NCBI RefSeq assembly: GCF_021129305.1
Contig: NZ_JAJOMB010000014.1
Span: forward strand, 124,001 to 188,000
Origin: Kineosporia babensis
GTDB lineage: Bacteria; Actinomycetota; Actinomycetes; Actinomycetales; Kineosporiaceae
Reading direction: 5' to 3'
Length of the DNA stretch: 64,000 nt
Made by a program: the position numbers and the translations under genes. Within the stretch, counting starts at the first letter, position 1; every line of letters begins with the position of its first letter. The notes under the pieces were generated by a model. It worked only from the letters and a program-made list of their open reading frames with translations, was not told the origin of the DNA and ran no database searches. Positions 1 to 64,000 of the stretch are shown piece after piece.

Positions 1-785
1 ACCTCGGGCGTCCAGGCGGCTACGGCGGTGCTCAGTTCGGCCAGGCCGGTGGTTCTTTCCGGGGTGACGTTCAGGGTGGTCAGCACCTGCAGCACGGCCA
101 GGAGCAGGAAGAGATCGGTCCCGGGGCGCACGGCGAGGTGCTGATCGGCGACTGCGGCCGTGGCGGTCGCGACCGGGTCGATCACCACCAGGCGTCCCTT
201 TCGCCGGCGCAGGGCCTTGAGGTGGCCCCGGTAGTCGGGGGCGGCGCCGATGCTGCCGTTGGAGACCAGGGGATTGGCGCCGATCACCACGAGCAGGTCG
301 GTGTTGGCCAGGTCGGGCACCGGGATGCTGCTGGGTTCACCGAACAGCATGGCTGCGGCGACGTTCTGGGGCAGCTGATCCATCGTGGCGGGCGAGTAGT
401 TCTGGATGCTGCCGAGGGAGCGGGCCAGGCGGGTGGCCAGCAGGGAGAAGGCGACGTTGTGGCCGGTCGGGTTGCCGGTGTACGCGGCCACGGTGTTGCG
501 GTCGCTGCTCAGCAGCGGGGTCAGCAGGTCGCGGACCGCCGCGAAAGCCTCGTCCCAGCTGACCTCCTCGAATGCCTCACCGTGTCTGACCAGCGGGGCG
601 GTGAGCCGGTCCGGATCGTCGTCGACTGCGCCGAGTGAGGCGCCCTTGGGGCACAGGAAACCCTGGGAATAGACGTCGTCCGGGTCGCCGCGGACCGACA
701 GCACCTCCTCATCCGGGCCGAGCGTCACCGAAAGGCCGCACATGGCCTCGCAGAGCGGGCATCCCCGGAGCACCGTGCGGGACAC
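1..785 (-). CDS. Molybdopterin-dependent oxidoreductase, N-terminal 261 residues (cut by window edge)
   Basis: The reading frame starts at a GTG at 785 behind a GGAGA ribosome site and runs off the left edge. The N-terminus has the 4Fe-4S ligand pattern of the formate dehydrogenase/nitrate reductase superfamily, with C9, C12, C16 and C45 (CPLCEAMCG then LCPKG), followed by the start of the molybdopterin-binding fold. Such enzymes bind bis-MGD and catalyse two-electron redox reactions. No Tat signal precedes the cysteines, so a cytoplasmic location is likely. It lies 17 bp downstream of the racemase gene on the same strand, so co-transcription is likely. The substrate cannot be told from this part. 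Confidence 0.85.
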   Translation of the reverse strand, partial: MSRTVLRGCPLCEAMCGLSVTLGPDEEVLSVRGDPDDVYSQGFLCPKGASLGAVDDDPDRLTAPLVRHGEAFEEVSWDEAFAAVRDLLTPLLSSDRNTVAAYTGNPTGHNVAFSLLATRLARSLGSIQNYSPATMDQLPQNVAAAMLFGEPSSIPVPDLANTDLLVVIGANPLVSNGSIGAAPDYRGHLKALRRRKGRLVVIDPVATATAAVADQHLAVRPGTDLFLLLAVLQVLTTLNVTPERTTGLAELSTAVAAWTPE

Positions 786-802
786 GCTGTCTCCTTTCCG
801 GT

Positions 803-1870
803 TCACCGTTGCAGCCAGTCGCTGAGAACGGCTGTGGTGTCGGCGTCCGGGCGTGGCGGAGCGCCCGGCTTCGAGCGGGAGAAACGGGGTGCCGGGCCGG
901 GCTGGCGAACTCCGTCGATCTCGACGAACGTGCCCCGGGCGGTGAGGTGTTCGTCCTCCAGAGCCTCGGACATCGACAGCACGGGTGTGACGCAGGCGTC
1001 CGTTCCCTGGAAAAGCTCGGCCCAGTGGTCGCGGTCGTGCCGGGCGAAGGCTTCTTCGAAACGGCGGCGCAGGATCGGCCAGCCGGCGCGGTCGTTCTGG
1101 TCGGGTAGATCGCTGAGACCCAGACCTTTGACGAGCTCGGCGTAGAACTGCGGCTCGATCGCCCCGACCGCGACATGCCGGCCGTCGGCGCAGGTGTACG
1201 TGTCGTAGAACGGAGCGCCACCGTCCAGCAGATTCGTCCCTCGCTCGTCCTGCCAGTCGCCGCTCGCGCGCATCGCCCAGATCATCTGCATGAGCAGGGT
1301 ACTGCCGTCGACCATCGCCGCATCCACCACCTGCCCCTGCCCGGAGTCCTGACGCTCCAGCAAGGCCGCCAGCACGCCCACCACCAGGAACATCGAGCCC
1401 CCACCGAAGTCGCCGGCCAGGTTCAGCGGGGGCACCGGACGCTCCCCGGCCCGGCCCACGGCATGCAGCGCGCCGGTCAGCGAGATGTAGTTGATGTCGT
1501 GACCGGCCTGGTGCGCTCGCGGGCCGTCCTGACCCCAGCCGGTCATCCGCCCGTAGACCAGCCGCGGATTCCGGGCCCGGCATTCGTCCGGTCCCAGGCC
1601 CAGGCGCTCGGTGACGCCTGGGCGCAGGCCCTCCAGCAGCACGTCGGCTCGCTCGGCCAGCTCCAGCAACGTCGCGCGGCCGGTGGGCGATCTCAAGTCC
1701 AGCGTGATCGCGCGCCGCCCTCGTAACAGCTGCTCGGGCGGGGCGCCGGGCCGGTCTATGCGCACCACGTCGGCGCCCAGGTCGGCCAGGATCAGACCGG
1801 CGTGCGGCACCGGGCCGATGGCGGCCAGTTCGAGCACCCTGATTCCGCTGAGCGGTCCTTGCTTGTGCAT
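803..1870 (-). CDS. mcr: Alpha-methylacyl-CoA racemase (CaiB/BaiF CoA-transferase superfamily)
   Basis: This 355-residue protein has the class III CoA-transferase fold from its first residues ([20 protein letters not shown]). Two features favour a racemase over a CoA-transferase: H124 in AGHDINYIS and D154 in AGDFGGGSM. These match the catalytic His126/Asp156 pair of the mycobacterial racemase. The enzyme would interconvert (2R)- and (2S)-methylacyl-CoA so that branched or sterol-type side chains can enter beta-oxidation. It is divergent from the LysR gene, with 42 bp between the starts. The gene symbol is by family analogy only. Confidence 0.85.
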
Positions 1871-1912
1871 TTACCGGCTCCTTCGCTGGACTGGCGGTGC
1901 GAGGATCGCTGA

Positions 1913-2806
1913 GTGGAGATCCGTCATCTGCGGTACTTCGTCGCGGTCGCCGATGCCGCCGGTTTCACCAGGGCCGCCGAGCAGCTCGGCATGGCCACGT
2001 CCCCGCTCAGCCGCCGTATCCGGGAGCTGGAGAAAGAGCTGGGCGCCGAGCTGTTCGTGCGCGACTACCACCGGGTCTCGCTGACCCCGGCCGGTGAGCG
2101 GCTGCTGGTCCCGGCCCGTGACGTGGTCGAACGGTTCGACGCCCTGCCGGCCCTGGTGCCGCCGCAGCAACCGCAGGGGCTGATCGTCGTCGGCACCGCT
2201 CCCGAGGTCTCGCCGGACCTGCGCAGCCGGTTCACCACGCTGGTCCGCGAGCAGCAGCCGGGTCTGCGGGTGCGGCACCGGCCGGGCAGCACGGCGCCGC
2301 TGCTGCGGGCGGTGGTCAAGGGCGAGGTGGACCTGGCCTTCGTGCACGGGCTCGTCGAGGAGCCCGGGCTGAGCGTGGTGCCGGTGGAGTCGCAGCCGCT
2401 GCGGGTGGTGGTCGCGGCCGGGACCGGCTTCGACGAGCGGGAGTCGCTGGAGCTGACCGAACTGGCTCATCTGCCGTACACCTTTCTGCGGGCGACCTCG
2501 GCTCCGTACGTTGCGCAGATCGCCGACAGCCTGCTCAGCCGCTACGGGGTCAGCGGCCGGCTGCCGGTGCCGACCGGGCACGCCGATCTGGTGCCGATGG
2601 TCTCAGCCGGTGAGGCCTTCACCATCTGCGGTGCGAGGTTCGGCGCGACCAGGAACGCCTTTCTCGGAGAACCGGTGCTCATGTTGCCTTTCGACGACGG
2701 CCGGCTGCGGCTGGTGACCAGTGCCGTCTGGCGCACCGGGCACGCTCCGGGTTCTCTGGCCGCCCTGGTCGCCGCCCTGGCAACACTACCTAAAGGTAAT
2801 AGATAA
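1913..2806 (+). CDS. LysR-family transcriptional regulator
   Basis: This 297-residue protein starts at a GTG. An N-terminal winged helix (MEIRHLRYFVAVADAAGFTRAAEQLG, residues 1-60, given here in part) is followed by the usual linker helix and a type 2 periplasmic-binding-protein effector domain from about residue 90. LysR regulators usually activate a divergent or adjacent operon when they bind a pathway intermediate. Here the 42-bp divergent space to the racemase and the thiolase operon directly downstream suggest it controls one or both. The ligand is unknown, but a carboxylate or CoA ester is plausible from context. Confidence 0.9.
   Translation: MEIRHLRYFVAVADAAGFTRAAEQLGMATSPLSRRIRELEKELGAELFVRDYHRVSLTPAGERLLVPARDVVERFDALPALVPPQQPQGLIVVGTAPEVSPDLRSRFTTLVREQQPGLRVRHRPGSTAPLLRAVVKGEVDLAFVHGLVEEPGLSVVPVESQPLRVVVAAGTGFDERESLELTELAHLPYTFLRATSAPYVAQIADSLLSRYGVSGRLPVPTGHADLVPMVSAGEAFTICGARFGATRNAFLGEPVLMLPFDDGRLRLVTSAVWRTGHAPGSLAALVAALATLPKGNR
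2787..2798. promoter_or_regulatory. Palindrome before the thiolase operon
   Basis: Perfect 5-bp arms TACCT/AGGTA surround AA. The site lies across the end of the LysR gene, 56 bp before the thiolase start. A TTAGC half-site like those at 7594 and 8249 follows at 2810-2814. It could be an operator, but an isolated 12-bp palindrome can arise by chance. Confidence 0.3.
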
Positions 2807-2853
2807 ATGTTAGCTTGGTGGCCGCGGTCAGCCGCACACATACGGGAGGCGCA

Positions 2854-3987
2854 ATGACGCGAGATGCCGTAATCGTCGAGGCCGTCCGGACTCCGGTCGG
2901 CAAACGCAACGGCGGGCTGTCCGGGGTGCACCCGGTCGATCTTTCCGCCCACATGCTCACCAGCCTGGCCGAACGCGCCGGGCTGGACCCGGCCCAGGTG
3001 GACGACGTGATCTGGGGCTGCGTCTCGCAGGCCGGTGAACAGACCCTGGACATCGCCCGCACCGCAGTCCTGGCCGCGGGCTGGCCGGAGTCGGTACCCG
3101 GAGTGAGCATCGACAGGCAGTGCGGATCATCGCAGCAGTCGGTGCATTTCGCCGCCGCCGGGTTGATCGCCGGGCAGTACGACGTGGTGGTGGCCGGCGG
3201 TGTCGAGTCGATGAGCCGGGTACCGATGGGCTCCTCCTCGGCCGGGCAGGATCCGCTGGGCCCGCAGTTCCTGGCCCGCTACGGTGCGGCCCCGAACCAG
3301 GGGACCGGTGCGGAGATGATGGCCGAGCGCTGGGGCCTGACCCGCGCCCAGCTCGACGAGTTCGCCCTGGCCTCGCACGAGAAGGCCGCCGCCGCGCAGG
3401 ACTCCGGCCGTTTCCAGGCCCAGATCGCCCCGGTGGGCACGGTCAGCCAGGACGAGGGCATCCGGCGGGGTGGCACCCTCCAGGCCCTGGCCGGGCTGAA
3501 GACCCCGTTCCAGCCCGACGGGGTGATCAGCGCGGGCAATGCCTCGCAGATCTCGGACGGCTCGGCGGCGCTGCTGATGACCACCAGCGACAAGGCCCGC
3601 GAGCTCGGTCTGAAACCGATCGCCCGGGTGCACACCGCGGTCCTGGCCGGCGCCGATCCGGTGATCATGCTGACCGCGCCGATCCCGGCCACGCACAAGG
3701 CCCTGCGCAGGTCCGGGCTGAAGATCGACGAGATCGGTGCTTTCGAGGTCAACGAGGCCTTCGCCCCGGTCCCGCTGGCCTGGCTGGCCGAGACCGGCGC
3801 CGACCCCAAGGCGCTGAACGCCAACGGCGGCGCGATCGCGCTGGGGCATCCCCTCGGCGCCTCCGGAGCCCGGCTGATGACCACGCTGGTGCACCACCTG
3901 CGCGACAACGGCATCCGCTACGGCCTGCAGACCATGTGCGAAGGCGGCGGCCAGGCCAACGCCACCATCCTCGAACTGCTTTCCTGA
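2854..3987 (+). CDS. Acetyl-CoA C-acyltransferase (thiolase)
   Basis: This 377-residue thiolase starts at the ATG at 2854, behind GGGAGG; an upstream in-frame TTG has no ribosome site. The three catalytic residues are in place: nucleophile C90 (DRQCGSS), H332 (GHPLGASGAR) and C362 (CEGGGQAN). NEAFAPV and GGAIALGHP are standard thiolase motifs. It should cleave 3-ketoacyl-CoA with CoA, the last step of a beta-oxidation round, in the cytoplasm. Its stop is 12 bp before the SDR start, so the two form an operon. The chain-length preference cannot be read from the sequence. Confidence 0.93.
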   Translation: MTRDAVIVEAVRTPVGKRNGGLSGVHPVDLSAHMLTSLAERAGLDPAQVDDVIWGCVSQAGEQTLDIARTAVLAAGWPESVPGVSIDRQCGSSQQSVHFAAAGLIAGQYDVVVAGGVESMSRVPMGSSSAGQDPLGPQFLARYGAAPNQGTGAEMMAERWGLTRAQLDEFALASHEKAAAAQDSGRFQAQIAPVGTVSQDEGIRRGGTLQALAGLKTPFQPDGVISAGNASQISDGSAALLMTTSDKARELGLKPIARVHTAVLAGADPVIMLTAPIPATHKALRRSGLKIDEIGAFEVNEAFAPVPLAWLAETGADPKALNANGGAIALGHPLGASGARLMTTLVHHLRDNGIRYGLQTMCEGGGQANATILELLS

Positions 3988-3999
3988 CGAAGGAGATCC

Positions 4000-4761
4000 G
4001 TGGACATCGCAGGATCGGTTGCCTTGATCACCGGCGGCGCCTCCGGCCTCGGCCTGGCCACCGCCCAGGAACTGCTCGCCGCCGGCGCCGCGGTGGTGCT
4101 GCTCGACCTGCCGGGCTCGGACGGTGCCGCCGTGGCCGGCAAACTCGGCGACCAGGCCGTGTTCGTGCCGGGCGATGTCCGCAGCGAGGACGACGTGCGG
4201 GCCGCGCTCGAGGCCGCGGCCGGGCTGGGGACCCTGCGCGTGGCCGTGAACTGCGCCGGAACCGGCAACGCGATCAAGACCGTGGGCAAGGACGGGCCGT
4301 TCCCGCTGCCGGACTTCACCCGGATCATCGAGATCAACCTGATCGGCACCTTCAACGTGATCCGGCTGGCCGCCGAGCGCATTGCCGCGGCCGAACCGGT
4401 GGCGGGGGAGCGCGGGGTGATCGTGAACACCGCCTCGGTGGCGGCTTTCGACGGCCAGATCGGGCAGGCCGCCTACTCCGCCTCCAAGGGCGGCGTGGTC
4501 GGGATGACCCTGCCGGTCGCCCGCGACCTGGCCCGCCTGCAGATCCGGGTGGTCACCATCGCGCCAGGCCTCTTCGACACCCCGCTGCTGGGATCACTAC
4601 CAGAGGACGCTCGACGCTCGCTGGGCGAGCAGGTGCCCCACCCGGCGCGGCTGGGTTCCCCGGCCGAGTACGGCGCTCTGGCCGCCCACATCGTGGCCAA
4701 CCCGATGCTCAACGGCGAGACCATCCGGCTCGACGGCGCGATCCGGATGGCTCCCCGCTGA
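4000..4761 (+). CDS. SDR-family 3-hydroxyacyl-CoA dehydrogenase-like protein
   Basis: This 253-residue short-chain dehydrogenase has TGGASGLG at 11-18 for NAD binding and the catalytic set S146, Y159, K163 (AYSASKGG). The sequence around the active site ([23 protein letters not shown], given for orientation) and the end ([16 protein letters not shown]) resemble 17-beta-HSD type 10 / 3-hydroxyacyl-CoA dehydrogenase type 2. That role fits the adjacent thiolase: it would make the 3-ketoacyl-CoA that the thiolase cleaves. The start is a GTG behind AAGGAGA. Substrate assignment rests on context. Confidence 0.82.
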
Positions 4762-4775
4762 GCCCGCTGAACCCG

Positions 4776-5660
4776 TTGACCAGCGACCTGAAGATCCCCG
4801 CCACCGACGTCACGCTCGCCGCCGACCACTGGGGAGACCCGGCCGACCCACCGGTCGTGCTGCTTCACGGGGGTGGCCAGACCCGACACTCCTGGCGGCA
4901 GACCGGCCGGGAACTGGCCGCCTCCGGCTGGTACACCCTCAGCGTCGACCTGCGCGGTCACGGAGACAGCGGCTGGTCCCCGGACGGCGTCTACGGCATG
5001 GACCGGTTGGCCGGTGACGTCCGGGCGCTCACCGAGTTCCTGGGCCGGCCGCCGGTCCTGATCGGCGCCTCGATGGGCGGCAACGCCTGCCTGGCCGCGC
5101 TCGGCCGGCAACCGGACCTGGCTCTGGGACTGGTGCTGGTCGACGTCTCACCGTTCTTCCAGCCCTCCGGAACCGACCGGATCCGCGCCTTCATGGCCTC
5201 CCGCCCGGACGGCTTCGCCGACCTGGACGAGGTGGCCGACGCGGTGGCCGCCTACCTGCCGCACCGGCCCCGGCCGAAGAACCTGGACGGGCTGCGCAAG
5301 AACCTGCGCGAGCGCAACGGGCGCTTCTTCTGGCACTGGGATCCGGCCCTGATGCAGCCGCCCACCGAGCACGCCGTGCAGCGTGACCCGATGATCGACT
5401 CCGCCCGGCTCGGCGCCGCCGCATCCGCGCTGCGCGTCCCGACGCTGCTGGTGCGGGGCGGGTCCTCGGACGTGCTCAGCGTGGGCGATGCCCAGCGCTT
5501 CCTGGAACTGGTGCCGCACGCCGAGTTCTGCGACGTGGCGGGCGCGCACCACATGGTCGCCGGGGATGACAACGCCGTGTTCGACCGGCTGATCGGCGGC
5601 TTCCTGGAACGCCGGATCCGCAGCCGGCTCAGCGCATGGACAGACCACCGTCGACCGTGA
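4776..5660 (+). CDS. Alpha/beta-fold hydrolase
   Basis: About 294 residues with a typical alpha/beta-hydrolase core: oxyanion motif HGGG at 31-34, DLRGHGDSG near 58-66, nucleophile elbow GASMGG with S99, an acidic residue in RGGSSDVLS and a C-terminal histidine in GAHHMVAGDD. The start is uncertain. The TTG at 4776 is the first usable codon after the SDR stop at 4761, but it has no clear Shine-Dalgarno, so coupling to the SDR is likely. The 3' end overlaps the convergent SDR gene by 32 bp. It may act as an esterase, thioesterase or C-C hydrolase in this pathway. Confidence 0.82.
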   Translation: MTSDLKIPATDVTLAADHWGDPADPPVVLLHGGGQTRHSWRQTGRELAASGWYTLSVDLRGHGDSGWSPDGVYGMDRLAGDVRALTEFLGRPPVLIGASMGGNACLAALGRQPDLALGLVLVDVSPFFQPSGTDRIRAFMASRPDGFADLDEVADAVAAYLPHRPRPKNLDGLRKNLRERNGRFFWHWDPALMQPPTEHAVQRDPMIDSARLGAAASALRVPTLLVRGGSSDVLSVGDAQRFLELVPHAEFCDVAGAHHMVAGDDNAVFDRLIGGFLERRIRSRLSAWTDHRRP

Positions 5661-6402
5661 GCGTGCTGCCGGTCGTGTAGCTGGAGGCGTCGCCGGCCAG
5701 GAACAGCAGGGCCGCATCGAGTTCGCGCTGGGTGCCCAGCCGTCCGAGCGGGCTGCGGGACCTCAGCACCCCCTCCAGCCGCTCCGGATCGATCTGCGCG
5801 GTCATCTCCGAGGCGAAGTAGCCCGGCGCCAGCGCGTTCACCCGGATCCCCAGCCGGCCCGACCACTGCTGGGCCAGGTCCCGGGTCAGGCCGATCAGCC
5901 CGGCCTTGCTGGCCGAGTACGCCGCCTGCGGAGCCCACGACGGCATCAGGCCCAGCACACTGGCCACGTTCACGATGCTCGAGCCCGGTCGCATCACCCG
6001 GGCACAGGCCTGAGCCGCCCAGTAGGCACCGTGCAGGTTGACGTCGACCACCTGCCGGAACTCCTGCGGCGTCTCCTTCAGCGCGGGGACGGCGGCACCC
6101 AGGCCTGCGTTGTTCACCAGAATGTCCAGCCGGCCGCAGGTCTCGATCACGAAAGCGGCCAGCGCCTCGCACTGCTGGGGATCCGTGACATCGGTGACCT
6201 TCGAGGAAGCGGCGCCCCCGGCGTCCTCAATTTCGCTCGTGACCTTCGCCAGCAGGTCTTCGCGCCGCGCGGCCAGGACAACTCTCGCCCCGGCCCCGGC
6301 CAGAGTGCGCGCGAAGCCATGCCCCAGGCCCGAACTGGCGCCCGTGACCACCGCGACCTTGCCGTCCAGCCGGAACCAGCGGGTGGGGTCCTCGAGCGTC
6401 AC
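5629..6402 (-). CDS. SDR-family NAD(P)-dependent oxidoreductase
   Basis: This 257-residue classical SDR has the TGASSGLG cofactor loop near residue 20, NNAG, a YSASK active site and the C-terminal TGSTLTVDGG typical of this family. Its ATG overlaps the stop of the acyl-CoA dehydrogenase gene (ATGA at 6399-6402), so the two are translationally coupled. A dehydrogenase followed by an SDR fits oxidation of a hydroxyacyl intermediate, but SDR substrates cannot be predicted from sequence alone. Its 3' end overlaps the convergent hydrolase gene. Confidence 0.88.
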   Translation of the reverse strand: MTLEDPTRWFRLDGKVAVVTGASSGLGHGFARTLAGAGARVVLAARREDLLAKVTSEIEDAGGAASSKVTDVTDPQQCEALAAFVIETCGRLDILVNNAGLGAAVPALKETPQEFRQVVDVNLHGAYWAAQACARVMRPGSSIVNVASVLGLMPSWAPQAAYSASKAGLIGLTRDLAQQWSGRLGIRVNALAPGYFASEMTAQIDPERLEGVLRSRSPLGRLGTQRELDAALLFLAGDASSYTTGSTLTVDGGLSMR

Positions 6403-7592
6403 CGGGTGGCTTCCCGGACCCGGCGGGCAGCCCGCTTCGCGATCGACATGCGATGCGTCTCCGAAGAACCGTCGTAGATCCGAAACGCCCTGATGTCCGC
6501 ATAGATCCGGCCCAGGACGAGCTCTTCGCTGGTGCCCATGCCGCCGGCCAGCTGCACCGAGCGGTCCACCACCCGGGCCGTGGCCTCACTGATGAAAACC
6601 TTGGCCCGCGAGGACTCTTCCGTACCCTTGGCGCCAGTGGCCAGTTGCCACGAGGTCTGCCACAACAGCGCCCGGGATGCGGCCAGGTCGATCTCGTTGT
6701 CGGCGATCATCTGCTGTGCCATGCCCAGATCGGCCAGACCGGAGCCGAACAGCTCCCGCCGGGTGGCCCGCTGCAGGGCGATGCCGTGCGCCCGCCGGGC
6801 CGCCCCCAGCCAGCGCATGCAGTGCGTCAGCCGGGCCGGTGCCAGCCGGGCCTGCGCATACCGAAAGCCCTCACCCGCCCGGCCGAGCACCGAGTCCGCG
6901 CCGACCACCACGTCCTCAAGCACGATCCGGCAGTGCCCGCCGAGCGTGGTGGAATCGATCGTGCGGGCGTGCCCGGCCTGCTTCCACCCAGGCGTATCGG
7001 TGTCCACCAGGAACATGGTCGCGCCGTCGCCGTCCCGGGCCATCACGATCGCGAACGCGGCCCCGTCGGCCCCGGTGATCAGATGCTTCTCGCCGTTGAT
7101 GATCCAGCGCTCGCCGTCGCGCCGGGCCGTGGTGGCCAGCGCCGACGGGTCGGAACCGGCCCCCGGCGGGGGCTCGGTCATCGCGAAACAAGACCTGATC
7201 CGGCCCTGCGCAAGTGGTTTCAGGTAACGCTCGCGTTGTTCCGGGCCGGCGGCCAGGTGCAGCAGGTGCAGGTTGCCCTCGTCCGGAGCCGAGCAGTTCA
7301 GGGCCAAGGGACCGAGCAGGCTGGTGCCGGCCTCCTCCAGCAGGACCGCGACCTCGTCGAAACGGAATCCGCCTCCGCCCAGTTCGGCCGGTGCCTGCGG
7401 GGCCCAGATCCCGGCCTGCCGCGCTGCGGCCTGCAGGTCGCGGCGCAGTTCGTCGGTGACGCCGTGCTCGAACGCAGCCTGCTCGCGGGGGATCACCACC
7501 TCGGCCATGAACGCCGCGATACGTGCCCGCCAGTCCTCGACCCGGGGATCGAAGGTCAGGTCGAATGCCATCCGCGACTCCGTCTCCGTCAT
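6399..7592 (-). CDS. Acyl-CoA dehydrogenase, ACAD10/11-like
   Basis: A 397-residue acyl-CoA dehydrogenase with FAD-binding segments (CFAMTEPPPGAGSDPS; LAGGMGTSEELVLGRIYADIR, in part) and the C-terminal tail YDGSSETHRMSIAKRAAR. In ordinary acyl-CoA dehydrogenases the last motif is Y-E-G-T; an aspartate there (YDG) is a feature of the ACAD10/11 type. The ATG at 7592 has no ribosome site. The ATG at 7571 follows GGAG and would leave the operator at 7594-7611 in the leader, so it may be the true start. A kinase-fold gene of the ACAD10/11 type lies nearby at 8285. Confidence 0.88.
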   Translation of the reverse strand: MTETESRMAFDLTFDPRVEDWRARIAAFMAEVVIPREQAAFEHGVTDELRRDLQAAARQAGIWAPQAPAELGGGGFRFDEVAVLLEEAGTSLLGPLALNCSAPDEGNLHLLHLAAGPEQRERYLKPLAQGRIRSCFAMTEPPPGAGSDPSALATTARRDGERWIINGEKHLITGADGAAFAIVMARDGDGATMFLVDTDTPGWKQAGHARTIDSTTLGGHCRIVLEDVVVGADSVLGRAGEGFRYAQARLAPARLTHCMRWLGAARRAHGIALQRATRRELFGSGLADLGMAQQMIADNEIDLAASRALLWQTSWQLATGAKGTEESSRAKVFISEATARVVDRSVQLAGGMGTSEELVLGRIYADIRAFRIYDGSSETHRMSIAKRAARRVREATR

Positions 7593-7593
7593 C

Positions 7594-7611
7594 GGCTAAC
7601 GAACATTAGCT
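7594..7611. promoter_or_regulatory. Operator A: GGCTAA-N6-TTAGCT
   Basis: Perfect 5-bp arms GCTAA/TTAGC surround 6 bp, between the acyl-CoA dehydrogenase and the divergent TetR start. The same layout recurs at 8249-8266 before the kinase gene, so it is probably the binding site of the TetR at 7624. Confidence 0.6.
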
Positions 7612-7623
7612 ACCGTAGGAGGG

Positions 7624-8244
7624 GTGAGTGCACGGGTCAAGGACGAGAAGACACGGCCGCCGGTCAGCCGGGAGGCGGTGGTGGCCGCGGCGCTGAGGCA
7701 GTTCGCCGAGCGCGGCTACCGGGTCACCACGATGGCCGACATCGGCGCGGCCCTGGGGGTGCGCGGGCCCAGCCTGTACAAGCACGTCACCTCCAAACAA
7801 GAACTGCTGGCCGACATCGTCTTCACCACCATGCGCACCCTGATCGCGGCGCAACACCGGGCGGTGGAAGCCGGCGGGCCTGCCGCGGTGCGGCTGCGCC
7901 GGGCCGTCGAAGCCCACGTCCGCTACCACGCCACCCACCGCGAACAGGCCTTCGTCGGCAACCGCGAGCTGGACAGCCTGACCGAGCCCACCCGTTCGCA
8001 GATCCTCGACCTGCGCCGCACCTACGAGCACGGGATCCGGGCGGTGATCGAGGACGGGTGTGCTTCCGGCGAGTTCCCGGCCACCGACGCGCGGCTGGTC
8101 TCCTTCGCGATCCTGGACATGGGGATGGGCGTGGCCACCTGGTTCCGGGCCGAGGGCGAGCACGACATCGATTCGCTCGCGTACAGCTACGCCGACATGG
8201 CCCTGCGGATGGTCGGCCTTGACACCCGCGGGCGGGAATCCTAG
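7624..8244 (+). CDS. TetR-family transcriptional regulator
   Basis: This 206-residue repressor starts at a GTG behind TAGGAGGGG. The helix-turn-helix lies at about residues 35-60 (TTMADIGAALGVRGPSLYKHV, in part) and the rest is a divergent ligand-binding helical domain. It is divergent from the acyl-CoA dehydrogenase and 40 bp before the kinase gene. The matching palindromes on both sides (7594 and 8249) suggest it represses itself, the dehydrogenase-SDR pair and the kinase. An acyl-CoA or hydroxy-acid ligand is inferred by analogy with other TetR regulators of fatty-acid degradation. Confidence 0.9.
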   Translation: MSARVKDEKTRPPVSREAVVAAALRQFAERGYRVTTMADIGAALGVRGPSLYKHVTSKQELLADIVFTTMRTLIAAQHRAVEAGGPAAVRLRRAVEAHVRYHATHREQAFVGNRELDSLTEPTRSQILDLRRTYEHGIRAVIEDGCASGEFPATDARLVSFAILDMGMGVATWFRAEGEHDIDSLAYSYADMALRMVGLDTRGRES

Positions 8245-8248
8245 CGTC

Positions 8249-8266
8249 GGTTAATCACCGTTAGCC
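8249..8266. promoter_or_regulatory. Operator B: GGTTAA-N6-TTAGCC
   Basis: This inverted repeat has one mismatch and the same 6-bp spacing and TTAGC half-site as operator A. It lies between the TetR stop and the ribosome site of the phosphotransferase gene, as expected for shared control. Confidence 0.55.
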
Positions 8267-8284
8267 GGGCACGGGAGGCGCTTG

Positions 8285-9289
8285 ATGCAGGACGACGCAC
8301 TGGCCCGGCTCGACCTGGCCGGCCCCGCACTGGCCCAGGCCCTGGGCGAGGAACGGTGGCTCGACGTTACGGCCGAACTCGTCGTCGGCGGCCACTCCAA
8401 CCTGACCTATCTGCTGCGCAGCCCGGCCGGTGAACTGATCCTGCGCCGTCCGCCCAGCGGCAGCATCCTGGCCACCGCGCACGACATGGCCCGCGAGAGC
8501 CGCGTCCAGAAGGCCCTGGGGCCGAGCGCGGTTCCGGTTCCGGAGATCGTGCTCGAGGGCCGGCTCGACGACGTGCCCTACTACGTCATGACCAAGGTGC
8601 CAGGCGTCGTCATCCGCAATCAGGTGCCGTTCACCGCCGACGGCCGGGCCCGCCTGGGCGAGGCACTCGCCGACGTCCTGGCCGATCTGCATCTGGTGGA
8701 TCCGCAGTCCGTCGGTCTCGAGGATTTCGGCCGCCCGGAAGGGTTTACCGCGCGTCAGATCCGGCGCTGGCGCAAGCAGATTGAAGCCACCCCCGTGCCC
8801 GCGATTCCGGCGCTGGACCTGCTGGCCTCACGCCTGGAACAGAGCGTACCTCCGGCCGGCCGGGCATCGATCGTTCACGGCGACTACCGCCTCGACAACG
8901 TCATCGTCAGCGAAGAGCAGCCCGGGCGGATCAACGGGGTGCTGGACTGGGAGATGTCCACCCTCGGCGATCCGCTGACCGACGTCGGCATGCTGATGTT
9001 CTACTGGGATCTGGCCTCCCGCTTCGGCGTCTCGATGGCCTCTTCCGCCACCACGCTGCCCGGCTTCCCCAGCGCGCTGCAGATCGCCGAAAGATGGTCA
9101 TCGAGAACCGGAATCGGCCTGGACCGGCTGGACTGGTACCTGGCCTTCGCCCACTACAAGTTCGCCGGGATCGTGCTCGGGATCCAGGCCCGCGCCGAGG
9201 CCGGGGTGATGGCCGGGCAGGAGTTCGGCGATCTCGGAGCGCTGGCCTCCGGTCTGGCCGACGCCGGGCTCGCCGGGTTCCCGAGGTAG
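8285..9289 (+). CDS. APH-fold phosphotransferase (ACAD10/11 kinase-domain type)
   Basis: The 334-residue protein starts at an ATG behind GGGAGG. It has the aminoglycoside-phosphotransferase fold: catalytic loop HGDYRLDN (H198, D200, N205) and metal-binding D221 in LDWEMSTLGDP. Gene order with an acyl-CoA dehydrogenase and a TetR argues against antibiotic resistance. In ACAD10/11 an APH domain is fused to the dehydrogenase and phosphorylates 4-hydroxyacyl-CoA, and the levulinate kinase LvaA has the same fold. I infer it phosphorylates a hydroxyacyl-CoA. Biochemistry would be needed to confirm this. Confidence 0.82.
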   Translation: MQDDALARLDLAGPALAQALGEERWLDVTAELVVGGHSNLTYLLRSPAGELILRRPPSGSILATAHDMARESRVQKALGPSAVPVPEIVLEGRLDDVPYYVMTKVPGVVIRNQVPFTADGRARLGEALADVLADLHLVDPQSVGLEDFGRPEGFTARQIRRWRKQIEATPVPAIPALDLLASRLEQSVPPAGRASIVHGDYRLDNVIVSEEQPGRINGVLDWEMSTLGDPLTDVGMLMFYWDLASRFGVSMASSATTLPGFPSALQIAERWSSRTGIGLDRLDWYLAFAHYKFAGIVLGIQARAEAGVMAGQEFGDLGALASGLADAGLAGFPR

Positions 9290-9485
9290 GACCGGGCTGC
9301 GCTTGTCAAGGACGCATATGCCCTGTTCAGAAGCGCTTTCGGATTTGACTTCGCGGGGCGGCCGACCGTAAGTTCGTCGCCGTTCCACAGAGCTGCCGGT
9401 CTCGCCTTCTGCGATTCACTCGTCTCGCCGGCTGCTCTGGGTCATGACTCGCCGGGGCCTGGGCGCGACCTCCACCAACGACTTT

Positions 9486-9505
9486 GATGTCTGTCCGCAG
9501 ACGTC
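9486..9505. promoter_or_regulatory. Imperfect palindrome before the MFS exporter
   Basis: Arms GATGTCTG/CAGACGTC (one mismatch) surround TCCG, 28 bp before the TTG start of the exporter gene. The position suits a repressor operator. No regulator gene is adjacent, so the protein that would bind is unknown. Confidence 0.4.
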
Positions 9506-9533
9506 ATGATCCAGGGAGGAGGGGCGCTGCCCC

Positions 9534-10991
9534 TTGTCTGAAGTATCCGTCAATCCCCGCCGATGGCTGATTCTGGCCGTGGTCGGCCTGGCCCAGCTGA
9601 TGGTCGTGCTGGACGCCACGATCGTCAACATCGCCCTGCCCTCTGCTCAGATCGACCTGGGATTCGCCGACGACGTGCGGCAGTGGGTGATCAGCGCCTA
9701 CGCCATCGCTTTCGGCGCTCTCCTGCTGCTCGGCGGGCGCCTGGGAGACGAGTTCGGCCGGCGCCGGCTCTTCGTCGTCGGCCTGATCGGCTTCGCCGTC
9801 GCCTCCGCGCTGGGCGGTCTCGCGCAGAGCTTCGAACTGCTCATCGCCGCACGGGTTCTGCAGGGCGTGTTCGGCGCCCTGCTGGCCCCCGCCGCGCTGT
9901 CGATCGTGGCCACCACCTTCACCGATCCGGCCGAGCGAGGTAAGGCCTTCGGGGTCTTCAGCGCCGTCTCCGGCGTCGGCGCCGGCATCGGGCTGCTGCT
10001 GGGCGGCGTCCTGACCGATCTGCTCTCCTGGCGCTGGTGCCTGCTGGTCAACCTCGCCTTCGCCCTGCCCGCCGCCCTCGGCGCCCGGATGATCGCCCGC
10101 GACGAAGCACGTTCCAAGTCCGCAAAACTCGACATCCCCGGCGCCCTGTCGGTGTCCCTGGGCCTCTTCCTGATCGTGTTCGGCGTCTCCAACGCCGAGC
10201 AGGACGGCTGGTCCTCACCCGTCACGCTGTCCACCCTGATCGGCGGCCTGGCGCTGCTGGTGCTCTTCGTCCTGATCGAGCGCAAGGGCTCGCAACCGCT
10301 GCTGCCGCTACGCGTGATCACCGACCGGGCCCGGGCCGGCGCCTACTTCGCCGTGGCCATGCTCGGCGTCACCATCTTCGGCGCATCCCTGTTCCTGACC
10401 TTCTACCTGCAGCAGAACCTCGGCTACACGCCGATGCGCAGCGGCCTGGCCTTCATGCCCATGAACCTGACCATCCTCGTGGTCTCCGGCCTGACCGCCA
10501 CCAAACTGCTGCCCCGCTTCGGCCCCCGCCCACTGATCACCGCCGGTCTGCTGCTGGCCGGCCTCGCCTCGGTGATCTTCGCCCAGATGAACGCCGACTC
10601 CGGCTACGCCGCCGTGGTCCTGCCCGGCCTGATCGTCGCCGGAGTCGGCGCCGGCCTCCTGTTCCCCACCAGCTTCGCCGTCGGTACCCAGGGCGTGGAC
10701 CGGCATGACGCGGGCGTCGCCTCAGCCACCGTCAACACCGCCCAGCAACTCGGTGGCTCCATCGGCATCGCCCTGCTCTCTACCATTTTCGCGGACGCCG
10801 TCCACGCCAGCCTGGTCGCCGACCCCATTCAGAACCCCGTGCTCGCCGCCATCGACGGCTACGAGCGGATGTTCTGGTGGGCCGCCGGCATCAGCCTGGT
10901 CTCAGCCGTGGTTGCTGCCCTCCTGGTCCGCTCCCCGAAACCGGATGTCCAGCAGGAGAAGCAGAACGACGTGATCCAGGTACACGTCTAG
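9534..10991 (+). CDS. MFS drug:H+ antiporter, DHA2 (14-TM) family
   Basis: This 485-residue membrane protein has about 14 hydrophobic segments. Family motifs include LDATIVNIALP in TM1 and GGRLGDEFGRRRLF in the loop after TM2. It matches EmrB/QacA-type proton-driven efflux pumps in length and topology. The start is a TTG 12 bp after GGGAGGAGG; no better start is in frame. A palindrome at 9486 lies just upstream. No adaptor protein is encoded beside it. The substrate is unknown, probably a hydrophobic or cationic compound. Confidence 0.9.
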   Translation: MSEVSVNPRRWLILAVVGLAQLMVVLDATIVNIALPSAQIDLGFADDVRQWVISAYAIAFGALLLLGGRLGDEFGRRRLFVVGLIGFAVASALGGLAQSFELLIAARVLQGVFGALLAPAALSIVATTFTDPAERGKAFGVFSAVSGVGAGIGLLLGGVLTDLLSWRWCLLVNLAFALPAALGARMIARDEARSKSAKLDIPGALSVSLGLFLIVFGVSNAEQDGWSSPVTLSTLIGGLALLVLFVLIERKGSQPLLPLRVITDRARAGAYFAVAMLGVTIFGASLFLTFYLQQNLGYTPMRSGLAFMPMNLTILVVSGLTATKLLPRFGPRPLITAGLLLAGLASVIFAQMNADSGYAAVVLPGLIVAGVGAGLLFPTSFAVGTQGVDRHDAGVASATVNTAQQLGGSIGIALLSTIFADAVHASLVADPIQNPVLAAIDGYERMFWWAAGISLVSAVVAALLVRSPKPDVQQEKQNDVIQVHV

Positions 10992-10999
10992 CCGGCCGT

Positions 11000-11023
11000 T
11001 CACGCCTCAACGGCGAGGCGTGA
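11000..11023. terminator. Hairpin between convergent genes
   Basis: Perfect 9-bp arms TCACGCCTC/GAGGCGTGA with a 6-nt loop lie between the ends of the exporter (+) and an SDR gene (-). There is no T-tract, which is common for actinomycete terminators. It may serve both directions. Confidence 0.65.
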
Positions 11024-11064
11024 GTAGGGCGGGGTCGCCCAGCGCTCCTCGCGGCTTCAGATCG

Positions 11065-11820
11065 TCACTGGGCGAGGTAGCCGCCGTCGACCGCAAGCAC
11101 GGCGCCGGTCACGAACGAGGACTCGTCGGAAGCCAGGAACGCCATGGCCGCGGCCACTTCGGAAGGTTCGCCGAGGCGGCCGAGAGGGTGCTTGCGGACG
11201 ATGTCCGCCAGGTATTCGGGACCGCCCGGCTCGGTCTCCAGAGCCACTACCCGATCCGTGCGGATCGTGCCCGGGGCCACGCCGTTCACCCGGATTCCGG
11301 CCGGGGCCAGTTCGACGGCCAGGTGTTTGACCAGCCCGGTGGCCACGAACTTGGCGGCGCCGTAAGCAGATTGACCCGACTGCCCGGCCATCCCGGAGAT
11401 CGAGGAGACACAGACGATCGCGCCTGAGCCGGCCGGGACCATCTGCTCGGCCGCGTACCGGCAACTGAGGAACATGCCGCGCCCGTCGATCGCCATGACC
11501 TGTTCCCAGTCCGCCGTCGAGGTCTCCAGCAGCGGGGCCATCGGAATGATCCCGGCGTTGGCGATCAGCACGTCGAGGCTGCCGAACCGGTCCACCGCGG
11601 CCGCCACCATGGCCTGCACGTCTGCTTCCTGGGCTACGTCGGCAACCACGGTCTTGGCGTCGGGGTGCTCCCGGCCCAGGACGGCGAGAGCGTCACCGTC
11701 CAGGTCGGCCGCGACCACCTGGGCACCCCGCCGGGCGAACTCCACCACCGCCGCCCGCCCGATACCTCGGGCCGCCCCGGTGACCAGAACCGTCTTCGCT
11801 TTGAACTGCTCGTCGGTCAT
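11065..11820 (-). CDS. SDR-family oxidoreductase
   Basis: A 251-residue classical SDR: cofactor loop TGAARGIG near residue 15, IANAG, catalytic serine in CVSSISGMAG and active-site YGAAK (glycine in place of the more usual serine after Tyr), ending in TGAVLAVDGGYLAQ. It resembles 3-oxoacyl-ACP reductase/glucose dehydrogenase-like SDRs. The gene is 36 bp downstream of the SAV_915-like gene on the same strand. Without pathway neighbours the substrate is open. Confidence 0.88.
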   Translation of the reverse strand: MTDEQFKAKTVLVTGAARGIGRAAVVEFARRGAQVVAADLDGDALAVLGREHPDAKTVVADVAQEADVQAMVAAAVDRFGSLDVLIANAGIIPMAPLLETSTADWEQVMAIDGRGMFLSCRYAAEQMVPAGSGAIVCVSSISGMAGQSGQSAYGAAKFVATGLVKHLAVELAPAGIRVNGVAPGTIRTDRVVALETEPGGPEYLADIVRKHPLGRLGEPSEVAAAMAFLASDESSFVTGAVLAVDGGYLAQ

Positions 11821-11856
11821 GCCGCCCCCGTTCCACGTAAGCCAGTCGGAACGAGC

Positions 11857-12183
11857 TTACGGGCGTTCGACCTTGCTGCGGATCAGGTCGGGCGCCGCAG
11901 CGGAACTGCCGTCGGCCACCGGCCGGGCCGTGAGCTGCGGGTCCACGACCACCTCGGCCAGGCCCAGCGGGGTGAGCATGGCCCGCAGGGCCGACAGTGA
12001 CAGGCGAACGGCGAGCTGCTCCGGGCCGAGTACCGAGGCCAACTGCTCGGGGGTGGTGAAAGCGACGGCTGTGCGACGCCCGACGGCGGTCTGCATCAGC
12101 CGCACCACCGAGACTCCGGTCGGGCTCAGCCGGACCGGAACGAGAAGCGGGCCTACCGGGTCAGGGTCTGTGGTTGCGGGCAT
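11857..12183 (-). CDS. SAV_915-like protein
   Basis: A 108-residue protein starting at the ATG at 12183. The pattern of a short basic/hydrophobic strand, RRTAVAFTTPEQLASVLGPEQ, and a C-terminal helix with ALRAMLTPLGLAEVVVDPQL resembles the small SAV_915 family seen in Streptomyces and relatives, whose function is not known. There is no signal peptide or membrane segment. The frame extends upstream to 12426, but that part falls in the repeat at 12292 and looks non-coding. It precedes the SDR at 11065 and may be co-transcribed with it. Confidence 0.6.
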   Translation of the reverse strand: MPATTDPDPVGPLLVPVRLSPTGVSVVRLMQTAVGRRTAVAFTTPEQLASVLGPEQLAVRLSLSALRAMLTPLGLAEVVVDPQLTARPVADGSSAAAPDLIRSKVERP

Positions 12184-12291
12184 GGCAAGCAGCTTAAGAA
12201 CGAAATCGGACGTTGTGGAGACCTTTGACCGGTTCTTGATGGCTCCTGGCAGTGAAGCAGGCAGACGTTGAGCCGATACGAACCTTCCCTC

Positions 12292-12505
12292 CGGCCCAGG
12301 CAGTGCGCGTGGCGAAGGCCCTCGCCTGGACGAACCCGTCACCACGCACCGCCAGCGCTCGCTGCTGCAGTACTGACCAGCGCCAAGTTCGTCCCACGGT
12401 CCAGTTGGACGAAGCCGGTTGCACACCGGAGCCTTGGTCCGAGTGAGGCAGTCCCCGGCGGTCTCACTCCGGGGTACTTGTCAGTTGAGTACGTACCAAC
12501 TCGGG
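12292..12505. repeat. Long direct repeat, copy 1
   Basis: About 215 bp that recurs in the same orientation at 17165-17381, roughly 90% identical by eye and with one short indel near the left end. Conserved features include CCCCGG/CCGGGG hairpin arms at about 12454-12475 and, on the minus strand, a short coding end that reads SWYVLN-stop (SWYVIN-stop in copy 2). Here the coding end is cut off directly by IS3-like sequence. With the leader of the SAV_915-like gene, this fills the 12184-12570 gap. Confidence 0.8.
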
Positions 12506-12990
12506 ACTGCCCCCAGCTTGGCTGACTCCTGACTGCCAAGGACCGCGGTCCTTGCTGAGAGGATGTCAACGTGCCCAAACCGTTCCTCGAGGAGTTCCGC
12601 CGCGACGTGATCGCGCTCGCCCGTCCGGGCGATGCCACGATCGAGCAGGTCGTGGGCTACTCCATCGACTCCCGGATGAAGGCGTCCCTGGCCGTCAGAG
12701 CGCTCAAAATTGCCGTGGCCCTGCGGAATCCACGCGGAACGATTGTCCACTTGGACCGCGGGAGCCAGTTCCGCTCCAAAAGTTCGTCCGCGCCCTGAAG
12801 AAGGCCAAGCTACGGGGTTCGATGGGCCGGGTCGGCGCGTGTGGCGACAACGCCCTGGCCGAGAGCGAGGTCGGCTCTCTACAAGACTGAACTCCATCCA
12901 CCCGCAGGGACCTGGAAAGGCCTGGACCACGTGGAATTGGCCACCCTGGAATGCCGGTGAATTCGCTCAGCCGTCGTCCAGGCCGAGCTG
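12504..12990 (+). mobile_element. Remnant of an IS3-family insertion sequence
   Basis: The left side begins GGGACTGCCCCCAGCTTGG, which resembles IS3-family ends, directly against repeat copy 1. It holds pieces of orfA and orfB only. The right end is not recognisable. The element is too degraded to move. Confidence 0.65.
12571..12987 (+). pseudogene. IS3-family transposase, internally deleted and frameshifted
   Basis: The frame from 12571 starts as orfA (MPKPFLEEFRRDVIALARPG), then jumps at about residue 28 into the middle of an orfB integrase (VGYSIDSRMKASLAV, HLDRGSQFRSK, which contains the second catalytic Asp region). The next part continues in another frame (KFVRALKKAKLRGSMGRVG, ACGDNALAES). 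A last piece in a third frame (ALYKTEL, TWKGLDHVELATLE) is the orfB C-terminal region. The DDE domain is incomplete, so no active transposase can be made. Confidence 0.8.
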
Positions 12991-13023
12991 CCCCGGCCGG
13001 TGGGCCAGGGCAGCTGCTCGTCT

Positions 13024-13440
13024 TCAGCTGACGTTGAAAGCCTTGGCGACGGTGAGGGTGTCTTCGTAGAGGTGCATGCGGACGACCTGACCGTCCTCCA
13101 CCCCGAGGTGCAGGGCGACAGGCGTGGTGAACTCCTTGCCGGTGTCCACCACCGTGTGCGTGAACACCGCCAGCAGAACGACGTCACCACCATCGACGAT
13201 GAAGCGCTCCAGGACGACGTTGCTGCGGCCGGGAACGAAGTGTGGCCACATCGTGGTGAAGTACGGCGCGACTTCCTCCCGCCGGGTACGCCGTCCGGTC
13301 CAGGACAAGGCGTCCGTACCGGAGACCAGCCAGTCGATGCTCTCGGCGAACAGTTCCTGGATGCCGTCAGCGTCCTGCTTGGCGAGGTGTGCCAGGAACG
13401 TCTCGGCCACGGTCCGGGAGGTCTGAGCGTCAGTTGCCAT
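13024..13440 (-). CDS. SnoaL-like / NTF2-fold protein
   Basis: A 138-residue protein with the NTF2-like pattern: N-terminal helices (ETFLAHLAKQDADGIQELFAE), a buried Trp region (SIDWLVSG), and strands ending in VALHLGVEDGQVVRMHLYEDTL. The family includes polyketide cyclases, isomerases and many ligand-binding proteins of unknown role. It lies 129 bp downstream of the Rrf2 gene on the same strand. Its promoter region carries the same GTAAC-N7-GTTAC element as the Rrf2 promoter, so it is probably an Rrf2 target. Confidence 0.85.
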   Translation of the reverse strand: MATDAQTSRTVAETFLAHLAKQDADGIQELFAESIDWLVSGTDALSWTGRRTRREEVAPYFTTMWPHFVPGRSNVVLERFIVDGGDVVLLAVFTHTVVDTGKEFTTPVALHLGVEDGQVVRMHLYEDTLTVAKAFNVS

Positions 13441-13496
13441 GATTCTTTGTCCTTCATTGATGGTGGTGCGCCCCGGTCCGAGGCGCGAACCTCTGC

Positions 13497-13515
13497 TGTA
13501 ACAAATGTTGTTACA
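13497..13515. promoter_or_regulatory. Probable Rrf2 operator 1
   Basis: Perfect 7-bp arms TGTAACA/TGTTACA surround 5 bp, 57-75 bp upstream of the SnoaL-like start. The core GTAAC-N7-GTTAC is the same as at 14029-14045. Confidence 0.7.
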
Positions 13516-13569
13516 TTAAGGCCCGGAGAAACGGCCCCTCGACGGTGAAGGGCTCGGGAAGGGAGGAGG

Positions 13570-14001
13570 TCAGGTGGCTTTCAGGATGTCGCGCAGGACA
13601 TCCTCCAGTGTGATGCCGGCAAGCTCGCGGTGCATGGCGGCCTCCACGTTCTGGTAGGCGCCCGCGATGACCGGCCCGATGCCATGGCCCACAACGCAGT
13701 CGGGATCAGGCTGTGCGGGATGCAGGGCGAAGACTGGCTCCGAGCCCAGTGCTCGGTACACGTCGAGAAGCGTGAGCTCCACCAGGTTCTTCCGCAGCAC
13801 CCAGCCGGCCCCTGTCCCTCGCCGCGCACTGACCAGATCGGCCCCGCGCAACTCGCCCAGCAGACGACGGATCACCACTGGATTCGTGTTGACGCTCGTG
13901 GCGATCTGCTCCGACGTCGCCACCTCGTGACCGCGCCGCTGGTACAACCCGATCCAGACCAGGGCGTGAGCCGCGATGGTCAGCCTGCTGTTGGCACTCA
14001 T
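13570..14001 (-). CDS. Rrf2-family transcriptional regulator
   Basis: This 143-residue protein starts at the ATG at 14001 (MSANSRLTIAAHALVWIGLY). It has the Rrf2 winged helix (SEQIATSVNTNPVVIRRLLGEL) and wing (ARRGTGAGWVLRKNLVELTLLDVYRAL). The segment that would hold Fe-S ligands has only one cysteine (DPDCVVGHGIGPV) where IscR and NsrR use three, so a cluster is unlikely, and it may sense another signal or bind DNA constitutively. The frame continues upstream of the chosen start across its own operator, so the longer version is less likely. Confidence 0.87.
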   Translation of the reverse strand: MSANSRLTIAAHALVWIGLYQRRGHEVATSEQIATSVNTNPVVIRRLLGELRGADLVSARRGTGAGWVLRKNLVELTLLDVYRALGSEPVFALHPAQPDPDCVVGHGIGPVIAGAYQNVEAAMHRELAGITLEDVLRDILKAT

Positions 14002-14027
14002 GCCGGGCCCGCCTCCTCCTCTTCTGT

Positions 14028-14046
14028 CGTAACAATATTGGTTACA
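14028..14046. promoter_or_regulatory. Probable Rrf2 operator 2 (autoregulatory)
   Basis: GTAAC and GTTAC arms surround 7 bp, 27-45 bp upstream of the Rrf2 start. It matches the element upstream of the SnoaL-like gene, which supports negative autoregulation plus control of that gene. Confidence 0.65.
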
Positions 14047-14339
14047 TCTGCACGTGGCAAGCCGGTCGCGGCGCCTCTCCTGCAGCCGGGGCGGAGAAGC
14101 TGGAGCGGCCCCGCTCGGGCGGGCATCGGAGATCAGGATCGGCAGCAGGCGCGAGTGCAGAGTCGCCTGCACCGGTGGGGTTCCATGCCCTGCTGTCTGC
14201 CAGATGATCCACGCGATCGCGCTCTCGGCGCGATCGTCCAGGTCTGCCACGGGGCCGATGGCTCGCGCCAGCCATTGGGCCAGCGCTCGCGTCATGGGCG
14301 TTCATTTCCGGTAACCATCATTGTCGAAAGGAGCTGGTC
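14047..14339 (-). other. Intergenic stretch with a possible gene remnant
   Basis: The minus strand keeps an open frame continuing upstream from the Rrf2 gene to an ATG at 14295. Its codons look like coding ones (mostly G or C at position 3; ALAQWLARAIGPVADLDDRAE, in part). It has no ribosome site and would run through the operator, so I read it as the remnant of a lost gene. On the plus strand, AAAGGAG at the right end is the ribosome site of the patatin pseudogene. Confidence 0.3.
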
Positions 14340-15028
14340 ATGAAGCGTGCGCTGGTGCTCGGTGGGGGGCGGGATCACGGGGATCGGCTGGGAGGTGGGG
14401 GTCTTGGCCGGCCTGCTCGATGAAGGGGTGGATCTTCGCAATGCCGATGCGGTGATCGGCACGTCTGCCGGATCGTTTGTCGAGGCGATCGGGGCGCGCT
14501 TCGGTCTCGTCTCCCGAAGCTTCCCGGCTCAGGTCGATCCCGAGGTCAGGCGAGCCGCCGTTCGGGGGTGAGGCTGTGGACCGAGGCCTGGCCGCCGGCG
14601 CTGAGAGTTGCCGTGACCGACGCCGAGACCGGTGTGCTGACCCTGCTGGACGCGCACACGGGCGTCTCGCTCGAAGACGCCACCATGGCCAGCGGTGCTG
14701 TGCCCGGCATCTGGCCCCCGGTCCATTTCCGCGGCCGTGAGTGGATCGACGCCGGCATGATGTCGCCCGCGAATGCGCACCTGGCCATCGGTTACGACCG
14801 GATCGTCGTCCTGGCCCCATGCCGTCCAGCGGGGAAGGCACACCCAGCGCCGTGGATGCCGTCGCCCGCCTCAACGAATCCGCCCAGGCGAGGCTGGAGA
14901 TCCCGGACGACGTCAGCCGTGAAGCCTTCGGCCCCAACCCCTATGACCCTGATCGAGCAGCGCCGGCCGCGCAGCAGGGCCGCCGCCAGGGGCGGTCCTT
15001 CGCCGAGCAGGTGTCCGCCATCTGGTGA
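14340..15028 (+). pseudogene. Patatin-like phospholipase, broken by frameshifts
   Basis: The start (MKRALVLGGG) follows a good ribosome site. One extra G in a G-run near 14366 shifts the frame; the following frame reads GITGIGWEVGVLAGLLDEG and the lipase motif GTSAGS. That frame ends at 14571 after unrelated residues, where a central segment appears deleted. The remainder (VAVTDAETGVLTLLDAHTG; WIDAGMMSPANAHLA, where patatins have DGG) lies in a third frame, and the tail to 15028 in another. At least three lesions make it inactive. Confidence 0.8.
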
Positions 15029-15112
15029 AAGATGCTGCACCACAGGCCTGCCGGCTAGCTTCTCCGTAACGGCCAACGACCGAGACGGTCGCCGGGCCCC
15101 CGACAGCATGGT

Positions 15113-16351
15113 TCATCGGGCCAGCTCTGGGTAGGTGGCAGGCTGCCAGCTACCACCGCGGTCCTCGGTGGCGAACCGGGCCACGAGCTCGGGGATGTGC
15201 AGTCGTGTTGCTGCTGCGGTGGCTGTCTGAAAGGCGGTGATGGCCGCGCGCGTGTTCGGCAGACCGACCCGCAGGAGCCGGGGCTTGACCGTGCTCTGGA
15301 TCTCGTTGACGAAGGGACGCAGGGTGGCCTCGTAGCGTGCGAAGGCGGCCCGGTGGTCGTCCGGGCTCTGGGACAGCTCCCCGGCCAGGGTGTAGGCGCC
15401 CACCAGGCTGCCGGTCACACCCATTCCGCTGTACGGAGAAGCGCAGTGCGCAGCATCGCCGACGAGCACGACTCGTCCCTTTGACCAGAGGTTCGACCTG
15501 ACCTGCACCACCTCTTGGGAGTAGAAGAAGGACGCGTCCTGCATACCCCGGATGAATCGCTGCGTCTGCCAGCCCGCATCCTGAAATCGTTCGGCCCAGA
15601 ATGCCTTCTGCTCATCGACGGGCTGCCGGTGAATCGCTGAGGCCTGGGCTGAGGTCTCCCGCAGGACGAAGTACACCTGGGTCTCGGTGGTGTTGTGGCT
15701 TCGGCGCATGATCTGACGGCCACGGGTGGCCATGTAGGTGTCGCGGATGTTCCCGTCACCGGCGACGCGCGGGATGAACCAGTAGGCCATGTGCATGCCG
15801 GTACGCCAGTAGGGCTCCGGTGATCCGGCCGGCAGCAGGGCCTGGCGGATCCGGGAACCCTGTCCGTCCGCGCCCACGAGCAGGTCGTACTCCTGCTCGG
15901 ATCCGTCCGAGAGATGGGCGAGCACGGTGTCGGCGTCCTGGTCGAATCTGTCCACGCTCAGCCCGTAGCGGCACTCGACGCTCTGCTTGGTCGCGTCGTT
16001 GAGGATGCGGACCAGGTCTCCCCGCATGATCTCGTACTCCGAGGTCAGGCTCTGCCGTCCCTGCCCGGAGGTGTTCGCCATGATCGTTGCCCGGGTCTTG
16101 CCGTGGGCGTCCACGAACGCCACACCGGGTTCGTCGACCAGGTGATCGCGGATGGACTCCAGGATTCCCATCCGCTGGGCCATGTCAATGCCCTGACCTC
16201 GCAGGTCCACCTGTGCCCCGGTAGCCCGAAGAGCCGGGAACCGTTCGATCACGGTTGCCTGGTGACCGCCCCTGGCCAGCCAGAAAGCCAGTGCCGGGCC
16301 GGCGATCCCGCCACCGGCGATCAGAACCCGCAATGAGCGTCCCGCACGCAT
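15113..16351 (-). CDS. TetX-like FAD-dependent monooxygenase
   Basis: A group A flavoprotein monooxygenase of 412 residues from the ATG at 16351, which has GGGAG 9 bp upstream; an ATG at 16360 gives three more residues but abuts that site. It has the FAD-binding GGGIAG near residue 13, ADGQGSRIR, and GDAAHCASPYSGMGV near residue 290. The segment GAQVDLRGQGIDMAQRMGI resembles the corresponding part of TetX. Regulation strengthens the link: tetO-like operators and a divergent TetR. A role in oxidising a tetracycline-like polyketide is an inference. Confidence 0.85.
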   Translation of the reverse strand: MRAGRSLRVLIAGGGIAGPALAFWLARGGHQATVIERFPALRATGAQVDLRGQGIDMAQRMGILESIRDHLVDEPGVAFVDAHGKTRATIMANTSGQGRQSLTSEYEIMRGDLVRILNDATKQSVECRYGLSVDRFDQDADTVLAHLSDGSEQEYDLLVGADGQGSRIRQALLPAGSPEPYWRTGMHMAYWFIPRVAGDGNIRDTYMATRGRQIMRRSHNTTETQVYFVLRETSAQASAIHRQPVDEQKAFWAERFQDAGWQTQRFIRGMQDASFFYSQEVVQVRSNLWSKGRVVLVGDAAHCASPYSGMGVTGSLVGAYTLAGELSQSPDDHRAAFARYEATLRPFVNEIQSTVKPRLLRVGLPNTRAAITAFQTATAAATRLHIPELVARFATEDRGGSWQPATYPELAR

Positions 16352-16363
16352 CTGGATCATCTC

Positions 16364-16378
16364 CCTATCGATGAAAGG
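16364..16378. promoter_or_regulatory. tetO-like operator 1
   Basis: CCTATC-N3-GAAAGG, one mismatch from a perfect palindrome. With flanks it reads TCCCTATC...TGA.AG, close to the known tetO2 core (TCCCTATCAGTGATAGAGA). It lies 13 bp upstream of the monooxygenase start. Confidence 0.75.
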
Positions 16379-16397
16379 TTGCTCAATGGGAGATTTC

Positions 16398-16412
16398 CCT
16401 ATCGATGAAAGG
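16398..16412. promoter_or_regulatory. tetO-like operator 2
   Basis: Identical to operator 1 over the 15-bp core and its flanking TC. The two are 34 bp apart start to start, about three helical turns, a spacing that would place two repressor dimers on one face of the DNA. Confidence 0.75.
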
Positions 16413-16470
16413 CTGTCAATCCGGTGTGGCCCGTTCGTGGGGTCCGGTGCCCGGCGTGGGGGATCCGTCC

Positions 16471-16485
16471 CCTATCCTTGATAGG
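16471..16485. promoter_or_regulatory. tetO-like operator 3
   Basis: A perfect palindrome CCTATC-CTT-GATAGG, 9-23 bp upstream of the TetR start, so it should give autoregulation. It shares the core with operators 1 and 2. Confidence 0.78.
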
Positions 16486-16493
16486 CTGCCTCG

Positions 16494-17105
16494 GTGAAGC
16501 GCCTGGGGAGAGACGCGGTGATCACCGAAGCTCTCGACCTGCTCGACGACGTCGGCCTCGATGCGGTCAGCACCCGGGCCCTGGCCCGGCGCCTGGGGAT
16601 CGAGCAGCCCTCTCTGTACTGGCACTTCAAGAACAAGGGCGACCTGTTGGGGGCCATGGCCGAGGCCGCGATGCAGCCCCACGCGGTTCAGCCGTTGCCC
16701 GAGGTGCCACAGGACTGGCGCGAGTGGTTCCTGGAGAACACCCGCAGTTTCCGGCGGACCTTGCTGCTTCGCCGTGATGGTGCCCGACTGCACGCCGGTC
16801 TGCGGCCGGAGGGGGACCTGCCCCGGCTGTTGCGGAAGATGCAGTTCCTGAAGGATTCAGGTGTCCCCGACGCTGAGGCGCAGATGGCGATGCTCGCGGC
16901 CAGTCGCTTCACCGTCGGCAGCGTGCTGGAGGAACAGGCTGATCCAGGCTCACTCGACGGGACGTCTTTGCCGTCGATCGGCCACGAAGAGGCCTTCGAG
17001 TCGGGGCTGCGGCTCATCCTCGGAGGGCTGGAGGCAGGCCTGGAGCGCGTTAGCCCGTCCGAGCAGCCCGCCTCAGACAGGGAATCGGCGGGTGCCGGGC
17101 GCTGA
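16494..17105 (+). CDS. tetR: TetR repressor (tetracycline-repressor type)
   Basis: The 203-residue protein (GTG start) is close to the founding TetR subfamily, not only the wider TetR fold. The DNA-binding part reads STRALARRLGIEQPSLYWHF. In the ligand domain N82, F86, H100 and R104 fall at exactly the residue numbers of the tetracycline contacts in TetR, with H63 and Q117 one off from H64 and Q116; T103 is leucine here. The gene is divergent from a TetX-like monooxygenase across three tetO-like operators. It likely senses tetracycline or a related polyketide. The numbering comparison is from memory. Confidence 0.87.
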   Translation: MKRLGRDAVITEALDLLDDVGLDAVSTRALARRLGIEQPSLYWHFKNKGDLLGAMAEAAMQPHAVQPLPEVPQDWREWFLENTRSFRRTLLLRRDGARLHAGLRPEGDLPRLLRKMQFLKDSGVPDAEAQMAMLAASRFTVGSVLEEQADPGSLDGTSLPSIGHEEAFESGLRLILGGLEAGLERVSPSEQPASDRESAGAGR

Positions 17106-17164
17106 TCCGGCGTACACCTTGATGGTCCGGGCATCAGCGCGCCGGTGATGGTGATGACGCTCAA

Positions 17165-17381
17165 CGGCCCAGGCAGTGTGCGCGGCAAAGGCAAAGGCCC
17201 CGCCCGGGCGAACCCGTCACCACGCACTGCCAGCGCTCGCTGCTGCAGTACTGACCAGCGCCGAGTTCGTCCCACGGTCCAGTTGGACGAAGCCGGTTGC
17301 ACGCCGGAGCCTTGCTCTGAGTGAGGCCGTCCCCGGCGGTCTCAGTCCGGGGTACTTGTCAGTTGATCACGTACCAACTCA
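17165..17381. repeat. Long direct repeat, copy 2
   Basis: Matches 12292-12505 in the same orientation. It covers the last codons of the HNH nuclease gene (SWYVIN and stop at 17359), a CCCCGG/CCGGGG hairpin 6 nt after that stop which could end its transcript, and about 170 bp of further conserved non-coding sequence. It starts 60 bp after the TetR gene. Confidence 0.8.
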
Positions 17382-18074
17382 GGAAGTCATGCTGGTCGAG
17401 TGCCTCAGACAACCGGGCGGGTAGAATTCGGCGCATAGCTGGGAACTGATTCATGCGTGCAGCCATGTAGACGACGTCTGCGAACGGCTGGTCGAGCAAG
17501 GCTCGTTGCTCGAAGAGCGCCCGGCCCTGGTCCCCGGCTGCTCGTGCCTCGAGCCACTCCCGCATCAGCGCCGAGGCCGCTCGGAGGGCTGCCAGCCGAC
17601 CGCGCGGCAAGGTACCCCGGTTCAGCCCGAGCACGTCGATGCTGACTTCGCCGCGAGTCGTCAACGATTGGTAGAAGCCGGTGCCCGGGCTCAGGCGCAG
17701 GTGCTCCCAGGGGTCGTCGCTGGTCGGGTCGAGCAACTGCGGGTGCCCATCGAGAAAGGGAAACGGTCACGTTTGAAGTTGCTGTTGCAATGAGTGCACG
17801 CCAGCAGATGGTTACTCCAGTCGAACGTGCGGGCCGGTAGGTGAGCTATCGGCTGATAGTGGTCGATGGCGCTGCCTTCGCTGTCACCGCAGAACATGCA
17901 GCGGTGACGTCCCGCCGCCATGCTCTGAAGCATCGACCTGACCGATGAGCGTTCAGCTTTCGCGTTCTTCCAGGCTCGGCGAGCATCTGCCGCCTCGCCG
18001 GTGAGGGCTCCGGTGAGCTCGTGGAGTCGGGCCTGAACCGGATCGGGCAACGGGAGCCTGACCATAGGGATCAT
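17359..18074 (-). pseudogene. HNH endonuclease, PtuB-like, with a -1 frameshift
   Basis: The first frame (18074 to about 17755) gives the HNH core: CMFCGDSEGSAIDHYQPIAH with zinc cysteines and catalytic His, then ACTHCNSNFKRDRFP. The rest, in the -1 frame to 17359, continues sensibly (LDGHPQLLDPTSDDPWEHL ... DFLSWYVIN). Joined, the protein is about 238 residues, the size of Septu PtuB. The shift falls on AGGGAAA (TTTCCCT on the coding strand) at 17757-17763. Its ATG overlaps the ATPase stop (ATGA). It is probably inactive unless ribosomes slip there. Confidence 0.75.
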
Positions 18075-19491
18075 TCCGCGAGCCTGGTCGCGACCTCTTC
18101 CACGCGGGAAAGCAGCGAACTTGTGGTGCGGCGGAGGAGATCGTCGTACTCGCCGACCTCGACCTCGCTGGCTTGCCCGTCAACGATGCGCTGCTCGAGC
18201 TGAACGAGACGTCGGCGGGCTTCCTCGGCGCGGCGTGAGTAGGGCGTATCTACGTCGAACAGGTCAGAGATGGCCGCGTCGTCCCCGCTGCCGTAGATCA
18301 CCAGGCTGTAGAGGTCGTCGCTGACGGTTGTCGGCGGAGTCTGATCGTTCGGTCCGCCCAGCCGGATGAGTCCACGAGGATCCGCCGACTGACAGATGTA
18401 GGGGCTGTGCGAAGAAACGATGAACTGGATCGCCGGGAAGTGCGTCTTGAGCCAGTCACCCACGATCTTCTGCCACGAGATATGGAGATGCGCGTCCAGT
18501 TCGTCGATCAGCACCACACCCGGAGCGTCCACATAGGGCGCTCCTTCCTCGTCGTGGCTCACCTGCAGCGTGCCCTGCGCCTCGTGGATCTGATGGAGGA
18601 TATCGAGCACGAGTGATGCCACCGTTCGATAGCCGTCGCTCATCTCCCGCAGGGCGAGCCGCTGTCCTTCTCGGGCTACCCAGAGACCATCTGCATCCAC
18701 GCGTTCGATGATGTAGCCGTCCGGCAGCAGGCCGTGGCCCATGATCTTCAGGACCGCGTCCAGGAGTGCTTCAGCGCCTGGCCTTCCCTCCAGGCTGCGA
18801 AGGTGCTGATCGATGAGCCACGAGACGCTTTCGCTCACCGATGCGTCCTCGTGGAAGAGGGTGACCAGGCGGGCTACGGGAGCGGGGGCAGTCATGAGTC
18901 GCTGGCTTTCCACTCCTCCACCGGCAAGCCGGCGGAACGGCCCGTAGCCGGCGACGAACCACCCTCTGGGATTGTCTGTCCAAGGGCCGTTCTGGACGAA
19001 GTGCAACGAACTTTCGCTAGGCGCGAGTTTCATGCTCAACGCGGGACGGCGGGCATTCGGGTGCTCCGGGGTGGAGGGGCGTTCCCATTGCAGCCCGATC
19101 CAGAATTTCTGTGGCATCTCGAAACGGTTGAAGGCGAAGAGATCTGACGCGCGGTCTACGAAGACCTTGATCTCGACACTGCCGACTTCTGCGTCGTGGC
19201 TGAGCTAGTCATCGAAACTGGCGACCAGGCTGCGGGCGACGAACGGCCCGGCGAGGGCCAGGGCGATGGCACGCAGGAGCGTCGTCTTCCCTGCCCCGTT
19301 GCGCCCGGCTATCACGCTCAGGCCGCTGTGCGAATCATCGGGCCGGGTCAAGGACAGAGACACCGAACGTGGCCGTGGAAACTTTTGATCCCGGAGATCT
19401 TCACGTCGGACACGTACATGCCGCTTGCTACCCCGATCTCAAAGTCTCCGAAAGCCGGGACGATAGTACAGCGGCGGAAAGCCTTTGCCAT
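18071..19491 (-). pseudogene. AAA ATPase, PtuA-like, with a frameshift and a nonsense codon
   Basis: The gene starts at the ATG at 19491 (MAKAFRRCTIVPAFGDFEIG) behind AGGAAA. A missing base near 19372 shifts the frame after SGIKSFHG. The next frame has Walker A GRNGAGKTT (about 19280-19307), then a TAG at 19205-19207 after SFDD. The remaining 348 residues from 19117 carry an ABC-ATPase signature-like segment (LREMSDGYRT), Walker B VVLIDELDAHLH and the switch SSHSPYI, as in OLD/RecF-like ATPases. The repaired length, about 473 residues, fits PtuA. Translation may restart at 19117, but without Walker A. Confidence 0.8.
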
Positions 19492-19682
19492 TCATCCTGT
19501 TTCCTTTCGAATGGAACGAGATATGCCGGTGGGGCATGGAGCCATGCCGGATCGGCCTTGGATTCGCGGCGGTTCGGCGGTGCATGCTGACCGGGCTTCT
19601 CGGAAGGAAGCTCGCCGGTGCACGTCCCTGGTCAGGAGGCCTGCGCTGGCGATGCCGGAATCAGGAACAGGAGAACGGGACC

Positions 19683-20210
19683 ATGGTGGGCAGGCAAGGC
19701 AGTGACACGAGGCTGATCGAGCGGTTGCTCGGCGCTCTGGATGTTCTTGCGTCCGGGGCGCACGTCGTTGAGCTGGCCTGCGGAACCGGGGATCTGAGCC
19801 TGGAGTTGGCGCGGCGACGTGGCGACCTGCGGGTCACGGCGACCGACATTGATCCGATGGTGATGGACGCCGGGCGCGCCGTGGTGAGGTTGGAAGGGCT
19901 GGCGGTCGGGTTCCGGCGGATGGACCCCAACCGGCTCGCCTTCGGGGACCAGAGCGTGGACGCGATCATCTGCAGTCTGGGTCTGCTGACTCCGTCGGAG
20001 GTCGCGATCCAGGAGGCGGCCAGGGTTCTGCGGCCCGGGGGCTTGCTGGTCCTGGCTGTGACAGAAGGCGAGTCCGCAACGCTTGAGAAGTTCCTGGAAG
20101 CGGCAGATTTTGCGGACGTCCGGGGTGATCGCTTCGAGTGGGAGCCTTCCGGGTACCGAGGTGTGCAGATGACTGCTAGGATCGGAATATCCGATATAGA
20201 GACGGCATAG
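19683..20210 (+). CDS. SAM-dependent methyltransferase, short
   Basis: A class I methyltransferase of 175 residues from an ATG at 19683 behind AGGAGAA. Motif I is VVELACGTGDLSLELA, the adenosine-binding acidic loop is TATDIDPMV, and ARVLRPGGLLVLAV is motif III-like. It lacks the usual N-terminal helices and the C-terminal part is short, so it may be trimmed. The frame is open upstream to 19485 but that part has no ribosome site and looks non-coding. No DNA-methylase motif (NPPY, DPPY or PC) is seen, so it is not an evident partner for the adjacent nuclease system. Confidence 0.7.
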   Translation: MVGRQGSDTRLIERLLGALDVLASGAHVVELACGTGDLSLELARRRGDLRVTATDIDPMVMDAGRAVVRLEGLAVGFRRMDPNRLAFGDQSVDAIICSLGLLTPSEVAIQEAARVLRPGGLLVLAVTEGESATLEKFLEAADFADVRGDRFEWEPSGYRGVQMTARIGISDIETA

Positions 20211-20574
20211 ACGATCCGGGCTATCGTTGGAGATGGACAGGCTCGGATGGGGCGGCGAAGGAAAACCCCTATGAACGCGCGCTGCAATCCGGGGTAATTC
20301 GCGATGCAGGCGCACCGGACTTGGGTAGCCGGGCGCTGTGGTTACTCAGGGGAATATGGATTACCTGGTTCAGTTGCTTGAAGTTCCGTTGATACAGCGC
20401 GCTGGAAGGTAACCTCTGGGTTTCATCCATCTTCAAAGAGTGTATCCAGCCTGCCGCGGGGCGCTTACCTGCTTCTCGGGGGACCAGTGAGGTCGGGGGG
20501 TCTGCACGTCGGCACGGCTGAACTCGGACAGTCGTGCCCTCGATCAGGTAAGGCAAGTGGGGTGCGGAGGGCAC
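20211..20574. other. Intergenic, no gene seen
   Basis: I see no convincing gene, RNA or long palindrome here. GGAGG at 20566-20570 is the ribosome site of the next gene. The promoter of the regulator should lie here, but no clear -35/-10 pair stands out. Confidence 0.5.
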
Positions 20575-21504
20575 ATGTCAAAGTTCGATGATCTGTTGAG
20601 CATACCGACGAGTCAGAAGAAACGGGCGCTGCGCTCGATCCTGCGTGACATGCGAGATCGCGCGGGGCTGACTCAGAAGGAAGCTGCTGATCGGGTCGCG
20701 TGGGGGATCAGTAAGCTCACGCGCATCGAGAACGGCATTGTCTCGGTAACTCCCGGCGATGTGCGGCACCTGCTCCTGGATTACGGGGCCAGCGAGGACG
20801 ACCGCGCGGCCTTGATCGAACTGGCTCGCCAGGCCCGACAGCGAGACACCTTCAGTGGGTATCGGGGGGATACCCGCCGGGCGGCGATGCATGACCTTCT
20901 GGACTACGAGAAGGTCGCGCGGTCCATCCGGACGTACGAACCCTTTCTCATTCCGGGCCTGTTGCAGACCAAGGCCTATGCGATGGCGTTGCTGCGGGGC
21001 TGGGGCGTGAGTGACGACGAGGCCCAGCACGTCTGGGACGTTCGCGCGGCCCGGCAGCGGATGCTGAGAGAGACCAAAGAGCCGATCCGGATCGACATCG
21101 TGATCCGGGAGGCGGCCCTGGTCACCCGGGTCGGCACCGACCAGATCATGCTCGATCAACTGGCCGCTCTTCAGGAACGGGCCGACCCCGCGGACTCGCA
21201 TCATGACGTGCGGATCCACATTCTGCGGGCGGATGCCGGTCATCCCCGCGGGGCCGACCGTTCACTGATGATCCTGGAACTGAGGAACAAGTGGCTGGGG
21301 GATGTCGTCTTTCTGGAGGATGCCGGCGGGGCGACGATCAACAGTAATGACAGCGAAGAAGAGTTCCGACGCTACACCACGATCTTTGCCGAGATCCGGA
21401 AGAGATCGACGGAAGGCCTTTCCGGCACCGATGAAACCGGTCGGTTCGTCGAGCAGATCGACGAGATCCGGGGGCGTTTCCGGCCCGAGCGCGTCGCATC
21501 GTGA
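20575..21504 (+). CDS. Helix-turn-helix DUF5753 regulator (Scr1-type)
   Basis: 309 residues from an ATG at 20575 behind GGAGG. The N-terminus is an XRE helix-turn-helix (LRDMRDRAGLTQKEAADRVAWG, in part; then SKLTRIENG). The rest is a DUF5753 domain with its hallmarks: YEPFLIPGLLQTKAYAMALL and later VHI-type strands (DVRIHILRADAGHP). This family is abundant in filamentous actinomycetes and nearly always precedes a DUF397 gene, as here at 21720. The pair resembles toxin-antitoxin or developmental regulators. Its role at this locus is not known. Confidence 0.9.
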   Translation: MSKFDDLLSIPTSQKKRALRSILRDMRDRAGLTQKEAADRVAWGISKLTRIENGIVSVTPGDVRHLLLDYGASEDDRAALIELARQARQRDTFSGYRGDTRRAAMHDLLDYEKVARSIRTYEPFLIPGLLQTKAYAMALLRGWGVSDDEAQHVWDVRAARQRMLRETKEPIRIDIVIREAALVTRVGTDQIMLDQLAALQERADPADSHHDVRIHILRADAGHPRGADRSLMILELRNKWLGDVVFLEDAGGATINSNDSEEEFRRYTTIFAEIRKRSTEGLSGTDETGRFVEQIDEIRGRFRPERVAS

Positions 21505-21719
21505 TCAATTCCTGGAGTCGGGTCAATTTCGCGACAGGTCGGTTACCGGACGATGAAATACCTCCGGCGGGAGTGGCGTGCCGGGCGCAAGTTGTTGAAG
21601 GGTGCGCCTGGGAATTCTGTTCTCCGGAATTGGCGTGACGCCATAAATACCGCGACCTATCCTGGCGAAGGCGGGATGACTTCCATCCACGCTTTCATGA
21701 TTGGCATCTGGGGGTTGCG

Positions 21720-21941
21720 ATGCTCGAGTCGGGTGACGAGTCGAACTGGCGGATCAGTAGCTTCAGCGGCATGAACAATTGTGTTGCCGTGGCCGCCACC
21801 GGGTCGGGGGTATCGGTCCGGAACTCCAAAGCCGCCAGCGCAGCGAACGTTTCGTTCACGGCTGACGAATGGCGAGCCTTCGTCCATGGTGTGAAGGCCG
21901 GCGAGTTCGATCTGGACGACGGCGGGGCGTTCGCCGGCTGA
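21720..21941 (+). CDS. DUF397 protein, partner of the DUF5753 regulator
   Basis: A 73-residue acidic protein with the DUF397 signature: W-R-I-SSFSGMNNCVAVA, VSVRNSK, VSFTADEWRAFVHGVKAGEFD. It starts at an ATG just after GGGGG. The 215-bp space after the regulator gene is longer than usual for such pairs and holds no recognisable gene. DUF397 proteins are thought to counteract or co-act with the upstream helix-turn-helix protein. Confidence 0.88.
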   Translation: MLESGDESNWRISSFSGMNNCVAVAATGSGVSVRNSKAASAANVSFTADEWRAFVHGVKAGEFDLDDGGAFAG

Positions 21942-21977
21942 GGATCGGTACCGCACGGGGGTGCGGCCTGCGGGTGG

Positions 21978-22550
21978 CTACATCGAAAGCAGCGCAGCCA
22001 CAGAAACCAGCCAGTGCCAGCCCTCGTCGGTGATCGTTCGAAGCGGCACGGGCGATCTCGGCCCGGCCGCTTCGAACGCGATCATCAGCCCGGCCAGTCG
22101 AGCGCTCGCACCGTTGCTGTCCAGCACCCGGTCGGTCAAGAGCCAGAATCCCCGGAGGTCGCGGGGATCCGATCGCAGGGGCCCGAGGCGGCGCGAGCGA
22201 AGCGCACCGATCTCCTGGCCTTGATCTTCGTGCCGAACTCGGTCGAGGGGTTTCGGGCCGGCGGGTGGAGGGTTGATGGACTGAAGCCTTGCGCTCCGCC
22301 GGCCGGGTCGGCGCTTGCGGGGTGAAGCCGGCAGCGTGCGGTTGGCGGTTTCGGGGTTCTTCGAGACGATCTGGACACGGAACGGATCCTGCACAGCAGC
22401 ATCAGAATCCACCTGGTTCATTTTCGCGACCAGGTATGCATATGCCCGCAGGGTGGCTCGATACACGGGCCGGCGAAGCAACTGCATCAGAATTGCGCTC
22501 CAGTCCCGCACGGACCGAGCGCCCCCCTTACGGGGGTCGACGAATGTCAT
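21978..22550 (-). CDS. Hypothetical protein, doubtful
   Basis: An open frame of about 190 residues from an ATG at 22550, or 207 from one at 22601. Neither start has a ribosome site. The two ends look coding, with good G/C bias at codon position 3: RDWSAILMQLLRRPVYRATLR at the start and RGFWLLTDRVLDSNGASARL with ITDEGWHWLVSVAALL at the end. The middle (about residues 70-125) is rich in Arg and Pro and looks out of frame. I read this as an unknown gene that may carry compensating frameshifts. I recognise no family. Confidence 0.35.
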   Translation of the reverse strand: MTFVDPRKGGARSVRDWSAILMQLLRRPVYRATLRAYAYLVAKMNQVDSDAAVQDPFRVQIVSKNPETANRTLPASPRKRRPGRRSARLQSINPPPAGPKPLDRVRHEDQGQEIGALRSRRLGPLRSDPRDLRGFWLLTDRVLDSNGASARLAGLMIAFEAAGPRSPVPLRTITDEGWHWLVSVAALLSM

Positions 22551-22601
22551 AGCGGGGAGGCTAGCAGGAATGAGCCGTAGGGCCGATCGTGACCGGGCCA
22601 T

Positions 22602-23093
22602 TCGTTGATCGCCGGTCGGCCTTCGCTCGGATTTCCTTACGCAAAGTCATGACTCACCGTCCACTCAAGCCCCCTGAGCTGCCCCGATGCCGTATCTCGG
22701 GTGCACTCGGACTGCAGCTGAAAAAGATTTCCCCCATCGGGGATCGCTGGAGCGAACGGCGTGGGCGCTCGCCTTCAACTGCTGTGAAAGGAGTGACCCT
22801 GGCATTTTAATGTGAATTAGTTTCTGTTTTCGTTGGTTTGAATTTCAGGTCGCCGGCGGTCTTATAGCGACCGGTATGGGTGATTTGAAAGCAGTGGTCG
22901 GCTTCAATGAGTCAGATTCCGAGAAGAAACGTAAGGCCCGAGGCTGTAGTTGGCGGTTTCACGGCGTCTGGTTGAGTACGGGTCGAGGAGACGGAGCCGC
23001 CGGCAGGGCACGGACCGGCGCGGTTGGTAGATCGGAGCACACTGCCTCTGCCGGTTCGCCGGGTGAACGCCGGTAGCTCGGGCCCGGCTTGCT
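22602..23093. other. Intergenic with an AT-rich island, no gene seen
   Basis: No convincing coding frame. The stretch 22803-22852 is strikingly AT-rich for this genome (tracts such as ATTTTAATGTGAATTAG and TTTGAATTTC). It may be a promoter region or recently acquired DNA. No tRNA or inverted terminal repeats were found. Confidence 0.45.
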
Positions 23094-23119
23094 GGGTCAG
23101 GGCGTGATCGCCCTGACCC
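23094..23119 (-). terminator. Terminator of the agmatinase-like gene
   Basis: Perfect 11-bp arms GGGTCAGGGCG/CGCCCTGACCC with loop TGAT, 36 bp after the agmatinase stop on the minus strand. Such a stable stem is a typical actinomycete terminator without a T-tract. Confidence 0.8.
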
Positions 23120-23154
23120 GCGACCAGCTATATCTAACCCGCCGAGCTGCTGCG

Positions 23155-24108
23155 TCAACTGGTCGGGGTGGCCAGGAGCCCGAGGATGTCGTAGGCCACG
23201 TGGGCAGCGGCGATGCCGGTGATCTCGGCGTGGTCGTAGGCGGGGGAGACCTCGACGATGTCGGCGCCGACCAGGTTGATGCCGGCCAGTCCGCGCAGCG
23301 TGTTGAGCAGTTCGCGGCTGCTCAGACCACCGGCCTCGGGTGTGCCCGTGCCCGGGGCGTGCGCGGGGTCGAGGACGTCGATGTCGATGGAAAGGTAGAC
23401 CGGGGCGTTCTCGACCCGCCGCCGGATGCGTTCCACCGCACGCCGGACCCCGTCGGCCTCGTAGTCGTCGGCGCGGACGATGTGGAAGCCGAGCATCTGG
23501 TCGTCGTCGAGGTCCTCCTTGCTGAAGAGCGGGCCGCGGGTGCCGACGTGGATGCTGCGCTCGAGGTCGATCAGGCCTTCCTCGGAGGCCCGGCGGAACG
23601 GGGTGCCGTGGGTGACCGGCTCGCCGAAGAAGGTGTTCCAGGTGTCGAGGTGGGCGTCGAAGTGGATCACCGCGAGCGGACCGTGCAGCTTGCGCAGCGC
23701 GCGAAGGGCGGGCAGGGCCAGCGTGTGGTCGCCGCCGAGGGCCAGGAGGGTGGAGCCGTCCTGCCCCAGGCCGATCAGTGAGCGCTCGGTCTCGGCCAGG
23801 GCTTCGGAGATGTTGAACGGATTGAGGCCGACGTCGCCGGCGTCGGCGACCTGCTGCGCTCCGAACGGGCGGACGTCGAGGGCCGGGTGGTAGGGCCGCA
23901 GGAGTTTGGAGGCGGCACGGATGTGGCCGGGGCCGAAGCGGGCGCCGGGCCGGTAGCTGACGCCGGTGTCGAAGGGCAGGCCGACGATGGTGACGTCGGC
24001 GCGGGAGACCTCGTCGAGACGGGGGAGTCGGGCGAAGGTGGCCGGGCCGGCAAAGCGAGGGACACGAACGGCGTCGACTGGTCCTACGGGGGCGTTTTCC
24101 GGAATCAC
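23155..24108 (-). CDS. Agmatinase / ureohydrolase family enzyme
   Basis: About 317 residues from a GTG at 24108 ([14 protein letters not shown]) behind CGGAG; an ATG at 24153 and a longer frame exist but lack ribosome sites. All binuclear manganese ligands of the arginase/agmatinase family are present: [13 protein letters not shown] and SIDIDVLDP, with the substrate loop [10 protein letters not shown]. It hydrolyses a guanidino compound to urea and an amine. Agmatine is the usual substrate for this subgroup, but guanidinobutyrate and similar compounds are possible. The neighbouring GNAT is on the same strand, 168 bp upstream. Confidence 0.88.
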
Positions 24109-24276
24109 GCTGCTCCGATCTCGGTGGACCTGATGGGCGGCGAGAACTGCCATCGGGTCGACAGTGGCCCTCGCGAAACAGTTCCGAGCGGGGCCATGCT
24201 GCCACAAACGCCCCTTTTGTCCATCAATTGTCCGGTGGCTTGACCTCTAGGCGCAAAGATCTCCGGTGGTCGCGCT

Positions 24277-24738
24277 CTAGCTCAGATCCCTGCCCAGACT
24301 TGGCCACGTCGATGTCACGAACCCCGCGCGTTCGTAGATCCCGCGCCCGTCGGCCGTCGCGAACAGGCGGGCCCGTACCGGACCCGGCCGACTGCGTCCC
24401 CAGTTCAGTACCGCTTCGAAAGCGGCTCCCGCATGTCCCCTCCCGCGGAAGCCCGGCAGTGTGGAGATGTTGCTGATGTGGAGGTCGTAGCCGAAGGGCC
24501 GGGCCGGACTGGGCTTGGACTCGCTGAGTGAGCCGAGCGCGCTGGAGACCACCTGGCCCCCGTCCTCGACCACGTAGAGGCAGTGGTCGGGGTGCTCGAT
24601 CCGGGCGGCGAGCCAGCGCTGGGCGGTCGGGCGCCAGTCAGGGTCGATCTCAGTGACGCCCATGGCCGTGAACATTGCGGTTCGCAGTTCGACCAGGACC
24701 GGGAGATCGGCAAGGACGGCTTCGCGGACTTGGGTCAT
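24277..24738 (-). CDS. GNAT-family N-acetyltransferase
   Basis: A 153-residue single GNAT domain. The acetyl-CoA pyrophosphate loop reads LPGFRGRGHAGAAF, preceded by the conserved strand LHISNISTLPGF, and the C-terminus ends with IYERAGFVTSTW, as in many Rim-type acetyltransferases. The substrate is unknown. It is divergent from the VOC gene, so the palindrome at 24813 could affect it as well. Confidence 0.88.
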   Translation of the reverse strand: MTQVREAVLADLPVLVELRTAMFTAMGVTEIDPDWRPTAQRWLAARIEHPDHCLYVVEDGGQVVSSALGSLSESKPSPARPFGYDLHISNISTLPGFRGRGHAGAAFEAVLNWGRSRPGPVRARLFATADGRGIYERAGFVTSTWPSLGRDLS

Positions 24739-24806
24739 GGCACGGATCTTACGATTGACGAACTTTGCGGATAGATGAGGAAAGGGCTGTTGGGCAGGGC
24801 GCCATC

Positions 24807-24836
24807 TTGACTGGTAGGAAATCTCCTACCTATGGT
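24807..24836 (+). promoter_or_regulatory. Promoter with embedded operator (VOC-ArsR-SRPBCC operon)
   Basis: A -35 box TTGACT (24807-24812) and a -10-like TATGGT (24831-24836) are 18 bp apart. A perfect palindrome, arms GGTAGGA/TCCTACC around AATC (24813-24830), exactly fills the spacer. A repressor bound there would exclude RNA polymerase. The expected start of transcription falls at or next to the ATG at 24843, so the mRNA is probably leaderless. Confidence 0.7.
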
Positions 24837-24842
24837 GTCGGC

Positions 24843-25208
24843 ATGGCCATCGACCACATCGAACTGCTGTCCGTGCCGGTCACCGACCAGGACCGGGCCC
24901 GTGACTTCTATGTGAACGTCCTCGGTTTCGAGGTGCTGCGGGACAACCACATGGGCCCGGCCCAGCGCTGGGTCCAGGTCGCACCCAAGGGGGCGCAGAC
25001 CTCGATCACCCTGGTGACCTGGTTCGACTCGATGCCCGCCGGGTCGCTGACCGGCCTGGTCCTGCACGTCGACGACCTGGACGCACAGCTGGCCGAACTG
25101 GCCGGCCAAGGAGTCGAACCGGCGGAGGGCATCCAGAGCGCGCCGTGGGGCAGGTTCGCCGTGGTCGCCGACCCGGACGGCAACCGGCTGGTGCTGCAAG
25201 GTGCCTGA
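24843..25208 (+). CDS. VOC-family protein (glyoxalase/bleomycin-resistance fold)
   Basis: A 121-residue protein with one pair of beta-alpha-beta-beta-beta modules: MAIDHIELLSVPVTDQDRARDFYVNVLGF at the N-terminus and WGRFAVVADPDGNRLVLQG at the C-terminus, where a metal-ligand Glu would usually sit (here R-L-V-L-Q). The missing ligand suggests a binding rather than a metal-dependent catalytic role. No ribosome site precedes the ATG, in line with a leaderless transcript. Its stop overlaps the ArsR start by 8 bp. Confidence 0.88.
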   Translation: MAIDHIELLSVPVTDQDRARDFYVNVLGFEVLRDNHMGPAQRWVQVAPKGAQTSITLVTWFDSMPAGSLTGLVLHVDDLDAQLAELAGQGVEPAEGIQSAPWGRFAVVADPDGNRLVLQGA

Positions 25209-25515
25209 TCTCTTCATGGCGATCGCCCATCCGGCGCGCCGCGAGGTACTCAGGCTGCTGCGCGAGGACGGTCCTCGTCCGGTGGTTCAGCTGGCCGAGC
25301 ACTTCGACATGTCCCGCCCGAGCCTGTCCGAGCACCTCAAACTGCTCAAGGACGCCGGGCTGGTCAGCGAGCGCAAGGTCGGCCGGCAGCGGCTGTACTC
25401 GCTGGAACCCGATCGCCTGCAAGAGTTCTCCGACTGGCTCGCCCCGTACGAACGGTTCTGGCAGACCCGCCTGACCGGCCTGGCCGAACTCCTGGAGGCC
25501 GAGGACGATGACTGA
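25201..25515 (+). CDS. ArsR-family transcriptional repressor
   Basis: 104 residues from a GTG inside the end of the VOC gene. The winged helix is complete: HPARREVLRLLREDGPRPV, the recognition helix in FDMSRPSLSEHLKLLKDAGLV, and the wing ERKVGRQRLYSL. No cysteine-rich metal site is present, so it is not a classic metal sensor. It belongs to the ArsR type linked to SRPBCC genes. It probably binds the palindrome in the operon promoter at 24813-24830. Confidence 0.9.
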   Translation: MPDLFMAIAHPARREVLRLLREDGPRPVVQLAEHFDMSRPSLSEHLKLLKDAGLVSERKVGRQRLYSLEPDRLQEFSDWLAPYERFWQTRLTGLAELLEAEDDD

Positions 25516-25933
25516 GCGCACGAGCATCGACGTCGAGCAGTTCCTGCCGCACGCCCCGGCCCGGGTGTGGCGGGCACTGACCGATCCGCAACGGCTGGCC
25601 CGCTGGCTGATGCCCAACGACTTCCGGGCCGAGGTCGGGCACCGGTTCACCTTCACCACCCACCCCCGGGACGGCTTCGACGGCACGGTGCACTGCGAGG
25701 TCCTCCAGATCGACCCGGAACGGCTGATGCGCTGGTCGTGGAAGGGCGGCAACCTGGACAGCACCCTCACCTGGACTCTGGCCGCGGAGGGACACGGGAC
25801 CCGGCTGTTCCTGCTTCACGAAGGCTTCGATCCCGACGATCCGCTGCAGCAGAAGGCCCTGAAGATCATGGGCGGGGGCTGGCGTTCGCACATCCTGCGA
25901 GCGCTCGAGGCCGAACTGCAGGCCAGCGCCTGA
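25508..25933 (+). CDS. SRPBCC / AHSA1-like protein
   Basis: A 141-residue START-like protein: FLPHAPARVWRALTDPQRLARWLMPNDF at the N-terminus and a long C-terminal helix after GGGWRSHIL. The fold forms a hydrophobic cavity. Its ATG overlaps the ArsR stop by 8 bp. ArsR-SRPBCC pairs are widespread, and the SRPBCC protein may bind or detoxify the inducer. The third gene, VOC, also has a small-molecule-binding fold, so the operon looks like a compact sense-and-bind module. Confidence 0.9.
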   Translation: MTERTSIDVEQFLPHAPARVWRALTDPQRLARWLMPNDFRAEVGHRFTFTTHPRDGFDGTVHCEVLQIDPERLMRWSWKGGNLDSTLTWTLAAEGHGTRLFLLHEGFDPDDPLQQKALKIMGGGWRSHILRALEAELQASA

Positions 25934-25936
25934 CGT

Positions 25937-26641
25937 TCACGAGCGGCGTCGTCGCAAAACCCTTTCCATAACGTCGATCTGCGCGGCGTTGTACAGGTCG
26001 TGCCAGGTCGCCTGGAAGATCTCCCGGGCGTAGGCGCGGCCCAGCGGGGCATCGTTCAGCACGTCCGACAGCCAGGGATTGCTCTCCAGGACGCCCAGAA
26101 TCTTGGGTGTGAGCTCATCGACCAGCCGGGCCCGGGTCCGCTCGTCCGCCGAGGGCGGCAGGTCGTCGAACTCGCGATCGGAGGCATCGCGCGGGTACTG
26201 CGTCACCAGGTTCTGGATCGAGCGCATCACGTTCGGGCTGTAGATCCGCGAGTAGACCAGGATCAGGGCCCGGTCGCTGTCGGACAGGTCGGCGGCGAAG
26301 CGTTGCAGGCCGTCGGTCTCGGACTGCCCCTGCAGCAGGGTGCCCAGCTCGCCCTGGAGAAGTTCGAGGCGGGCGATCCGCTCGCCCAGCTCCTGATCCA
26401 GGACCCGCAGCGAGTCACCGGGTTTCTCGGTCTCCTCCAGCGCGGCGATCTGGTTCAGCGGCATGCCCAGTTCGGCGAGTCGCCGGATTCGGGTCAGCCG
26501 GAGCAGATGCTCGGTGCCGTAGAGCTTGTAGCCGTTGGGAGCTCTTTCCGGTTCGGCCAGCAGCCCGATCGCGTGATAGTGCCGGACCGCCCGGACCGTG
26601 GTGCCCGCGATCTCGGCGAGCTGGCGGGTGCTCCAGGACAT
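25937..26641 (-). CDS. MerR-family regulator with C-terminal ligand domain
   Basis: 234 residues. The N-terminal MerR winged helix is clear (WSTRQLAEIAGTTVRAVRHYHAIGLL, in part), with the second-wing motif ELGMPLNQIAALE and a coiled coil at about 75-110. A further 120 residues have no cysteine cluster, so a metal sensor is unlikely. The DNA-binding part is closely similar to that of the next gene (same HYHAIGLLAEPER motif), so the two are paralogues from a local duplication. The target genes are not clear; the helicase operon is one candidate. Confidence 0.88.
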   Translation of the reverse strand: MSWSTRQLAEIAGTTVRAVRHYHAIGLLAEPERAPNGYKLYGTEHLLRLTRIRRLAELGMPLNQIAALEETEKPGDSLRVLDQELGERIARLELLQGELGTLLQGQSETDGLQRFAADLSDSDRALILVYSRIYSPNVMRSIQNLVTQYPRDASDREFDDLPPSADERTRARLVDELTPKILGVLESNPWLSDVLNDAPLGRAYAREIFQATWHDLYNAAQIDVMERVLRRRRS

Positions 26642-26717
26642 CGCCGCTTCACCTCTCCTCTGCGCCGGATTCAGGACCGGACGAGAAGAGAGTTCAGACC
26701 ATGCCGTGGGGGCAGGG

Positions 26718-27086
26718 TCAAGCTCCGGCTTTGAGCAGTACGGTGAGGCTGGACCGGGCTCGCTGCAACTGCTCGATCTGCTGGGCCAGATCCTGCTTCA
26801 GGACGTGCAGCACATCAGCCGGGCAGCGGCTGATGTCGGCCAGCGCGGAGATCTGTGCCAGCGGCATGCCCAGGGCCGCCAGCCGGCGGATCTCCAGCAT
26901 CCGCACCAGATGATGGGTGCGGTAATGCTTGTAGCCGTTGCGGGAACGCTCCGGCTCGGCCAGCAGCCCGATCGCGTGATAATGCCGCACAGTCTTGATG
27001 GTGGTGCCGGTGATCTCGGCCAGCTCCCGGGTGCTCCAGTCGGCGCTCTGGGCGATCGTCCGGCCGCCGGACCTCACGCGTGACAT
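26718..27086 (-). CDS. MerR-family regulator, short form
   Basis: 122 residues: the DNA-binding domain (DWSTRELAEITGTTIKTVRHY) and coiled coil (HVLKQDLAQQIEQLQRARSS) only, with no effector domain. It is upstream of its longer paralogue by 76 bp on the same strand, so both could be on one mRNA. It could form heterodimers with it, since the coiled coils are related. It is divergent from the helicase gene, with 222 bp between the starts. Confidence 0.87.
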   Translation of the reverse strand: MSRVRSGGRTIAQSADWSTRELAEITGTTIKTVRHYHAIGLLAEPERSRNGYKHYRTHHLVRMLEIRRLAALGMPLAQISALADISRCPADVLHVLKQDLAQQIEQLQRARSSLTVLLKAGA

Positions 27087-27257
27087 GAGCTCAGCCTACG
27101 CAGACACCCCGGGTCATGAGGGACCGTTCTTGAAGACCGTCCTCACGCTGCAGCTGGCCCGGGCTGCTTGACATTCTCCCTTCCGTGGTCACTCCCAAAT
27201 TTCCTGCTGCAGGTCGACATTCGCCCAGTTTTGTGGGCATCGAGCTTCGCTCCTACT

Positions 27258-27295
27258 CTTCCGACGCCCGTGCGGGTCCACGGGTGTTTCGGAAG
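27258..27295 (+). promoter_or_regulatory. Leader hairpin before the helD-like gene
   Basis: CTTCCGA/TCGGAAG (7 bp) continues across a small internal loop into CCCGT/ACGGG, with an 8-nt terminal loop. It ends at the first base of the ribosome site (GGCGGAGGAG, 27295-27304). A stem here could affect translation or act as an attenuator. Confidence 0.4.
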
Positions 27296-27308
27296 GCGGA
27301 GGAGCCCG

Positions 27309-29360
27309 ATGGTTCAGGAAAGTCAGCACGCGGCAGCGGTACTGGAGGAGCAGGCGTTCCTTGACCAGGCGCTGGCCCGGCACAGTCAGCTCCTGGCGCA
27401 CCTGGAGAGCGAAGCCTCGGCGTTGCCCACCAGCGTCGAGGCCCAGGCCCGCGGCGCCCTGCTGCGCCGGCGTCACCGCGAGCTGGACCAGGCCCGCAAG
27501 GGCCTGGTCTTCGGCCGGATCGACGCCCTGGACGGAACCGTGCGCCGCATCGGCCGGGTCGGCGTCTCCAACCAGGACGAGCACGCCGACCCGCTGGTGC
27601 TGGACTGGCGGGCGGCCGCCGCCCGCCCGTTCTACACGGCGACCCCGCTGCAGCCGGAGGGCCAGTCCCGTCGACGGCACGTCCTGGTCGAGGCGGCCAC
27701 GGTGACCGGGGTCAACGACGAACCGCTCAGCGGGGGCACTGACAACGGCCTGGTCGGTGAGGGAGCCCTGCTGTCGGCGCTGGGACAGCGGCGCACCGGG
27801 CAGATGAGCGCGGCGATCGCCACGCTGCAGCGCGAGCAGGACGACATCATCCGGGCCGAGGCCGACGGTCCGCTGATCGTCCAGGGCGGTCCAGGCACCG
27901 GCAAGACGGTCGTCGCCCTGCACCGGGTGGCCTACCTGCTGTTCACCCACGAGCAGATCGCCGACCAGGCCGTGCTCGTGCTCGGCCCCTCCCACCGGTT
28001 CCTCGACTACATCGCTCAGGTTCTGCCTGCCCTCGGCGAGACCGCGGTGGTCTCGGCCACCTGCGACACCCTGCTCCCCGGGGTGAGGGTCACCCGGTCC
28101 GAGAGTCGCGAGCAGGCCGAGATCAAGGGCCGGGAGCAGTGGCAGCCGGCCATCGAGGCGTACGTCGCTTCGCTGCTACCCGCGCCTGAGGATCTGAAGG
28201 TCCGGTGGGAGGGCGAGCAGCACGAGGTGTCCGCCGCCCGAGTGCACCAGTTGCTCACCGCGGTTCGGCAGCGGCCCTACCACCAGGCTCGGCAGGTGTT
28301 CTCCGGGCAGTTCCGGGAGGTCCTCACCGACATCATCGTCCAGGCCCGGGAAACACTCCTGGACGAGGTCGACGAGGGCTACGAAGACATCCTGGCCCGC
28401 TTCACCGATGGGGCAGGCACCGAAAGCGCCCTGACTGAGGACGAAGTCGACGAGATCCGGGAGAGCGTTGCCGCCAGCGCCGAGGTCACCGCAGTGATTC
28501 AGGCCTGGTGGCCCACTCTCGAGCCCGGCCTGGTTCTGCGAAACCTGCTGAACAGCAAGGAGTTCCTGAAGGGACACCTGACGGGGGACGAGACGGCCCT
28601 GGTTGGGTGCGGTCCCTCGGGTTGGGCGTCGAGCGACATCCCTTTGCTCGACGCGGTGGCCCACGAACTCGGTGATGCGGCGGCGCCGGAACCGGGCGGC
28701 GAGTTCATCGCGGATCGGGCCCGCCGACAGCGGAACTGGGTGTACGGGCACGTGGTGATCGACGAGGCCCAGGAGCTGTCGGGGATGCAGTGGCAGATGG
28801 TGCTGCGCCGGTGCCCGTCCCGGTCGATCACCGCGGTCGGGGACATCGACCAGACGGAGGCCGCGCACCGGCGCACCAGCTGGGCCCAGGCCGTCGGGGG
28901 AGTCTTCGGCGAGCGCTGGAACGCTGCCGAGCTCACCATCTGCTACCGCACGCCGATCGAGGTGATGGACCTGACCGGGCCGGTCCTGCAGAAGGCGGGC
29001 AGCCTGAACAGTCCGCCCCGTGCGGTGCGCAGCAGCGGGTTCGCCCCCTGGGAGTCCAGCGTCCGGCCGGAAGAGCTGGCCGCAGCCGCGCAGGAGGCGG
29101 TCCAGGCCATGCAGCAGCGCTGGAACGGCGGCACGGTGGGTGTTGTCGCGCCGCACGCCCGGATCGCCGAACTCGCGGCGGCCCTGCCCGGTCTGCCGGT
29201 GCTGACCTCGTCCGAGGCCAAGGGCCTGGAATGGGATGCGGCCCTGGTGGTCGATCCGCACGCGATAGCGGCCGAGCCCCGCGGCTGGAACCGGCTTTAC
29301 GTCGCGCTCACCCGCTGCACTCAGGAACTGGCCCAGATCCACCTGCCGGCCGACGTCTGA
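27309..29360 (+). CDS. helD: HelD-like RNA-polymerase-associated ATPase (SF1 helicase fold)
   Basis: 683 residues from an ATG behind GGAGGAG. The long N-terminal helical arm (QDQALARHSQLLAHL region, residues 1-70) precedes the 1A domain, with Walker A GGPGTGKT at 193-200; Walker B is VVIDEAQEL, and SSEAKGLEWDAALVVDP with YVALTRCTQEL is the SF1 C-terminus. This is the layout of actinobacterial HelD proteins, which free stalled RNA polymerase from DNA. A HelD relative (HelR) protects RNA polymerase from rifamycins. An efflux gene follows after 18 bp, so a resistance role is possible. Confidence 0.87.
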   Translation: MVQESQHAAAVLEEQAFLDQALARHSQLLAHLESEASALPTSVEAQARGALLRRRHRELDQARKGLVFGRIDALDGTVRRIGRVGVSNQDEHADPLVLDWRAAAARPFYTATPLQPEGQSRRRHVLVEAATVTGVNDEPLSGGTDNGLVGEGALLSALGQRRTGQMSAAIATLQREQDDIIRAEADGPLIVQGGPGTGKTVVALHRVAYLLFTHEQIADQAVLVLGPSHRFLDYIAQVLPALGETAVVSATCDTLLPGVRVTRSESREQAEIKGREQWQPAIEAYVASLLPAPEDLKVRWEGEQHEVSAARVHQLLTAVRQRPYHQARQVFSGQFREVLTDIIVQARETLLDEVDEGYEDILARFTDGAGTESALTEDEVDEIRESVAASAEVTAVIQAWWPTLEPGLVLRNLLNSKEFLKGHLTGDETALVGCGPSGWASSDIPLLDAVAHELGDAAAPEPGGEFIADRARRQRNWVYGHVVIDEAQELSGMQWQMVLRRCPSRSITAVGDIDQTEAAHRRTSWAQAVGGVFGERWNAAELTICYRTPIEVMDLTGPVLQKAGSLNSPPRAVRSSGFAPWESSVRPEELAAAAQEAVQAMQQRWNGGTVGVVAPHARIAELAAALPGLPVLTSSEAKGLEWDAALVVDPHAIAAEPRGWNRLYVALTRCTQELAQIHLPADV

Positions 29361-29378
29361 AACCGAAAGAGGAAGTAC

Positions 29379-30851
29379 ATGCACTCGCGGCGCTGGCTGC
29401 TGCTGACCACCGTGTCCATGGGGCTGCTGCTGATCACCCTGGACAACTCGATCCTTTACACCGCGCTGCCGACCCTGACCGCCGACCTTGGGGCCAGCGC
29501 CACCGAAAGCCTGTGGATCATCAACGCGTATCCGTTGGTCATGGCCGGCCTCCTGCTCGGGGCGGGCACCCTGGGCGACCGGGTCGGGCACCGCCGGATG
29601 TTCGTCGTGGGGCTCTGTCTCTTCGGGGCAGCTTCCCTCGGCGCTGCTTTCGCGCCCGGTCCGGAGGTGCTCATCGCCGCCCGGGGCATCCTTGCGGTCG
29701 GGGCGGCCGCGATGATGCCGGCGACCCTGGCGCTGATCCGGGTCGGTTTCACCGATGCCCAGGAACGGAACATCGCCATTGCGGTCTGGGGCTCCGTCTC
29801 GGTCGTGGGCATGGCCCTCGGGCCGATCATCAGCGGCGCCCTGCTGTCGTCGTTCTGGTGGGGTTCGGTGTTCCTGATCAACGTTCCGGTGATCGCGGTG
29901 GCGCTGATCGCGGTTCCCCTCGTCGCGCCGCCCAACGACCCCGATCCCAGCCGGGAATGGGATCTCCCCTCGTCCGTCCTGGCTCTGCTGACCCTGGTCG
30001 GCCTGGTGCTCCTGATCAAGGAACGAAGCGGCGAAATTGTCATTGCAGCAGCAATTCTGGCCGTTCTGGGCGGGGTCCTGTTTGTGCGCCGGCAGCGGAC
30101 GATCGCGCATCCCCTGCTCGAGTTCGGCATCTTCCGCCACGCGGCCTTCGCCGCCGGTGCGCTCGCGGCCACGCTGTCGATGTTCGTGGTCGCCGGCGTG
30201 CAGCTGATCACGACCCAGCGGTTCCAGCTGGTGGCCGGGTATACACCCTTGCAGGCAGGTCTGCTGATCGCTGCTCTGGCGTTGGGTTCTCTGCCCACAG
30301 CATTGCTCAGCGGTGCCTACCTGCATGTGATCGGTCTGCGTCTGCTGATCGCCGGAGGCCTGGCGGTTGCCGGTGTTTCCACCGCGGTGCTCGCGCTGTC
30401 GCTCGGCTCCTTCGCCCTCGTGCTGGGCTCCCTGGTGGGCATCGGAGTCGGCCTGGGAGCGGTGATGGCGGTGGCCTCGACCGCGATCGTCGGCAACGTC
30501 CCACCGCGACGGGCCGGGATGGCCTCGTCGGTGGAGGAGGTCTCGTACGAGTTCGGCAGCCTGATCGCGGTGGCGGTACTGGGCACGATGATCGGTTCGC
30601 TCTACACCAGCCGGGTCGTTCTGCCGGAGGGCGCCGACGCAGCGAGCGCCGGATCGGTTGCGACGGCGCTGGAGATCGCCGGGAACGACCTCGCCGTGCT
30701 GGAGGCGGCCTTCACCGCGTACGACGAGTCCTACCGGATCGTGGCCCTGGTGATCGCTGCCTCGGCGCTGGTGGCGGCCGGGACCATGGCCCGCATGCTG
30801 CAGCGCCACGGCTGGCGATCCGCATCCACGCTGCCCGACACCGGGCACTGA
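29379..30851 (+). CDS. MFS exporter, DHA2 family
   Basis: 490 residues, about 14 hydrophobic segments. TM1 has LDNSILYTALPTL and the loop motif is GTLGDRVGHRRMF. It starts 18 bp after the HelD-like gene with AGAGGAAG as ribosome site, so it should be translated from the same mRNA. Coupling of a polymerase-protecting ATPase and a drug pump is consistent with defence against an RNA-polymerase-targeting antibiotic. The substrate itself is not visible in the sequence. Confidence 0.9.
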   Translation: MHSRRWLLLTTVSMGLLLITLDNSILYTALPTLTADLGASATESLWIINAYPLVMAGLLLGAGTLGDRVGHRRMFVVGLCLFGAASLGAAFAPGPEVLIAARGILAVGAAAMMPATLALIRVGFTDAQERNIAIAVWGSVSVVGMALGPIISGALLSSFWWGSVFLINVPVIAVALIAVPLVAPPNDPDPSREWDLPSSVLALLTLVGLVLLIKERSGEIVIAAAILAVLGGVLFVRRQRTIAHPLLEFGIFRHAAFAAGALAATLSMFVVAGVQLITTQRFQLVAGYTPLQAGLLIAALALGSLPTALLSGAYLHVIGLRLLIAGGLAVAGVSTAVLALSLGSFALVLGSLVGIGVGLGAVMAVASTAIVGNVPPRRAGMASSVEEVSYEFGSLIAVAVLGTMIGSLYTSRVVLPEGADAASAGSVATALEIAGNDLAVLEAAFTAYDESYRIVALVIAASALVAAGTMARMLQRHGWRSASTLPDTGH

Positions 30852-30857
30852 ACGACC

Positions 30858-30890
30858 GTGGCGGTCCCGGATCAGATCCGGGACCACCAC
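30858..30890. terminator. Bidirectional terminator
   Basis: Perfect 10-bp arms GGTCCCGGAT/ATCCGGGACC with loop CAG extend to 15 bp with one mismatch. The hairpin fills the 46-bp space between the convergent exporter and CAP genes. Confidence 0.8.
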
Positions 30891-30897
30891 GAAGGGC

Positions 30898-31797
30898 CTA
30901 CTTGCGGGGCGAGCCGAAGTTCTGCACCCAGTACTGGCCGTAGGCGGCGCCGCTACCGGCCGCGTAACCCACGCCCAGTTCGGTCAGGCCGCAGTTCAGG
31001 ATGTTGGCCTTGTGCCCGGCCGAGTTCATCCACCCCTTCATGACCGCCTCCGGACTGGACTGCCCGGCGGCGATGTTCTCCGCGGCCCCCGCCCAGGTGT
31101 AACCGGCGGCGGTCATCCGCTCGAACGGGCTGGTGCCGTCCTGGCTGTCGTGGCTGAAGTAGTTGTTCTTCAGCATGTCCTCGGCGTGGCCCTGCGCGGA
31201 CTTGGTCAGCGCGGCGTTGGCGGTCAGGGCGACGTTGCAGCCGGCCTTCTTGCGCTCGGCGTTGGTCAGCTCGAGCACCTTGGCCTGGTACTGCGCGAGC
31301 GTGCCGCCGGCGCCGGCCGGCGGGGTGGTCGTGGTCGGCTTGGTCGGTTCGGTGGTCGGTTTCGTGGGCTCGGTGCTGGGAGTGTCCGGCGGAGCATCGG
31401 TCGAACCGGTGGGCTGCGAGGTGGGCTCGTCGTCCGGGTCGCTCGGGTCGTCGGGCTCGCCCGGGTCGGTGGTGGGTGCCGTGGTGGTCGGCTGCCCGTG
31501 ACCAGGGCGGTGGTGGTGGCGGTGCTTGCGCCGGTGCTCCCGGAGTTCCTTCTTACTCGGGGTGGTGGCGGCCGCGGTCGGGGTGTCCTGCGACTCGGCC
31601 TCGTCCTCCTCGGCCTCGGTGGTCTGCGAAGGGCCGGGCGGCAGAGCAGAGTTGTTGGAGATCTGGGCGGCGTTGGCGTTGGTGCCGTTGCCGGCCCACG
31701 GGCCGCAGGCGTAAGCGGCGCCGGTGCCTCCGACGGTGACGGCAGTTGCGGCGGCAATGAGCACCGGCCGGAACTTCTTGTGACGGGTCAGGGCCAT
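30898..31797 (-). CDS. Secreted CAP-domain (SCP/PR-1) protein
   Basis: 299 residues from the ATG at 31797; a GTG at 31815 adds six. Residues 1-30 form a signal peptide (MALTRHKKFRPVLIAAATAV, then cleavage after AYA). A long low-complexity linker follows (His/Arg-rich HRRKHRHHHRPGHG, then Thr/Pro/Asp-rich), and the CAP domain fills the last 130 residues: LTNAERKKAGC, YFSHDSQDGTSPFERM, GAAENIAAGQ, WMNSAGHKANILN, YGQYWVQNFG. Such proteins are exported and their roles vary; the linker suggests it spans the cell wall. Confidence 0.9.
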   Translation of the reverse strand: MALTRHKKFRPVLIAAATAVTVGGTGAAYACGPWAGNGTNANAAQISNNSALPPGPSQTTEAEEDEAESQDTPTAAATTPSKKELREHRRKHRHHHRPGHGQPTTTAPTTDPGEPDDPSDPDDEPTSQPTGSTDAPPDTPSTEPTKPTTEPTKPTTTTPPAGAGGTLAQYQAKVLELTNAERKKAGCNVALTANAALTKSAQGHAEDMLKNNYFSHDSQDGTSPFERMTAAGYTWAGAAENIAAGQSSPEAVMKGWMNSAGHKANILNCGLTELGVGYAAGSGAAYGQYWVQNFGSPRK

Positions 31798-31998
31798 GGG
31801 GAAGTTTTCTAGCACGCCCGCGAATTAAGGCGTTCTCATGAATATCGCGGTGGGAACCGCGTTCTGGCGGCCTGGCGACGTCCCTGCGAAGGTCGGGCAC
31901 AAGGCACGGTTAGGCCGAGGTGTGAGGGGCGTTAAACAGATTTCCCGGAAAAAGATCTATCCGACAGTTGGGGCAGATGGGTTCTCCCGGTGAGCCGG

Positions 31999-33099
31999 TC
32001 AGAGATCGGCGGCGGCTGCGGCCCGGTCGACGGCGGCGCGCTGATGGGGCTGCAGGTCCTGGCCGCCGAAGCCTTGGACGAGACCGAGGTACGGGTCCGG
32101 CACCGTGGTCCGGGAGGCGAGTTCCTCCAGGATCGCCAGGCCGCAGAACGGCACGTACCCGGCGGCGTAACCACCTTCGTGGATCATGGCGATCCGCCCT
32201 GAGCAGAGCGTTTCCGCCGTCTGCATCAGAGTTTTCGTCAGGCTCCGGAAGCCGCCGGAGCTGAGTAACTGCCGGGCCAGCGGGTCCATGGCGTTGGCGT
32301 CCAGGCCCGAGGCAACGACGATGAGGTCGGGCCCGAACCGGTGCAGCGCCGGAACGACCACCCGCTCCATCGCGTAGGCGTACCCACCGTCGCCGGTTCC
32401 GGCCGGAAGGGGCACGTTGATCGCCGAGCCGAGCCCGGCACCCTGGCCCCGCTCGTCGATGGAGCCGCTGCCCGGTGGAAAGACGTTGTCCTGGTGCAGG
32501 GAGATCGTCAGCACCGACGGGTCCTCGGCGAAGATGGCCTGCGTGCCGTTGCCGTGGTGGGCGTCCCAGTCGAGCACGGCCACCCGCCCGATCCCGGGCC
32601 GGGCCCTGACCTCGGTGACGGCGATGGCGACGTTGTTCAGATAGGCCATCCCCATCCCGGTGTTCGCCAGAGCATGGTGACCGGACGGCCTGACCAGGGC
32701 GTATCCGTTCCGGGCGCGACCCTCGGCCACCGCCGAGACGACGGCGACAGCGCCGCCGGCGGCGCGCAGCAAGATCTCGAACCCGCCCCGGCCCAACGGC
32801 GAGATCCCGTCGCCGGCATCGCCACCGGACCCGTCCGACGCCTGCCGCAGCCGATGCAGGTAGGCCTCGTCGTGAACGGCCAGAACCTGCCGCTCCGAGG
32901 CCAGGTCCGAGGGCAGCCGGTCAAGATGGTCGGCCAGGCCGGAAACCACCACGAGTTCGTGGATGCGGCGCTTGGTGTCGGGAGAGTCCAGGTGCTGGAA
33001 AGGCTGCAACCCGGCTCGCGGGTCCGAGGGCAGCAGGGGAGCGGCCGTTCCGCTGTCGTGCCAGGCGAACGCCTCGTGGTACAGGTACGCGGTCGTCAT
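31999..33099 (-). CDS. Class II histone-deacetylase-family amidohydrolase
   Basis: 366 residues with the arginase-deacetylase active site: RPSGHHA (general-base His pair), zinc ligands DWDAHHGNGTQ and SGLDANAMDP, and the C-terminal EGGYAAGYVPFC. It belongs to the bacterial HDAC-like/acetoin-utilisation/acetylpolyamine amidohydrolase family. Bacterial members deacetylate acetylpolyamines or other amides, so an acylated small amine is a reasonable guess. It lies 25 bp after the hemerythrin gene on the same strand. Confidence 0.9.
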   Translation of the reverse strand: MTTAYLYHEAFAWHDSGTAAPLLPSDPRAGLQPFQHLDSPDTKRRIHELVVVSGLADHLDRLPSDLASERQVLAVHDEAYLHRLRQASDGSGGDAGDGISPLGRGGFEILLRAAGGAVAVVSAVAEGRARNGYALVRPSGHHALANTGMGMAYLNNVAIAVTEVRARPGIGRVAVLDWDAHHGNGTQAIFAEDPSVLTISLHQDNVFPPGSGSIDERGQGAGLGSAINVPLPAGTGDGGYAYAMERVVVPALHRFGPDLIVVASGLDANAMDPLARQLLSSGGFRSLTKTLMQTAETLCSGRIAMIHEGGYAAGYVPFCGLAILEELASRTTVPDPYLGLVQGFGGQDLQPHQRAAVDRAAAAADL

Positions 33100-33124
33100 G
33101 GGAACCTTTCGCTGGAAGCGGAAC

Positions 33125-33805
33125 TCAGGGCCGGGCGGATCCGTACACGCGCTCGGCGTAGCCGTCGTAGGCGGCCACGGCAGCGGGCCGCACCTCGGCC
33201 CAGAAATCGTCAGGAACGCCTGCGCGGATGAGTTCCTGCATGTCCGGGTCGGCCTGATCCAGCATCATCCCGATCGCCAGCGCACCGCTGGCCGGGGTGA
33301 GCTTGCCGGCGCTGGCAGCCACCGTCTCCTTCCATTCGGCCTGGCTCAGGTAGGTGTCGATCAGCCGCAGCACCCGGCCCTCTTCCAGCTCCAGGTGCTC
33401 ACGCAGCGCCGGGTTCAGGCGATCGGCGCTCGCGGCGAGGGCATCCCGGTCAGCTGGATCACCGGTCTGCGCCCACACCTGAGCCTGCTTCTCCAGGTCC
33501 TGCAGCCCGATGTCGATCTGGGCGTGCTGGGACTCCATGGTCGCGACCAGCGACTGGATCTCGTCCGGGCAGCGCTCGTGCAGCTTGGGCCAGACATGGG
33601 CGTCCTCGCTGGCATGATGCCCGTGCAGCAGGCTCGCCAGCAGCCCCACGTGTTCGGCGATCACCGGCACCCGCGCCTGGTCCTCGTCCGCGACGCTGCG
33701 GACGAGTTCGGGCAATGCGCCGAAGTGCAGGCGGAACATGTCGTGGGCCCCGACCATGTCGCGGCTGTCGGCCGGTTCTACGCTCCGGGGCTGGGCGGTG
33801 TCCAT
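33125..33805 (-). CDS. Hemerythrin HHE domain protein
   Basis: 226 residues from an ATG at 33805 behind TGGAGGA; the frame extends upstream without a ribosome site. The ligand pattern of a hemerythrin-like di-iron four-helix bundle is visible: H in DMFRLHFG, HHASEDAHVWPKL, ESQHAQI, and LREHLELEEGRVLRLID. A second helical part follows to the end. Such proteins bind oxygen or nitric oxide, or sense iron. It is the first gene of a likely two-gene operon with the deacetylase-family enzyme. Confidence 0.88.
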   Translation of the reverse strand: MDTAQPRSVEPADSRDMVGAHDMFRLHFGALPELVRSVADEDQARVPVIAEHVGLLASLLHGHHASEDAHVWPKLHERCPDEIQSLVATMESQHAQIDIGLQDLEKQAQVWAQTGDPADRDALAASADRLNPALREHLELEEGRVLRLIDTYLSQAEWKETVAASAGKLTPASGALAIGMMLDQADPDMQELIRAGVPDDFWAEVRPAAVAAYDGYAERVYGSARP

Positions 33806-34019
33806 CGTGATTCCTCCAGATCTGGGGTGGCTCGGCCAGGCTAGGCCGACGAGCGCGCGGCGGCGACTTTTCCAATCGGTCTGAAACACGTTCTGCCCCA
33901 GAGATTGAGATCGTCAGGTAATGGGAAGCGCAGGTTCCGGAAAACGTCAGGAACTGCGGACGGCCGTTGACGTGTGATAGTTCGAGTCCCGGTCGAGTCA
34001 CAACCTGGAGGACACCGCG

Positions 34020-35150
34020 ATGATCGAAACCTTCCCGGTCCATGTTCCCGACGCCGATCTGCACGACCTGGCCGAACGCCTGGACCGGGTAAGGCTTCCC
34101 GAGCCCGAAACCGTTCCGGACACCTCGCAGGGCGTCCCCCTGGAACGGCTCAACACCCTGCTGCGAGCCTGGCGCGAGCACGACTGGCGGGCCCTGGAAC
34201 AGCGGTGGAATGCGATCGGCCACTACCGGGCGCGTCTCGACGGCCTCGACATCGCGTTCTGGCACGTCCGTTCCGCCGAGCCCGGGGCCAGGCCACTGCT
34301 GCTGACCCACGGCTGGCCGGGATCGGTCCTGGAGTTCGAGAACATGATCGGCCCGCTGACCGATCCGGTGGCGCACGGCGGTTCAGCGGCAGACGCCTTC
34401 CACGTGGTCATCCCGGCGCTGCCCGGCTACGGATTCAGCGAGCGCCCGGCCGGGACAGGCTGGGGTCTGGCCCGCACCGCCCGGGCCTGGGCCGAGTTGA
34501 TGGCGGCCCTGGGCTACGAGAAGTTCGCCGCGCACGGTGGCGACTGGGGCTCGTTCGTCAGCATCGAACTGGCCACCCAACTCCCGGAACGCCTGCTGGG
34601 GCTGCATCTGACCATGCCGGTCGCCTCCCCGTTGCCGGAAGATCGCGAAAGTGCTGACGAGGCCGAGCAGCTGATGCTGGCCAAGCGCGATCAGTTCCTC
34701 TTCCTCAACGGCACACACTCGCTGGTGCTCGGCGCCCGGCCGCAGACGCTGGGTTATGCGCTGCTCGATTCTCCCGCCGGCCTGGCCGCCTGGCTGGGCG
34801 AGCGCCTGGACGAGTTCTCCGGTGAGGGTGGGGTGCCGCTGGCCCAGCAGTTGGACAACATCGCGCTGTACTGGTTCACCCGCACCGGCGCTTCCAGTTC
34901 GCGCTGGTACTGGGAGACCCGGCGGGACACCCCACGAGGGCCCGAGCAGGAGAACGCCCTGCCGGTCACCGTCCCGACCGCCTGCTCCTTCTTCCCGGGC
35001 GAGCCCTTCCCGATCGCCCGGCGCTGGGCCGAGCGTCGATTCAGCAACCTGACCAGCTGGAACGAGATGAAGGAAGGCGGGCACTTCCCGGGCTGGGAGC
35101 AGCCCGGAGTGCTGGTCGCGGAGATCAGGGAGGCATTCCTCGTCAGCTGA
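34020..35150 (+). CDS. Epoxide hydrolase (EHN-type alpha/beta hydrolase)
   Basis: 376 residues with the N-terminal EHN domain (residues 1-90; RLDRVRLPEPE, AQRWNAIGHY-like pattern), the oxyanion motif HGWPGS at 97-102, nucleophile D175 in HGGDWGS, cap-domain tyrosines and catalytic H355 in EGGHFPGWEQP. It matches microsomal-type epoxide hydrolases, which add water to an epoxide in two steps. The start follows CTGGAGG. It stands alone, divergent from the hemerythrin operon. Confidence 0.92.
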   Translation: MIETFPVHVPDADLHDLAERLDRVRLPEPETVPDTSQGVPLERLNTLLRAWREHDWRALEQRWNAIGHYRARLDGLDIAFWHVRSAEPGARPLLLTHGWPGSVLEFENMIGPLTDPVAHGGSAADAFHVVIPALPGYGFSERPAGTGWGLARTARAWAELMAALGYEKFAAHGGDWGSFVSIELATQLPERLLGLHLTMPVASPLPEDRESADEAEQLMLAKRDQFLFLNGTHSLVLGARPQTLGYALLDSPAGLAAWLGERLDEFSGEGGVPLAQQLDNIALYWFTRTGASSSRWYWETRRDTPRGPEQENALPVTVPTACSFFPGEPFPIARRWAERRFSNLTSWNEMKEGGHFPGWEQPGVLVAEIREAFLVS

Positions 35151-35172
35151 TCGTCAGGTGTTCGGTGGCACC

Positions 35173-35399
35173 GGGAGAGGTTCCGGCAGGGCCTGGGCGC
35201 TGACCGGCTGAGCACGCCGACCAGGTCGGCCGAGGACTTCGGGAAGCTGCTGGGCGAGCGGGTGAGCGACCTGCTGGACAAGTCCGCCTGGGCCCGGATC
35301 GACCGGGAAGAGAAGCGCCTCGGGGGCGAGAAGTCGCGCCCGAGGCAGAAACTGGTCACCGTGCAGGAACTGCTCGAAGCCTCCCGGGCCGCGTCGTGA
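35173..35399 (+). pseudogene. C-terminal fragment of a ferredoxin-NADP reductase-like flavoprotein
   Basis: The plus strand keeps an intact coding frame of about 75 codons, without a start, up to the TGA at 35397. It ends ARIDREEKRLGGEKSRPRQK and LVTVQELLEA. This matches the C-terminal tail of FprA-type reductases (ID..E...G....RPR.KL.....LL). Everything upstream of the tail is missing and is replaced by the epoxide hydrolase gene. The stop overlaps the GTG of the next frame (GTGA), as in an original operon. Confidence 0.55.
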
Positions 35400-35835
35400 C
35401 CTTGGATCTTCGGGTGGGCGGAGTGTCGATCGCCTACCAGCGGTACGGGCTCGCCGAAGCTCCCACGATCTGTCTGGTGCACGGCGGAGCGGCGCATTCC
35501 GGGTGGTGGCGGGAGGTCGCCGGGCTGCTCGGCGGCCGATCTCAGGTCGTGACCAACGACCTGAGCGGTCACGGCGACAGCGCCCACCGGCAGCGCTACT
35601 CGGGAAAGCTCTGGGCTGAAGAAGTGGCTGCGGTGCTTTCGGCGACCACCGACCGCCCGGCCCTGCTGGTCGGGCACAGCATGGGCGGTCTGGTGGCTGT
35701 CGCAGCGGCCGCCCGCTCGCCCCACCTGATTTCCGGTCTGGTGCTGGTGGACAGCCGGTTGCCGCTACGCGGGCTCCCACCACGTTCCGCTGGACCAGCC
35801 CGCCGGCTGCGCGAAGGCCTTGCGACGGCTGGCTT
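35396..35835 (+). pseudogene. Alpha/beta hydrolase, C-terminally truncated
   Basis: The frame starts at a GTG overlapping the reductase stop. It has HGGAAHSGWW, NDLSGHGDSA and the nucleophile elbow GHSMGG, then LVLVDSRLPL. After about 35800 the sequence no longer resembles the family, and the frame runs antisense through the crotonase gene to 36091. The lid and the catalytic His are lost. A chimeric 231-residue protein could be made but should be inactive. Confidence 0.7.
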
Positions 35836-36627
35836 TCAGCTTCGCGCCGCAGGACTGACGCTCGGAAAGCTGGGTGGACGCTTCGCGACGAAGGCGGCGA
35901 TGCCCTCGCGTCCGTCCGGGGATTCGGCACACGTGCGGATGCTCAGCGTCTCCTGTCGCAGGGCGGTCTCGGGCGAGGGCAGAGCGGCTTCGCGAAGCAG
36001 CCGCTTCGTGGCGGCCTGGGCCGGCCGCGAACCGGCCAGAAGCTGTTTCACGACCGTGGTGGTGGCCTGTTCGAGGTCGTCATCCGGATGAATCTGGGCT
36101 ACCAGCCCGCTCTCTTGTGCCTGTCGTGCGGTCAGCACCGGGTTGAGCAGCGCTAGGTGAAGCACCCGATGCAGGCCGAGGGTCGTGGTCAGGAGGGAGG
36201 CCCCACCATCGGGTGAGAAACCGATACCGGTGTAGGCGAGAACGAAACGGGCGGACTCGGCGCTGAGCACAATGTCGGCAGCCGCCGCGAGCCCCACCCC
36301 GGCACCGGCGGCCGTGCCCCGCACCTGCGAGACGACGATCGCGTCCATACGCTGCAGTTCGCTGATGCTGCGGTGCAGTTGGTCGGCGAGGGAGTCCAGC
36401 AGCCGGCCAGGTTCTTCCGCCGAGGCGAACGACTTGATGTCACCGCCGACGCTGAACGCTTTGCCGTCGGAACAGACCAGGACCACGGCGGCGTCGTCGC
36501 TCTGGGCCCGTTGCACGGCGGCGAAGAGTTCGTCGACGAACGGCTGATCGATCGGGTTCGTGCCGGAGCTGCTGGTGAGAGTGATCCGGGCGAGTCCGGA
36601 GTCGTACAGGTAGTCGATCCGGCCCAT
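35836..36627 (-). CDS. Enoyl-CoA hydratase/isomerase family protein
   Basis: 263 residues, full length for a crotonase. The oxyanion-hole strands are present (AFSVGGDIKSF and RGTAAGAGVGLAAAADIVLS), as is the C-terminal EGIAAFVAKRPPSF. At the two glutamate positions of the classic hydratase, this protein has VGLAAAAD and GIGFSPDGGA, the second with Asp rather than Glu, so it may be an isomerase or hydrolase-type member. It starts at an ATG behind GGAAGGA. Confidence 0.88.
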   Translation of the reverse strand: MGRIDYLYDSGLARITLTSSSGTNPIDQPFVDELFAAVQRAQSDDAAVVLVCSDGKAFSVGGDIKSFASAEEPGRLLDSLADQLHRSISELQRMDAIVVSQVRGTAAGAGVGLAAAADIVLSAESARFVLAYTGIGFSPDGGASLLTTTLGLHRVLHLALLNPVLTARQAQESGLVAQIHPDDDLEQATTTVVKQLLAGSRPAQAATKRLLREAALPSPETALRQETLSIRTCAESPDGREGIAAFVAKRPPSFPSVSPAARS

Positions 36628-36883
36628 GGTCGGTCCTTCCGGTGTTTCGATCGGTCAGGCGGAACCACGCTAGTGAGCAGCGGTCAGAGATTCAGGGTGG
36701 GCGGGGTGAGGCTTTTCACGCTGGCCCGGGTCACCGGCGTCGTGAGAGGGCGCGGCTGCCACCTGGAGGACTTCGTTCGTCTCATTTTTCCCTCATCTTT
36801 CCTGATTAGTCTCCGGCGGTACGCAACGGATTGGGCCTCTGGTAAGCCTTTGTCCATCTGTGGTTCATCAACGGGGAGGGAAT

Positions 36884-37789
36884 GTGACTCTGACCTGGCC
36901 GGCATCAGGGGGTATCGCCGCGCAGCGCCAGCGACTGCAGGACGACGCGGCGCAGGACGGCCTGCCCGAGTCGCTCGCCCGAGGCCTGTTCTGGCTGCCG
37001 CTGACCAGCCTGCTCCTGCTGGTCGGCAGCGCGGTGTTCTTCCGGCCCGAGTACGACAAGCTGCTGCACGAGGACTGGCCGGTGGAGTGGGCGCAGTTTG
37101 CCGGTTGCTTGTTCGTCTGCTTCCTGGCGCTGATGTCGGTCCGGCCCGCGCTGCGCCGAGGGCAGCCCGTTCTGGCGGTCGCGCTGCTGCTCGGCGGGCT
37201 GGCCTGGTTCTTCCTCGCCGGGGAGGAGATCTCCTGGGCCCAGCGGGTGTTCGGCTGGGCCACCCCGGAAGGTTTCGAGGGCAACCGGCAGGCCGAGACC
37301 AACCTGCACAACTTCAACTCGGGTTTCGACCCAGAGGCGCTGTTTCGGGGTATCCAGGTGGTGATCGGCCTGGTGATGGTCGGCCTGTCGCTGTACGGGC
37401 GGTTGGGAAACGTGCGGCCGGACTCCTTCTGGCGGATCGTCGCACCTGCGCTGTGCACGATCCCGCTCTTCCTCACCATCGCCGGGTACCGCTTCCTGGC
37501 CCTGTTCGTCCCGGAGAGCTTTGGCTTCTTCGGCCGGCTGCAGGAGTGGGCCGAGTTCTGTCAGTACGCAGGGCTCACCGTGGCCCTGTCGGGGATCTAC
37601 TTCGCCGTGCGCCCAGCCAGCGAGCCAACCGGTGAAACGGCCCGGCACGCCTCCCGAAACAGCGGGCAACGCGACTGGCGGCAGCTACTGGTCCCCGCGG
37701 TGATCGTGCTGGCGATCACGGTGGTCTTCGCGGTGCTGACCCCGTTCAGCGGCATCGTTCCCGGTAACGCGCCTGGTCAGGGCAACTAA
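36884..37789 (+). CDS. Conserved multi-pass membrane protein
   Basis: 301 residues from a GTG at 36884 behind GGGGAGGG. About seven hydrophobic segments, with a conserved soluble loop AGEEISWAQRVFGWATPEGF and ETNLHNFNSGFD. The EEISWxQR...NLHN pattern recurs in uncharacterised membrane proteins of many bacteria, as far as I recall. The conserved Glu, Gln, Arg, His and Asn near the membrane surface suggest an enzyme or ion-binding site. No function is known to me. Confidence 0.82.
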   Translation: MTLTWPASGGIAAQRQRLQDDAAQDGLPESLARGLFWLPLTSLLLLVGSAVFFRPEYDKLLHEDWPVEWAQFAGCLFVCFLALMSVRPALRRGQPVLAVALLLGGLAWFFLAGEEISWAQRVFGWATPEGFEGNRQAETNLHNFNSGFDPEALFRGIQVVIGLVMVGLSLYGRLGNVRPDSFWRIVAPALCTIPLFLTIAGYRFLALFVPESFGFFGRLQEWAEFCQYAGLTVALSGIYFAVRPASEPTGETARHASRNSGQRDWRQLLVPAVIVLAITVVFAVLTPFSGIVPGNAPGQGN

Positions 37790-37796
37790 GAGCTGA

Positions 37797-37827
37797 GCCT
37801 GCCCACCTGCAGGCGCGCTGGGCAGGC
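37797..37827 (+). terminator. Terminator after the membrane protein gene
   Basis: Perfect 9-bp arms GCCTGCCCA/TGGGCAGGC with a 13-nt loop, starting 8 bp after the stop codon. Confidence 0.7.
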
Positions 37828-37932
37828 AACGGGTGCTTCAGGTGGTTCGCCTGGGCGAGCACGCTGAGCTCGGCGGCCTTCAGCGCGTGCTCCTGGGACA
37901 TGGCGTGAGGATGCCGGCAGCCGCGTTGGTCT

Positions 37933-37967
37933 CCGGGAAGGGGGGCGCCCGGTCGTCCCCTTCCCGG
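37933..37967 (-). terminator. Terminator after the SDR gene
   Basis: Perfect 11-bp arms CCGGGAAGGGG/CCCCTTCCCGG with a 13-nt loop, 6 bp after the stop of the minus-strand SDR. With the hairpin at 37797 it separates two convergent units. Confidence 0.75.
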
Positions 37968-37972
37968 TGTGG

Positions 37973-38842
37973 TCAGGCGGGGGCGCCGGAATCCCGGGTG
38001 GGCAGGGTGGCCCCGGCGTCTACGGCCAGCTGGGAGCCAGTGATGTAGCGAGCGGAGTCGGAGGCGAGGAACAGGACGGCCTCGGAGATGTCGTTGGGGT
38101 CGAGGGTGTTGACCGGGAGCAGGTGCATGGACCCGAACGCGGCCTGGGCGTCGTCGGCGCCGGGGTTCTCCAGGTCGGGGCGGAACAGCCGGTACATCTC
38201 CTGGTTCTGCAGCATGGGCGTGTCGATGTTGCCCGGGTGCACGGCGTTGATCCGGATCGACTGCGGGGCGAGCATGATGGCCAGGTCGTGGACCAGGCGG
38301 GCGACGGCTCGCTTGGCGTAGCTGTAGCCGGCCGCTCCGGCCCCGGCCTTGGGACTGGCCATCGAGTTCCCGGGCAGCAGGGCGGCCATCGAGCCGGTGC
38401 AGACGATCGAGCCACCCGCAGAGAGGTGCTCGTAGGCGGCGTGAATCGTGTTGACGACGCCGCCCAGATTGATCTCGACGGTCTCGAAGTAGGCGGTGAA
38501 CGGCGTCTGCGGGCCGATCGGGCTGATCCCGGCGTTGGCCACCACCACGTCCAGGTGCCCGAGTTCGGCCACCGCAGAGGCGACTGCTGTGCTCAGGACC
38601 TCCCGGTCGCGCACGTCGGCGACGATCGTGACGACCCGGCGGTCGAACGCCCCGATCTGCCGGGCGGTCTCGGCCAGGTCGTCCGGGTCCGGCATCGCGT
38701 AGTTGACGCCCGGCACCGGCGCGCAGATGTCGAGGGCGATGATGTCGGCGCCCTCCTGAGCCAGTCGTACGGCGTGGCTGCGGCCCTGTCCCCGGGCAGC
38801 ACCCGTGACGAGGGCGACCTTGCCCTTCATGCGGTCGGTCAT
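37973..38842 (-). CDS. Mycofactocin-type SDR oxidoreductase
   Basis: 289 residues from an ATG behind GGGAGG; the frame is open for 16 more codons upstream, across the operator. It has TGAARGQGRSHAVRLAQEGADI, the insertion rich in Pro/Asp after the second strand, ANAGI, a YSYAK active site and TGSQLAVDAG. The GQGRSHA motif and longer length mark the subgroup (TIGR03971-like) that holds a non-exchangeable NAD and depends on mycofactocin as electron carrier. The substrate is probably an alcohol. A TetR gene is divergent. Confidence 0.85.
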   Translation of the reverse strand: MTDRMKGKVALVTGAARGQGRSHAVRLAQEGADIIALDICAPVPGVNYAMPDPDDLAETARQIGAFDRRVVTIVADVRDREVLSTAVASAVAELGHLDVVVANAGISPIGPQTPFTAYFETVEINLGGVVNTIHAAYEHLSAGGSIVCTGSMAALLPGNSMASPKAGAGAAGYSYAKRAVARLVHDLAIMLAPQSIRINAVHPGNIDTPMLQNQEMYRLFRPDLENPGADDAQAAFGSMHLLPVNTLDPNDISEAVLFLASDSARYITGSQLAVDAGATLPTRDSGAPA

Positions 38843-38862
38843 CGTTGGCCTCCCTGGCTCCT

Positions 38863-38885
38863 GTACCGACCAATATGGTCGGTAC
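38863..38885. promoter_or_regulatory. Perfect TetR-type operator
   Basis: 9-bp arms GTACCGACC/GGTCGGTAC around AATAT, with no mismatch. It lies 20 bp from the SDR start and 36 bp from the divergent TetR start, so one repressor could close both promoters. Confidence 0.75.
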
Positions 38886-38921
38886 GCCAACCATACCGAT
38901 CGCCTTCGCTAGCATGTCCAG

Positions 38922-39455
38922 ATGGCACGGCCCTCTGCTGGACACATCGAGCGCACCATCCTCGACACCGCCGCTGGCTACTTCGCCCGGCTGGGCTACT
39001 CAGGGACGTCGGTACAGACCGTCGCCACGGCCGTGGGCCTTTCGAAGGCGGGCCTGCTGCATCACTTCCCTTCCAAAGAGGCCCTGGGCGAGGCGGTCCG
39101 TGAGCGTTCGCACGCGCTGATGCGGGAGGCGGTGGAGCAGGTCGCTGATCTGCCGCTGGGGCCGGACCGCGACCGGCTGGCGCTGGAGATCCTGGTCGAT
39201 CAGGCCGGCCGCAGTCCGGGGTTGGTGGCGTACCTGATCAGTGCGATGGCGACCGGGAGTGAGCAGGTCAGGCCGGCGCCGGTGTTGGAGGCGTTCGGGG
39301 TGTCGGGCGAGCCCGCCTCGGACCGGTTCGTGCGGGTGATCGGTGCGCTGGGGGCCCTGGCCATGCTGACCCTGCTGGCCCACGAGGACGGCTGGAGCAC
39401 CACCTGGCGCAACCGGATCGTCGCGGTCGCTGTCGACACGCTCGGGCATGGATGA
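38922..39455 (+). CDS. TetR-family transcriptional regulator
   Basis: 177 residues, ATG start. The N-terminal helix-turn-helix (TSVQTVATAVGLSKAGLLHHF) is clear, and the ligand domain is short (about 125 residues). It is divergent from the mycofactocin-type SDR with a perfect palindrome between, so it should control the SDR and itself. The ligand is probably the SDR substrate or product. Confidence 0.9.
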   Translation: MARPSAGHIERTILDTAAGYFARLGYSGTSVQTVATAVGLSKAGLLHHFPSKEALGEAVRERSHALMREAVEQVADLPLGPDRDRLALEILVDQAGRSPGLVAYLISAMATGSEQVRPAPVLEAFGVSGEPASDRFVRVIGALGALAMLTLLAHEDGWSTTWRNRIVAVAVDTLGHG

Positions 39456-39479
39456 GCCGCGGTTGCCTACCCTGAGCGC

Positions 39480-40226
39480 ATGGAGCACTGGGGGATCGGC
39501 CGGGCCTTCGCCGTCTTCGATGCCCAGGACTCGGGCTGCCGGTCGTGGGGCGTCGAGCACGCCGGGCAGCGCTGGTTCGTCAAGACCGCCGTGCAGCCCT
39601 CGGCCCGGGCCGGGCTGGCCCGGGCGGCGGCGCTGCACGCGGTGGTCCGCCACGACGCGGTTGTTCCTCTGTCGATGGTCCTGGACGGGACGGACGGCCC
39701 GACCCTGGTCTACCCGTGGCGTGAAGGCGAGGTACTGAATCGCGCGACGACGGCGGGGTCGGATCGCAGCGCGCTGCTGCGTCTGCAGCGCGAGCCCGTC
39801 CAGCGGGCGGTTCGGGTGGTCGACCAGGTGCTGCAGGCGCACCGGGCGGTGGCCGCGGCAGGCTGGGTGATCGGTGACCTGTACGACGGTTGCCTGCTCT
39901 ACGACGCGGACAGCGGGCGGGTGAGCCTGATCGATCTCGACGAGTACCGGCCCGGTCCCTTCGTTCTCAGCTCGCAGCGGCTGCCGGGATCGAAGCGCTA
40001 CATGGCGCCGGAGGAGATGGTGCGCGGAGCGGTGATCGATTACCGGACCAGTGTTTTCGCGCTGGGGCGAGTGGTTCAGCACTTGCTGGACGGACCGCGG
40101 GAGTGGCGGGGGAGCGCACAGCAGTGGGCGGTGGTCGAGCGGGCCACGCAGCCGAGCCCGCAGCGGCGCTATCCCGGGGTGGCGGAACTGGTGGCCGCGT
40201 GGGAGCAGGCTTGCGCAAGAGCCTGA
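39480..40226 (+). CDS. Serine/threonine protein kinase-like protein
   Basis: 248 residues with a compact kinase fold: the beta-3 lysine in RWFVKTA, hinge LVYPWREGE, catalytic-loop equivalent VIGDLYDGCLLYD, DFG equivalent LIDLDEY, and MAPEEM as the APE motif. In the catalytic loop, the HRD arginine is missing and the Mg-binding Asn is replaced by Cys. It has no membrane segment and no sensor domain. It may be a weak or non-canonical kinase. It starts 24 bp after the TetR gene. Confidence 0.7.
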   Translation: MEHWGIGRAFAVFDAQDSGCRSWGVEHAGQRWFVKTAVQPSARAGLARAAALHAVVRHDAVVPLSMVLDGTDGPTLVYPWREGEVLNRATTAGSDRSALLRLQREPVQRAVRVVDQVLQAHRAVAAAGWVIGDLYDGCLLYDADSGRVSLIDLDEYRPGPFVLSSQRLPGSKRYMAPEEMVRGAVIDYRTSVFALGRVVQHLLDGPREWRGSAQQWAVVERATQPSPQRRYPGVAELVAAWEQACARA

Positions 40227-40485
40227 CACAGAGGGTCGAGGGCTCGACTTCTGCGCGTGCTAGCGTTCGGGCCGAGTCGATCGCATCCCGATGGATGCCA
40301 GGGAACTCCGGTGTGATTCCGGGACTGGCGCGCAGCGGTGAGGGTGACGGCGGCACGATCGCGCCACTGGGAGCCAGCTCCTGGGAAGGCTGTGCCGTTG
40401 GTTGATCCCGAGTCCGAAGACCTGTCGGCTTCTGTTGTCCGTCAGTGACTCTCGCGACCAGGGTCCGCAGACTTGAGAGGGCCTC

Positions 40486-41253
40486 GTGGACCCGTTGCCA
40501 TCCTCCGTGCTGGCGCAACTGAACCGGCTGCCCTACACGGCCCAGGCGGGTGACTTCACCGAGGTCTCGGCCATGACCGGGCCGGACTGGTGGGAGCCGC
40601 CCGCCCGGGCCTACAGCCACTGGCTGGCCACCCCGCACCTGGCCCCGGGCGCGGCCTGCAGCCTCCAGCACTACAGCGGCCGCCTGCTGTCCGTGGTGGT
40701 GATGGTCTGGGCTCTCACCGGACGGCAGATGTCGCTGCGGCCCGAGCACTGGCAGGCCCAGGTCGACCAGCACGGTGCCACCCTGGTGGTTCGGCACCAG
40801 GAACGGATCCTGCTCGGTCACGTGAGTGCGGCGCAGTTGGGCGCGGCCGTGGCCCAGCACCTGGACCCGATGGTGGAGGCGGTGCGGCGTCCGTCCCGCC
40901 TGACCCTGGCTGCAGCCATGGGCGGCCCGGCTTCTTCACTGGCCGCGGCTTTCGGGCGCGTGTACCGCGGCGTGGCTGCGGTGGACCGGGCGGCCGTGGC
41001 TCGGGCCGCGCACGAAGCACAAGCCGCCCTGACCGAGCGGGCCGGGCGCGAACTGACTGTCCTGCAAGCGGATGACGAGGAACCCGATCTGTTGCGGCAG
41101 CACCGCACCACCTGTTGCCTGATCCGGCTGGGGCACGGTCACGGCACCTGCGAGACCTGCCCACGACTGGAGTTCACCGAACAGGTGCGCCAGCAAAGGG
41201 AACGTCACCGGGAGCGTCCCGGTGTCCCGGTGACCTGGGCCGCGCGTTCGTGA
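40486..41253 (+). CDS. FhuF-like (2Fe-2S) ferric-siderophore reductase-like protein
   Basis: 255 residues from a GTG behind GAGAGG. The C-terminus has the 2Fe-2S pattern of FhuF: C210-C211, C222, C225 (TTCCLIRLGHGHGTCETCP). The upstream part fits the FhuF fold in size, with a conserved GGPASSLAAAFGRVYRGVAA helix. FhuF-like proteins reduce ferric iron from siderophores in the cytoplasm. There are no siderophore genes nearby. The 259-bp space upstream holds no gene that I can see. Confidence 0.75.
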   Translation: MDPLPSSVLAQLNRLPYTAQAGDFTEVSAMTGPDWWEPPARAYSHWLATPHLAPGAACSLQHYSGRLLSVVVMVWALTGRQMSLRPEHWQAQVDQHGATLVVRHQERILLGHVSAAQLGAAVAQHLDPMVEAVRRPSRLTLAAAMGGPASSLAAAFGRVYRGVAAVDRAAVARAAHEAQAALTERAGRELTVLQADDEEPDLLRQHRTTCCLIRLGHGHGTCETCPRLEFTEQVRQQRERHRERPGVPVTWAARS

Positions 41254-41385
41254 GCCCGGTAGAGGTTGCTACGCCGGGATGCTCGGCTAGAACGAGCGCA
41301 GCGCCTTCATCCTGGACAATGCCTGGACGTCGGTGGCTGGGGATCGGCCCAGCCACCGACAGGGTCCGCCGTGATCGCAGGAACG

Positions 41386-42510
41386 CTACGGAGCGATCAG
41401 TTCCTGAAATCTTTGCTGGGCCTGCGGCATCGCGGAGAGTTCGTGGGTTCCGGCCTTGGCCACGTCAAAGTCGAAGTACGCGTGGTAAGCCACGTCGTTC
41501 TCCGGGGTCTCGATGAATTTCAGCATCTGCTCGATGAAATAGGGGTTGTCGCCGCCACCGTGACCGTCGGGTCGCTCCCACAGGCCCCACTCCGGTACGG
41601 ACAACGGCAGTCCGGCGGCCTTCGCGAAACCTACCCAGCTGGTCAGCCCGAGTGGTCCGTCGAGCTGGTTGGCCCAGGCGGCCTGACGACGTTCCTCCCG
41701 GCAACTCTCGTCGCAATTCTTGGGGAAGGGGTAGGTCTTCTCGGCCCAGGAGGTGTCGTAGACGTCAACCCCGACGTAGTCGACGTAGTCCCGTCCTGGG
41801 AAGTACACGCGCGGATCGAAGCCGGATGCGGTGGATCCGATGTTCACCGTCCAGTCGAACTCGAGGTTCTCGGCCCCCGGCGCTGCCCGCATGGCTGTCA
41901 CGATCCGTTGCCAGTAGCTGATGAAATCCTCGCGGGAGGTGGGGTGCCAGCGCGACTCAGGGACGTTGAACTCCCAGCCGAGCCGGATGATGGCGTTGCC
42001 CTGACCGGCCGCGACCAGGTTGTTGGCCAAGATGGTGTAGTGCTCGTCGTAATCTCCTTGGGCCCCGGCCGCGATCGTCGCGGTCTTGTCCTCCGTCGGG
42101 AGCATGGCCGTGGCGTAGACCATGCGGTATCCGCGGTTCTTCCAGGCCTCGAGCATGTAGTCAGGGCGGGCTATTTCCTGCCAGGTGGCGCGCGCGGAGT
42201 AGTCGATCACGTACTCGACGTCACGCTTGGATGACTGCGAAAACTCGGCCACGGCGGTGGGTGAGGTGCCCCTGAAGACTCCGAACGCGGGGCCTGGGGC
42301 GGCCTCGCTGGCCTGGTCAGAAGGGTCGGACTGTGGCCCGAAGGCGAAGAAGGCCCCGGCCAGAAGACCCAGAACGACGGCGATGCAGGCGAGGAACATG
42401 AGCCACGGTCGGATCGACCTGCTGCCGGTCGCTTCCGCGGGGTCGGTGTTCTCTTTCTCTGGGGAGTCGTTGTTCTCAGGTGCTTTGGACTGCAGCGACT
42501 GGTCGGACAA
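41386..42510 (-). CDS. Membrane-anchored glycoside hydrolase (GH26-like)
   Basis: 374 residues: a 33-residue cytoplasmic tail rich in charged residues, one membrane helix (PWLMFLACIAVVLGLLAGAF), then an extracellular (beta/alpha)8-type domain. Likely catalytic glutamates are E180 in RLGWEFN (acid/base) and E307 in LSVPEWGLW (nucleophile), which matches GH26 mannanase-type enzymes. The orientation (N-in) leaves the enzyme on the outside of the membrane. It may act on the cell's own exopolysaccharide. It is not next to other sugar genes. Confidence 0.75.
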   Translation of the reverse strand: MSDQSLQSKAPENNDSPEKENTDPAEATGSRSIRPWLMFLACIAVVLGLLAGAFFAFGPQSDPSDQASEAAPGPAFGVFRGTSPTAVAEFSQSSKRDVEYVIDYSARATWQEIARPDYMLEAWKNRGYRMVYATAMLPTEDKTATIAAGAQGDYDEHYTILANNLVAAGQGNAIIRLGWEFNVPESRWHPTSREDFISYWQRIVTAMRAAPGAENLEFDWTVNIGSTASGFDPRVYFPGRDYVDYVGVDVYDTSWAEKTYPFPKNCDESCREERRQAAWANQLDGPLGLTSWVGFAKAAGLPLSVPEWGLWERPDGHGGGDNPYFIEQMLKFIETPENDVAYHAYFDFDVAKAGTHELSAMPQAQQRFQELIAP

Positions 42511-42704
42511 GCTGAACTCGACTTTCTGGTTGCTGATCTGGGTGACGAGGTGGCTGTCGGGACACCCGGCAGGATGGCCACGACTTGTCTATTGCCAAAC
42601 GACGCCCAGAACGTTCACCAGCCGCCCTGGCCCAGCGCCTTGAACGCTCCGCGATGCGGTGAGGGCCTATCGGTACTTAGCCAGCACCTGCAGTGGCGCG
42701 GTAC

Positions 42705-43493
42705 TTATCTGCCGTTCTGGTCATCGCGCCAGGCGATCCAGCGCCGCAGCTCATTGAGGTCGAAGTGGGGGCCGGACGTGAAGATGGTGAACAGAGTGAT
42801 GCCGTGGTCGCGATAGCGTGGTCCCACCTCCCATGGATCGCCCTTGACGAAAGTCGAGCGCTCAATAGCGTCCGGCTCGCGTCCGAGCTCCCGGCAGTAC
42901 TGGTCCAGAACCTGGGACTTGTGGCCAAGGTCGTCGCCTTCAGCGAATGTGTGCCAGATGTCAGCGTGCTGGGCAACCAGCCGCAACGTCTTCGGGCCTC
43001 CGCCGGCCACCAGGATGGGGACCTTGCGGGTGGGGACCGGATTCAGGACAGCCAAGCGCTGCTCAATCCGCTGCAGGGCCGTCGCGAGGTCCTGCACACG
43101 TTCCCTTGGTGTGCCGAACTCGTAGCCGTACTGGGTGTACTCCCATTCACGGAAACCAGCGCCCAGTCCCAGGATCAGCCGGCCGCCACTGATGTGATCG
43201 ACCGTGCGGGCCATGTCGGCCAGCAGATCCGGATTGCGATAGCTGTTGCAACTGACCAGGGCGCCGATCTCTGCGCGTGATGTCGACTCCGCCCAGGCGC
43301 CGAGCATGGTCCAGCACTCGAAATGCCTACCTTCGCGCACCTTGCCCAAAGGGAAGAAGTGGTCCCAGTTGAAGACCACGTCCGCGCCAAGTTCATCCGC
43401 GGCCAAGGCGGCCTGCCGGATCGCCGCGTAGTCAGCGTGCTCTGGCGCTACCTGGACAGCCACCCGCAGGCGCCGACTGGAGTTAATGACCAT
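42705..43493 (-). CDS. LLM-class F420-dependent oxidoreductase
   Basis: 262 residues from an ATG at 43493; an in-frame codon at 43520 would add nine. The bacterial-luciferase-like TIM barrel is recognisable (FNWDHFFPLGKV, RTVDHISGGRLILGLGAGF, VPILVAGGGPKTLRLVAQHADIW). The GGRL-LGLGAG pattern and ending fit the F420-dependent group found in actinomycetes (TIGR03560-like). The substrate is unknown. It is a single-gene unit. Confidence 0.87.
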   Translation of the reverse strand: MVINSSRRLRVAVQVAPEHADYAAIRQAALAADELGADVVFNWDHFFPLGKVREGRHFECWTMLGAWAESTSRAEIGALVSCNSYRNPDLLADMARTVDHISGGRLILGLGAGFREWEYTQYGYEFGTPRERVQDLATALQRIEQRLAVLNPVPTRKVPILVAGGGPKTLRLVAQHADIWHTFAEGDDLGHKSQVLDQYCRELGREPDAIERSTFVKGDPWEVGPRYRDHGITLFTIFTSGPHFDLNELRRWIAWRDDQNGR

Positions 43494-43721
43494 GCCCGGC
43501 GAGTGTAGACATTCGGTCATCTAGGATAAATGGCGCTGCACCGCTGACCTGATGGACGGCGAGAAAGCCACCGCGCTGCCGACGCTGACAACTACCCCAG
43601 CGCAGGACCGCCCGGCAGCGCCGCGGGCGTGCCCATGACGTTGCGGTCGACGCAGGATGGGCGTCGGGTGCGATAGGCGCCTACGCCAGTGCGTCGCGAT
43701 GACGAATATTTGCAGGTTCGC

Positions 43722-43979
43722 CTATTCCTTCGAGCGTTGAGGTTCGGAGGAGGGATCCGGCCCGACCTGCGGTTCCCATGAAAGCGCCCCGAAGCCGGCC
43801 ATCCAGGCGCCCGCGATGAGGCTGATGATCACCGTCCTCCCGAGACTGGCCGACGAAAAGGCCAGCAAGAGCAGGAACATGACCAACATGAACGGTAGAC
43901 CGGCCCTGATCGCAGCCCTAAGGCGCGATCGTGATCCGCTACGCCGCCATATGAGGTATCTATCCCAAATGTCCCGCAT
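43722..43979 (-). CDS. Small membrane protein
   Basis: 85 residues with a basic N-terminus (RYLIWRRSGSRSRLRAAIRAG) and two hydrophobic helices (LPFMLVMFLLLLAFSSASLG; VIISLIAGAWMAGFGAL), then a short acidic tail. No recognised family. The hydrophobicity pattern and lack of stops suggest a real gene, but the start has no strong ribosome site. Confidence 0.5.
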   Translation of the reverse strand: MRDIWDRYLIWRRSGSRSRLRAAIRAGLPFMLVMFLLLLAFSSASLGRTVIISLIAGAWMAGFGALSWEPQVGPDPSSEPQRSKE

Positions 43980-44108
43980 GGTGGATGAGTCTCTCAGCGA
44001 CCTGGCGTTGATCAGAACTTGCGCCCTTTACCCACATCGGATGTCTTGCATCGGGATCAGCCCTTGCGGAGTACACGGAGCCGATGGGGCGCTGGGTAGG
44101 CTTGTGTC

Positions 44109-45137
44109 GTGATCCGTGTTCACCTGGACGAGGCGACCCTCTCCCGGACCAGGGTCGCGATCAGCCGACTGCACGAGATGATCCGCGGCCTCCACATCCT
44201 GCACCGGCACCCCACGATCGTTCCCTGGCCCTACACGAGCTGGGCGATCAACGCGCGGAAGATCCTGCGGACGACGCCCGAGACGGCTCCGCTGCGGGTG
44301 TACAGCGAGCTGTACGGCGCGAACCATGGCCGCCCCACCCCGGATGCCTTCACCCCCATCCCTGAAGAGGCATTCCCCGACCTGCGGGCCGAACTCGATC
44401 GCCTGCGCCACGGCTCGCCGCTGGTGATCCGCGCACAGATCGAGAAGCACTACCCCGAGGGAACTCCTAGCTTCCTCCAACCGTACGCGCGGGAGCCAGA
44501 GGAGGCGTTCGCCCGCCTCGCCGAGGCGTTCAAGGTGTACTGGGACAAGGCTCTGGCGCCCTACTGGCCCGCGATGCGGGTCGCCTTGGACGAAGAGGTA
44601 CTGGCCCGCGCCCGGGCGCTGGCCGCCGACGGTCCGGACGCGCTGCTGCTGGATCTGCACGGCCCCCAGGTGTGGCAGCCTCCTGTGCTGAATTTCCCGC
44701 GCAACGACAAGGAATCCACGGTGCGGGCCGTCAACCAACGGCTCCTGCTGCTGCCGCTGATCTTCGCCGAGGACATCACGATGATCTCGACGGATCATCC
44801 CCAGATTCAGTCGATGTCGTACCAGTCCCGCGGCCAGGGTGTTCTCGCGCCGGCACCGCCCGTCTCCGACGGCGCCCCGTTGGACCGGCTGGCCGCCCTG
44901 ATCGGCCCCGGCCGGGCCCGGTTGCTGCTGGCGCTGAAGCGTCCCTCGAGCACGACCGCTCTGGCCCACGAGCTGAAACTGGCGCCCAGCACCGTCTCCG
45001 AGCAGCTCTCGGCCCTGCTGGCGGCGGAGGTCGTGTACCGGCGTCGCAGCGGACGCCGGGTCATCTACGGGCTGGAGCCGGCCGGTGACCTCCTGCTGTC
45101 GCTCTTGGGGTCTGGTCAGGACGAGCAGGCGGGCTGA
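44109..45137 (+). CDS. ArsR-like winged-helix regulator with large N-terminal domain
   Basis: 342 residues from a GTG start. The N-terminal 245 residues form a conserved domain like those of DUF5937-type regulators (SRLHEMIRGLHILHRHPTIV; then YPEGTPSFLQPY). The C-terminal winged helix is ArsR-like: RLAALIGPGRARLLLALKRP, STTALAHELKLAPSTVSEQL, YRRRSGRRVIYGL. It is 98 bp upstream of the ABC exporter genes on the same strand, so it probably controls them. GTGATCG occurs twice in that gap, at 45196 and 45211, a possible binding site. Confidence 0.82.
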   Translation: MIRVHLDEATLSRTRVAISRLHEMIRGLHILHRHPTIVPWPYTSWAINARKILRTTPETAPLRVYSELYGANHGRPTPDAFTPIPEEAFPDLRAELDRLRHGSPLVIRAQIEKHYPEGTPSFLQPYAREPEEAFARLAEAFKVYWDKALAPYWPAMRVALDEEVLARARALAADGPDALLLDLHGPQVWQPPVLNFPRNDKESTVRAVNQRLLLLPLIFAEDITMISTDHPQIQSMSYQSRGQGVLAPAPPVSDGAPLDRLAALIGPGRARLLLALKRPSSTTALAHELKLAPSTVSEQLSALLAAEVVYRRRSGRRVIYGLEPAGDLLLSLLGSGQDEQAG

Positions 45138-45195
45138 GCCGAGGATTCGCCTTCGCCCGAATCAATACCGGACGGTCAGGGCGCCTGCCTAGCGT

Positions 45196-45217
45196 GTGAT
45201 CGCTCCTGTAGTGATCG
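45196..45217 (+). promoter_or_regulatory. GTGATCG direct repeat before the ABC exporter
   Basis: GTGATCG at 45196-45202 and 45211-45217, 15 bp apart start to start, 19 bp before the first exporter gene. It might be a site for the upstream ArsR-like regulator. Short repeats like this can occur by chance. Confidence 0.3.
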
Positions 45218-45235
45218 ACGTGAGGTTGGGGACCG

Positions 45236-46792
45236 ATGAGCCCGGAACGTGCGCTGCTGCGCGAGGTGGTGCGGCGACGGGCCCGGCCCCTCGTCGTCGG
45301 ATGCTCGGCGTCGATGGTGCATCAGACGTGTGAAGCGCTGGTGCCCTTGGCCATCGGGCTGAGCATCGATCATGCCGTCAGCGGGGGTGCGCCCTCCACC
45401 ATCCTCGTGGCGGTGGCCGGGATCCTCGTGCTGTTCACGCTTTTGGCCACGTGCGGCGGTCTGGCGTACTGGATGCTCAGCGTCAGCGTGCAGAGGGAGG
45501 CGCATGCGCTCCGCGTGCAGGCGGCCGGCCGGGTTCTGGCCGATCCGTCGGCCGGTCAGCACCGCACCGCGGGCGAACTGATGGCCATCCTGACGTCGGA
45601 CACCACGGCGCTGGCGGGGATCCTTCCAGCACTCTCGCTCATCGTGTCCGGTATTGCGGGTCTGGGCGTCACCGTGTTCGTCCTGGTGCGGGTCGATCTC
45701 GCTCTCGGGTTGGGGCTGGTGGTCATGGTCCCTCTGCTGATGATCGGCGTGGAGCGGATCGGTCCCTGGCTGGAGCGCAAGGTCGCGGCCCAGCAGCAGA
45801 CCGGTGGCCTGGCCGCGGCTCTGGCCGCGGAACTCGTCAGCGCACTGCGGACCATTCACGGGTTCGGTGGCACGCGCGAGGCGACTCGCCGATACCGGGC
45901 CGCCAGTCGCGTATCCCTGAGGGCCGCTGGTGAGGCGGCCACCGCGTCCTCCGTTGTCGCCGGTGTCGGTCTTCTGGCCACCGCGACCGTCGTGGTCGTG
46001 ACCGCGGCCGTGGCTGCAGGCATGGCGCTGTCAGGCCGGATCAGCATCGGCGAGTTCGTCACTGTGGTGGCGATGGCGTCCTTCGTCGCCGAACCGGTGC
46101 AGCGGATCGCAACGGGCGTCCAGCAGACAGCCGTCTGCCGGGCCAGTGCTGCCCGGCTGATCCCGCTGACCTCTGGCGGGGTTACCGAAAGCACGAGCCT
46201 GGACAACCTCGTTCCGATCGCGCGTCTTCCCGGCCTGGACGTCGACCTTCGCCCCGGCGAAATGCTCGGAGTCGTCACCGCTGACCAGGCCACGGCGCAG
46301 GATCTGAGCGAAGCCTTGCGCACGGCAGCCCGGCCCGGCCTGCTGGTGGAACCGCCGCACGCGTATCTGCTCGGCGGCACCATCCAGGAGGCCCTGAACA
46401 CGGGGCGGGACGTTCCGCAGGAGTGGACGCAGCTGTCCCTGACCGCGGCCGAGGCCCACACCATCCAGTCGGAAAGCCTTCTGGACGGGGGCATCAACCT
46501 CTCGGGCGGCCAGCGCCAGCGGCTGGCTCTGGCCAGGGCGCTGGCGGCGGACCCGCCTGTGCTGGTTCTCACCGATCCGCTCAGCGCGGTCGATGCGGTC
46601 ACGGAGGACGCGGTGGCCCAGAAACTGCGAGAGTTGCGGTCTCATCACACCACCGTGGTCGTCACCACCTCGCCGCCTCTGCTGATGTCGTGCGATCGCG
46701 TGGTCTTCCTGAACGGGTATCCCGCCCCAGCCATCGCCTCGCACGACCGGCTCATGCAACGCCCCGACTACCGGAAAGTGGTTCTGCGATGA
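45236..46792 (+). CDS. ABC exporter half-transporter A, degenerate Walker A
   Basis: 518 residues: a six-helix membrane domain (residues 1-300) and an ATPase domain. The signature LSGGQRQRL (422-430) is intact, but the Walker A position reads GVVTADQATAQ (345-355) and lacks the GKS/T lysine, and the Walker B region reads VLVLTDPLSAVD with Thr in place of Asp and Asp in place of the catalytic Glu. So this half cannot hydrolyse ATP by itself. Its stop overlaps the ATG of half B (ATGA). Together they form a heterodimeric type IV exporter. Confidence 0.9.
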   Translation: MSPERALLREVVRRRARPLVVGCSASMVHQTCEALVPLAIGLSIDHAVSGGAPSTILVAVAGILVLFTLLATCGGLAYWMLSVSVQREAHALRVQAAGRVLADPSAGQHRTAGELMAILTSDTTALAGILPALSLIVSGIAGLGVTVFVLVRVDLALGLGLVVMVPLLMIGVERIGPWLERKVAAQQQTGGLAAALAAELVSALRTIHGFGGTREATRRYRAASRVSLRAAGEAATASSVVAGVGLLATATVVVVTAAVAAGMALSGRISIGEFVTVVAMASFVAEPVQRIATGVQQTAVCRASAARLIPLTSGGVTESTSLDNLVPIARLPGLDVDLRPGEMLGVVTADQATAQDLSEALRTAARPGLLVEPPHAYLLGGTIQEALNTGRDVPQEWTQLSLTAAEAHTIQSESLLDGGINLSGGQRQRLALARALAADPPVLVLTDPLSAVDAVTEDAVAQKLRELRSHHTTVVVTTSPPLLMSCDRVVFLNGYPAPAIASHDRLMQRPDYRKVVLR

Positions 46793-48555
46793 GCGTCCTT
46801 CCCGTTGCGAGCGGACGCCAGACCTGGCGAGGACTGTGCCGGTCCGCCCTCAGCCATCCCGGTGATCTTGCGGCTGCGGTCGTCTGGACCCTGACGGCCA
46901 GTATCGGCGTCGTCGTGGTGCCGGTGCTGCTGGGGCGGTGTGTGGACGCGGTCCGTGTTGGCTCGTCCTCGGACCTGCCCCTGCTGTTGCCCGCACTCGT
47001 GATCACCGCGCTTCTCGGGGCCGTCCTGACCGCGCTGGCGCAGCGTTCCACCGCCCGCCTCGGGGCGCAAATTGCTGCCGACATCCGTGAGCAGGCCCTG
47101 ACGGCCGCGCTCGACCTGGACCCCGGCCTTCTGGAGCCGGCCGGCAGCGGGGACGTCACCTCCCGGGTCACTGAGGACGTCGAGACCTTCGTTGCTGCCA
47201 TCCCTTTGGTGGCCGCGGTGTCGACCGCGGGAAGTACGCTGCTCGTTGCGGTGACCGCGGTCGCCGGGCTCGACTGGCGCCTGGCCCTGGCCTTCGTCGT
47301 GGTGCTGCCCTTCTACGCGTTCGGTCTGAGCCGGTACCTCCCTCGGTCCGGACCGCTGTACGCCCAGGAACGACGCGCCTCGGCCGAGCGAGGGCGGGTA
47401 CTCCTGGAGTCCCTGCACGGACGCCCCACGGTGGCGGCGTACGGTATGGCCGACCTGCAGACCCGTCGCGTCGAGGAGGCATCCGGACACAGCCTCGAAC
47501 TGCGGGTCCGCACGATCGGGCTGTCGCTGTGGCTGACCAAGTCGATGAACGCGGCCGAGGCAGCGGGACTTTCGACGATTCTGCTTACCGGGTACTGGCT
47601 GGTGCACGATGACGTCGTCAGCGTCGGTGCCGTGACCGCCGCGGCGTTGCTCTTCCACCGCCTGTTCGACCCCCTCGGCACGCTTCTCAACTCCTTCGAC
47701 CAGGTCCAGCGCGCCGGAGCGGCCCTGGCCCGCATCATCGGAGTCGCTCTCGTCCCGGCGCGGCAGTACGTCGACGCCCCGCCCCCTCAGGGTGCCGTCG
47801 CCCTGCACGTGTCGCAGGTGCGGCACTCCTACGACGGTGTTCACGACGTCGTAGCCGACATCGACCTGGAGGTGCCCGCCGGATCGTCCCTGGCTCTGGT
47901 GGGGACCAGCGGCGCCGGTAAGAGCACCCTGGCCGGCATCCTCACCGGGATGTTCCCACCCACCGGCGGAACAGCCGTCCTGACGGACGGCCGTACGCGG
48001 CTCACGGTCGCCGAGGTGGCACCGGCACAGCTGCGCGACTGGATTGCTCTGGTCTCCCAGGAAACTCACGTCTTCAGCGGAACCCTTCGTGACGATGTCG
48101 CTTTCGCCGCGCCCGGTCGTACGGACAACGAGATTCGCGAATCGCTGAACCGCGTGGGCGCACTGGGCTGGGTGACAGCGCTGCCCGCCGGCCTCGACAC
48201 CAGGGTCGGGCCCGGCGGACAGCACCTCAGCCCGGTGCAGGACCAGCAGCTCGCCCTGGCCCGCATCGTCCTACGCGATCCACCCGTCGTGGTCATGGAC
48301 GAAGCGACCGCCGAGGCCGGCAGCGCCGGCGCACGGGACCTGGAACACGCTGCGACCGCGTTGCTCTCAGGCCGCACAGCCATTGTCGTGGCCCACCGGC
48401 TGTCCCAGGCTCGAGTGTGCGACCGGATCGCGGTGATGGACCATGGCCGCGTCGTCGAAATAGGCTCGCATGAAGAACTTCTCACCATGGGCGGACGCTA
48501 CGCACGGCTCTGGACGGCCTGGTCTCGGACATCGAAACCGCCTGCCCGGCAGTAA
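46789..48555 (+). CDS. ABC exporter half-transporter B, degenerate signature motif
   Basis: 588 residues: membrane domain with six helices, then an ATPase domain with canonical Walker A GTSGAGKST (372-380), Q-loop SQETHVF and Walker B VVVMDEAT (500-507). The signature is LSPVQ (480-484) rather than LSGGQ. Combined with half A, one composite site has Walker A and B from this half and the intact LSGGQ of half A; the other site is degenerate on both sides. This is the asymmetric arrangement of TM287/288-like exporters, carried to an extreme. The cargo is unknown. Confidence 0.92.
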   Translation: MSVLPVASGRQTWRGLCRSALSHPGDLAAAVVWTLTASIGVVVVPVLLGRCVDAVRVGSSSDLPLLLPALVITALLGAVLTALAQRSTARLGAQIAADIREQALTAALDLDPGLLEPAGSGDVTSRVTEDVETFVAAIPLVAAVSTAGSTLLVAVTAVAGLDWRLALAFVVVLPFYAFGLSRYLPRSGPLYAQERRASAERGRVLLESLHGRPTVAAYGMADLQTRRVEEASGHSLELRVRTIGLSLWLTKSMNAAEAAGLSTILLTGYWLVHDDVVSVGAVTAAALLFHRLFDPLGTLLNSFDQVQRAGAALARIIGVALVPARQYVDAPPPQGAVALHVSQVRHSYDGVHDVVADIDLEVPAGSSLALVGTSGAGKSTLAGILTGMFPPTGGTAVLTDGRTRLTVAEVAPAQLRDWIALVSQETHVFSGTLRDDVAFAAPGRTDNEIRESLNRVGALGWVTALPAGLDTRVGPGGQHLSPVQDQQLALARIVLRDPPVVVMDEATAEAGSAGARDLEHAATALLSGRTAIVVAHRLSQARVCDRIAVMDHGRVVEIGSHEELLTMGGRYARLWTAWSRTSKPPARQ

Positions 48556-48560
48556 TACAG

Positions 48561-48584
48561 CTGAAACCGGCGGATGCGGTTCAG
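48561..48584 (+). terminator. Hairpin after the ABC exporter
   Basis: CTGAAACCG/CGGTTCAG arms (one bulged A) with a 7-nt loop, 5 bp after the exporter stop. Confidence 0.5.
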
Positions 48585-48756
48585 GGATGCGGTAGCACGA
48601 AGTGCGCGCGACGACCGTGCACGGCTTCGCATTGCACAACCTTTCGACATCGACTTGAGACCCGTCACTGCAGCCGGGCACGACCACGGCGAGGTTAAGG
48701 CCTTCGGCGACGGTGCGGGCCCGGGTGTCGGCCGGATGGCGCCGAGGGCTGACATA

Positions 48757-48772
48757 TGGAGGCAATCCTCCA
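48757..48772. promoter_or_regulatory. Operator 1 of the TGGAGG-N4-CCTCCA set
   Basis: A perfect 6-bp-arm palindrome around CAAT, 63 bp before the QorB-like start. A TTGACT hexamer that could be a -35 follows at 48774. Confidence 0.7.
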
Positions 48773-48797
48773 CTTGACTGGTAGTGTGGAAGCCAAT

Positions 48798-48813
48798 CGG
48801 AGGATATCCTCCA
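48798..48813. promoter_or_regulatory. Operator 2 of the TGGAGG-N4-CCTCCA set
   Basis: GGAGG-ATAT-CCTCC, perfect over 14 bp, 41 bp after operator 1 (four helical turns) and 22 bp before the QorB-like start. Confidence 0.7.
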
Positions 48814-48834
48814 CATAGTTGCAGGGAGCTGTGC

Positions 48835-49680
48835 ATGTCCACCCTGATCCTGGGTGCCACCGGTCAACTGGGCCGCCTGTTGCTGGCCGACCTCCGCAAA
48901 CGCGGCGTCGAGGCGAGTGCGATCACCGCCGCCGGGCGCAATCAGGATGTTCTGTCCGCTCTGGCGGCCGAGGGCTACCGAACCGCTACCGTCGAGCTGT
49001 CCGACGCCCAGCAGGTCGCCGCCGCGGTCGACGGGCACGACCGGGTCGTCCTGATCTCGGGGCTCGACCCGGACCGTGTTCAGCAGCACCGCAACGTGGT
49101 CGACGCCGCCAGGGCGGCAGGCGTTCAGCACCTCGTCTACAGCAGCGGGATCCGGGCCGACGACCCCAGCTGGATGCTGGGGGCCGACCACCGGGCGACC
49201 GAAGATGCGATCAAGGACGCCGGTCTCACGTACACCTTCCTGCGCAACGGCTGGTACATCGAGAACTACCTCACTTCGCTGGCATCCGCGCGAGAGAGCG
49301 GGGTTTTCGCAGCGGCCGTGGGCGAAGCCAGAGTTGCCGCCGCTGGTCGCCGTGACTATGCCGAGGCACTCGGTGCGGTGATCGCCGGGCAGGGGCACGA
49401 GGGACGCACCTACACCCTGGCCGGCGACCAGGACTTCACCTACGCCGATATCGCAGCTGCGATGGGCGAGGTGCTCGGTCGGCCGGTGGTCTACCAGGCG
49501 ATCGCGCCCGCGCAGTACCCGCAGATTCTTGTGGCCGCCGGAATGGACGAGCAGACGGCCGGATTCCTCACAGCCCTGGACCAGAACATCGCCGCCGGAG
49601 TTCTGGCCCACGCCGGTGACGACCTCTCGCGTCTGATCGGCCATCCCACGATGTCCCTGGTCGAAGGGCTGCGGCAGTAG
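48835..49680 (+). CDS. NAD(P)H:quinone oxidoreductase, QorB/NmrA-like
   Basis: 281 residues from an ATG behind GGGAG. The atypical SDR fold has LILGATGQLGRLL (NADPH loop at 7-13), then HRNVVDAARAAGVQHLVYSS and FLRNGWYIENY, typical of QorB/YtfG-type quinone reductases and NmrA-like proteins. It should reduce quinones or other electrophiles in the cytoplasm. Two matching palindromes in its promoter also occur before the TetR gene at 49767 and the zinc-less quinone oxidoreductase at 50525, so these genes form one regulon. Confidence 0.88.
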   Translation: MSTLILGATGQLGRLLLADLRKRGVEASAITAAGRNQDVLSALAAEGYRTATVELSDAQQVAAAVDGHDRVVLISGLDPDRVQQHRNVVDAARAAGVQHLVYSSGIRADDPSWMLGADHRATEDAIKDAGLTYTFLRNGWYIENYLTSLASARESGVFAAAVGEARVAAAGRRDYAEALGAVIAGQGHEGRTYTLAGDQDFTYADIAAAMGEVLGRPVVYQAIAPAQYPQILVAAGMDEQTAGFLTALDQNIAAGVLAHAGDDLSRLIGHPTMSLVEGLRQ

Positions 49681-49766
49681 TCAGTTCGCGCTGATCCGGC
49701 CCCCGGGACCAGGGCCTGTCCTGCGGATCTTTGCCTACTTCGGGGCGCTGATCCACAGGGCGGGTC

Positions 49767-50426
49767 CTAGCGGGGCGGGCGGTGTCCACGCTGGTTCTCG
49801 GTGGCCCGCAGCATCGCTCGGTACATCTGACGAGGCGCCGGCGGTTCCGGCAGGGGACGGGCGGACTCGGCAGCGCACGCCTGAAGGATGTAACCGACCA
49901 TCCGCCGCCAGGTCTCGGGCGCTGCATCGGAAGTGGCGGCCAGGACACCGGCGTTGGCCATCAGGAACATCGGCATGTCCTCGGCGACGAAGTCAGTGCG
50001 CAGCCGCCCGGCGGCCTTGGCCCGGTCGACCAGGGTGCTGAACGCGGCGTAGGCGGCATCCCGATCGGCCTCGAACTGTTTGGCGGTGGGGAAGGTCATG
50101 GTCAGCACCGTGGTGAAGCCCCGATCGCCGGCCTGCATGGCGCAGATCTGCTCCACATAGGAACAGAAGGCGTTCCACGGGTCCGGGTCGGCCAGGGCCG
50201 CACGGGCGGCCTCGGCATAAGCGCTCATCTTGACCTCGAAGGCCGCGGCCACGAGATCGGCGCGATCGGGGAAGCGCCGGTAGAGAGTGGCCACCCCGAC
50301 CCCCGCCTGACGGGCGATCTCCTCGGTCGCCACATCCAGTCCCTGGGCAGCGAAGACCGCACGGGCCGCACTGACGAGGCGCTCGCGGTTGCGCTCGGCG
50401 TCAACCCGCAGATTCGAAGCAGTCAC
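49767..50426 (-). CDS. TetR-family transcriptional regulator
   Basis: 219 residues. The N-terminal helix-turn-helix is clear (VATEEIARQAGVGVATLYRRF), followed by a C-terminal domain of the type often found in repressors of oxidoreductase genes. It lies between QorB (convergent) and the quinone oxidoreductase (divergent). Four copies of TGGAGG-N4-CCTCCA lie at its own promoter and at both target promoters. The likely ligand is a quinone or electrophile. Confidence 0.9.
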   Translation of the reverse strand: MTASNLRVDAERNRERLVSAARAVFAAQGLDVATEEIARQAGVGVATLYRRFPDRADLVAAAFEVKMSAYAEAARAALADPDPWNAFCSYVEQICAMQAGDRGFTTVLTMTFPTAKQFEADRDAAYAAFSTLVDRAKAAGRLRTDFVAEDMPMFLMANAGVLAATSDAAPETWRRMVGYILQACAAESARPLPEPPAPRQMYRAMLRATENQRGHRPPR

Positions 50427-50445
50427 ACGACCAGCCTAAGAGATG

Positions 50446-50461
50446 TGGAGGGTGTCGTCCA
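50446..50461. promoter_or_regulatory. Operator 3 of the set (one mismatch)
   Basis: TGGAGG-GTGT-CGTCCA, 19 bp before the TetR start. It differs from the consensus in one base, so it may be a weaker autoregulatory site. Confidence 0.55.
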
Positions 50462-50484
50462 TTTCTCTGTTAACCTGCGTCAGT

Positions 50485-50506
50485 AAATGGAGGCAAGCCT
50501 CCATTT
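50485..50506. promoter_or_regulatory. Operator 4 of the set (perfect, extended)
   Basis: 10-bp arms AAATGGAGGC/GCCTCCATTT around AA, with no mismatch: the best copy of the set. It lies 18 bp before the quinone oxidoreductase start. Confidence 0.78.
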
Positions 50507-50524
50507 GATCTCAAGGAGAATCCT

Positions 50525-51439
50525 GTGCGCGCATTTGCCCTGCCCGAAGCCGGTGCCGGCCCCGCTGTCACCGATGCCCCCGCCCCGCAGCCGGAGGCCG
50601 GTGAGGTCCTGGTCCGGGTGCAGGCTTCGTCCGTCAACGGCTTCGACCTGGCGGTTTCGGCCGGATACCTGGCCGGGATGATGGAACACCGCTACCCCGT
50701 CGTCCTGGGCAAGGACTTTGCCGGCACGGTCGAGGCCATCGGCGAGGGCGTGACCCGCTTCGCCGTTGGGCAGTCGGTCTTCGGCGTCGTGACCAAGGCT
50801 CACCTCGGGGAGGGGGGTCTCGGCGAGCTGACCACGGTGGCCGAGGCGATCGGCATCACCACCTGGCCCGAAGGTCTGGAGCCGGCTACGGCCGGGGCCC
50901 TCGGCCTGGCCGGGACCGCGGCTCTGGACTCGCTCAGCGCGGCCGCCGTGCAGAACGGTGAGACGGTCCTGATCAGCGGTGCAACCGGTGGTGTGGGCGC
51001 GATCGCGATCCAGTACGCCGTCGCCTCGGGCGCCCGGGTCATCGCCACCGCCCGCCCGGGCCAGGAGGAGGCATTCGTCCGTGACCTCGGTGCCCAGGAG
51101 GCCGTCGACCACACCGGTGATGTGAGCGCTCAGGTTCGGGCCCTGGCCCCTGAAGGCGTGGACGTCGTCCTGCACTTCGCTGGTGACGGTGTCGCACTGG
51201 CCGGTCTGCTCAGTGACCAGGGCCGGATCGTCAGCCTGCTGGCCCCGGTCGAGCACCCTAACGCCCACCAGGTGATGGCGACCCCGACCGCCGAGACGCT
51301 CGACCGCCTGGCCGCTGACGTCGTCGCCGGTCGTCTGCGTCTGCCGGTCGGCGCGGCCTTCTCGCTGGAGGAAGCGCCGGCCGCGTTCGCCGCCTTCGCC
51401 GGCGGCACGCTCGGCAAGATCGCCGTCTCGCTCGGCTGA
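50525..51439 (+). CDS. Zinc-less NADP-dependent quinone oxidoreductase (MDR family)
   Basis: 304 residues from a GTG behind AAGGAGA. A medium-chain dehydrogenase without the zinc cysteines: SSVNGFDLAVSAGY where zinc enzymes have GxC, GKDFAGTVEAIGEGV, and the cofactor loop SGATGGVGAIAIQYA. It belongs to the quinone oxidoreductase branch, which reduces quinones and enones. The operator at 50485 and the neighbouring TetR indicate induction by such compounds. The flavin monooxygenase gene follows after 29 bp. Confidence 0.9.
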   Translation: MRAFALPEAGAGPAVTDAPAPQPEAGEVLVRVQASSVNGFDLAVSAGYLAGMMEHRYPVVLGKDFAGTVEAIGEGVTRFAVGQSVFGVVTKAHLGEGGLGELTTVAEAIGITTWPEGLEPATAGALGLAGTAALDSLSAAAVQNGETVLISGATGGVGAIAIQYAVASGARVIATARPGQEEAFVRDLGAQEAVDHTGDVSAQVRALAPEGVDVVLHFAGDGVALAGLLSDQGRIVSLLAPVEHPNAHQVMATPTAETLDRLAADVVAGRLRLPVGAAFSLEEAPAAFAAFAGGTLGKIAVSLG

Positions 51440-51468
51440 CCACCACTCGCGACAGTTCGGGAGACCCG

Positions 51469-52488
51469 ATGGAACTGGGCATCATCTCGCTCAGCGATCT
51501 GCAGATCGACCCAGCCACGGGTCGCCGGTTCAGCGCTTCCCAGCGGCTGGCCGACACGATCGAGTACGCCGTGCTGGCCGAGCGTCTGGGCCTGGACGTC
51601 TTCGCGCTGGGCGAGCATCACACGCTGGACTTCGCCGTGTCGTCCCCGGCGGTCGCGCTGGCCGCGATCGCGGCCCGCACCCGCCGGATCCGGCTCACCA
51701 GCGCGGTCACCGTGCTGAGCGTGCTGGATCCGGTGCGGGTGTACGAGGACTTCGCCACGCTCGACCTGATCAGCAACGGCCGGGCCGAGATCATCGCCGG
51801 GCGCAGCGCGTTCCTGGAACCGTTCGCCCTGTTCGGTCATGATCTGAACGACTACGACCAGCTCTTCGGCGAGAAGCTCGATCTTCTGCTGCAGATCCGC
51901 GCGAACTCGAAGGTGACCTGGTCCGGTCGCTTTCGGCCGCCCCTGGACGAGGCCGAGGTCGCCCCGCGAGCGGTACAGGACCCGTTGCCGGTCTGGGCCG
52001 GCGTCGGGGGCTCGCCCGGTAGCGCTGAGCGAGCCGGCCGGCTGGGGCTGCCGATGGTCCTGGGGTACATCGGCGGGCCCATCGAGCAGGCTCGCCGGGC
52101 TGTCGAGGTGTACCGGGAAGCAGGGGAGCGAGCCGGGCATCCAGAAAAGCTGAAGGTTGGCATATCCACCCATTTCTTCGCCGGTTCCGACCCCGGGTCG
52201 GCTCGCGCGGTCTACCCGTACTACCACGAATACCTGCGCCCCAAGACTCCCGGAGGCCGTGGCTTCCTGGTCAGCCGATCCCAGTTCGAGGCTGGTACCC
52301 GGCCGGGGCAGGCCATCATGGTGGGTTCCAGCGACGAGCTGATCGAGAAGATCCTGTTCGCCCGCCAGACCCTCGGCATCGAGCGCTTCTACGGGCAGTT
52401 CGACTGGGGCGGTCTGCCCCGGGAACTGGTCGAGGCATCGATCCACCGATATGCCGACGAGATCGCCCCAGCCGTTCGCGCGAGCTGA
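51469..52488 (+). CDS. LLM-class flavin-dependent oxidoreductase
   Basis: 339 residues from an ATG behind CGGGAGA. It has the luciferase-like barrel: ADTIEYAVLAERLGLDVFALGEHH, RIRLTSAVTVLSVLDPVRVYED and DLISNGRAEIIAGRSAF. The type fits FMN-dependent monooxygenases with unknown substrates. The 29-bp gap after the quinone oxidoreductase suggests one mRNA and joint induction by the same TetR. Confidence 0.9.
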   Translation: MELGIISLSDLQIDPATGRRFSASQRLADTIEYAVLAERLGLDVFALGEHHTLDFAVSSPAVALAAIAARTRRIRLTSAVTVLSVLDPVRVYEDFATLDLISNGRAEIIAGRSAFLEPFALFGHDLNDYDQLFGEKLDLLLQIRANSKVTWSGRFRPPLDEAEVAPRAVQDPLPVWAGVGGSPGSAERAGRLGLPMVLGYIGGPIEQARRAVEVYREAGERAGHPEKLKVGISTHFFAGSDPGSARAVYPYYHEYLRPKTPGGRGFLVSRSQFEAGTRPGQAIMVGSSDELIEKILFARQTLGIERFYGQFDWGGLPRELVEASIHRYADEIAPAVRAS

Positions 52489-52530
52489 GAACGGGCAGTC
52501 GGATCCACGATGGGCGTGAGAATTTGAGGC

Positions 52531-53442
52531 ATGGGAACTGACGGCCGTGGACGGACAGGTCCGGAGGACGAGAGCGACGTCCTTGGTGCGGGCTTCGCCG
52601 GGCAGCGCATGCTGGTGCTGCCCCGGCCGGTGCTGAACGAGGCCCTCAGCCGGCCGGTGACCAGCGAGCTCCTGGTCACCGACTGCGGGTACTTCCCGCA
52701 CGCCGAGCGGCACGGCCGGGAACGTCACGATCCCATCGAGCAGGCGGTCGTCCTGATCTGTGTCCGCGGGCGTGGCTGGTGCCGGACCGACGGAAGCGAT
52801 TTTGACATCAGGGCAGGAGAGGTGGCCGTCCTGCCCGCCGGGCACCCGCATGCCTACGGGGCTGACCCGGACGACCCGTGGACCTTGTGGTGGCTGCACA
52901 CTGCCGGGCGGGCCGTGCCCTCACTGGTGGAGGTGATCGGTGCCTCGGCGAAGGCGCCGGTGCGGGTTCCCGCGGACGCTCACGGCATCGCCCTGCTCGC
53001 GGCCGAGGTGGTGGCCTGGATGGAGCGGGACACGACACCCTCAAGCCTCGTCGCATCGTCCGGGGCGGCCTGGCACCTGCTCACCCTGCTGGCCTCCAGC
53101 CGATCGGTCCGCGACGGTGCCGAGACCCTGGTCGAGCGAGCTGCGGAACATCTGCGGACGAACATCAGCGCCCGTACCAGCGTGTCCGAACTGGCCTCCA
53201 CCGCGGGCCTCAGCGAGTCCTACTTCGCAGCGCTCTTCCGGCGGCGGATGGGCGTGCCCGTGCAGACCTACCAGACCCAGGTGCGGATGGGGCGTGCGCG
53301 GGAACTCCTGGCAACCACCGAGCGATCGGTGGCCGAGGTCTCCACCGAGTGCGGATACGACGACCCGTGGTACTTCTCGCGCCAGTTCCGGCGCGTCCAC
53401 GGGACCAGCCCGTCGGTCTACCGCAAGCAGTTGCGCTCCTGA
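52531..53442 (+). CDS. AraC-family transcriptional regulator
   Basis: 303 residues. The N-terminal cupin ligand domain (VLICVRGRGWCRTDG; VAVLPAGHPHAYGAD) is of the sugar-binding AraC type, and the C-terminus holds the double helix-turn-helix (VSELASTAGLSESYFAALF and VAEVSTECGYDDPWYFSRQF). It precedes the sugar import operon by 131 bp on the same strand, so it is probably its activator. The palindrome at 53466 lies in that gap. Confidence 0.92.
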   Translation: MGTDGRGRTGPEDESDVLGAGFAGQRMLVLPRPVLNEALSRPVTSELLVTDCGYFPHAERHGRERHDPIEQAVVLICVRGRGWCRTDGSDFDIRAGEVAVLPAGHPHAYGADPDDPWTLWWLHTAGRAVPSLVEVIGASAKAPVRVPADAHGIALLAAEVVAWMERDTTPSSLVASSGAAWHLLTLLASSRSVRDGAETLVERAAEHLRTNISARTSVSELASTAGLSESYFAALFRRRMGVPVQTYQTQVRMGRARELLATTERSVAEVSTECGYDDPWYFSRQFRRVHGTSPSVYRKQLRS

Positions 53443-53465
53443 CCGCAGATCATCGGATCGTCCAG

Positions 53466-53480
53466 GTATTGCGTCAATAC
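53466..53480 (+). promoter_or_regulatory. Palindrome before the sugar import operon
   Basis: Perfect 6-bp arms GTATTG/CAATAC around CGT, 94 bp before the first gene of the operon. The position suits an activator or catabolite-control site. Confidence 0.5.
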
Positions 53481-53573
53481 GTCCTCCTCCATCGCCCGGC
53501 CTGAGTCGTAGCCTCCTGATCGAAGGCCGGGAAACGTGGTTTCCGGCCGGCGGAACTCGATGAGGAGGTACGC

Positions 53574-54860
53574 ATGAGACGCAGGACTTTCATTGCTCTC
53601 GCAGCCGGCGCGCTGACCAGCGCTTGTGCGGCCGCACCCGGCGCCCGGCCGGGGCAGACCGTGCTGAGGTTCTGGTCCTGGGTCCCCGGGATCGACCAGG
53701 CGGTCAATCTGTGGAACAGCCAGAACCGGGACACGTACGTCGATCTCGAACTCACCCCCGCGGGCTCTTCGGGTACCTACTCGAAGATGTACGCCGCGGT
53801 CCGGGGCGGGCGAGGCGCGCCCGACGTCGCCCAGGTCGAGTATCAGGAACTGCCGGGCTTCGCCCTGGAGAACGGCCTGATCGAACTCGGTCCGCTCGGG
53901 ATGGACCAGCACCGTGACCAGTTCGTGGACTGGCAGATCTCCCAGTCCTCGTTCGGCGAGCGGATCTACGCCGTACCGCAGGCATCCGGCCCGATGGCCC
54001 TGTACTACCGCAACGACATTTTCGGCTCGCTGGGGCTGGACGTTCCCCGGACCTGGGAGGACTACCGAGCTGCGGCCGAGGCGGTGCGCGCTGACGGTAG
54101 ATACATCGCCACCTTCCCGCCCGGCAACTCCGCCTGGTTCGCGGCGTTGTCCTGGCAGGCCGGCGCTCGCTGGTTCGGGCTGGACGGCGATGTCTGGACC
54201 GTCGGGATCAACTCCGAGCAGACGCTGCGGGTCGCCGAGTACTGGGACGAACTGCGCTCGCAGGATCTGATCTCCATGCAGCCGGACTTCTCCAACTCCT
54301 GGTACGCCGACCTGCAGAGCGGCCGCATCGTCACCTGGCCGAGCGCCCAGTGGGGTGGACCGATCCTGTCGGGCAACGCCCCCGGCACCTCGGGCAACTG
54401 GCGTGCTGCCCAGCTGCCGCAGTGGAATCCGGACAATCCGGCTTCGGCCAACTGGGGTGGTTCGGCCACCGCCGTGCTCAAGGGTTCCGAACACCCTCGG
54501 GAGGCGGCGGAGTTCGCCATCTGGCTGAACTCCGACCCGGAAAGCATCGACCTGCTGATTGCCGGCGGGTACGGCTGGCCCTCGGTGAAGGACGCCCTGG
54601 ACGGGACCGCCCTGGACACGTCGGAGGAGTTCTTCGGCGGGCAGAACGTCAACCGTGACGTGTTCGCGCCGGCCGACGAGACGATCGGCACCGACTGGCT
54701 CTGGAGCCCGACCACGAACGCCACCTACCTCCACCTGAACGACGGATTCGCCGGGGTGGTGGCTGGGGGAAGCAGTTTCGTCGACGTGGTGCAGCAGACC
54801 CACCGTCAGACCGTGGAGGATCTGAGAGCCAAGGGCCTGACCGTGCGGGAGGCATCATGA
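53574..54860 (+). CDS. ABC sugar transporter, solute-binding lipoprotein (CUT1)
   Basis: 428 residues from an ATG behind GAGGAGG. The signal peptide starts MRRRTFIALAAG, which suits the Tat path, and ends in a lipobox-like LTSAC with C18 as the lipid site. The mature part has the type 1 extracellular binding-protein pattern (VLRFWSWVPGIDQAVNLWN, YAVPQASGPMALYYRNDIF, FAIWLNSDPESIDLL). It would deliver an oligosaccharide to the permeases that follow (4-bp overlap). Confidence 0.93.
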   Translation: MRRRTFIALAAGALTSACAAAPGARPGQTVLRFWSWVPGIDQAVNLWNSQNRDTYVDLELTPAGSSGTYSKMYAAVRGGRGAPDVAQVEYQELPGFALENGLIELGPLGMDQHRDQFVDWQISQSSFGERIYAVPQASGPMALYYRNDIFGSLGLDVPRTWEDYRAAAEAVRADGRYIATFPPGNSAWFAALSWQAGARWFGLDGDVWTVGINSEQTLRVAEYWDELRSQDLISMQPDFSNSWYADLQSGRIVTWPSAQWGGPILSGNAPGTSGNWRAAQLPQWNPDNPASANWGGSATAVLKGSEHPREAAEFAIWLNSDPESIDLLIAGGYGWPSVKDALDGTALDTSEEFFGGQNVNRDVFAPADETIGTDWLWSPTTNATYLHLNDGFAGVVAGGSSFVDVVQQTHRQTVEDLRAKGLTVREAS

Positions 54861-55738
54861 GAGGCCGTCGACTCGCGATTCTGGGCCTGCTCGGCCCCTT
54901 CACGGCGCTGTTCGCCGCCACGATCGCGTTGCCGATCGGTTTTGCTCTGTACGAGAGCGTCACCGCGATCGAACGATCCGGACCGCTCGGCCGAGGGACG
55001 ACGTCCACTGTTTTCGTCGGACTCGAGCACTACGCAACTGCCCTGAGCGATCCGGCCTTCACCGCCAGCCTCTGGCGGGTCGTGCTTTTCGCTCTGGTCC
55101 AGGTGCCGGTGATGATCGTCCTGGCCACTACTCTGGCCCTGATGCTGGACGCGGCCTCGGCTCGTGGGGTCAAGTTCTTCCGGTCGGTCTACTTCCTGCC
55201 CTACGGCATTCCCGGTGTGATCGCTTCTCTGTTATGGGGTTTCCTGTACACGCCGGGCCTGAGCCCGGTCCTGGACGTCGCCTCCTGGTTCGGGCTGAAC
55301 ATCGACTTCCTCGGCGCCAGTTCGATTCTCTGGTCCATCGCGAACATCGTGACCTGGCAGTTCGCCGGGTACAACATGCTGGTCATCGTGGCCCAGCTGA
55401 AATCGATCGACGGTGACCTGTTCGAGGCGGCCGAGATCGACGGCGCCTCGGCCTGGCAGATCATCACCCGGATCAAGCTCCCGCTGATCCGCCCGGCGAT
55501 CGTGCTGACCACGGTGTTCACCATCATCGGCACGATCCAGCTGTTCGGTGAACCGCTGATCCTGCGGCCTTTGACCGGCTCGATCACCAGCACCTACACC
55601 CCGAACCTGGCGGCCTACAACGAGGCGTTCGCCAACAACAACTACAACCTGGCGGCGGCCGAGTCGGTCCTGCTGGCGCTGGTCGCCTGCGTCTTCTCCT
55701 TCGCCTTCCTCAAACTGGTGAACAGGAGCGGGAAGTGA
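54857..55738 (+). CDS. ABC sugar transporter permease 1 (CUT1)
   Basis: 293 residues with six membrane helices and the EAA loop EAAEIDGASAWQIITRIKLPLI. Gene starts overlap on both sides by 4 bp (ATGA), so the three transport genes are coupled. No ATP-binding gene is present in the window near them; CUT1 systems of actinomycetes commonly share a single ATPase (MsiK) encoded elsewhere. Confidence 0.93.
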   Translation: MRGRRLAILGLLGPFTALFAATIALPIGFALYESVTAIERSGPLGRGTTSTVFVGLEHYATALSDPAFTASLWRVVLFALVQVPVMIVLATTLALMLDAASARGVKFFRSVYFLPYGIPGVIASLLWGFLYTPGLSPVLDVASWFGLNIDFLGASSILWSIANIVTWQFAGYNMLVIVAQLKSIDGDLFEAAEIDGASAWQIITRIKLPLIRPAIVLTTVFTIIGTIQLFGEPLILRPLTGSITSTYTPNLAAYNEAFANNNYNLAAAESVLLALVACVFSFAFLKLVNRSGK

Positions 55739-56589
55739 AGAATCCTCGCACGCCGTCGGCGGCCTCCCGGGTCCTGCTCACCGCGGGCCTGGCGGTCGCG
55801 GCCGTCTACTTCCTCTTCCCGGTGTACTGGCTGGTCATCGCGGCCACCAAGAGCACTGGCGACCTGTTCGGCTCCTCCGGGTTGTCTCTGTCCAACCCGC
55901 AGCTGCTCACCAACATCCGTAATGTGTTCGAGTACAACGGCTCGATCTTCTTCCGCTGGGTGGGCAACAGCCTGCTGTACTCCGGGGTGGGTGCGCTGGT
56001 GGCGACCGTGGTCTCCATCGCAGCCGGATACTGCCTGGCCAAGTTCACCTTCCGGGGCCGCGACGCGCTGTTCAACATCTTCCTGGCCGGGGTGATGATC
56101 CCGGGCACCGCGCTGGCCCTGCCGCTGTTCCTGCTGATGAGTGAGATCGGCCTGGTCAACACCTACTGGGCCGTCCTGCTGCCGTCAGTGATCAGCCCGT
56201 TCGGGGCCTACCTGGGACGGATCTACGCCTCGGCCGCAGTGCCGGACAGTCTGCTGGAGGCGGCTCGGCTGGACGGGGCGGGGGAGTTCCGGATCTTCTT
56301 CACCATCGTGCTGCGGCTGATGACCCCGGCCGCCGTCACCGTGTTCCTGTTCCAGTTCATCGGTATCTGGAACAACTACTTCCTGCCCCTGGTCATGCTC
56401 TCGGACCCGGACCGCTACCCGCTGACCCTGGGACTGGTGAGCTGGCAGAGCGTTTCGGACCGCCACCCCGAGCTGTACCAGATGACGATCGGTGGGGCCC
56501 TGCTCTCGTCGGTCCCGCTGATGATCGCGATCGTCAGCCTGCAGCGCTTCTGGCGGGCCGGCCTCACCGAGGGAAGTGTCAAGGGCTGA
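55735..56589 (+). CDS. ABC sugar transporter permease 2 (CUT1)
   Basis: 284 residues with six helices and the EAA loop EAARLDGAGEFRIFFTIVLRL. The start is a GTG that overlaps the stop of permease 1 (GTGA). It pairs with permease 1 to form the channel. The next gene starts 49 bp on. Confidence 0.93.
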   Translation: MKNPRTPSAASRVLLTAGLAVAAVYFLFPVYWLVIAATKSTGDLFGSSGLSLSNPQLLTNIRNVFEYNGSIFFRWVGNSLLYSGVGALVATVVSIAAGYCLAKFTFRGRDALFNIFLAGVMIPGTALALPLFLLMSEIGLVNTYWAVLLPSVISPFGAYLGRIYASAAVPDSLLEAARLDGAGEFRIFFTIVLRLMTPAAVTVFLFQFIGIWNNYFLPLVMLSDPDRYPLTLGLVSWQSVSDRHPELYQMTIGGALLSSVPLMIAIVSLQRFWRAGLTEGSVKG

Positions 56590-56638
56590 TTCCGCCCGGC
56601 ACCGAACGACAGCTACGACGAAAGTTGAAACACCAGCC

Positions 56639-59600
56639 ATGTCCTCAGAACCGATCTCCCGTATCGAGCTTCCCGATGCTCCGGCCGACGCCTGGCAGCA
56701 CGGCGTCGCGGTCTGGTCCGAGCCCCTGGTCATCGACAGCTATCTGCCCGAAAAGCCCTCGGCCTACCCAGCCTTCCTGCACAACCGGGTCTACCAGGGA
56801 TCTTCCGGACGGGTTTTCCCGTTGCCGTTCCACGAGCGGATCGCCGCGGTCAAGCGGCCGCACACCTGGCAGGCGCTGCATCTGGAGAACGAGTGGCTGC
56901 GCGTGGTGATACTGCCGGAGCTCGGTGGCCGGGTGCACATCGCCTACGACAAGGTCGCCGGGTACGACCTGTTCTACCGGAACAACGTGATCAAGCCCGC
57001 TCTGGTCGGCCTGGCCGGGCCCTGGATGTCGGGCGGGATCGAGTTCAACTGGCCGCAGCACCATCGCCCGGCCACGTTCCTGCCCACGGATGTCGAGATC
57101 GAACGAGAGGACGACGGGTCGGCGACGGTCTGGTGCTCCGACCACGACCCGTTCGCCCGGATGAAGGGCATGCACGGGATCCGGCTGACTCCCAGCAGCT
57201 CCCGGATCGAGGCCCGGGTGCGGTTGTACAACCGCAGCGAGGTCCCTCAGACCTTCCTCTGGTGGGCGAACGTCGCCGCCGCGGTGAACGACGACTACCA
57301 GTCCTTCTTCCCCGGCGACGTGACCCACGTGGCCGACCACGCCAAGCGAGCCGTGGTCACGTTCCCTCGGCCCGACGCGCCCTACTACGGCATCGATTAC
57401 GCGGGGGCCACCGAGGACGACCCCGAGGCGGACCGGCTCGACTGGTACCGCAACATCCCGGTGCCCACCTCGTACATGGCCCTGGACACGGTCGAGGACT
57501 TCTTCGGCGGGTACGACCACGGCGTGCAAGCCGGATTCGTCCACGTCGCCGCCCACGAGATCTCGCCCGGCAAGAAGCAGTGGACCTGGGGAGACACGCC
57601 TTTCGGCTGGGCCTGGGACCGCAACCTCACCGACACCGACGGCCCGTACGTCGAACTTATGGCCGGCGTCTACACCGACAACCAACCCGACTTCGCGCAC
57701 CTGGCCGTCGGCGAGACAAAAACCTTCGTGCAGGCCTGGTACCCCGTCCACGGCACCGGCCCCGTGCAGTATGCCGACCGTCGCCTTGCGCTGAGCGTCG
57801 CCGAGAATGAGGGACGCCTGTGGGTTCGGCTCTGCGCGGCCGAAATTCTTGACGCGGTGAGCGTGGTGATCACCGACGGCACCTTCGAGTTGGGCAGTCG
57901 GACGCTGGACCTGCGTCCCGGGCAGACCTGCGAACTTGAGGTCGGCAAGACAGCGAAGCTCACGGTCCGGATCACCCGGCCGGGGGAGACGCTGGCCGAC
58001 TTCACCCTGGGCGAGCCGTCCGTTCCGGACCAGGCCCCCACCACGACACGGGCCGTGGCCCCGCCCTCGCCCGCCGACGTCACGAGCATTGACGAGCTGA
58101 TCCACATCGCCCGGTATCTCGACCAGTACCGGCACGCCACCCGTTCCTCGGTGCCCTACCTGTACGAGGTTCTGCATCGCGAGCCAGGAGAGTCACGAGC
58201 ACTTCTCGCCCTCGGTGCCAAGGCTTACGAACGGGGCGACTACGCCACAGCTGCCGACCTGCTGCGTCGTAGTGCCGACGCCCAGACCCGCTGGAGCCCC
58301 ACCCCGGCCTCGGGTGAGGCGCTCTACCGGCTGGGCCTGGCCCTGACCCGGCTCGGGCGGGACGGTGAAGCGGCCACGGCCCTGGCGCGCGCCGGCTGGG
58401 ATGCCCGCTTCGCCGTCACGGCCCGCTTCGCCCTGGCCCGGCTGCGCTGCCGCCACGGCGACCACCGACGGGCCGGCGAACTGCTGCACGAGGTGCTCGA
58501 CCTGGACGCCCACCACCTGCAGGCCGCGGACCTGCTGGCTACCGTCCTGGCCGAGACCGGCGACCAGGAGAAAGCCCGGACCCTGGCCAGGACGACCCTC
58601 GAGCGTGACCCGCTGGACGCCTGGGCCCGTGACCTGGCCGGCCTGGCCCCCACCGCCGACGCCACCTCCATGCTGGACGTGGCCCTGGAATACGCGGCCG
58701 CAGGTTTCGACGGGCACGCGATCGCAGCTCTGAACAAGGCCGAGACCCTCGCCGCCACCAGCCCGAGCGGGCAGGTGAACGTGACTCCCCTCGTCCAGCT
58801 GCACCGAGCCGTCCTGCACCTACGGGCCGGGGAGACGGAACTGGCCCGAGCCGACATCGACCTGGCCGGCCAGCAGGACCCGGCCTCGGCCCATCCCCTG
58901 CGCCTGGACGACATCGACACGCTGCGAACGGTTACCGCGACGGCTCCGGAGGTGGCGCTGCCCTGGGCCATGCTCGGGCACTGGTACTACTCCCGGGACC
59001 GCGCCGAGGATGCGATCGAGGCGTGGCACAAGGCCGCCGCCGCCCACCCGGCGACCGAACTGGCCGCCATCGTCCACCGCAATCTGGGCCTGAGCGCCTA
59101 CAACGTCCGCGCCGACGTCGAGGCAGCCGTGCAGCATTACGAGAGCGCCCTGCAGGCCTCGCCCGACGACGCCAAACTCTGGTTCGAGCGCGACCAGCTC
59201 GCCGCGCGCGCCGGCGAGAACTCCGCCGACCGGTTGGCCCGGCTGGAACCTCGACGTGACCTGGTGGCCGAGCGTGACGACCTCACGGTGTCCCTGACCC
59301 ACCTGCTGCTCGACGAAGGACGGGTGGACGAGGCCCGCACCTTGTTGACGGAACGCCACTTCCAGCCCTGGGAAGGCGGCGAAGGCCTGGCTCTCGGCGC
59401 ATGGGAGCGCAGTTCGGTGCGGATGGCTCAGCGTCTGCTCGCCGACGGGCAGCCGCGAGAGGCGGCAGCGGTCGTGCGGAAGGCTCTTCAACCGCCGGCC
59501 GGCCTGGGCGAGGATCGCCACCACCTCGCCAACACCGCCGAGCTCTACCTCCTGCTGGGTGACGCGCTCGCCGCCGACGCGGACCCGATTGCGGCGCAGC

Positions 59601-59899
59601 GCTGCTGGGAGATCGCCGCGCGTTCCACCGGCGACTTCGTCGACATGGCGGCAACCGCGTTCAACCGCAACACCGTCCACGCCGTCCGGGCACTGGCCTG
59701 CCTCGGCCGCGAGGACGAAGCCGAGAACCTGGTCAAGGCCTTGGCCCAGTGGGTGGAGGAGTACGCCGTGACCCCGGTGGAGGTGGACTTCTTCGCCACC
59801 AGCCTGCCCAGCATGCTGCTGTTCGTCGAAAGCCCCGAAACCGCCCGGAACCGCGAAGTGAGCATCGTGCGCGACCAGATCCGCGGATGGCAGTCATGA
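56639..59899 (+). CDS. DUF5107-TPR protein
   Basis: 1,086 residues from the ATG at 56639. The first part (about 20-400) is the DUF5107 domain, a beta-sandwich related to sugar mutarotases and hydrolases: LPFHERIAAVK, VVILPELGGRVHIAYDKV, SGGIEFNWPQHHRP. The rest is mostly TPR-like helix pairs (ALLALGAKAYERGDYATAAD; ALYRLGLALTRLGRDGEAA). No signal peptide is seen, so it should be cytoplasmic. Such proteins co-occur with CUT1 importers and GH2 enzymes. It may bind or process the imported glycan, but its activity is not established. Confidence 0.88.
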   Translation: MSSEPISRIELPDAPADAWQHGVAVWSEPLVIDSYLPEKPSAYPAFLHNRVYQGSSGRVFPLPFHERIAAVKRPHTWQALHLENEWLRVVILPELGGRVHIAYDKVAGYDLFYRNNVIKPALVGLAGPWMSGGIEFNWPQHHRPATFLPTDVEIEREDDGSATVWCSDHDPFARMKGMHGIRLTPSSSRIEARVRLYNRSEVPQTFLWWANVAAAVNDDYQSFFPGDVTHVADHAKRAVVTFPRPDAPYYGIDYAGATEDDPEADRLDWYRNIPVPTSYMALDTVEDFFGGYDHGVQAGFVHVAAHEISPGKKQWTWGDTPFGWAWDRNLTDTDGPYVELMAGVYTDNQPDFAHLAVGETKTFVQAWYPVHGTGPVQYADRRLALSVAENEGRLWVRLCAAEILDAVSVVITDGTFELGSRTLDLRPGQTCELEVGKTAKLTVRITRPGETLADFTLGEPSVPDQAPTTTRAVAPPSPADVTSIDELIHIARYLDQYRHATRSSVPYLYEVLHREPGESRALLALGAKAYERGDYATAADLLRRSADAQTRWSPTPASGEALYRLGLALTRLGRDGEAATALARAGWDARFAVTARFALARLRCRHGDHRRAGELLHEVLDLDAHHLQAADLLATVLAETGDQEKARTLARTTLERDPLDAWARDLAGLAPTADATSMLDVALEYAAAGFDGHAIAALNKAETLAATSPSGQVNVTPLVQLHRAVLHLRAGETELARADIDLAGQQDPASAHPLRLDDIDTLRTVTATAPEVALPWAMLGHWYYSRDRAEDAIEAWHKAAAAHPATELAAIVHRNLGLSAYNVRADVEAAVQHYESALQASPDDAKLWFERDQLAARAGENSADRLARLEPRRDLVAERDDLTVSLTHLLLDEGRVDEARTLLTERHFQPWEGGEGLALGAWERSSVRMAQRLLADGQPREAAAVVRKALQPPAGLGEDRHHLANTAELYLLLGDALAADADPIAAQRCWEIAARSTGDFVDMAATAFNRNTVHAVRALACLGREDEAENLVKALAQWVEEYAVTPVEVDFFATSLPSMLLFVESPETARNREVSIVRDQIRGWQS

Positions 59900-62733
59900 C
59901 CCCAGCACCCGAGAACCAGCAGGAGACAACCTCCGTGACCGAGTCCACGCCCTACGTCCTTGACCTGTCCGGCCGCTGGCGCGCCGCGCTCGATCGAGAG
60001 CACGTGGGTGAGCACCAGAACTGGTACACGGCCGAGGCGTTGCCGGATGCCGCCGAGCTGGACCTCCCCGGTTCGGTCCAGGAGCAAGGGCTGGGCGATC
60101 CCGTCACGCTGGAGACCCCGTGGACCGGGCTGGTCGTGGACCGCTCGTACTTCACCGACGAGCGCTACGCGCCCTACCGCGAGCCCGGCCAGGTAGCGGT
60201 GCCGTTCTGGCTGCAGCCACACACCTACTACCGCGGCGCGGTCTGGTTCCAGCGCAGCATCGACATCCCGCAGCAATGGCAGGGACGTCGCGTGATCCTG
60301 CACCTGGAACGAGTGCACTGGGAGTCCACCGTCTGGCTGGACAACCGCCGGATCGACAGCGCTCGCAGCCTGACCACACCGCACCGCTTCGACCTGGGTG
60401 TCGTCGAGGCTGGCCGGCGCACCCTCACCCTGCGGGTGGACAACCGGACAGTGGTCGACGTCGGCCCGAACGCGCACAGCATCAGCGACCACACCCAGGG
60501 GAACTGGAACGGGGTGATCGGCAGCCTGCGCCTGGAAGCTCTTCCTGCGGTGGTGATCCGCTCGGTCACCGTGATTCCCGACCTGGCCGGGCGCTCGGCC
60601 AGGGTCAGGATCGACATCGCCAGTGACTCGGCAGGGGTCGGGCAGGGGCGGGTCACGGTCTCGGCCCGCCGGTTCAACGTGCCCGGCGAACACGTGACCG
60701 ACGAGATCATGAGCGAGTTCGACGATCAGCGCGAAGCCGATCTGAGCGAGCGCGGCATGATCGAAGGTGGCGCGCACCTCGACCTGGACCTTCCGCTGGG
60801 TGAGCAGGCCGAGGCCTGGGACGAGTTCCACCCGGCGCTGTACGAACTCACCGCCCGGATGTTCACCACGGTCGGCGCGCAGCAGCACGAGCACGCCTAC
60901 CGCACGGTCTTCGGGCTGCGCGAGGTGGGCGTCCAGGGCACCCAGATCGCCGTCAACGGCAACGTGACCTTCATCCGGGGAACCCTGGAGTCGTGCGTCC
61001 ACCCGCTGACCGGCTATCCGCCCACTGATGTCGAGTCCTGGCGCCGGATCATCCGCGTCAACCGCGCCCACGGGCTCAATCTGCTGCGCTTTCACTCCTG
61101 GTGCCCGCCGGAGGCAGCGTTCCGGGCAGCCGACGAGGAGGGCCACTACCTTCAGGTCGAGGGGCCACTCTGGGCCAACCAGGGCGGGGCCATCGGCGAG
61201 GGCCGCCCGGTGGACGCCTACCTGTACGAGGAGACCGACCGGATCCTGAGGGAGTTCGGCAACCATCCGTCCTTCATCCTGATGGCTCACGGCAACGAAC
61301 CGTTCGGCCGGGACGCCGAGTTCCTCGGGGCCTGGGTCGAGCACTGGCGCAAGCGCGATCCGCGTCGCCTGTACACCAGTGCTGCCGGCTGGCCGGCCAT
61401 CCCGGAGAACGACTTCGACAACATTCCCGACCCGCGTACCTACCGCTGGGGCGAGGAACTCGACGCGCGTTTCAATGCCCGCCCGCCGGAAACCGAGACC
61501 GACTACCGCGACTGGGTCCAGGCCACCCCGAGGCCGATCGTCAGTCATGAGATCGGGCAGTGGTGCGTGTACCCGGACTTCGCCGAGATGGCCAAGTACA
61601 CCGGCCTGATGCAGCCGAAGAACTACGAGATCTTCGCCGACTTCCTCCGCGAGGCGGGCATGGCCGACCAGGCGCAGGAGTTCCTGCACGCCTCCGGCAA
61701 GCTGCAGCTGCTGTCCTACAAGGAAGAAGTCGAATCAGCGCTGCGAACACCCGGTTTCGGAGGGATCCAGCTGCTGGGCCTGAACGACTTCCCGGGGCAG
61801 GGCACGGCTCTGGTCGGTGTCCTGGACGCCTTCTGGGACGAGAAGCCCTACAGTACGGCGGCAGACTGGGCTCGGTTCTGTGGGCCGACCACGCCGCTGG
61901 CGCGGCTGCCCAAGCGGGTCTGGCGCACCGACGAGGAGCTTTCCTTCACCGTTCAGGTTGCCCACTTCGGGCCGGCGCCTTTGCAGGCCCGCGTTTCCTG
62001 GAGTCTGGGCGAGGCCGACGGACTGGTCCAGGAAGGGACGATCGCGCTCGGCAACAGCTCGGACTTCGCAAAGGTGAGTGTTCCAGCCGGGACGGTGACG
62101 TCCACCGGGCGGCACAAGCTGGTGCTTCGAATCGTGGACGTCGGTGGGGCCGTTTTCGAGAACGACTGGGATCTCTGGTTCTTCGGTGAAATCCTGGAAC
62201 CGGTCGCTGACGTGTTCGAGACGGCCGACGTGGACGAGGCTCTGCGCCGAAGCGGCGCCGGCGAGTCGGTGCTTCTGCTGCCGGACCTCGACCGGGTGCG
62301 GACGGAAGCGGTGCTCGGCTTCTCGACCGTCTTCTGGAACACCGCCTGGACGAGGAACCAGGCCCCTCACACGCTCGGCATCACGCACGACCCGCAGCAC
62401 CCCGCACTCGAGGGCTTTCCCTCGGACGGGCACACCGACTGGCAGTGGTGGAGCCTGCTGCACGGAGCCAAGGCCATGGTCCTCGACGGGTTGCCGATCG
62501 AGTTGCGCCCGGTGGTTCAGCCGATCGACACCTGGTTTCACGCCCGGCGACTGGGCGCCCTGATCGAGGCCCGGGTGGGCGCCGGCCGCCTGATGGTGTG
62601 CACGCTGAATCTGGACGGGACCGATCCGGTGCGCGCCCGCTTCCGCGCATCTGTGCAGCGATACCTGGCCAGTGACCGATTCCAGCCGGCCGTCGAACTG
62701 CGCGAGAGCGACATCCTCGGGCTGTTCATCTGA
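59896..62733 (+). CDS. Glycoside hydrolase family 2-like enzyme
   Basis: 945 residues from an ATG that overlaps the DUF5107 stop (ATGA); a GTG at 59935 with AGGAG upstream is an equally good start. GH2 layout: N-terminal jelly roll (LSGRWRAALDREHVG; YYRGAVWFQRSIDIP), immunoglobulin-like domain, then the barrel with E468 in AHGNEPFG as acid/base and E552 in VSHEIGQW as probable nucleophile. No signal peptide, so it cleaves imported oligosaccharides inside the cell. The sugar specificity is unknown. Confidence 0.9.
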   Translation: MTPAPENQQETTSVTESTPYVLDLSGRWRAALDREHVGEHQNWYTAEALPDAAELDLPGSVQEQGLGDPVTLETPWTGLVVDRSYFTDERYAPYREPGQVAVPFWLQPHTYYRGAVWFQRSIDIPQQWQGRRVILHLERVHWESTVWLDNRRIDSARSLTTPHRFDLGVVEAGRRTLTLRVDNRTVVDVGPNAHSISDHTQGNWNGVIGSLRLEALPAVVIRSVTVIPDLAGRSARVRIDIASDSAGVGQGRVTVSARRFNVPGEHVTDEIMSEFDDQREADLSERGMIEGGAHLDLDLPLGEQAEAWDEFHPALYELTARMFTTVGAQQHEHAYRTVFGLREVGVQGTQIAVNGNVTFIRGTLESCVHPLTGYPPTDVESWRRIIRVNRAHGLNLLRFHSWCPPEAAFRAADEEGHYLQVEGPLWANQGGAIGEGRPVDAYLYEETDRILREFGNHPSFILMAHGNEPFGRDAEFLGAWVEHWRKRDPRRLYTSAAGWPAIPENDFDNIPDPRTYRWGEELDARFNARPPETETDYRDWVQATPRPIVSHEIGQWCVYPDFAEMAKYTGLMQPKNYEIFADFLREAGMADQAQEFLHASGKLQLLSYKEEVESALRTPGFGGIQLLGLNDFPGQGTALVGVLDAFWDEKPYSTAADWARFCGPTTPLARLPKRVWRTDEELSFTVQVAHFGPAPLQARVSWSLGEADGLVQEGTIALGNSSDFAKVSVPAGTVTSTGRHKLVLRIVDVGGAVFENDWDLWFFGEILEPVADVFETADVDEALRRSGAGESVLLLPDLDRVRTEAVLGFSTVFWNTAWTRNQAPHTLGITHDPQHPALEGFPSDGHTDWQWWSLLHGAKAMVLDGLPIELRPVVQPIDTWFHARRLGALIEARVGAGRLMVCTLNLDGTDPVRARFRASVQRYLASDRFQPAVELRESDILGLFI

Positions 62734-62783
62734 CCCGGGTAGAGCAAGATTGGTCATCTGAAGTCTGACGACAAGGAGATGAG

Positions 62784-63479
62784 ATGGCCCGCGTCCTGAT
62801 CACCGGAGCCTCGGCCGGTCTCGGCCTGAACACTGCCCGGGCTCTGACGGACGCGGGCCACGACGTCGTAGTGCATGCCCGGGGTTCCGGGCGGATGCCC
62901 GACTGGCCGAAGGTCGTCCTCGGTGATCTCAGCGATTTGCAGGAGACCCGTGGCGTTGCCGAACAGGCTCAGGAACACGGCCCGTTCACGGCCGTCATCC
63001 ACAACGCGGGCACGATGGATCCGGCCCATGCCTTCGCGGTGAATGTGATCGCTCCCTATGTCCTGACCGCCCTCCTTGAGCGGCCAGAGCGCCTGATCTA
63101 CCTCACCAGCTCCATGCACCGAGGCGGCTCCGACGATCTGGGGCGCATCGGGAAGCGTCGCGTCACCTACTCCGACAGCAAGCTGTACGTAACCGCCTTG
63201 TCGGCGGCGTGGGCCACCAGATGGCCCGGAACCGTGACTCACGCTGTAGACCCTGGCTGGGTCCCCACCAGGATGGGCGGTTCAGGGGCGCCCGACGACC
63301 TGGTGGCAGGCCATGAGACCCAGACGTGGCTGGCCACCGCCGATCGAATCGACCCGTCCACCGGTGGTTACTGGCACCATCGGCGCACCCAGGACCCGCA
63401 TCCAGCGGTCACGAACGGCCGTTTTCAGCAACAGTTGCTGGACCTCCTGGGTCCGCACACCGGAGTCAAGCCTGACTGA
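62784..63479 (+). CDS. SDR-family oxidoreductase
   Basis: 231 residues from an ATG behind AAGGAGA. Cofactor loop TGASAGLGLNTA at residues 7-18, IHNAG, serines in YLTSSMHRGG and active-site YSDSK. The C-terminal part is of the short-chain type that acts on larger substrates (GGYWHHRRTQDPHPAV). It follows the glycosidase gene by 50 bp, but the lack of sugar context in the family makes a role in the glycan pathway uncertain. Confidence 0.87.
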   Translation: MARVLITGASAGLGLNTARALTDAGHDVVVHARGSGRMPDWPKVVLGDLSDLQETRGVAEQAQEHGPFTAVIHNAGTMDPAHAFAVNVIAPYVLTALLERPERLIYLTSSMHRGGSDDLGRIGKRRVTYSDSKLYVTALSAAWATRWPGTVTHAVDPGWVPTRMGGSGAPDDLVAGHETQTWLATADRIDPSTGGYWHHRRTQDPHPAVTNGRFQQQLLDLLGPHTGVKPD

Positions 63480-63543
63480 GACCTGATCCACCGGCTGGCC
63501 CGAAGCCGGGTGTGGACGTCATCCCAGCTCCCGGTAGCTGAGT

Positions 63544-63570
63544 CGGGCCCGCCTCCACGCGACGGGCCCG
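63544..63570. terminator. Hairpin between convergent genes
   Basis: Perfect arms CGGGCCCG/CGGGCCCG with an 11-nt loop, between the SDR (+) and the FG-GAP gene (-). Confidence 0.65.
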
Positions 63571-63584
63571 GCCAGCCAACGGGC

Positions 63585-64000
63585 TCAGCAGTTGGATATG
63601 GCGAGCGGGATGGTGGTGGCGCTCTGCGCGCCGCTGATTGCGAGGTCGCTGCGGTAGTCGCCGTCGAAGTCGCCGGCTACGACCTGGTAGCCAGCTTCCC
63701 TCGCCCAGACCGGGAAGCCCGACACCCAGGAATTGGTGACGCCGAATGTGCCGTTCCCGTTGGAGAACACCGCCGGGATCGTGGTGGCGTTCTGGGCGCC
63801 CGTCATCGACAGGTCGCTACGACCGTCGCCGTTAAAATCACCGGCCACCAGCTGAAAACCGGCTTCCCGGGCCCAGATGGGAAAGTTCGGCACGGTGTAG
63901 TTGGTGACGCCGAATGTGCCGTTCCCGTTGGAGAACGCCACCGGGATCGTGGTCGCGTTCTGGGCGCCGGTCATCGCCAGATCACCGCGGCCGTCCCCGT
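63585..64000 (-). CDS. FG-GAP/VCBS repeat protein, C-terminal part (cut by window edge)
   Basis: The frame enters at the right edge and ends at 63585. It consists of repeats of about 55 residues: VAGDFNGDGRSDLSMTG with the calcium-binding D-x-N-x-D-G pattern, then AQNATTIPAVFSNGNGTFG and FPVWAREAGYQV. At least two and a half units are visible and are very alike. Such blades form beta-propellers in secreted proteins. The final repeat ends with a cysteine. The enzymatic or binding domain, if any, lies outside the window. Confidence 0.85.
   Translation of the reverse strand, partial: GDGRGDLAMTGAQNATTIPVAFSNGNGTFGVTNYTVPNFPIWAREAGFQLVAGDFNGDGRSDLSMTGAQNATTIPAVFSNGNGTFGVTNSWVSGFPVWAREAGYQVVAGDFDGDYRSDLAISGAQSATTIPLAISNC

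What the first reader, a model, noticed from the sequence alone, without database searches (positions are those of the whole stretch)
17359..19491. Decayed Septu-like (PtuA/PtuB-type) anti-phage pair
An ATPase gene and an HNH nuclease gene overlap by ATGA, with sizes (about 473 and 238 residues after repair) and motifs like PtuA and PtuB. The ATPase has a 1-nt deletion near 19372 and a TAG at 19205-19207; the HNH gene has a -1 shift at 17757-17763. Apart from these, the coding frames are clean, so the decay looks recent.
Basis: partly seen in the sequence, partly recalled or inferred. Interest (0 to 1): 0.7.

Follow-up and report, generated by a model that had tools for sequence, protein, structure and literature searches.

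The report
Broken Septu anti-phage gene pair
This is a dead copy of a known two-gene bacterial anti-phage system called Septu: both genes carry frame-breaking damage, while intact relatives occur in many other actinobacteria; it is ordinary apart from a hint that this branch of Septu may also have been studied as a methyl-DNA restriction system.

Summary
On the minus strand, 19419-18071 is a PtuA-type ATPase gene and 18074-17359 a PtuB-type HNH gene, overlapping by ATGA. ptuA changes frame near 19372 and has a TAG at 19205-19207; ptuB changes frame at 17757-17763. Searched as separate pieces, both match PADLOC PtuA1 and PtuB1 best (439, 156, 101 bits). Relatives (best PtuA identity 56%) fold like solved Septu and retron PtuA/PtuB. 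67 of 68 PtuB relatives read through the shift site in one frame: a lesion, not programmed frameshifting. Active-site motifs remain, so decay looks fairly recent, though conserved-site retention is at the low end. No clear frame break appeared in 55 compared genes (58 kb) of this genome, so general sequencing error is unlikely; local error is untested. A 220-bp direct repeat covers the last codons of ptuB. One non-routine point: PADLOC's 'mREase_IV' models hit the same clade, perhaps because they derive from ScoA3II+III (Sco3261-62), a methylcytosine-dependent restriction pair; that link is unverified. Verdict: decayed member of a known kind, low interest.

The parts
   Evidence: PADLOC PDLC00269 PtuA1 439 bits for piece 18071-19204 and 57 bits for piece 19208-19363; family start
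19363..19390 (-). lesion 1: ptuA changes frame (one base short); by my reading of the family alignment the change lies near 19366-19372
   Evidence: frames, alignment
19283..19306 (-). Walker A (GRNGAGKT), intact
19205..19207 (-). lesion 2: in-frame TAG, at a conserved column of the family
18632..18643 (-). ABC-signature-like MSDG, intact
18500..18517 (-). Walker B (VVLIDE), intact; followed by the D-loop-like DAHLH
18401..18412 (-). switch histidine motif SHSP, intact
18071..18074 (-). ATGA overlap of ptuA stop and ptuB start; the same geometry in 40 of 53 relative loci with both genes
17359..18074 (-). ptuB remnant (HNH nuclease of Septu type I)
   Evidence: PADLOC PDLC00317 PtuB1 156 bits (17691-18074) and 101 bits (17359-17763)
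17784..17900 (-). HNH core of ptuB, intact: CMFC, IDH (17859-17867), WSNH (17808-17819), CTHCN
   Evidence: invariant columns
17757..17763 (-). lesion 3: ptuB changes frame; 67 of 68 relatives are read in one frame here
17165..17384 (.). 220-bp direct repeat, copy 2; its right end covers the last codons of ptuB
   Evidence: two copies found in the genome, 90-92% alike
12292..12506 (.). 220-bp direct repeat, copy 1, next to a remnant transposase

Best explanation
A decayed Septu type I operon (ptuA-ptuB) with no reverse transcriptase seen beside it, in an accessory stretch of an actinobacterial genome. In intact relatives an oligomer of the PtuA ATPase would hold and gate the PtuB HNH nuclease, and infection or foreign DNA would release PtuB to cut nucleic acid and stop the phage. 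This is inferred from published Septu and retron work, not shown here. I favour foreign DNA as the target in this clade (about 0.5) over tRNA (about 0.3). Here each gene is broken, with one frame break plus one stop in ptuA and one frame break in ptuB. No second copy was found in the genome, so the strain should lack this defence.
For: PADLOC PtuA1 and PtuB1 are the top models for the pieces; among the 25 models listed for the large ptuA piece the best under a name other than PtuA or mREase_IV is retron ATPase_I-A at 80 bits against 439. A profile of relatives' PtuA hits PtuA chains in the first 12 of 22 PDB rows (104.7 bits to retron Ec83, 102.4 to Septu); that of PtuB hits PtuB chains in 8 of 9 rows. 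The PtuB model (Thermobifida relative, pLDDT 94.7) matches E. coli Septu PtuB 8eea_G at Z 17.4, rmsd 3.0 over 201 residues, and retron Ec78 PtuB at Z 17.1. The PtuA model (Kitasatospora relative, pLDDT 83.1) matches retron Ec78 PtuA at Z 27.7 and Septu PtuA 8eea_C at Z 27.1 over 369 residues. ATGA overlap in 40 of 53 relative loci. 67 of 68 relatives are one frame across the ptuB shift. Catalytic motifs are retained. One match in the own genome. No clear frame break among 55 compared genes, about 58 kb. Literature, passages only: Walker and HNH residues are needed for Septu EcB88, which cleaves tRNA-Tyr (PMC13096335); Septu of ATCC 25922 is reported to target DNA (PMC11555353).
Against: No reads are available, so a local sequencing or assembly fault is open. 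Conserved-site retention is low for the family: ptuA keeps 64 of 68 columns, less than 28 of 29 representatives scored leave-one-out, and ptuB 26 of 29, less than all 41; this may be drift after inactivation or plain divergence, and weakens 'recent'. The target of the nuclease in this clade is unknown.
Confidence: 0.87

Rival explanations
1. A type IV, modification-dependent restriction pair (PADLOC mREase_IV; perhaps the ScoA3II+III type) rather than Septu in the abortive-infection sense: the ATPase-HNH complex senses methylcytosine DNA and cuts it.
For: PDLC03660 and PDLC03661 are the second-best models (347 and 109 bits) and hit the same clade: 360-405 bits in eight core actinobacterial PtuA scanned whole, 190-284 in four members of sister groups, 140 in a Methylobacterium plasmid relative. 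ScoA3II+III (Sco3261-62) restricts m5C DNA in vivo (PMC3874153, passages).
Against: The Septu models score higher in every protein scanned. That the mREase_IV models come from Sco3261-62 is my inference; the 16-mer trick to find Sco3262 failed. No known methyl-binding domain is among the Pfam hits shown. In one genus the same model also rings at only 183-191 bits in 5 of 42 matches, of unknown placement.
Confidence: 0.3
2. Functional operon with assembly or sequencing faults at three sites.
For: 89-contig draft; all catalytic motifs looked for are intact; two of three lesions are one-base changes of frame.
Against: One lesion is a stop codon, not an indel. Genome completeness is 99.27%. No clear break in 55 compared genes. 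A neighbouring patatin gene is also split and internally shortened, which suggests regional decay.
Confidence: 0.1
3. Programmed -1 frameshifting lets ptuB (and ptuA) be made despite the breaks.
For: The ptuB site reads T TTC CCT in the zero frame, a heptamer of the X XXY YYZ form (sequence; the rule is recalled).
Against: 67 of 68 relatives have no shift there. By my reading ptuA would need a second shift at a site without such a heptamer, plus readthrough of a TAG.
Confidence: 0.02

Closest known systems
Septu type I, E. coli PtuAB (8eea/8ee4)
   Same: Two genes, ATPase and HNH; folds match over most of both proteins; motifs present
   Different: About 19-20% structural identity; this copy is broken; a separate, mainly actinobacterial clade
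Retron Ec78/Eco7 and Ec83 effectors PtuA/PtuB
   Same: Equally close folds (Z 27.7 and 17.1); sequence profile hits
   Different: PtuA chains there are longer (mostly 542-552 aa); no reverse transcriptase among 10 neighbouring ORFs scanned and no Rfam match at 11.5-24.5 kb here
PADLOC mREase_IV pair PDLC03660/PDLC03661 (possibly ScoA3II+III of S. coelicolor)
   Same: Same clade by score gradient; two-gene ATPase-HNH
   Different: Labelled as methyl-directed restriction; scores below the Septu models; identity with Sco3261-62 not verified
PtuAB of Streptomyces/Kitasatospora plasmids and of actinobacterial genomes incl. Thermobifida and Nocardiopsis (L003-L058, L080-L109)
   Same: Direct homologues; window PtuA best identity 56%; grouped with Thermobifida/Nocardiopsis in the tree (96/80, long branches)
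   Different: 79 of 86 loci have an undamaged PtuA by my count

Membership tests
Septu type I (PtuA/PtuB) | PtuA ATPase matching Septu PtuA models | tested here: met
   PDLC00269, 439 bits, positions 74-445 of 446, plus 20-70; the NCBIfam retron-PtuA model is below its cut-off (76.9 of 500), as fits a non-retron PtuA
Septu type I (PtuA/PtuB) | Adjacent HNH nuclease PtuB | tested here: met
   PDLC00317 on both pieces; Pfam HNH 23.7 bits above its cut-off 21.4; NCBIfam TIGR02646 32.1 bits, below its cut-off 52.15
Septu type I (PtuA/PtuB) | Fold of PtuA and PtuB | tested here: met
   Models of relatives, not of the broken copy: Z 27.1 and 17.4 to 8eea
Septu type I (PtuA/PtuB) | Intact reading frames | tested here: not met
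   Three lesions: filed as a decayed remnant of the family, not as a working system
Septu type I (PtuA/PtuB) | Anti-phage activity | not testable with these tools
   Needs cloning of an intact relative
Retron type I-A (Septu type II) | Reverse transcriptase and msr-msd RNA next to ptuAB | tested here: not met
   No RT in Pfam scans of 10 neighbouring ORFs, not of every ORF; no Rfam match at gathering threshold
Type IV modification-dependent restriction (mREase_IV, ScoA3II+III) | Homology to the named pair | tested here: inconclusive
   Second-best models; the founder sequence of the models is not known to me
Type IV modification-dependent restriction (mREase_IV, ScoA3II+III) | Restriction of methylated DNA | not testable with these tools
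   In vivo assay needed

The most novel reading that the evidence does not exclude
The actinobacterial clade of Septu type I to which this remnant belongs is the same thing as the methylcytosine-dependent two-gene restriction system ScoA3II+III described in Streptomyces in 2009 (cited in PMC3874153; the 2009 paper itself not seen). Septu-type ATPase-HNH complexes would then include modification sensors acting on incoming DNA, or the old restriction phenotype would have been Septu firing on modified plasmids.
Probability: 0.35. Interest if true: 0.55.

Novelty: new member of a known kind. Interest (0 to 1): 0.2.

Why it matters
A dead Septu pair is routine: PADLOC's authors state that many putative defence genes are annotated as pseudogenes (PMC9252829, passages). 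The useful by-product is that PADLOC gives two functional names, Septu type I and type IV methyl-directed restriction, to one mainly actinobacterial clade. If the second name comes from ScoA3II+III, a cheap transformation and plaque assay on intact Streptomyces members would show whether Septu reads DNA modification. Reported targets of PtuAB range from tRNA-Tyr to DNA, so this would bear on an open question.

Tried and rejected
A codon-usage frame-shift scan of 464 kb of this genome missed the known ptuB break in one form and in another flagged 72 or 113 junctions in about 400 genes, ptuB among them. It was too unspecific and is not used. A first homology scan flagged 22 of 49 genes, which I put down to wrong-strand query ORFs. 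With codon-filtered queries 6 of 55 were flagged. On inspection these were: four with stops only within the first 36 alignment columns or at the very end (likely over-long or wrong-strand queries), one whose target has its longest open frame on the other strand, and one ABC-transporter query matching two neighbouring frames. The judgement on those six is mine.

Programmed frameshifting in ptuB was considered because of the slippery-looking heptamer, and rejected because 67 of 68 relatives show no shift.

A link between PADLOC mREase_IV and Sco3261-62 was sought through a 16-base site printed for SCO3262 in PMC4398421: 0 of 79 and 0 of 109 loci, 0 of 392 genomes. It remains unverified. Literature searches listed no paper whose title or abstract start joins Septu with Sco3261/ScoA3II or with methyl-directed restriction; most listed papers were not opened. 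Passages were seen of PMC3874153, PMC13096335, PMC11555353, PMC8565338, PMC12707154 (no mention of Septu or ScoA3), PMC4398421, PMC3009677 and PMC9252829.

A viral-contig scan with the window PtuA found no relative; the phage collection gave only 3 partial matches. The phylum sample found no other match at E <= 1e-20 in 395 other genomes, but four candidates at most per genome were scored there, and a model search found 39 of 392 genomes in one genus positive. I therefore do not call the family rare. The fold comparison listed the restriction enzyme VcaM4I only weakly (Z 2.3), which is no evidence either way. The promoter and terminator scan gave nothing usable (0 promoters, 1 terminator-like site against 2.0 expected).

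Full report
What is there. On the minus strand of the window lies a pair of overlapping genes: an ATPase gene (19419 or 19491 down to 18071) and an HNH nuclease gene (18074 down to 17359), sharing ATGA. The ATPase gene changes frame near 19372 and has an in-frame TAG at 19205-19207; the HNH gene changes frame at 17757-17763. Its ATPase start is probably too early: four annotated plasmid relatives, and most others by homology, begin at the residues that in the window follow the ATG at 19419, which gives about 449 residues against mostly 430-480 in relatives.

Identity. The pieces were searched apart. Against PADLOC the large ATPase piece scores 439 bits to PtuA1 PDLC00269 (positions 74-445 of 446) and the small N-terminal piece 57 bits to positions 20-70. 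The HNH pieces score 156 and 101 bits to PtuB1 PDLC00317 (1-111 and 113-232 of 244). The second-best pair is mREase_IV PDLC03660/PDLC03661 (347 bits for the large ATPase piece, 109 and 55 for the HNH pieces); the best model under another name among the 25 listed is retron ATPase_I-A at 80 bits. Pfam gives AAA_21 and HNH; NCBIfam gives only sub-threshold retron PtuA/PtuB-type hits. PDB hits of the large ATPase piece are 12 distinct sequences, PtuA of retrons and of E. coli Septu. As profiles, the relatives' PtuA reaches 104.7 bits to retron Ec83 PtuA and 102.4 to Septu PtuA, and their PtuB reaches Ec78 PtuB (50.9 bits) and Septu PtuB (25.1 bits, E 0.00012).

Relatives. Plasmids gave 25 records, the best four at 51-56% identity in Kitasatospora and Streptomyces. 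A scan of genome contigs gave 49 loci, 44 of them Actinomycetota by their titles. A model search in one large genus gave 39 of 392 genomes. The ptuA piece has no match in the 5 other genomes of the window's genus nor in the 12 others of its family, and the two neighbouring genes tested have best relatives of 41% or less in the genus. The locus is therefore accessory. In the PtuA tree the window groups with Thermobifida and Nocardiopsis (96/80) on a long branch of 0.8, a placement the program calls unsure for long rows. In 40 of 53 relative loci with both genes, ptuB starts in the same 4-base overlap. No third gene recurs across the clade: the largest cluster of neighbouring ORFs was in 11 of 56 loci. 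There is no Rfam match around the locus.

Fold. Structures were predicted for relatives only. PtuB of Thermobifida has pLDDT 94.7 and matches E. coli Septu PtuB 8eea_G at Z 17.4, rmsd 3.0, 201 residues, and retron Ec78 PtuB at Z 17.1. The best HNH protein outside PtuB is at Z 6.9. PtuA of Kitasatospora has pLDDT 83.1 and matches Ec78 PtuA at Z 27.7 and Septu PtuA 8eea_C at Z 27.1 (369 residues). SMC and Rad50 heads come next, at about 19-22.

State of decay. Walker A, the signature-like MSDG, Walker B, D-loop and switch histidine of ptuA and the CxxC, IDH, WxN and CxxCN of ptuB are all present. Of columns conserved in at least 97% of representatives, the window keeps 64 of 68 (94%) in PtuA and 26 of 29 (90%) in PtuB. 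Leave-one-out values for 29 PtuA and 41 PtuB representatives run from 93 to 100%; the window is below 28 of the 29 and below all 41. The other members without a close relative are also low in PtuA (for example L039 93%, L038 94%), and two of the three PtuB misses are F/Y exchanges, so this is either divergence or a little drift. Rows left out before that count: seven broken PtuA loci, six distant PtuA rows, eight PtuB rows by name, exact duplicates and length outliers. 67 of 68 PtuB relatives are read in one frame across the window's shift site, so a programmed shift is very unlikely.

Error or decay. The genome is a draft of 89 contigs with completeness 99.27. I compared 859 codon-filtered ORFs from 1.6 Mb of a same-genus genome with 464 kb of this genome. 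55 genes aligned over about 58 kb at 50% identity or more; 6 were flagged and none looked like a real break on inspection. Three breaks in 2.1 kb is therefore not this genome's general error rate, but a local fault cannot be excluded without reads. The patatin-like gene at 14347-15134 is also split across frames and lacks the middle of its domain, and a transposase remnant lies at 12571-12795, so decay looks regional. A 220-bp direct repeat (12292-12506 and 17165-17384, 90-92% alike, two copies found in the genome) covers about the last 8 codons of ptuB; the near relatives L030 and L044 end just before that tail, while others such as L003 have an unlike tail of similar length. Decay also recurs in the family: 7 of 86 loci examined have a split, truncated or internally deleted PtuA (L032, L048, L049, L051, L056, L057, L100), some of them in drafts.

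How it would work. Published work, seen here as passages: Septu EcB88 needs the Walker and HNH residues and cleaves tRNA-Tyr upon T6 infection (PMC13096335). Retron Eco7 PtuAB depletes tRNA-Tyr, while Septu of ATCC 25922 is reported to target DNA (PMC11555353). For this clade the only pointer to the target is the mREase_IV label. Its ATPase model scores 360-405 bits in eight core actinobacterial PtuA scanned whole, 190-284 in four sister-group members and 140 in an outlying plasmid relative; in one genus its 42 matches run from 183 to 405 bits, some of them partial. This points to a founder of that model inside the window's own clade. ScoA3II+III (Sco3261-62) restricts m5C DNA in vivo (PMC3874153). 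I infer, and could not verify, that the model derives from that pair. My commitment is an ATPase-gated HNH nuclease, target foreign DNA 0.5, tRNA 0.3, other 0.2; in this strain it should be inactive because both genes are broken and no second copy was found.

Verdict. A decayed member of a known kind. Interest is low; the double labelling of one clade as Septu and as methyl-directed restriction is the part worth a small follow-up.

Noticed in passing
window 12292-12506 and 17165-17384: A direct repeat of about 220 bp, 90-92% alike, two copies found in the genome and only short weak matches in 4 of 197 other genomes of the order; its right end covers the last codons of ptuB.
   Followed up: partly
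window 14347-15134: Patatin-like phospholipase gene split over two frames with the middle of the domain missing (Pfam positions 3-41 and 132-191 of 191).
   Followed up: partly
window 12571-12890: Remnant of a transposase with an rve integrase core (the IS3-family label is recalled).
   Followed up: no
L030 2217-5332 (Thermobifida cellulosilytica): Two PtuA-like genes in tandem before one ptuB.
   Followed up: no
L032, L048, L049, L051, L056, L057, L100: Other members of the clade with split, truncated or internally deleted PtuA, 7 of 86 loci examined.
   Followed up: partly
PADLOC models PDLC00269/PDLC00317 and PDLC03660/PDLC03661: Two functional labels, Septu type I and type IV methyl-directed restriction, hit the same mainly actinobacterial clade.
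   Followed up: partly
L011, L012, L014, L015, L025, upstream of ptuA: A Streptomyces subclade carries the same set of large ORFs just upstream (one of about 714 aa and one of about 579 aa), possibly another defence system.
   Followed up: no
window 20557-21941: HTH_31/DUF5753 regulator followed by a DUF397 protein; a common actinobacterial pair as far as I recall.
   Followed up: no
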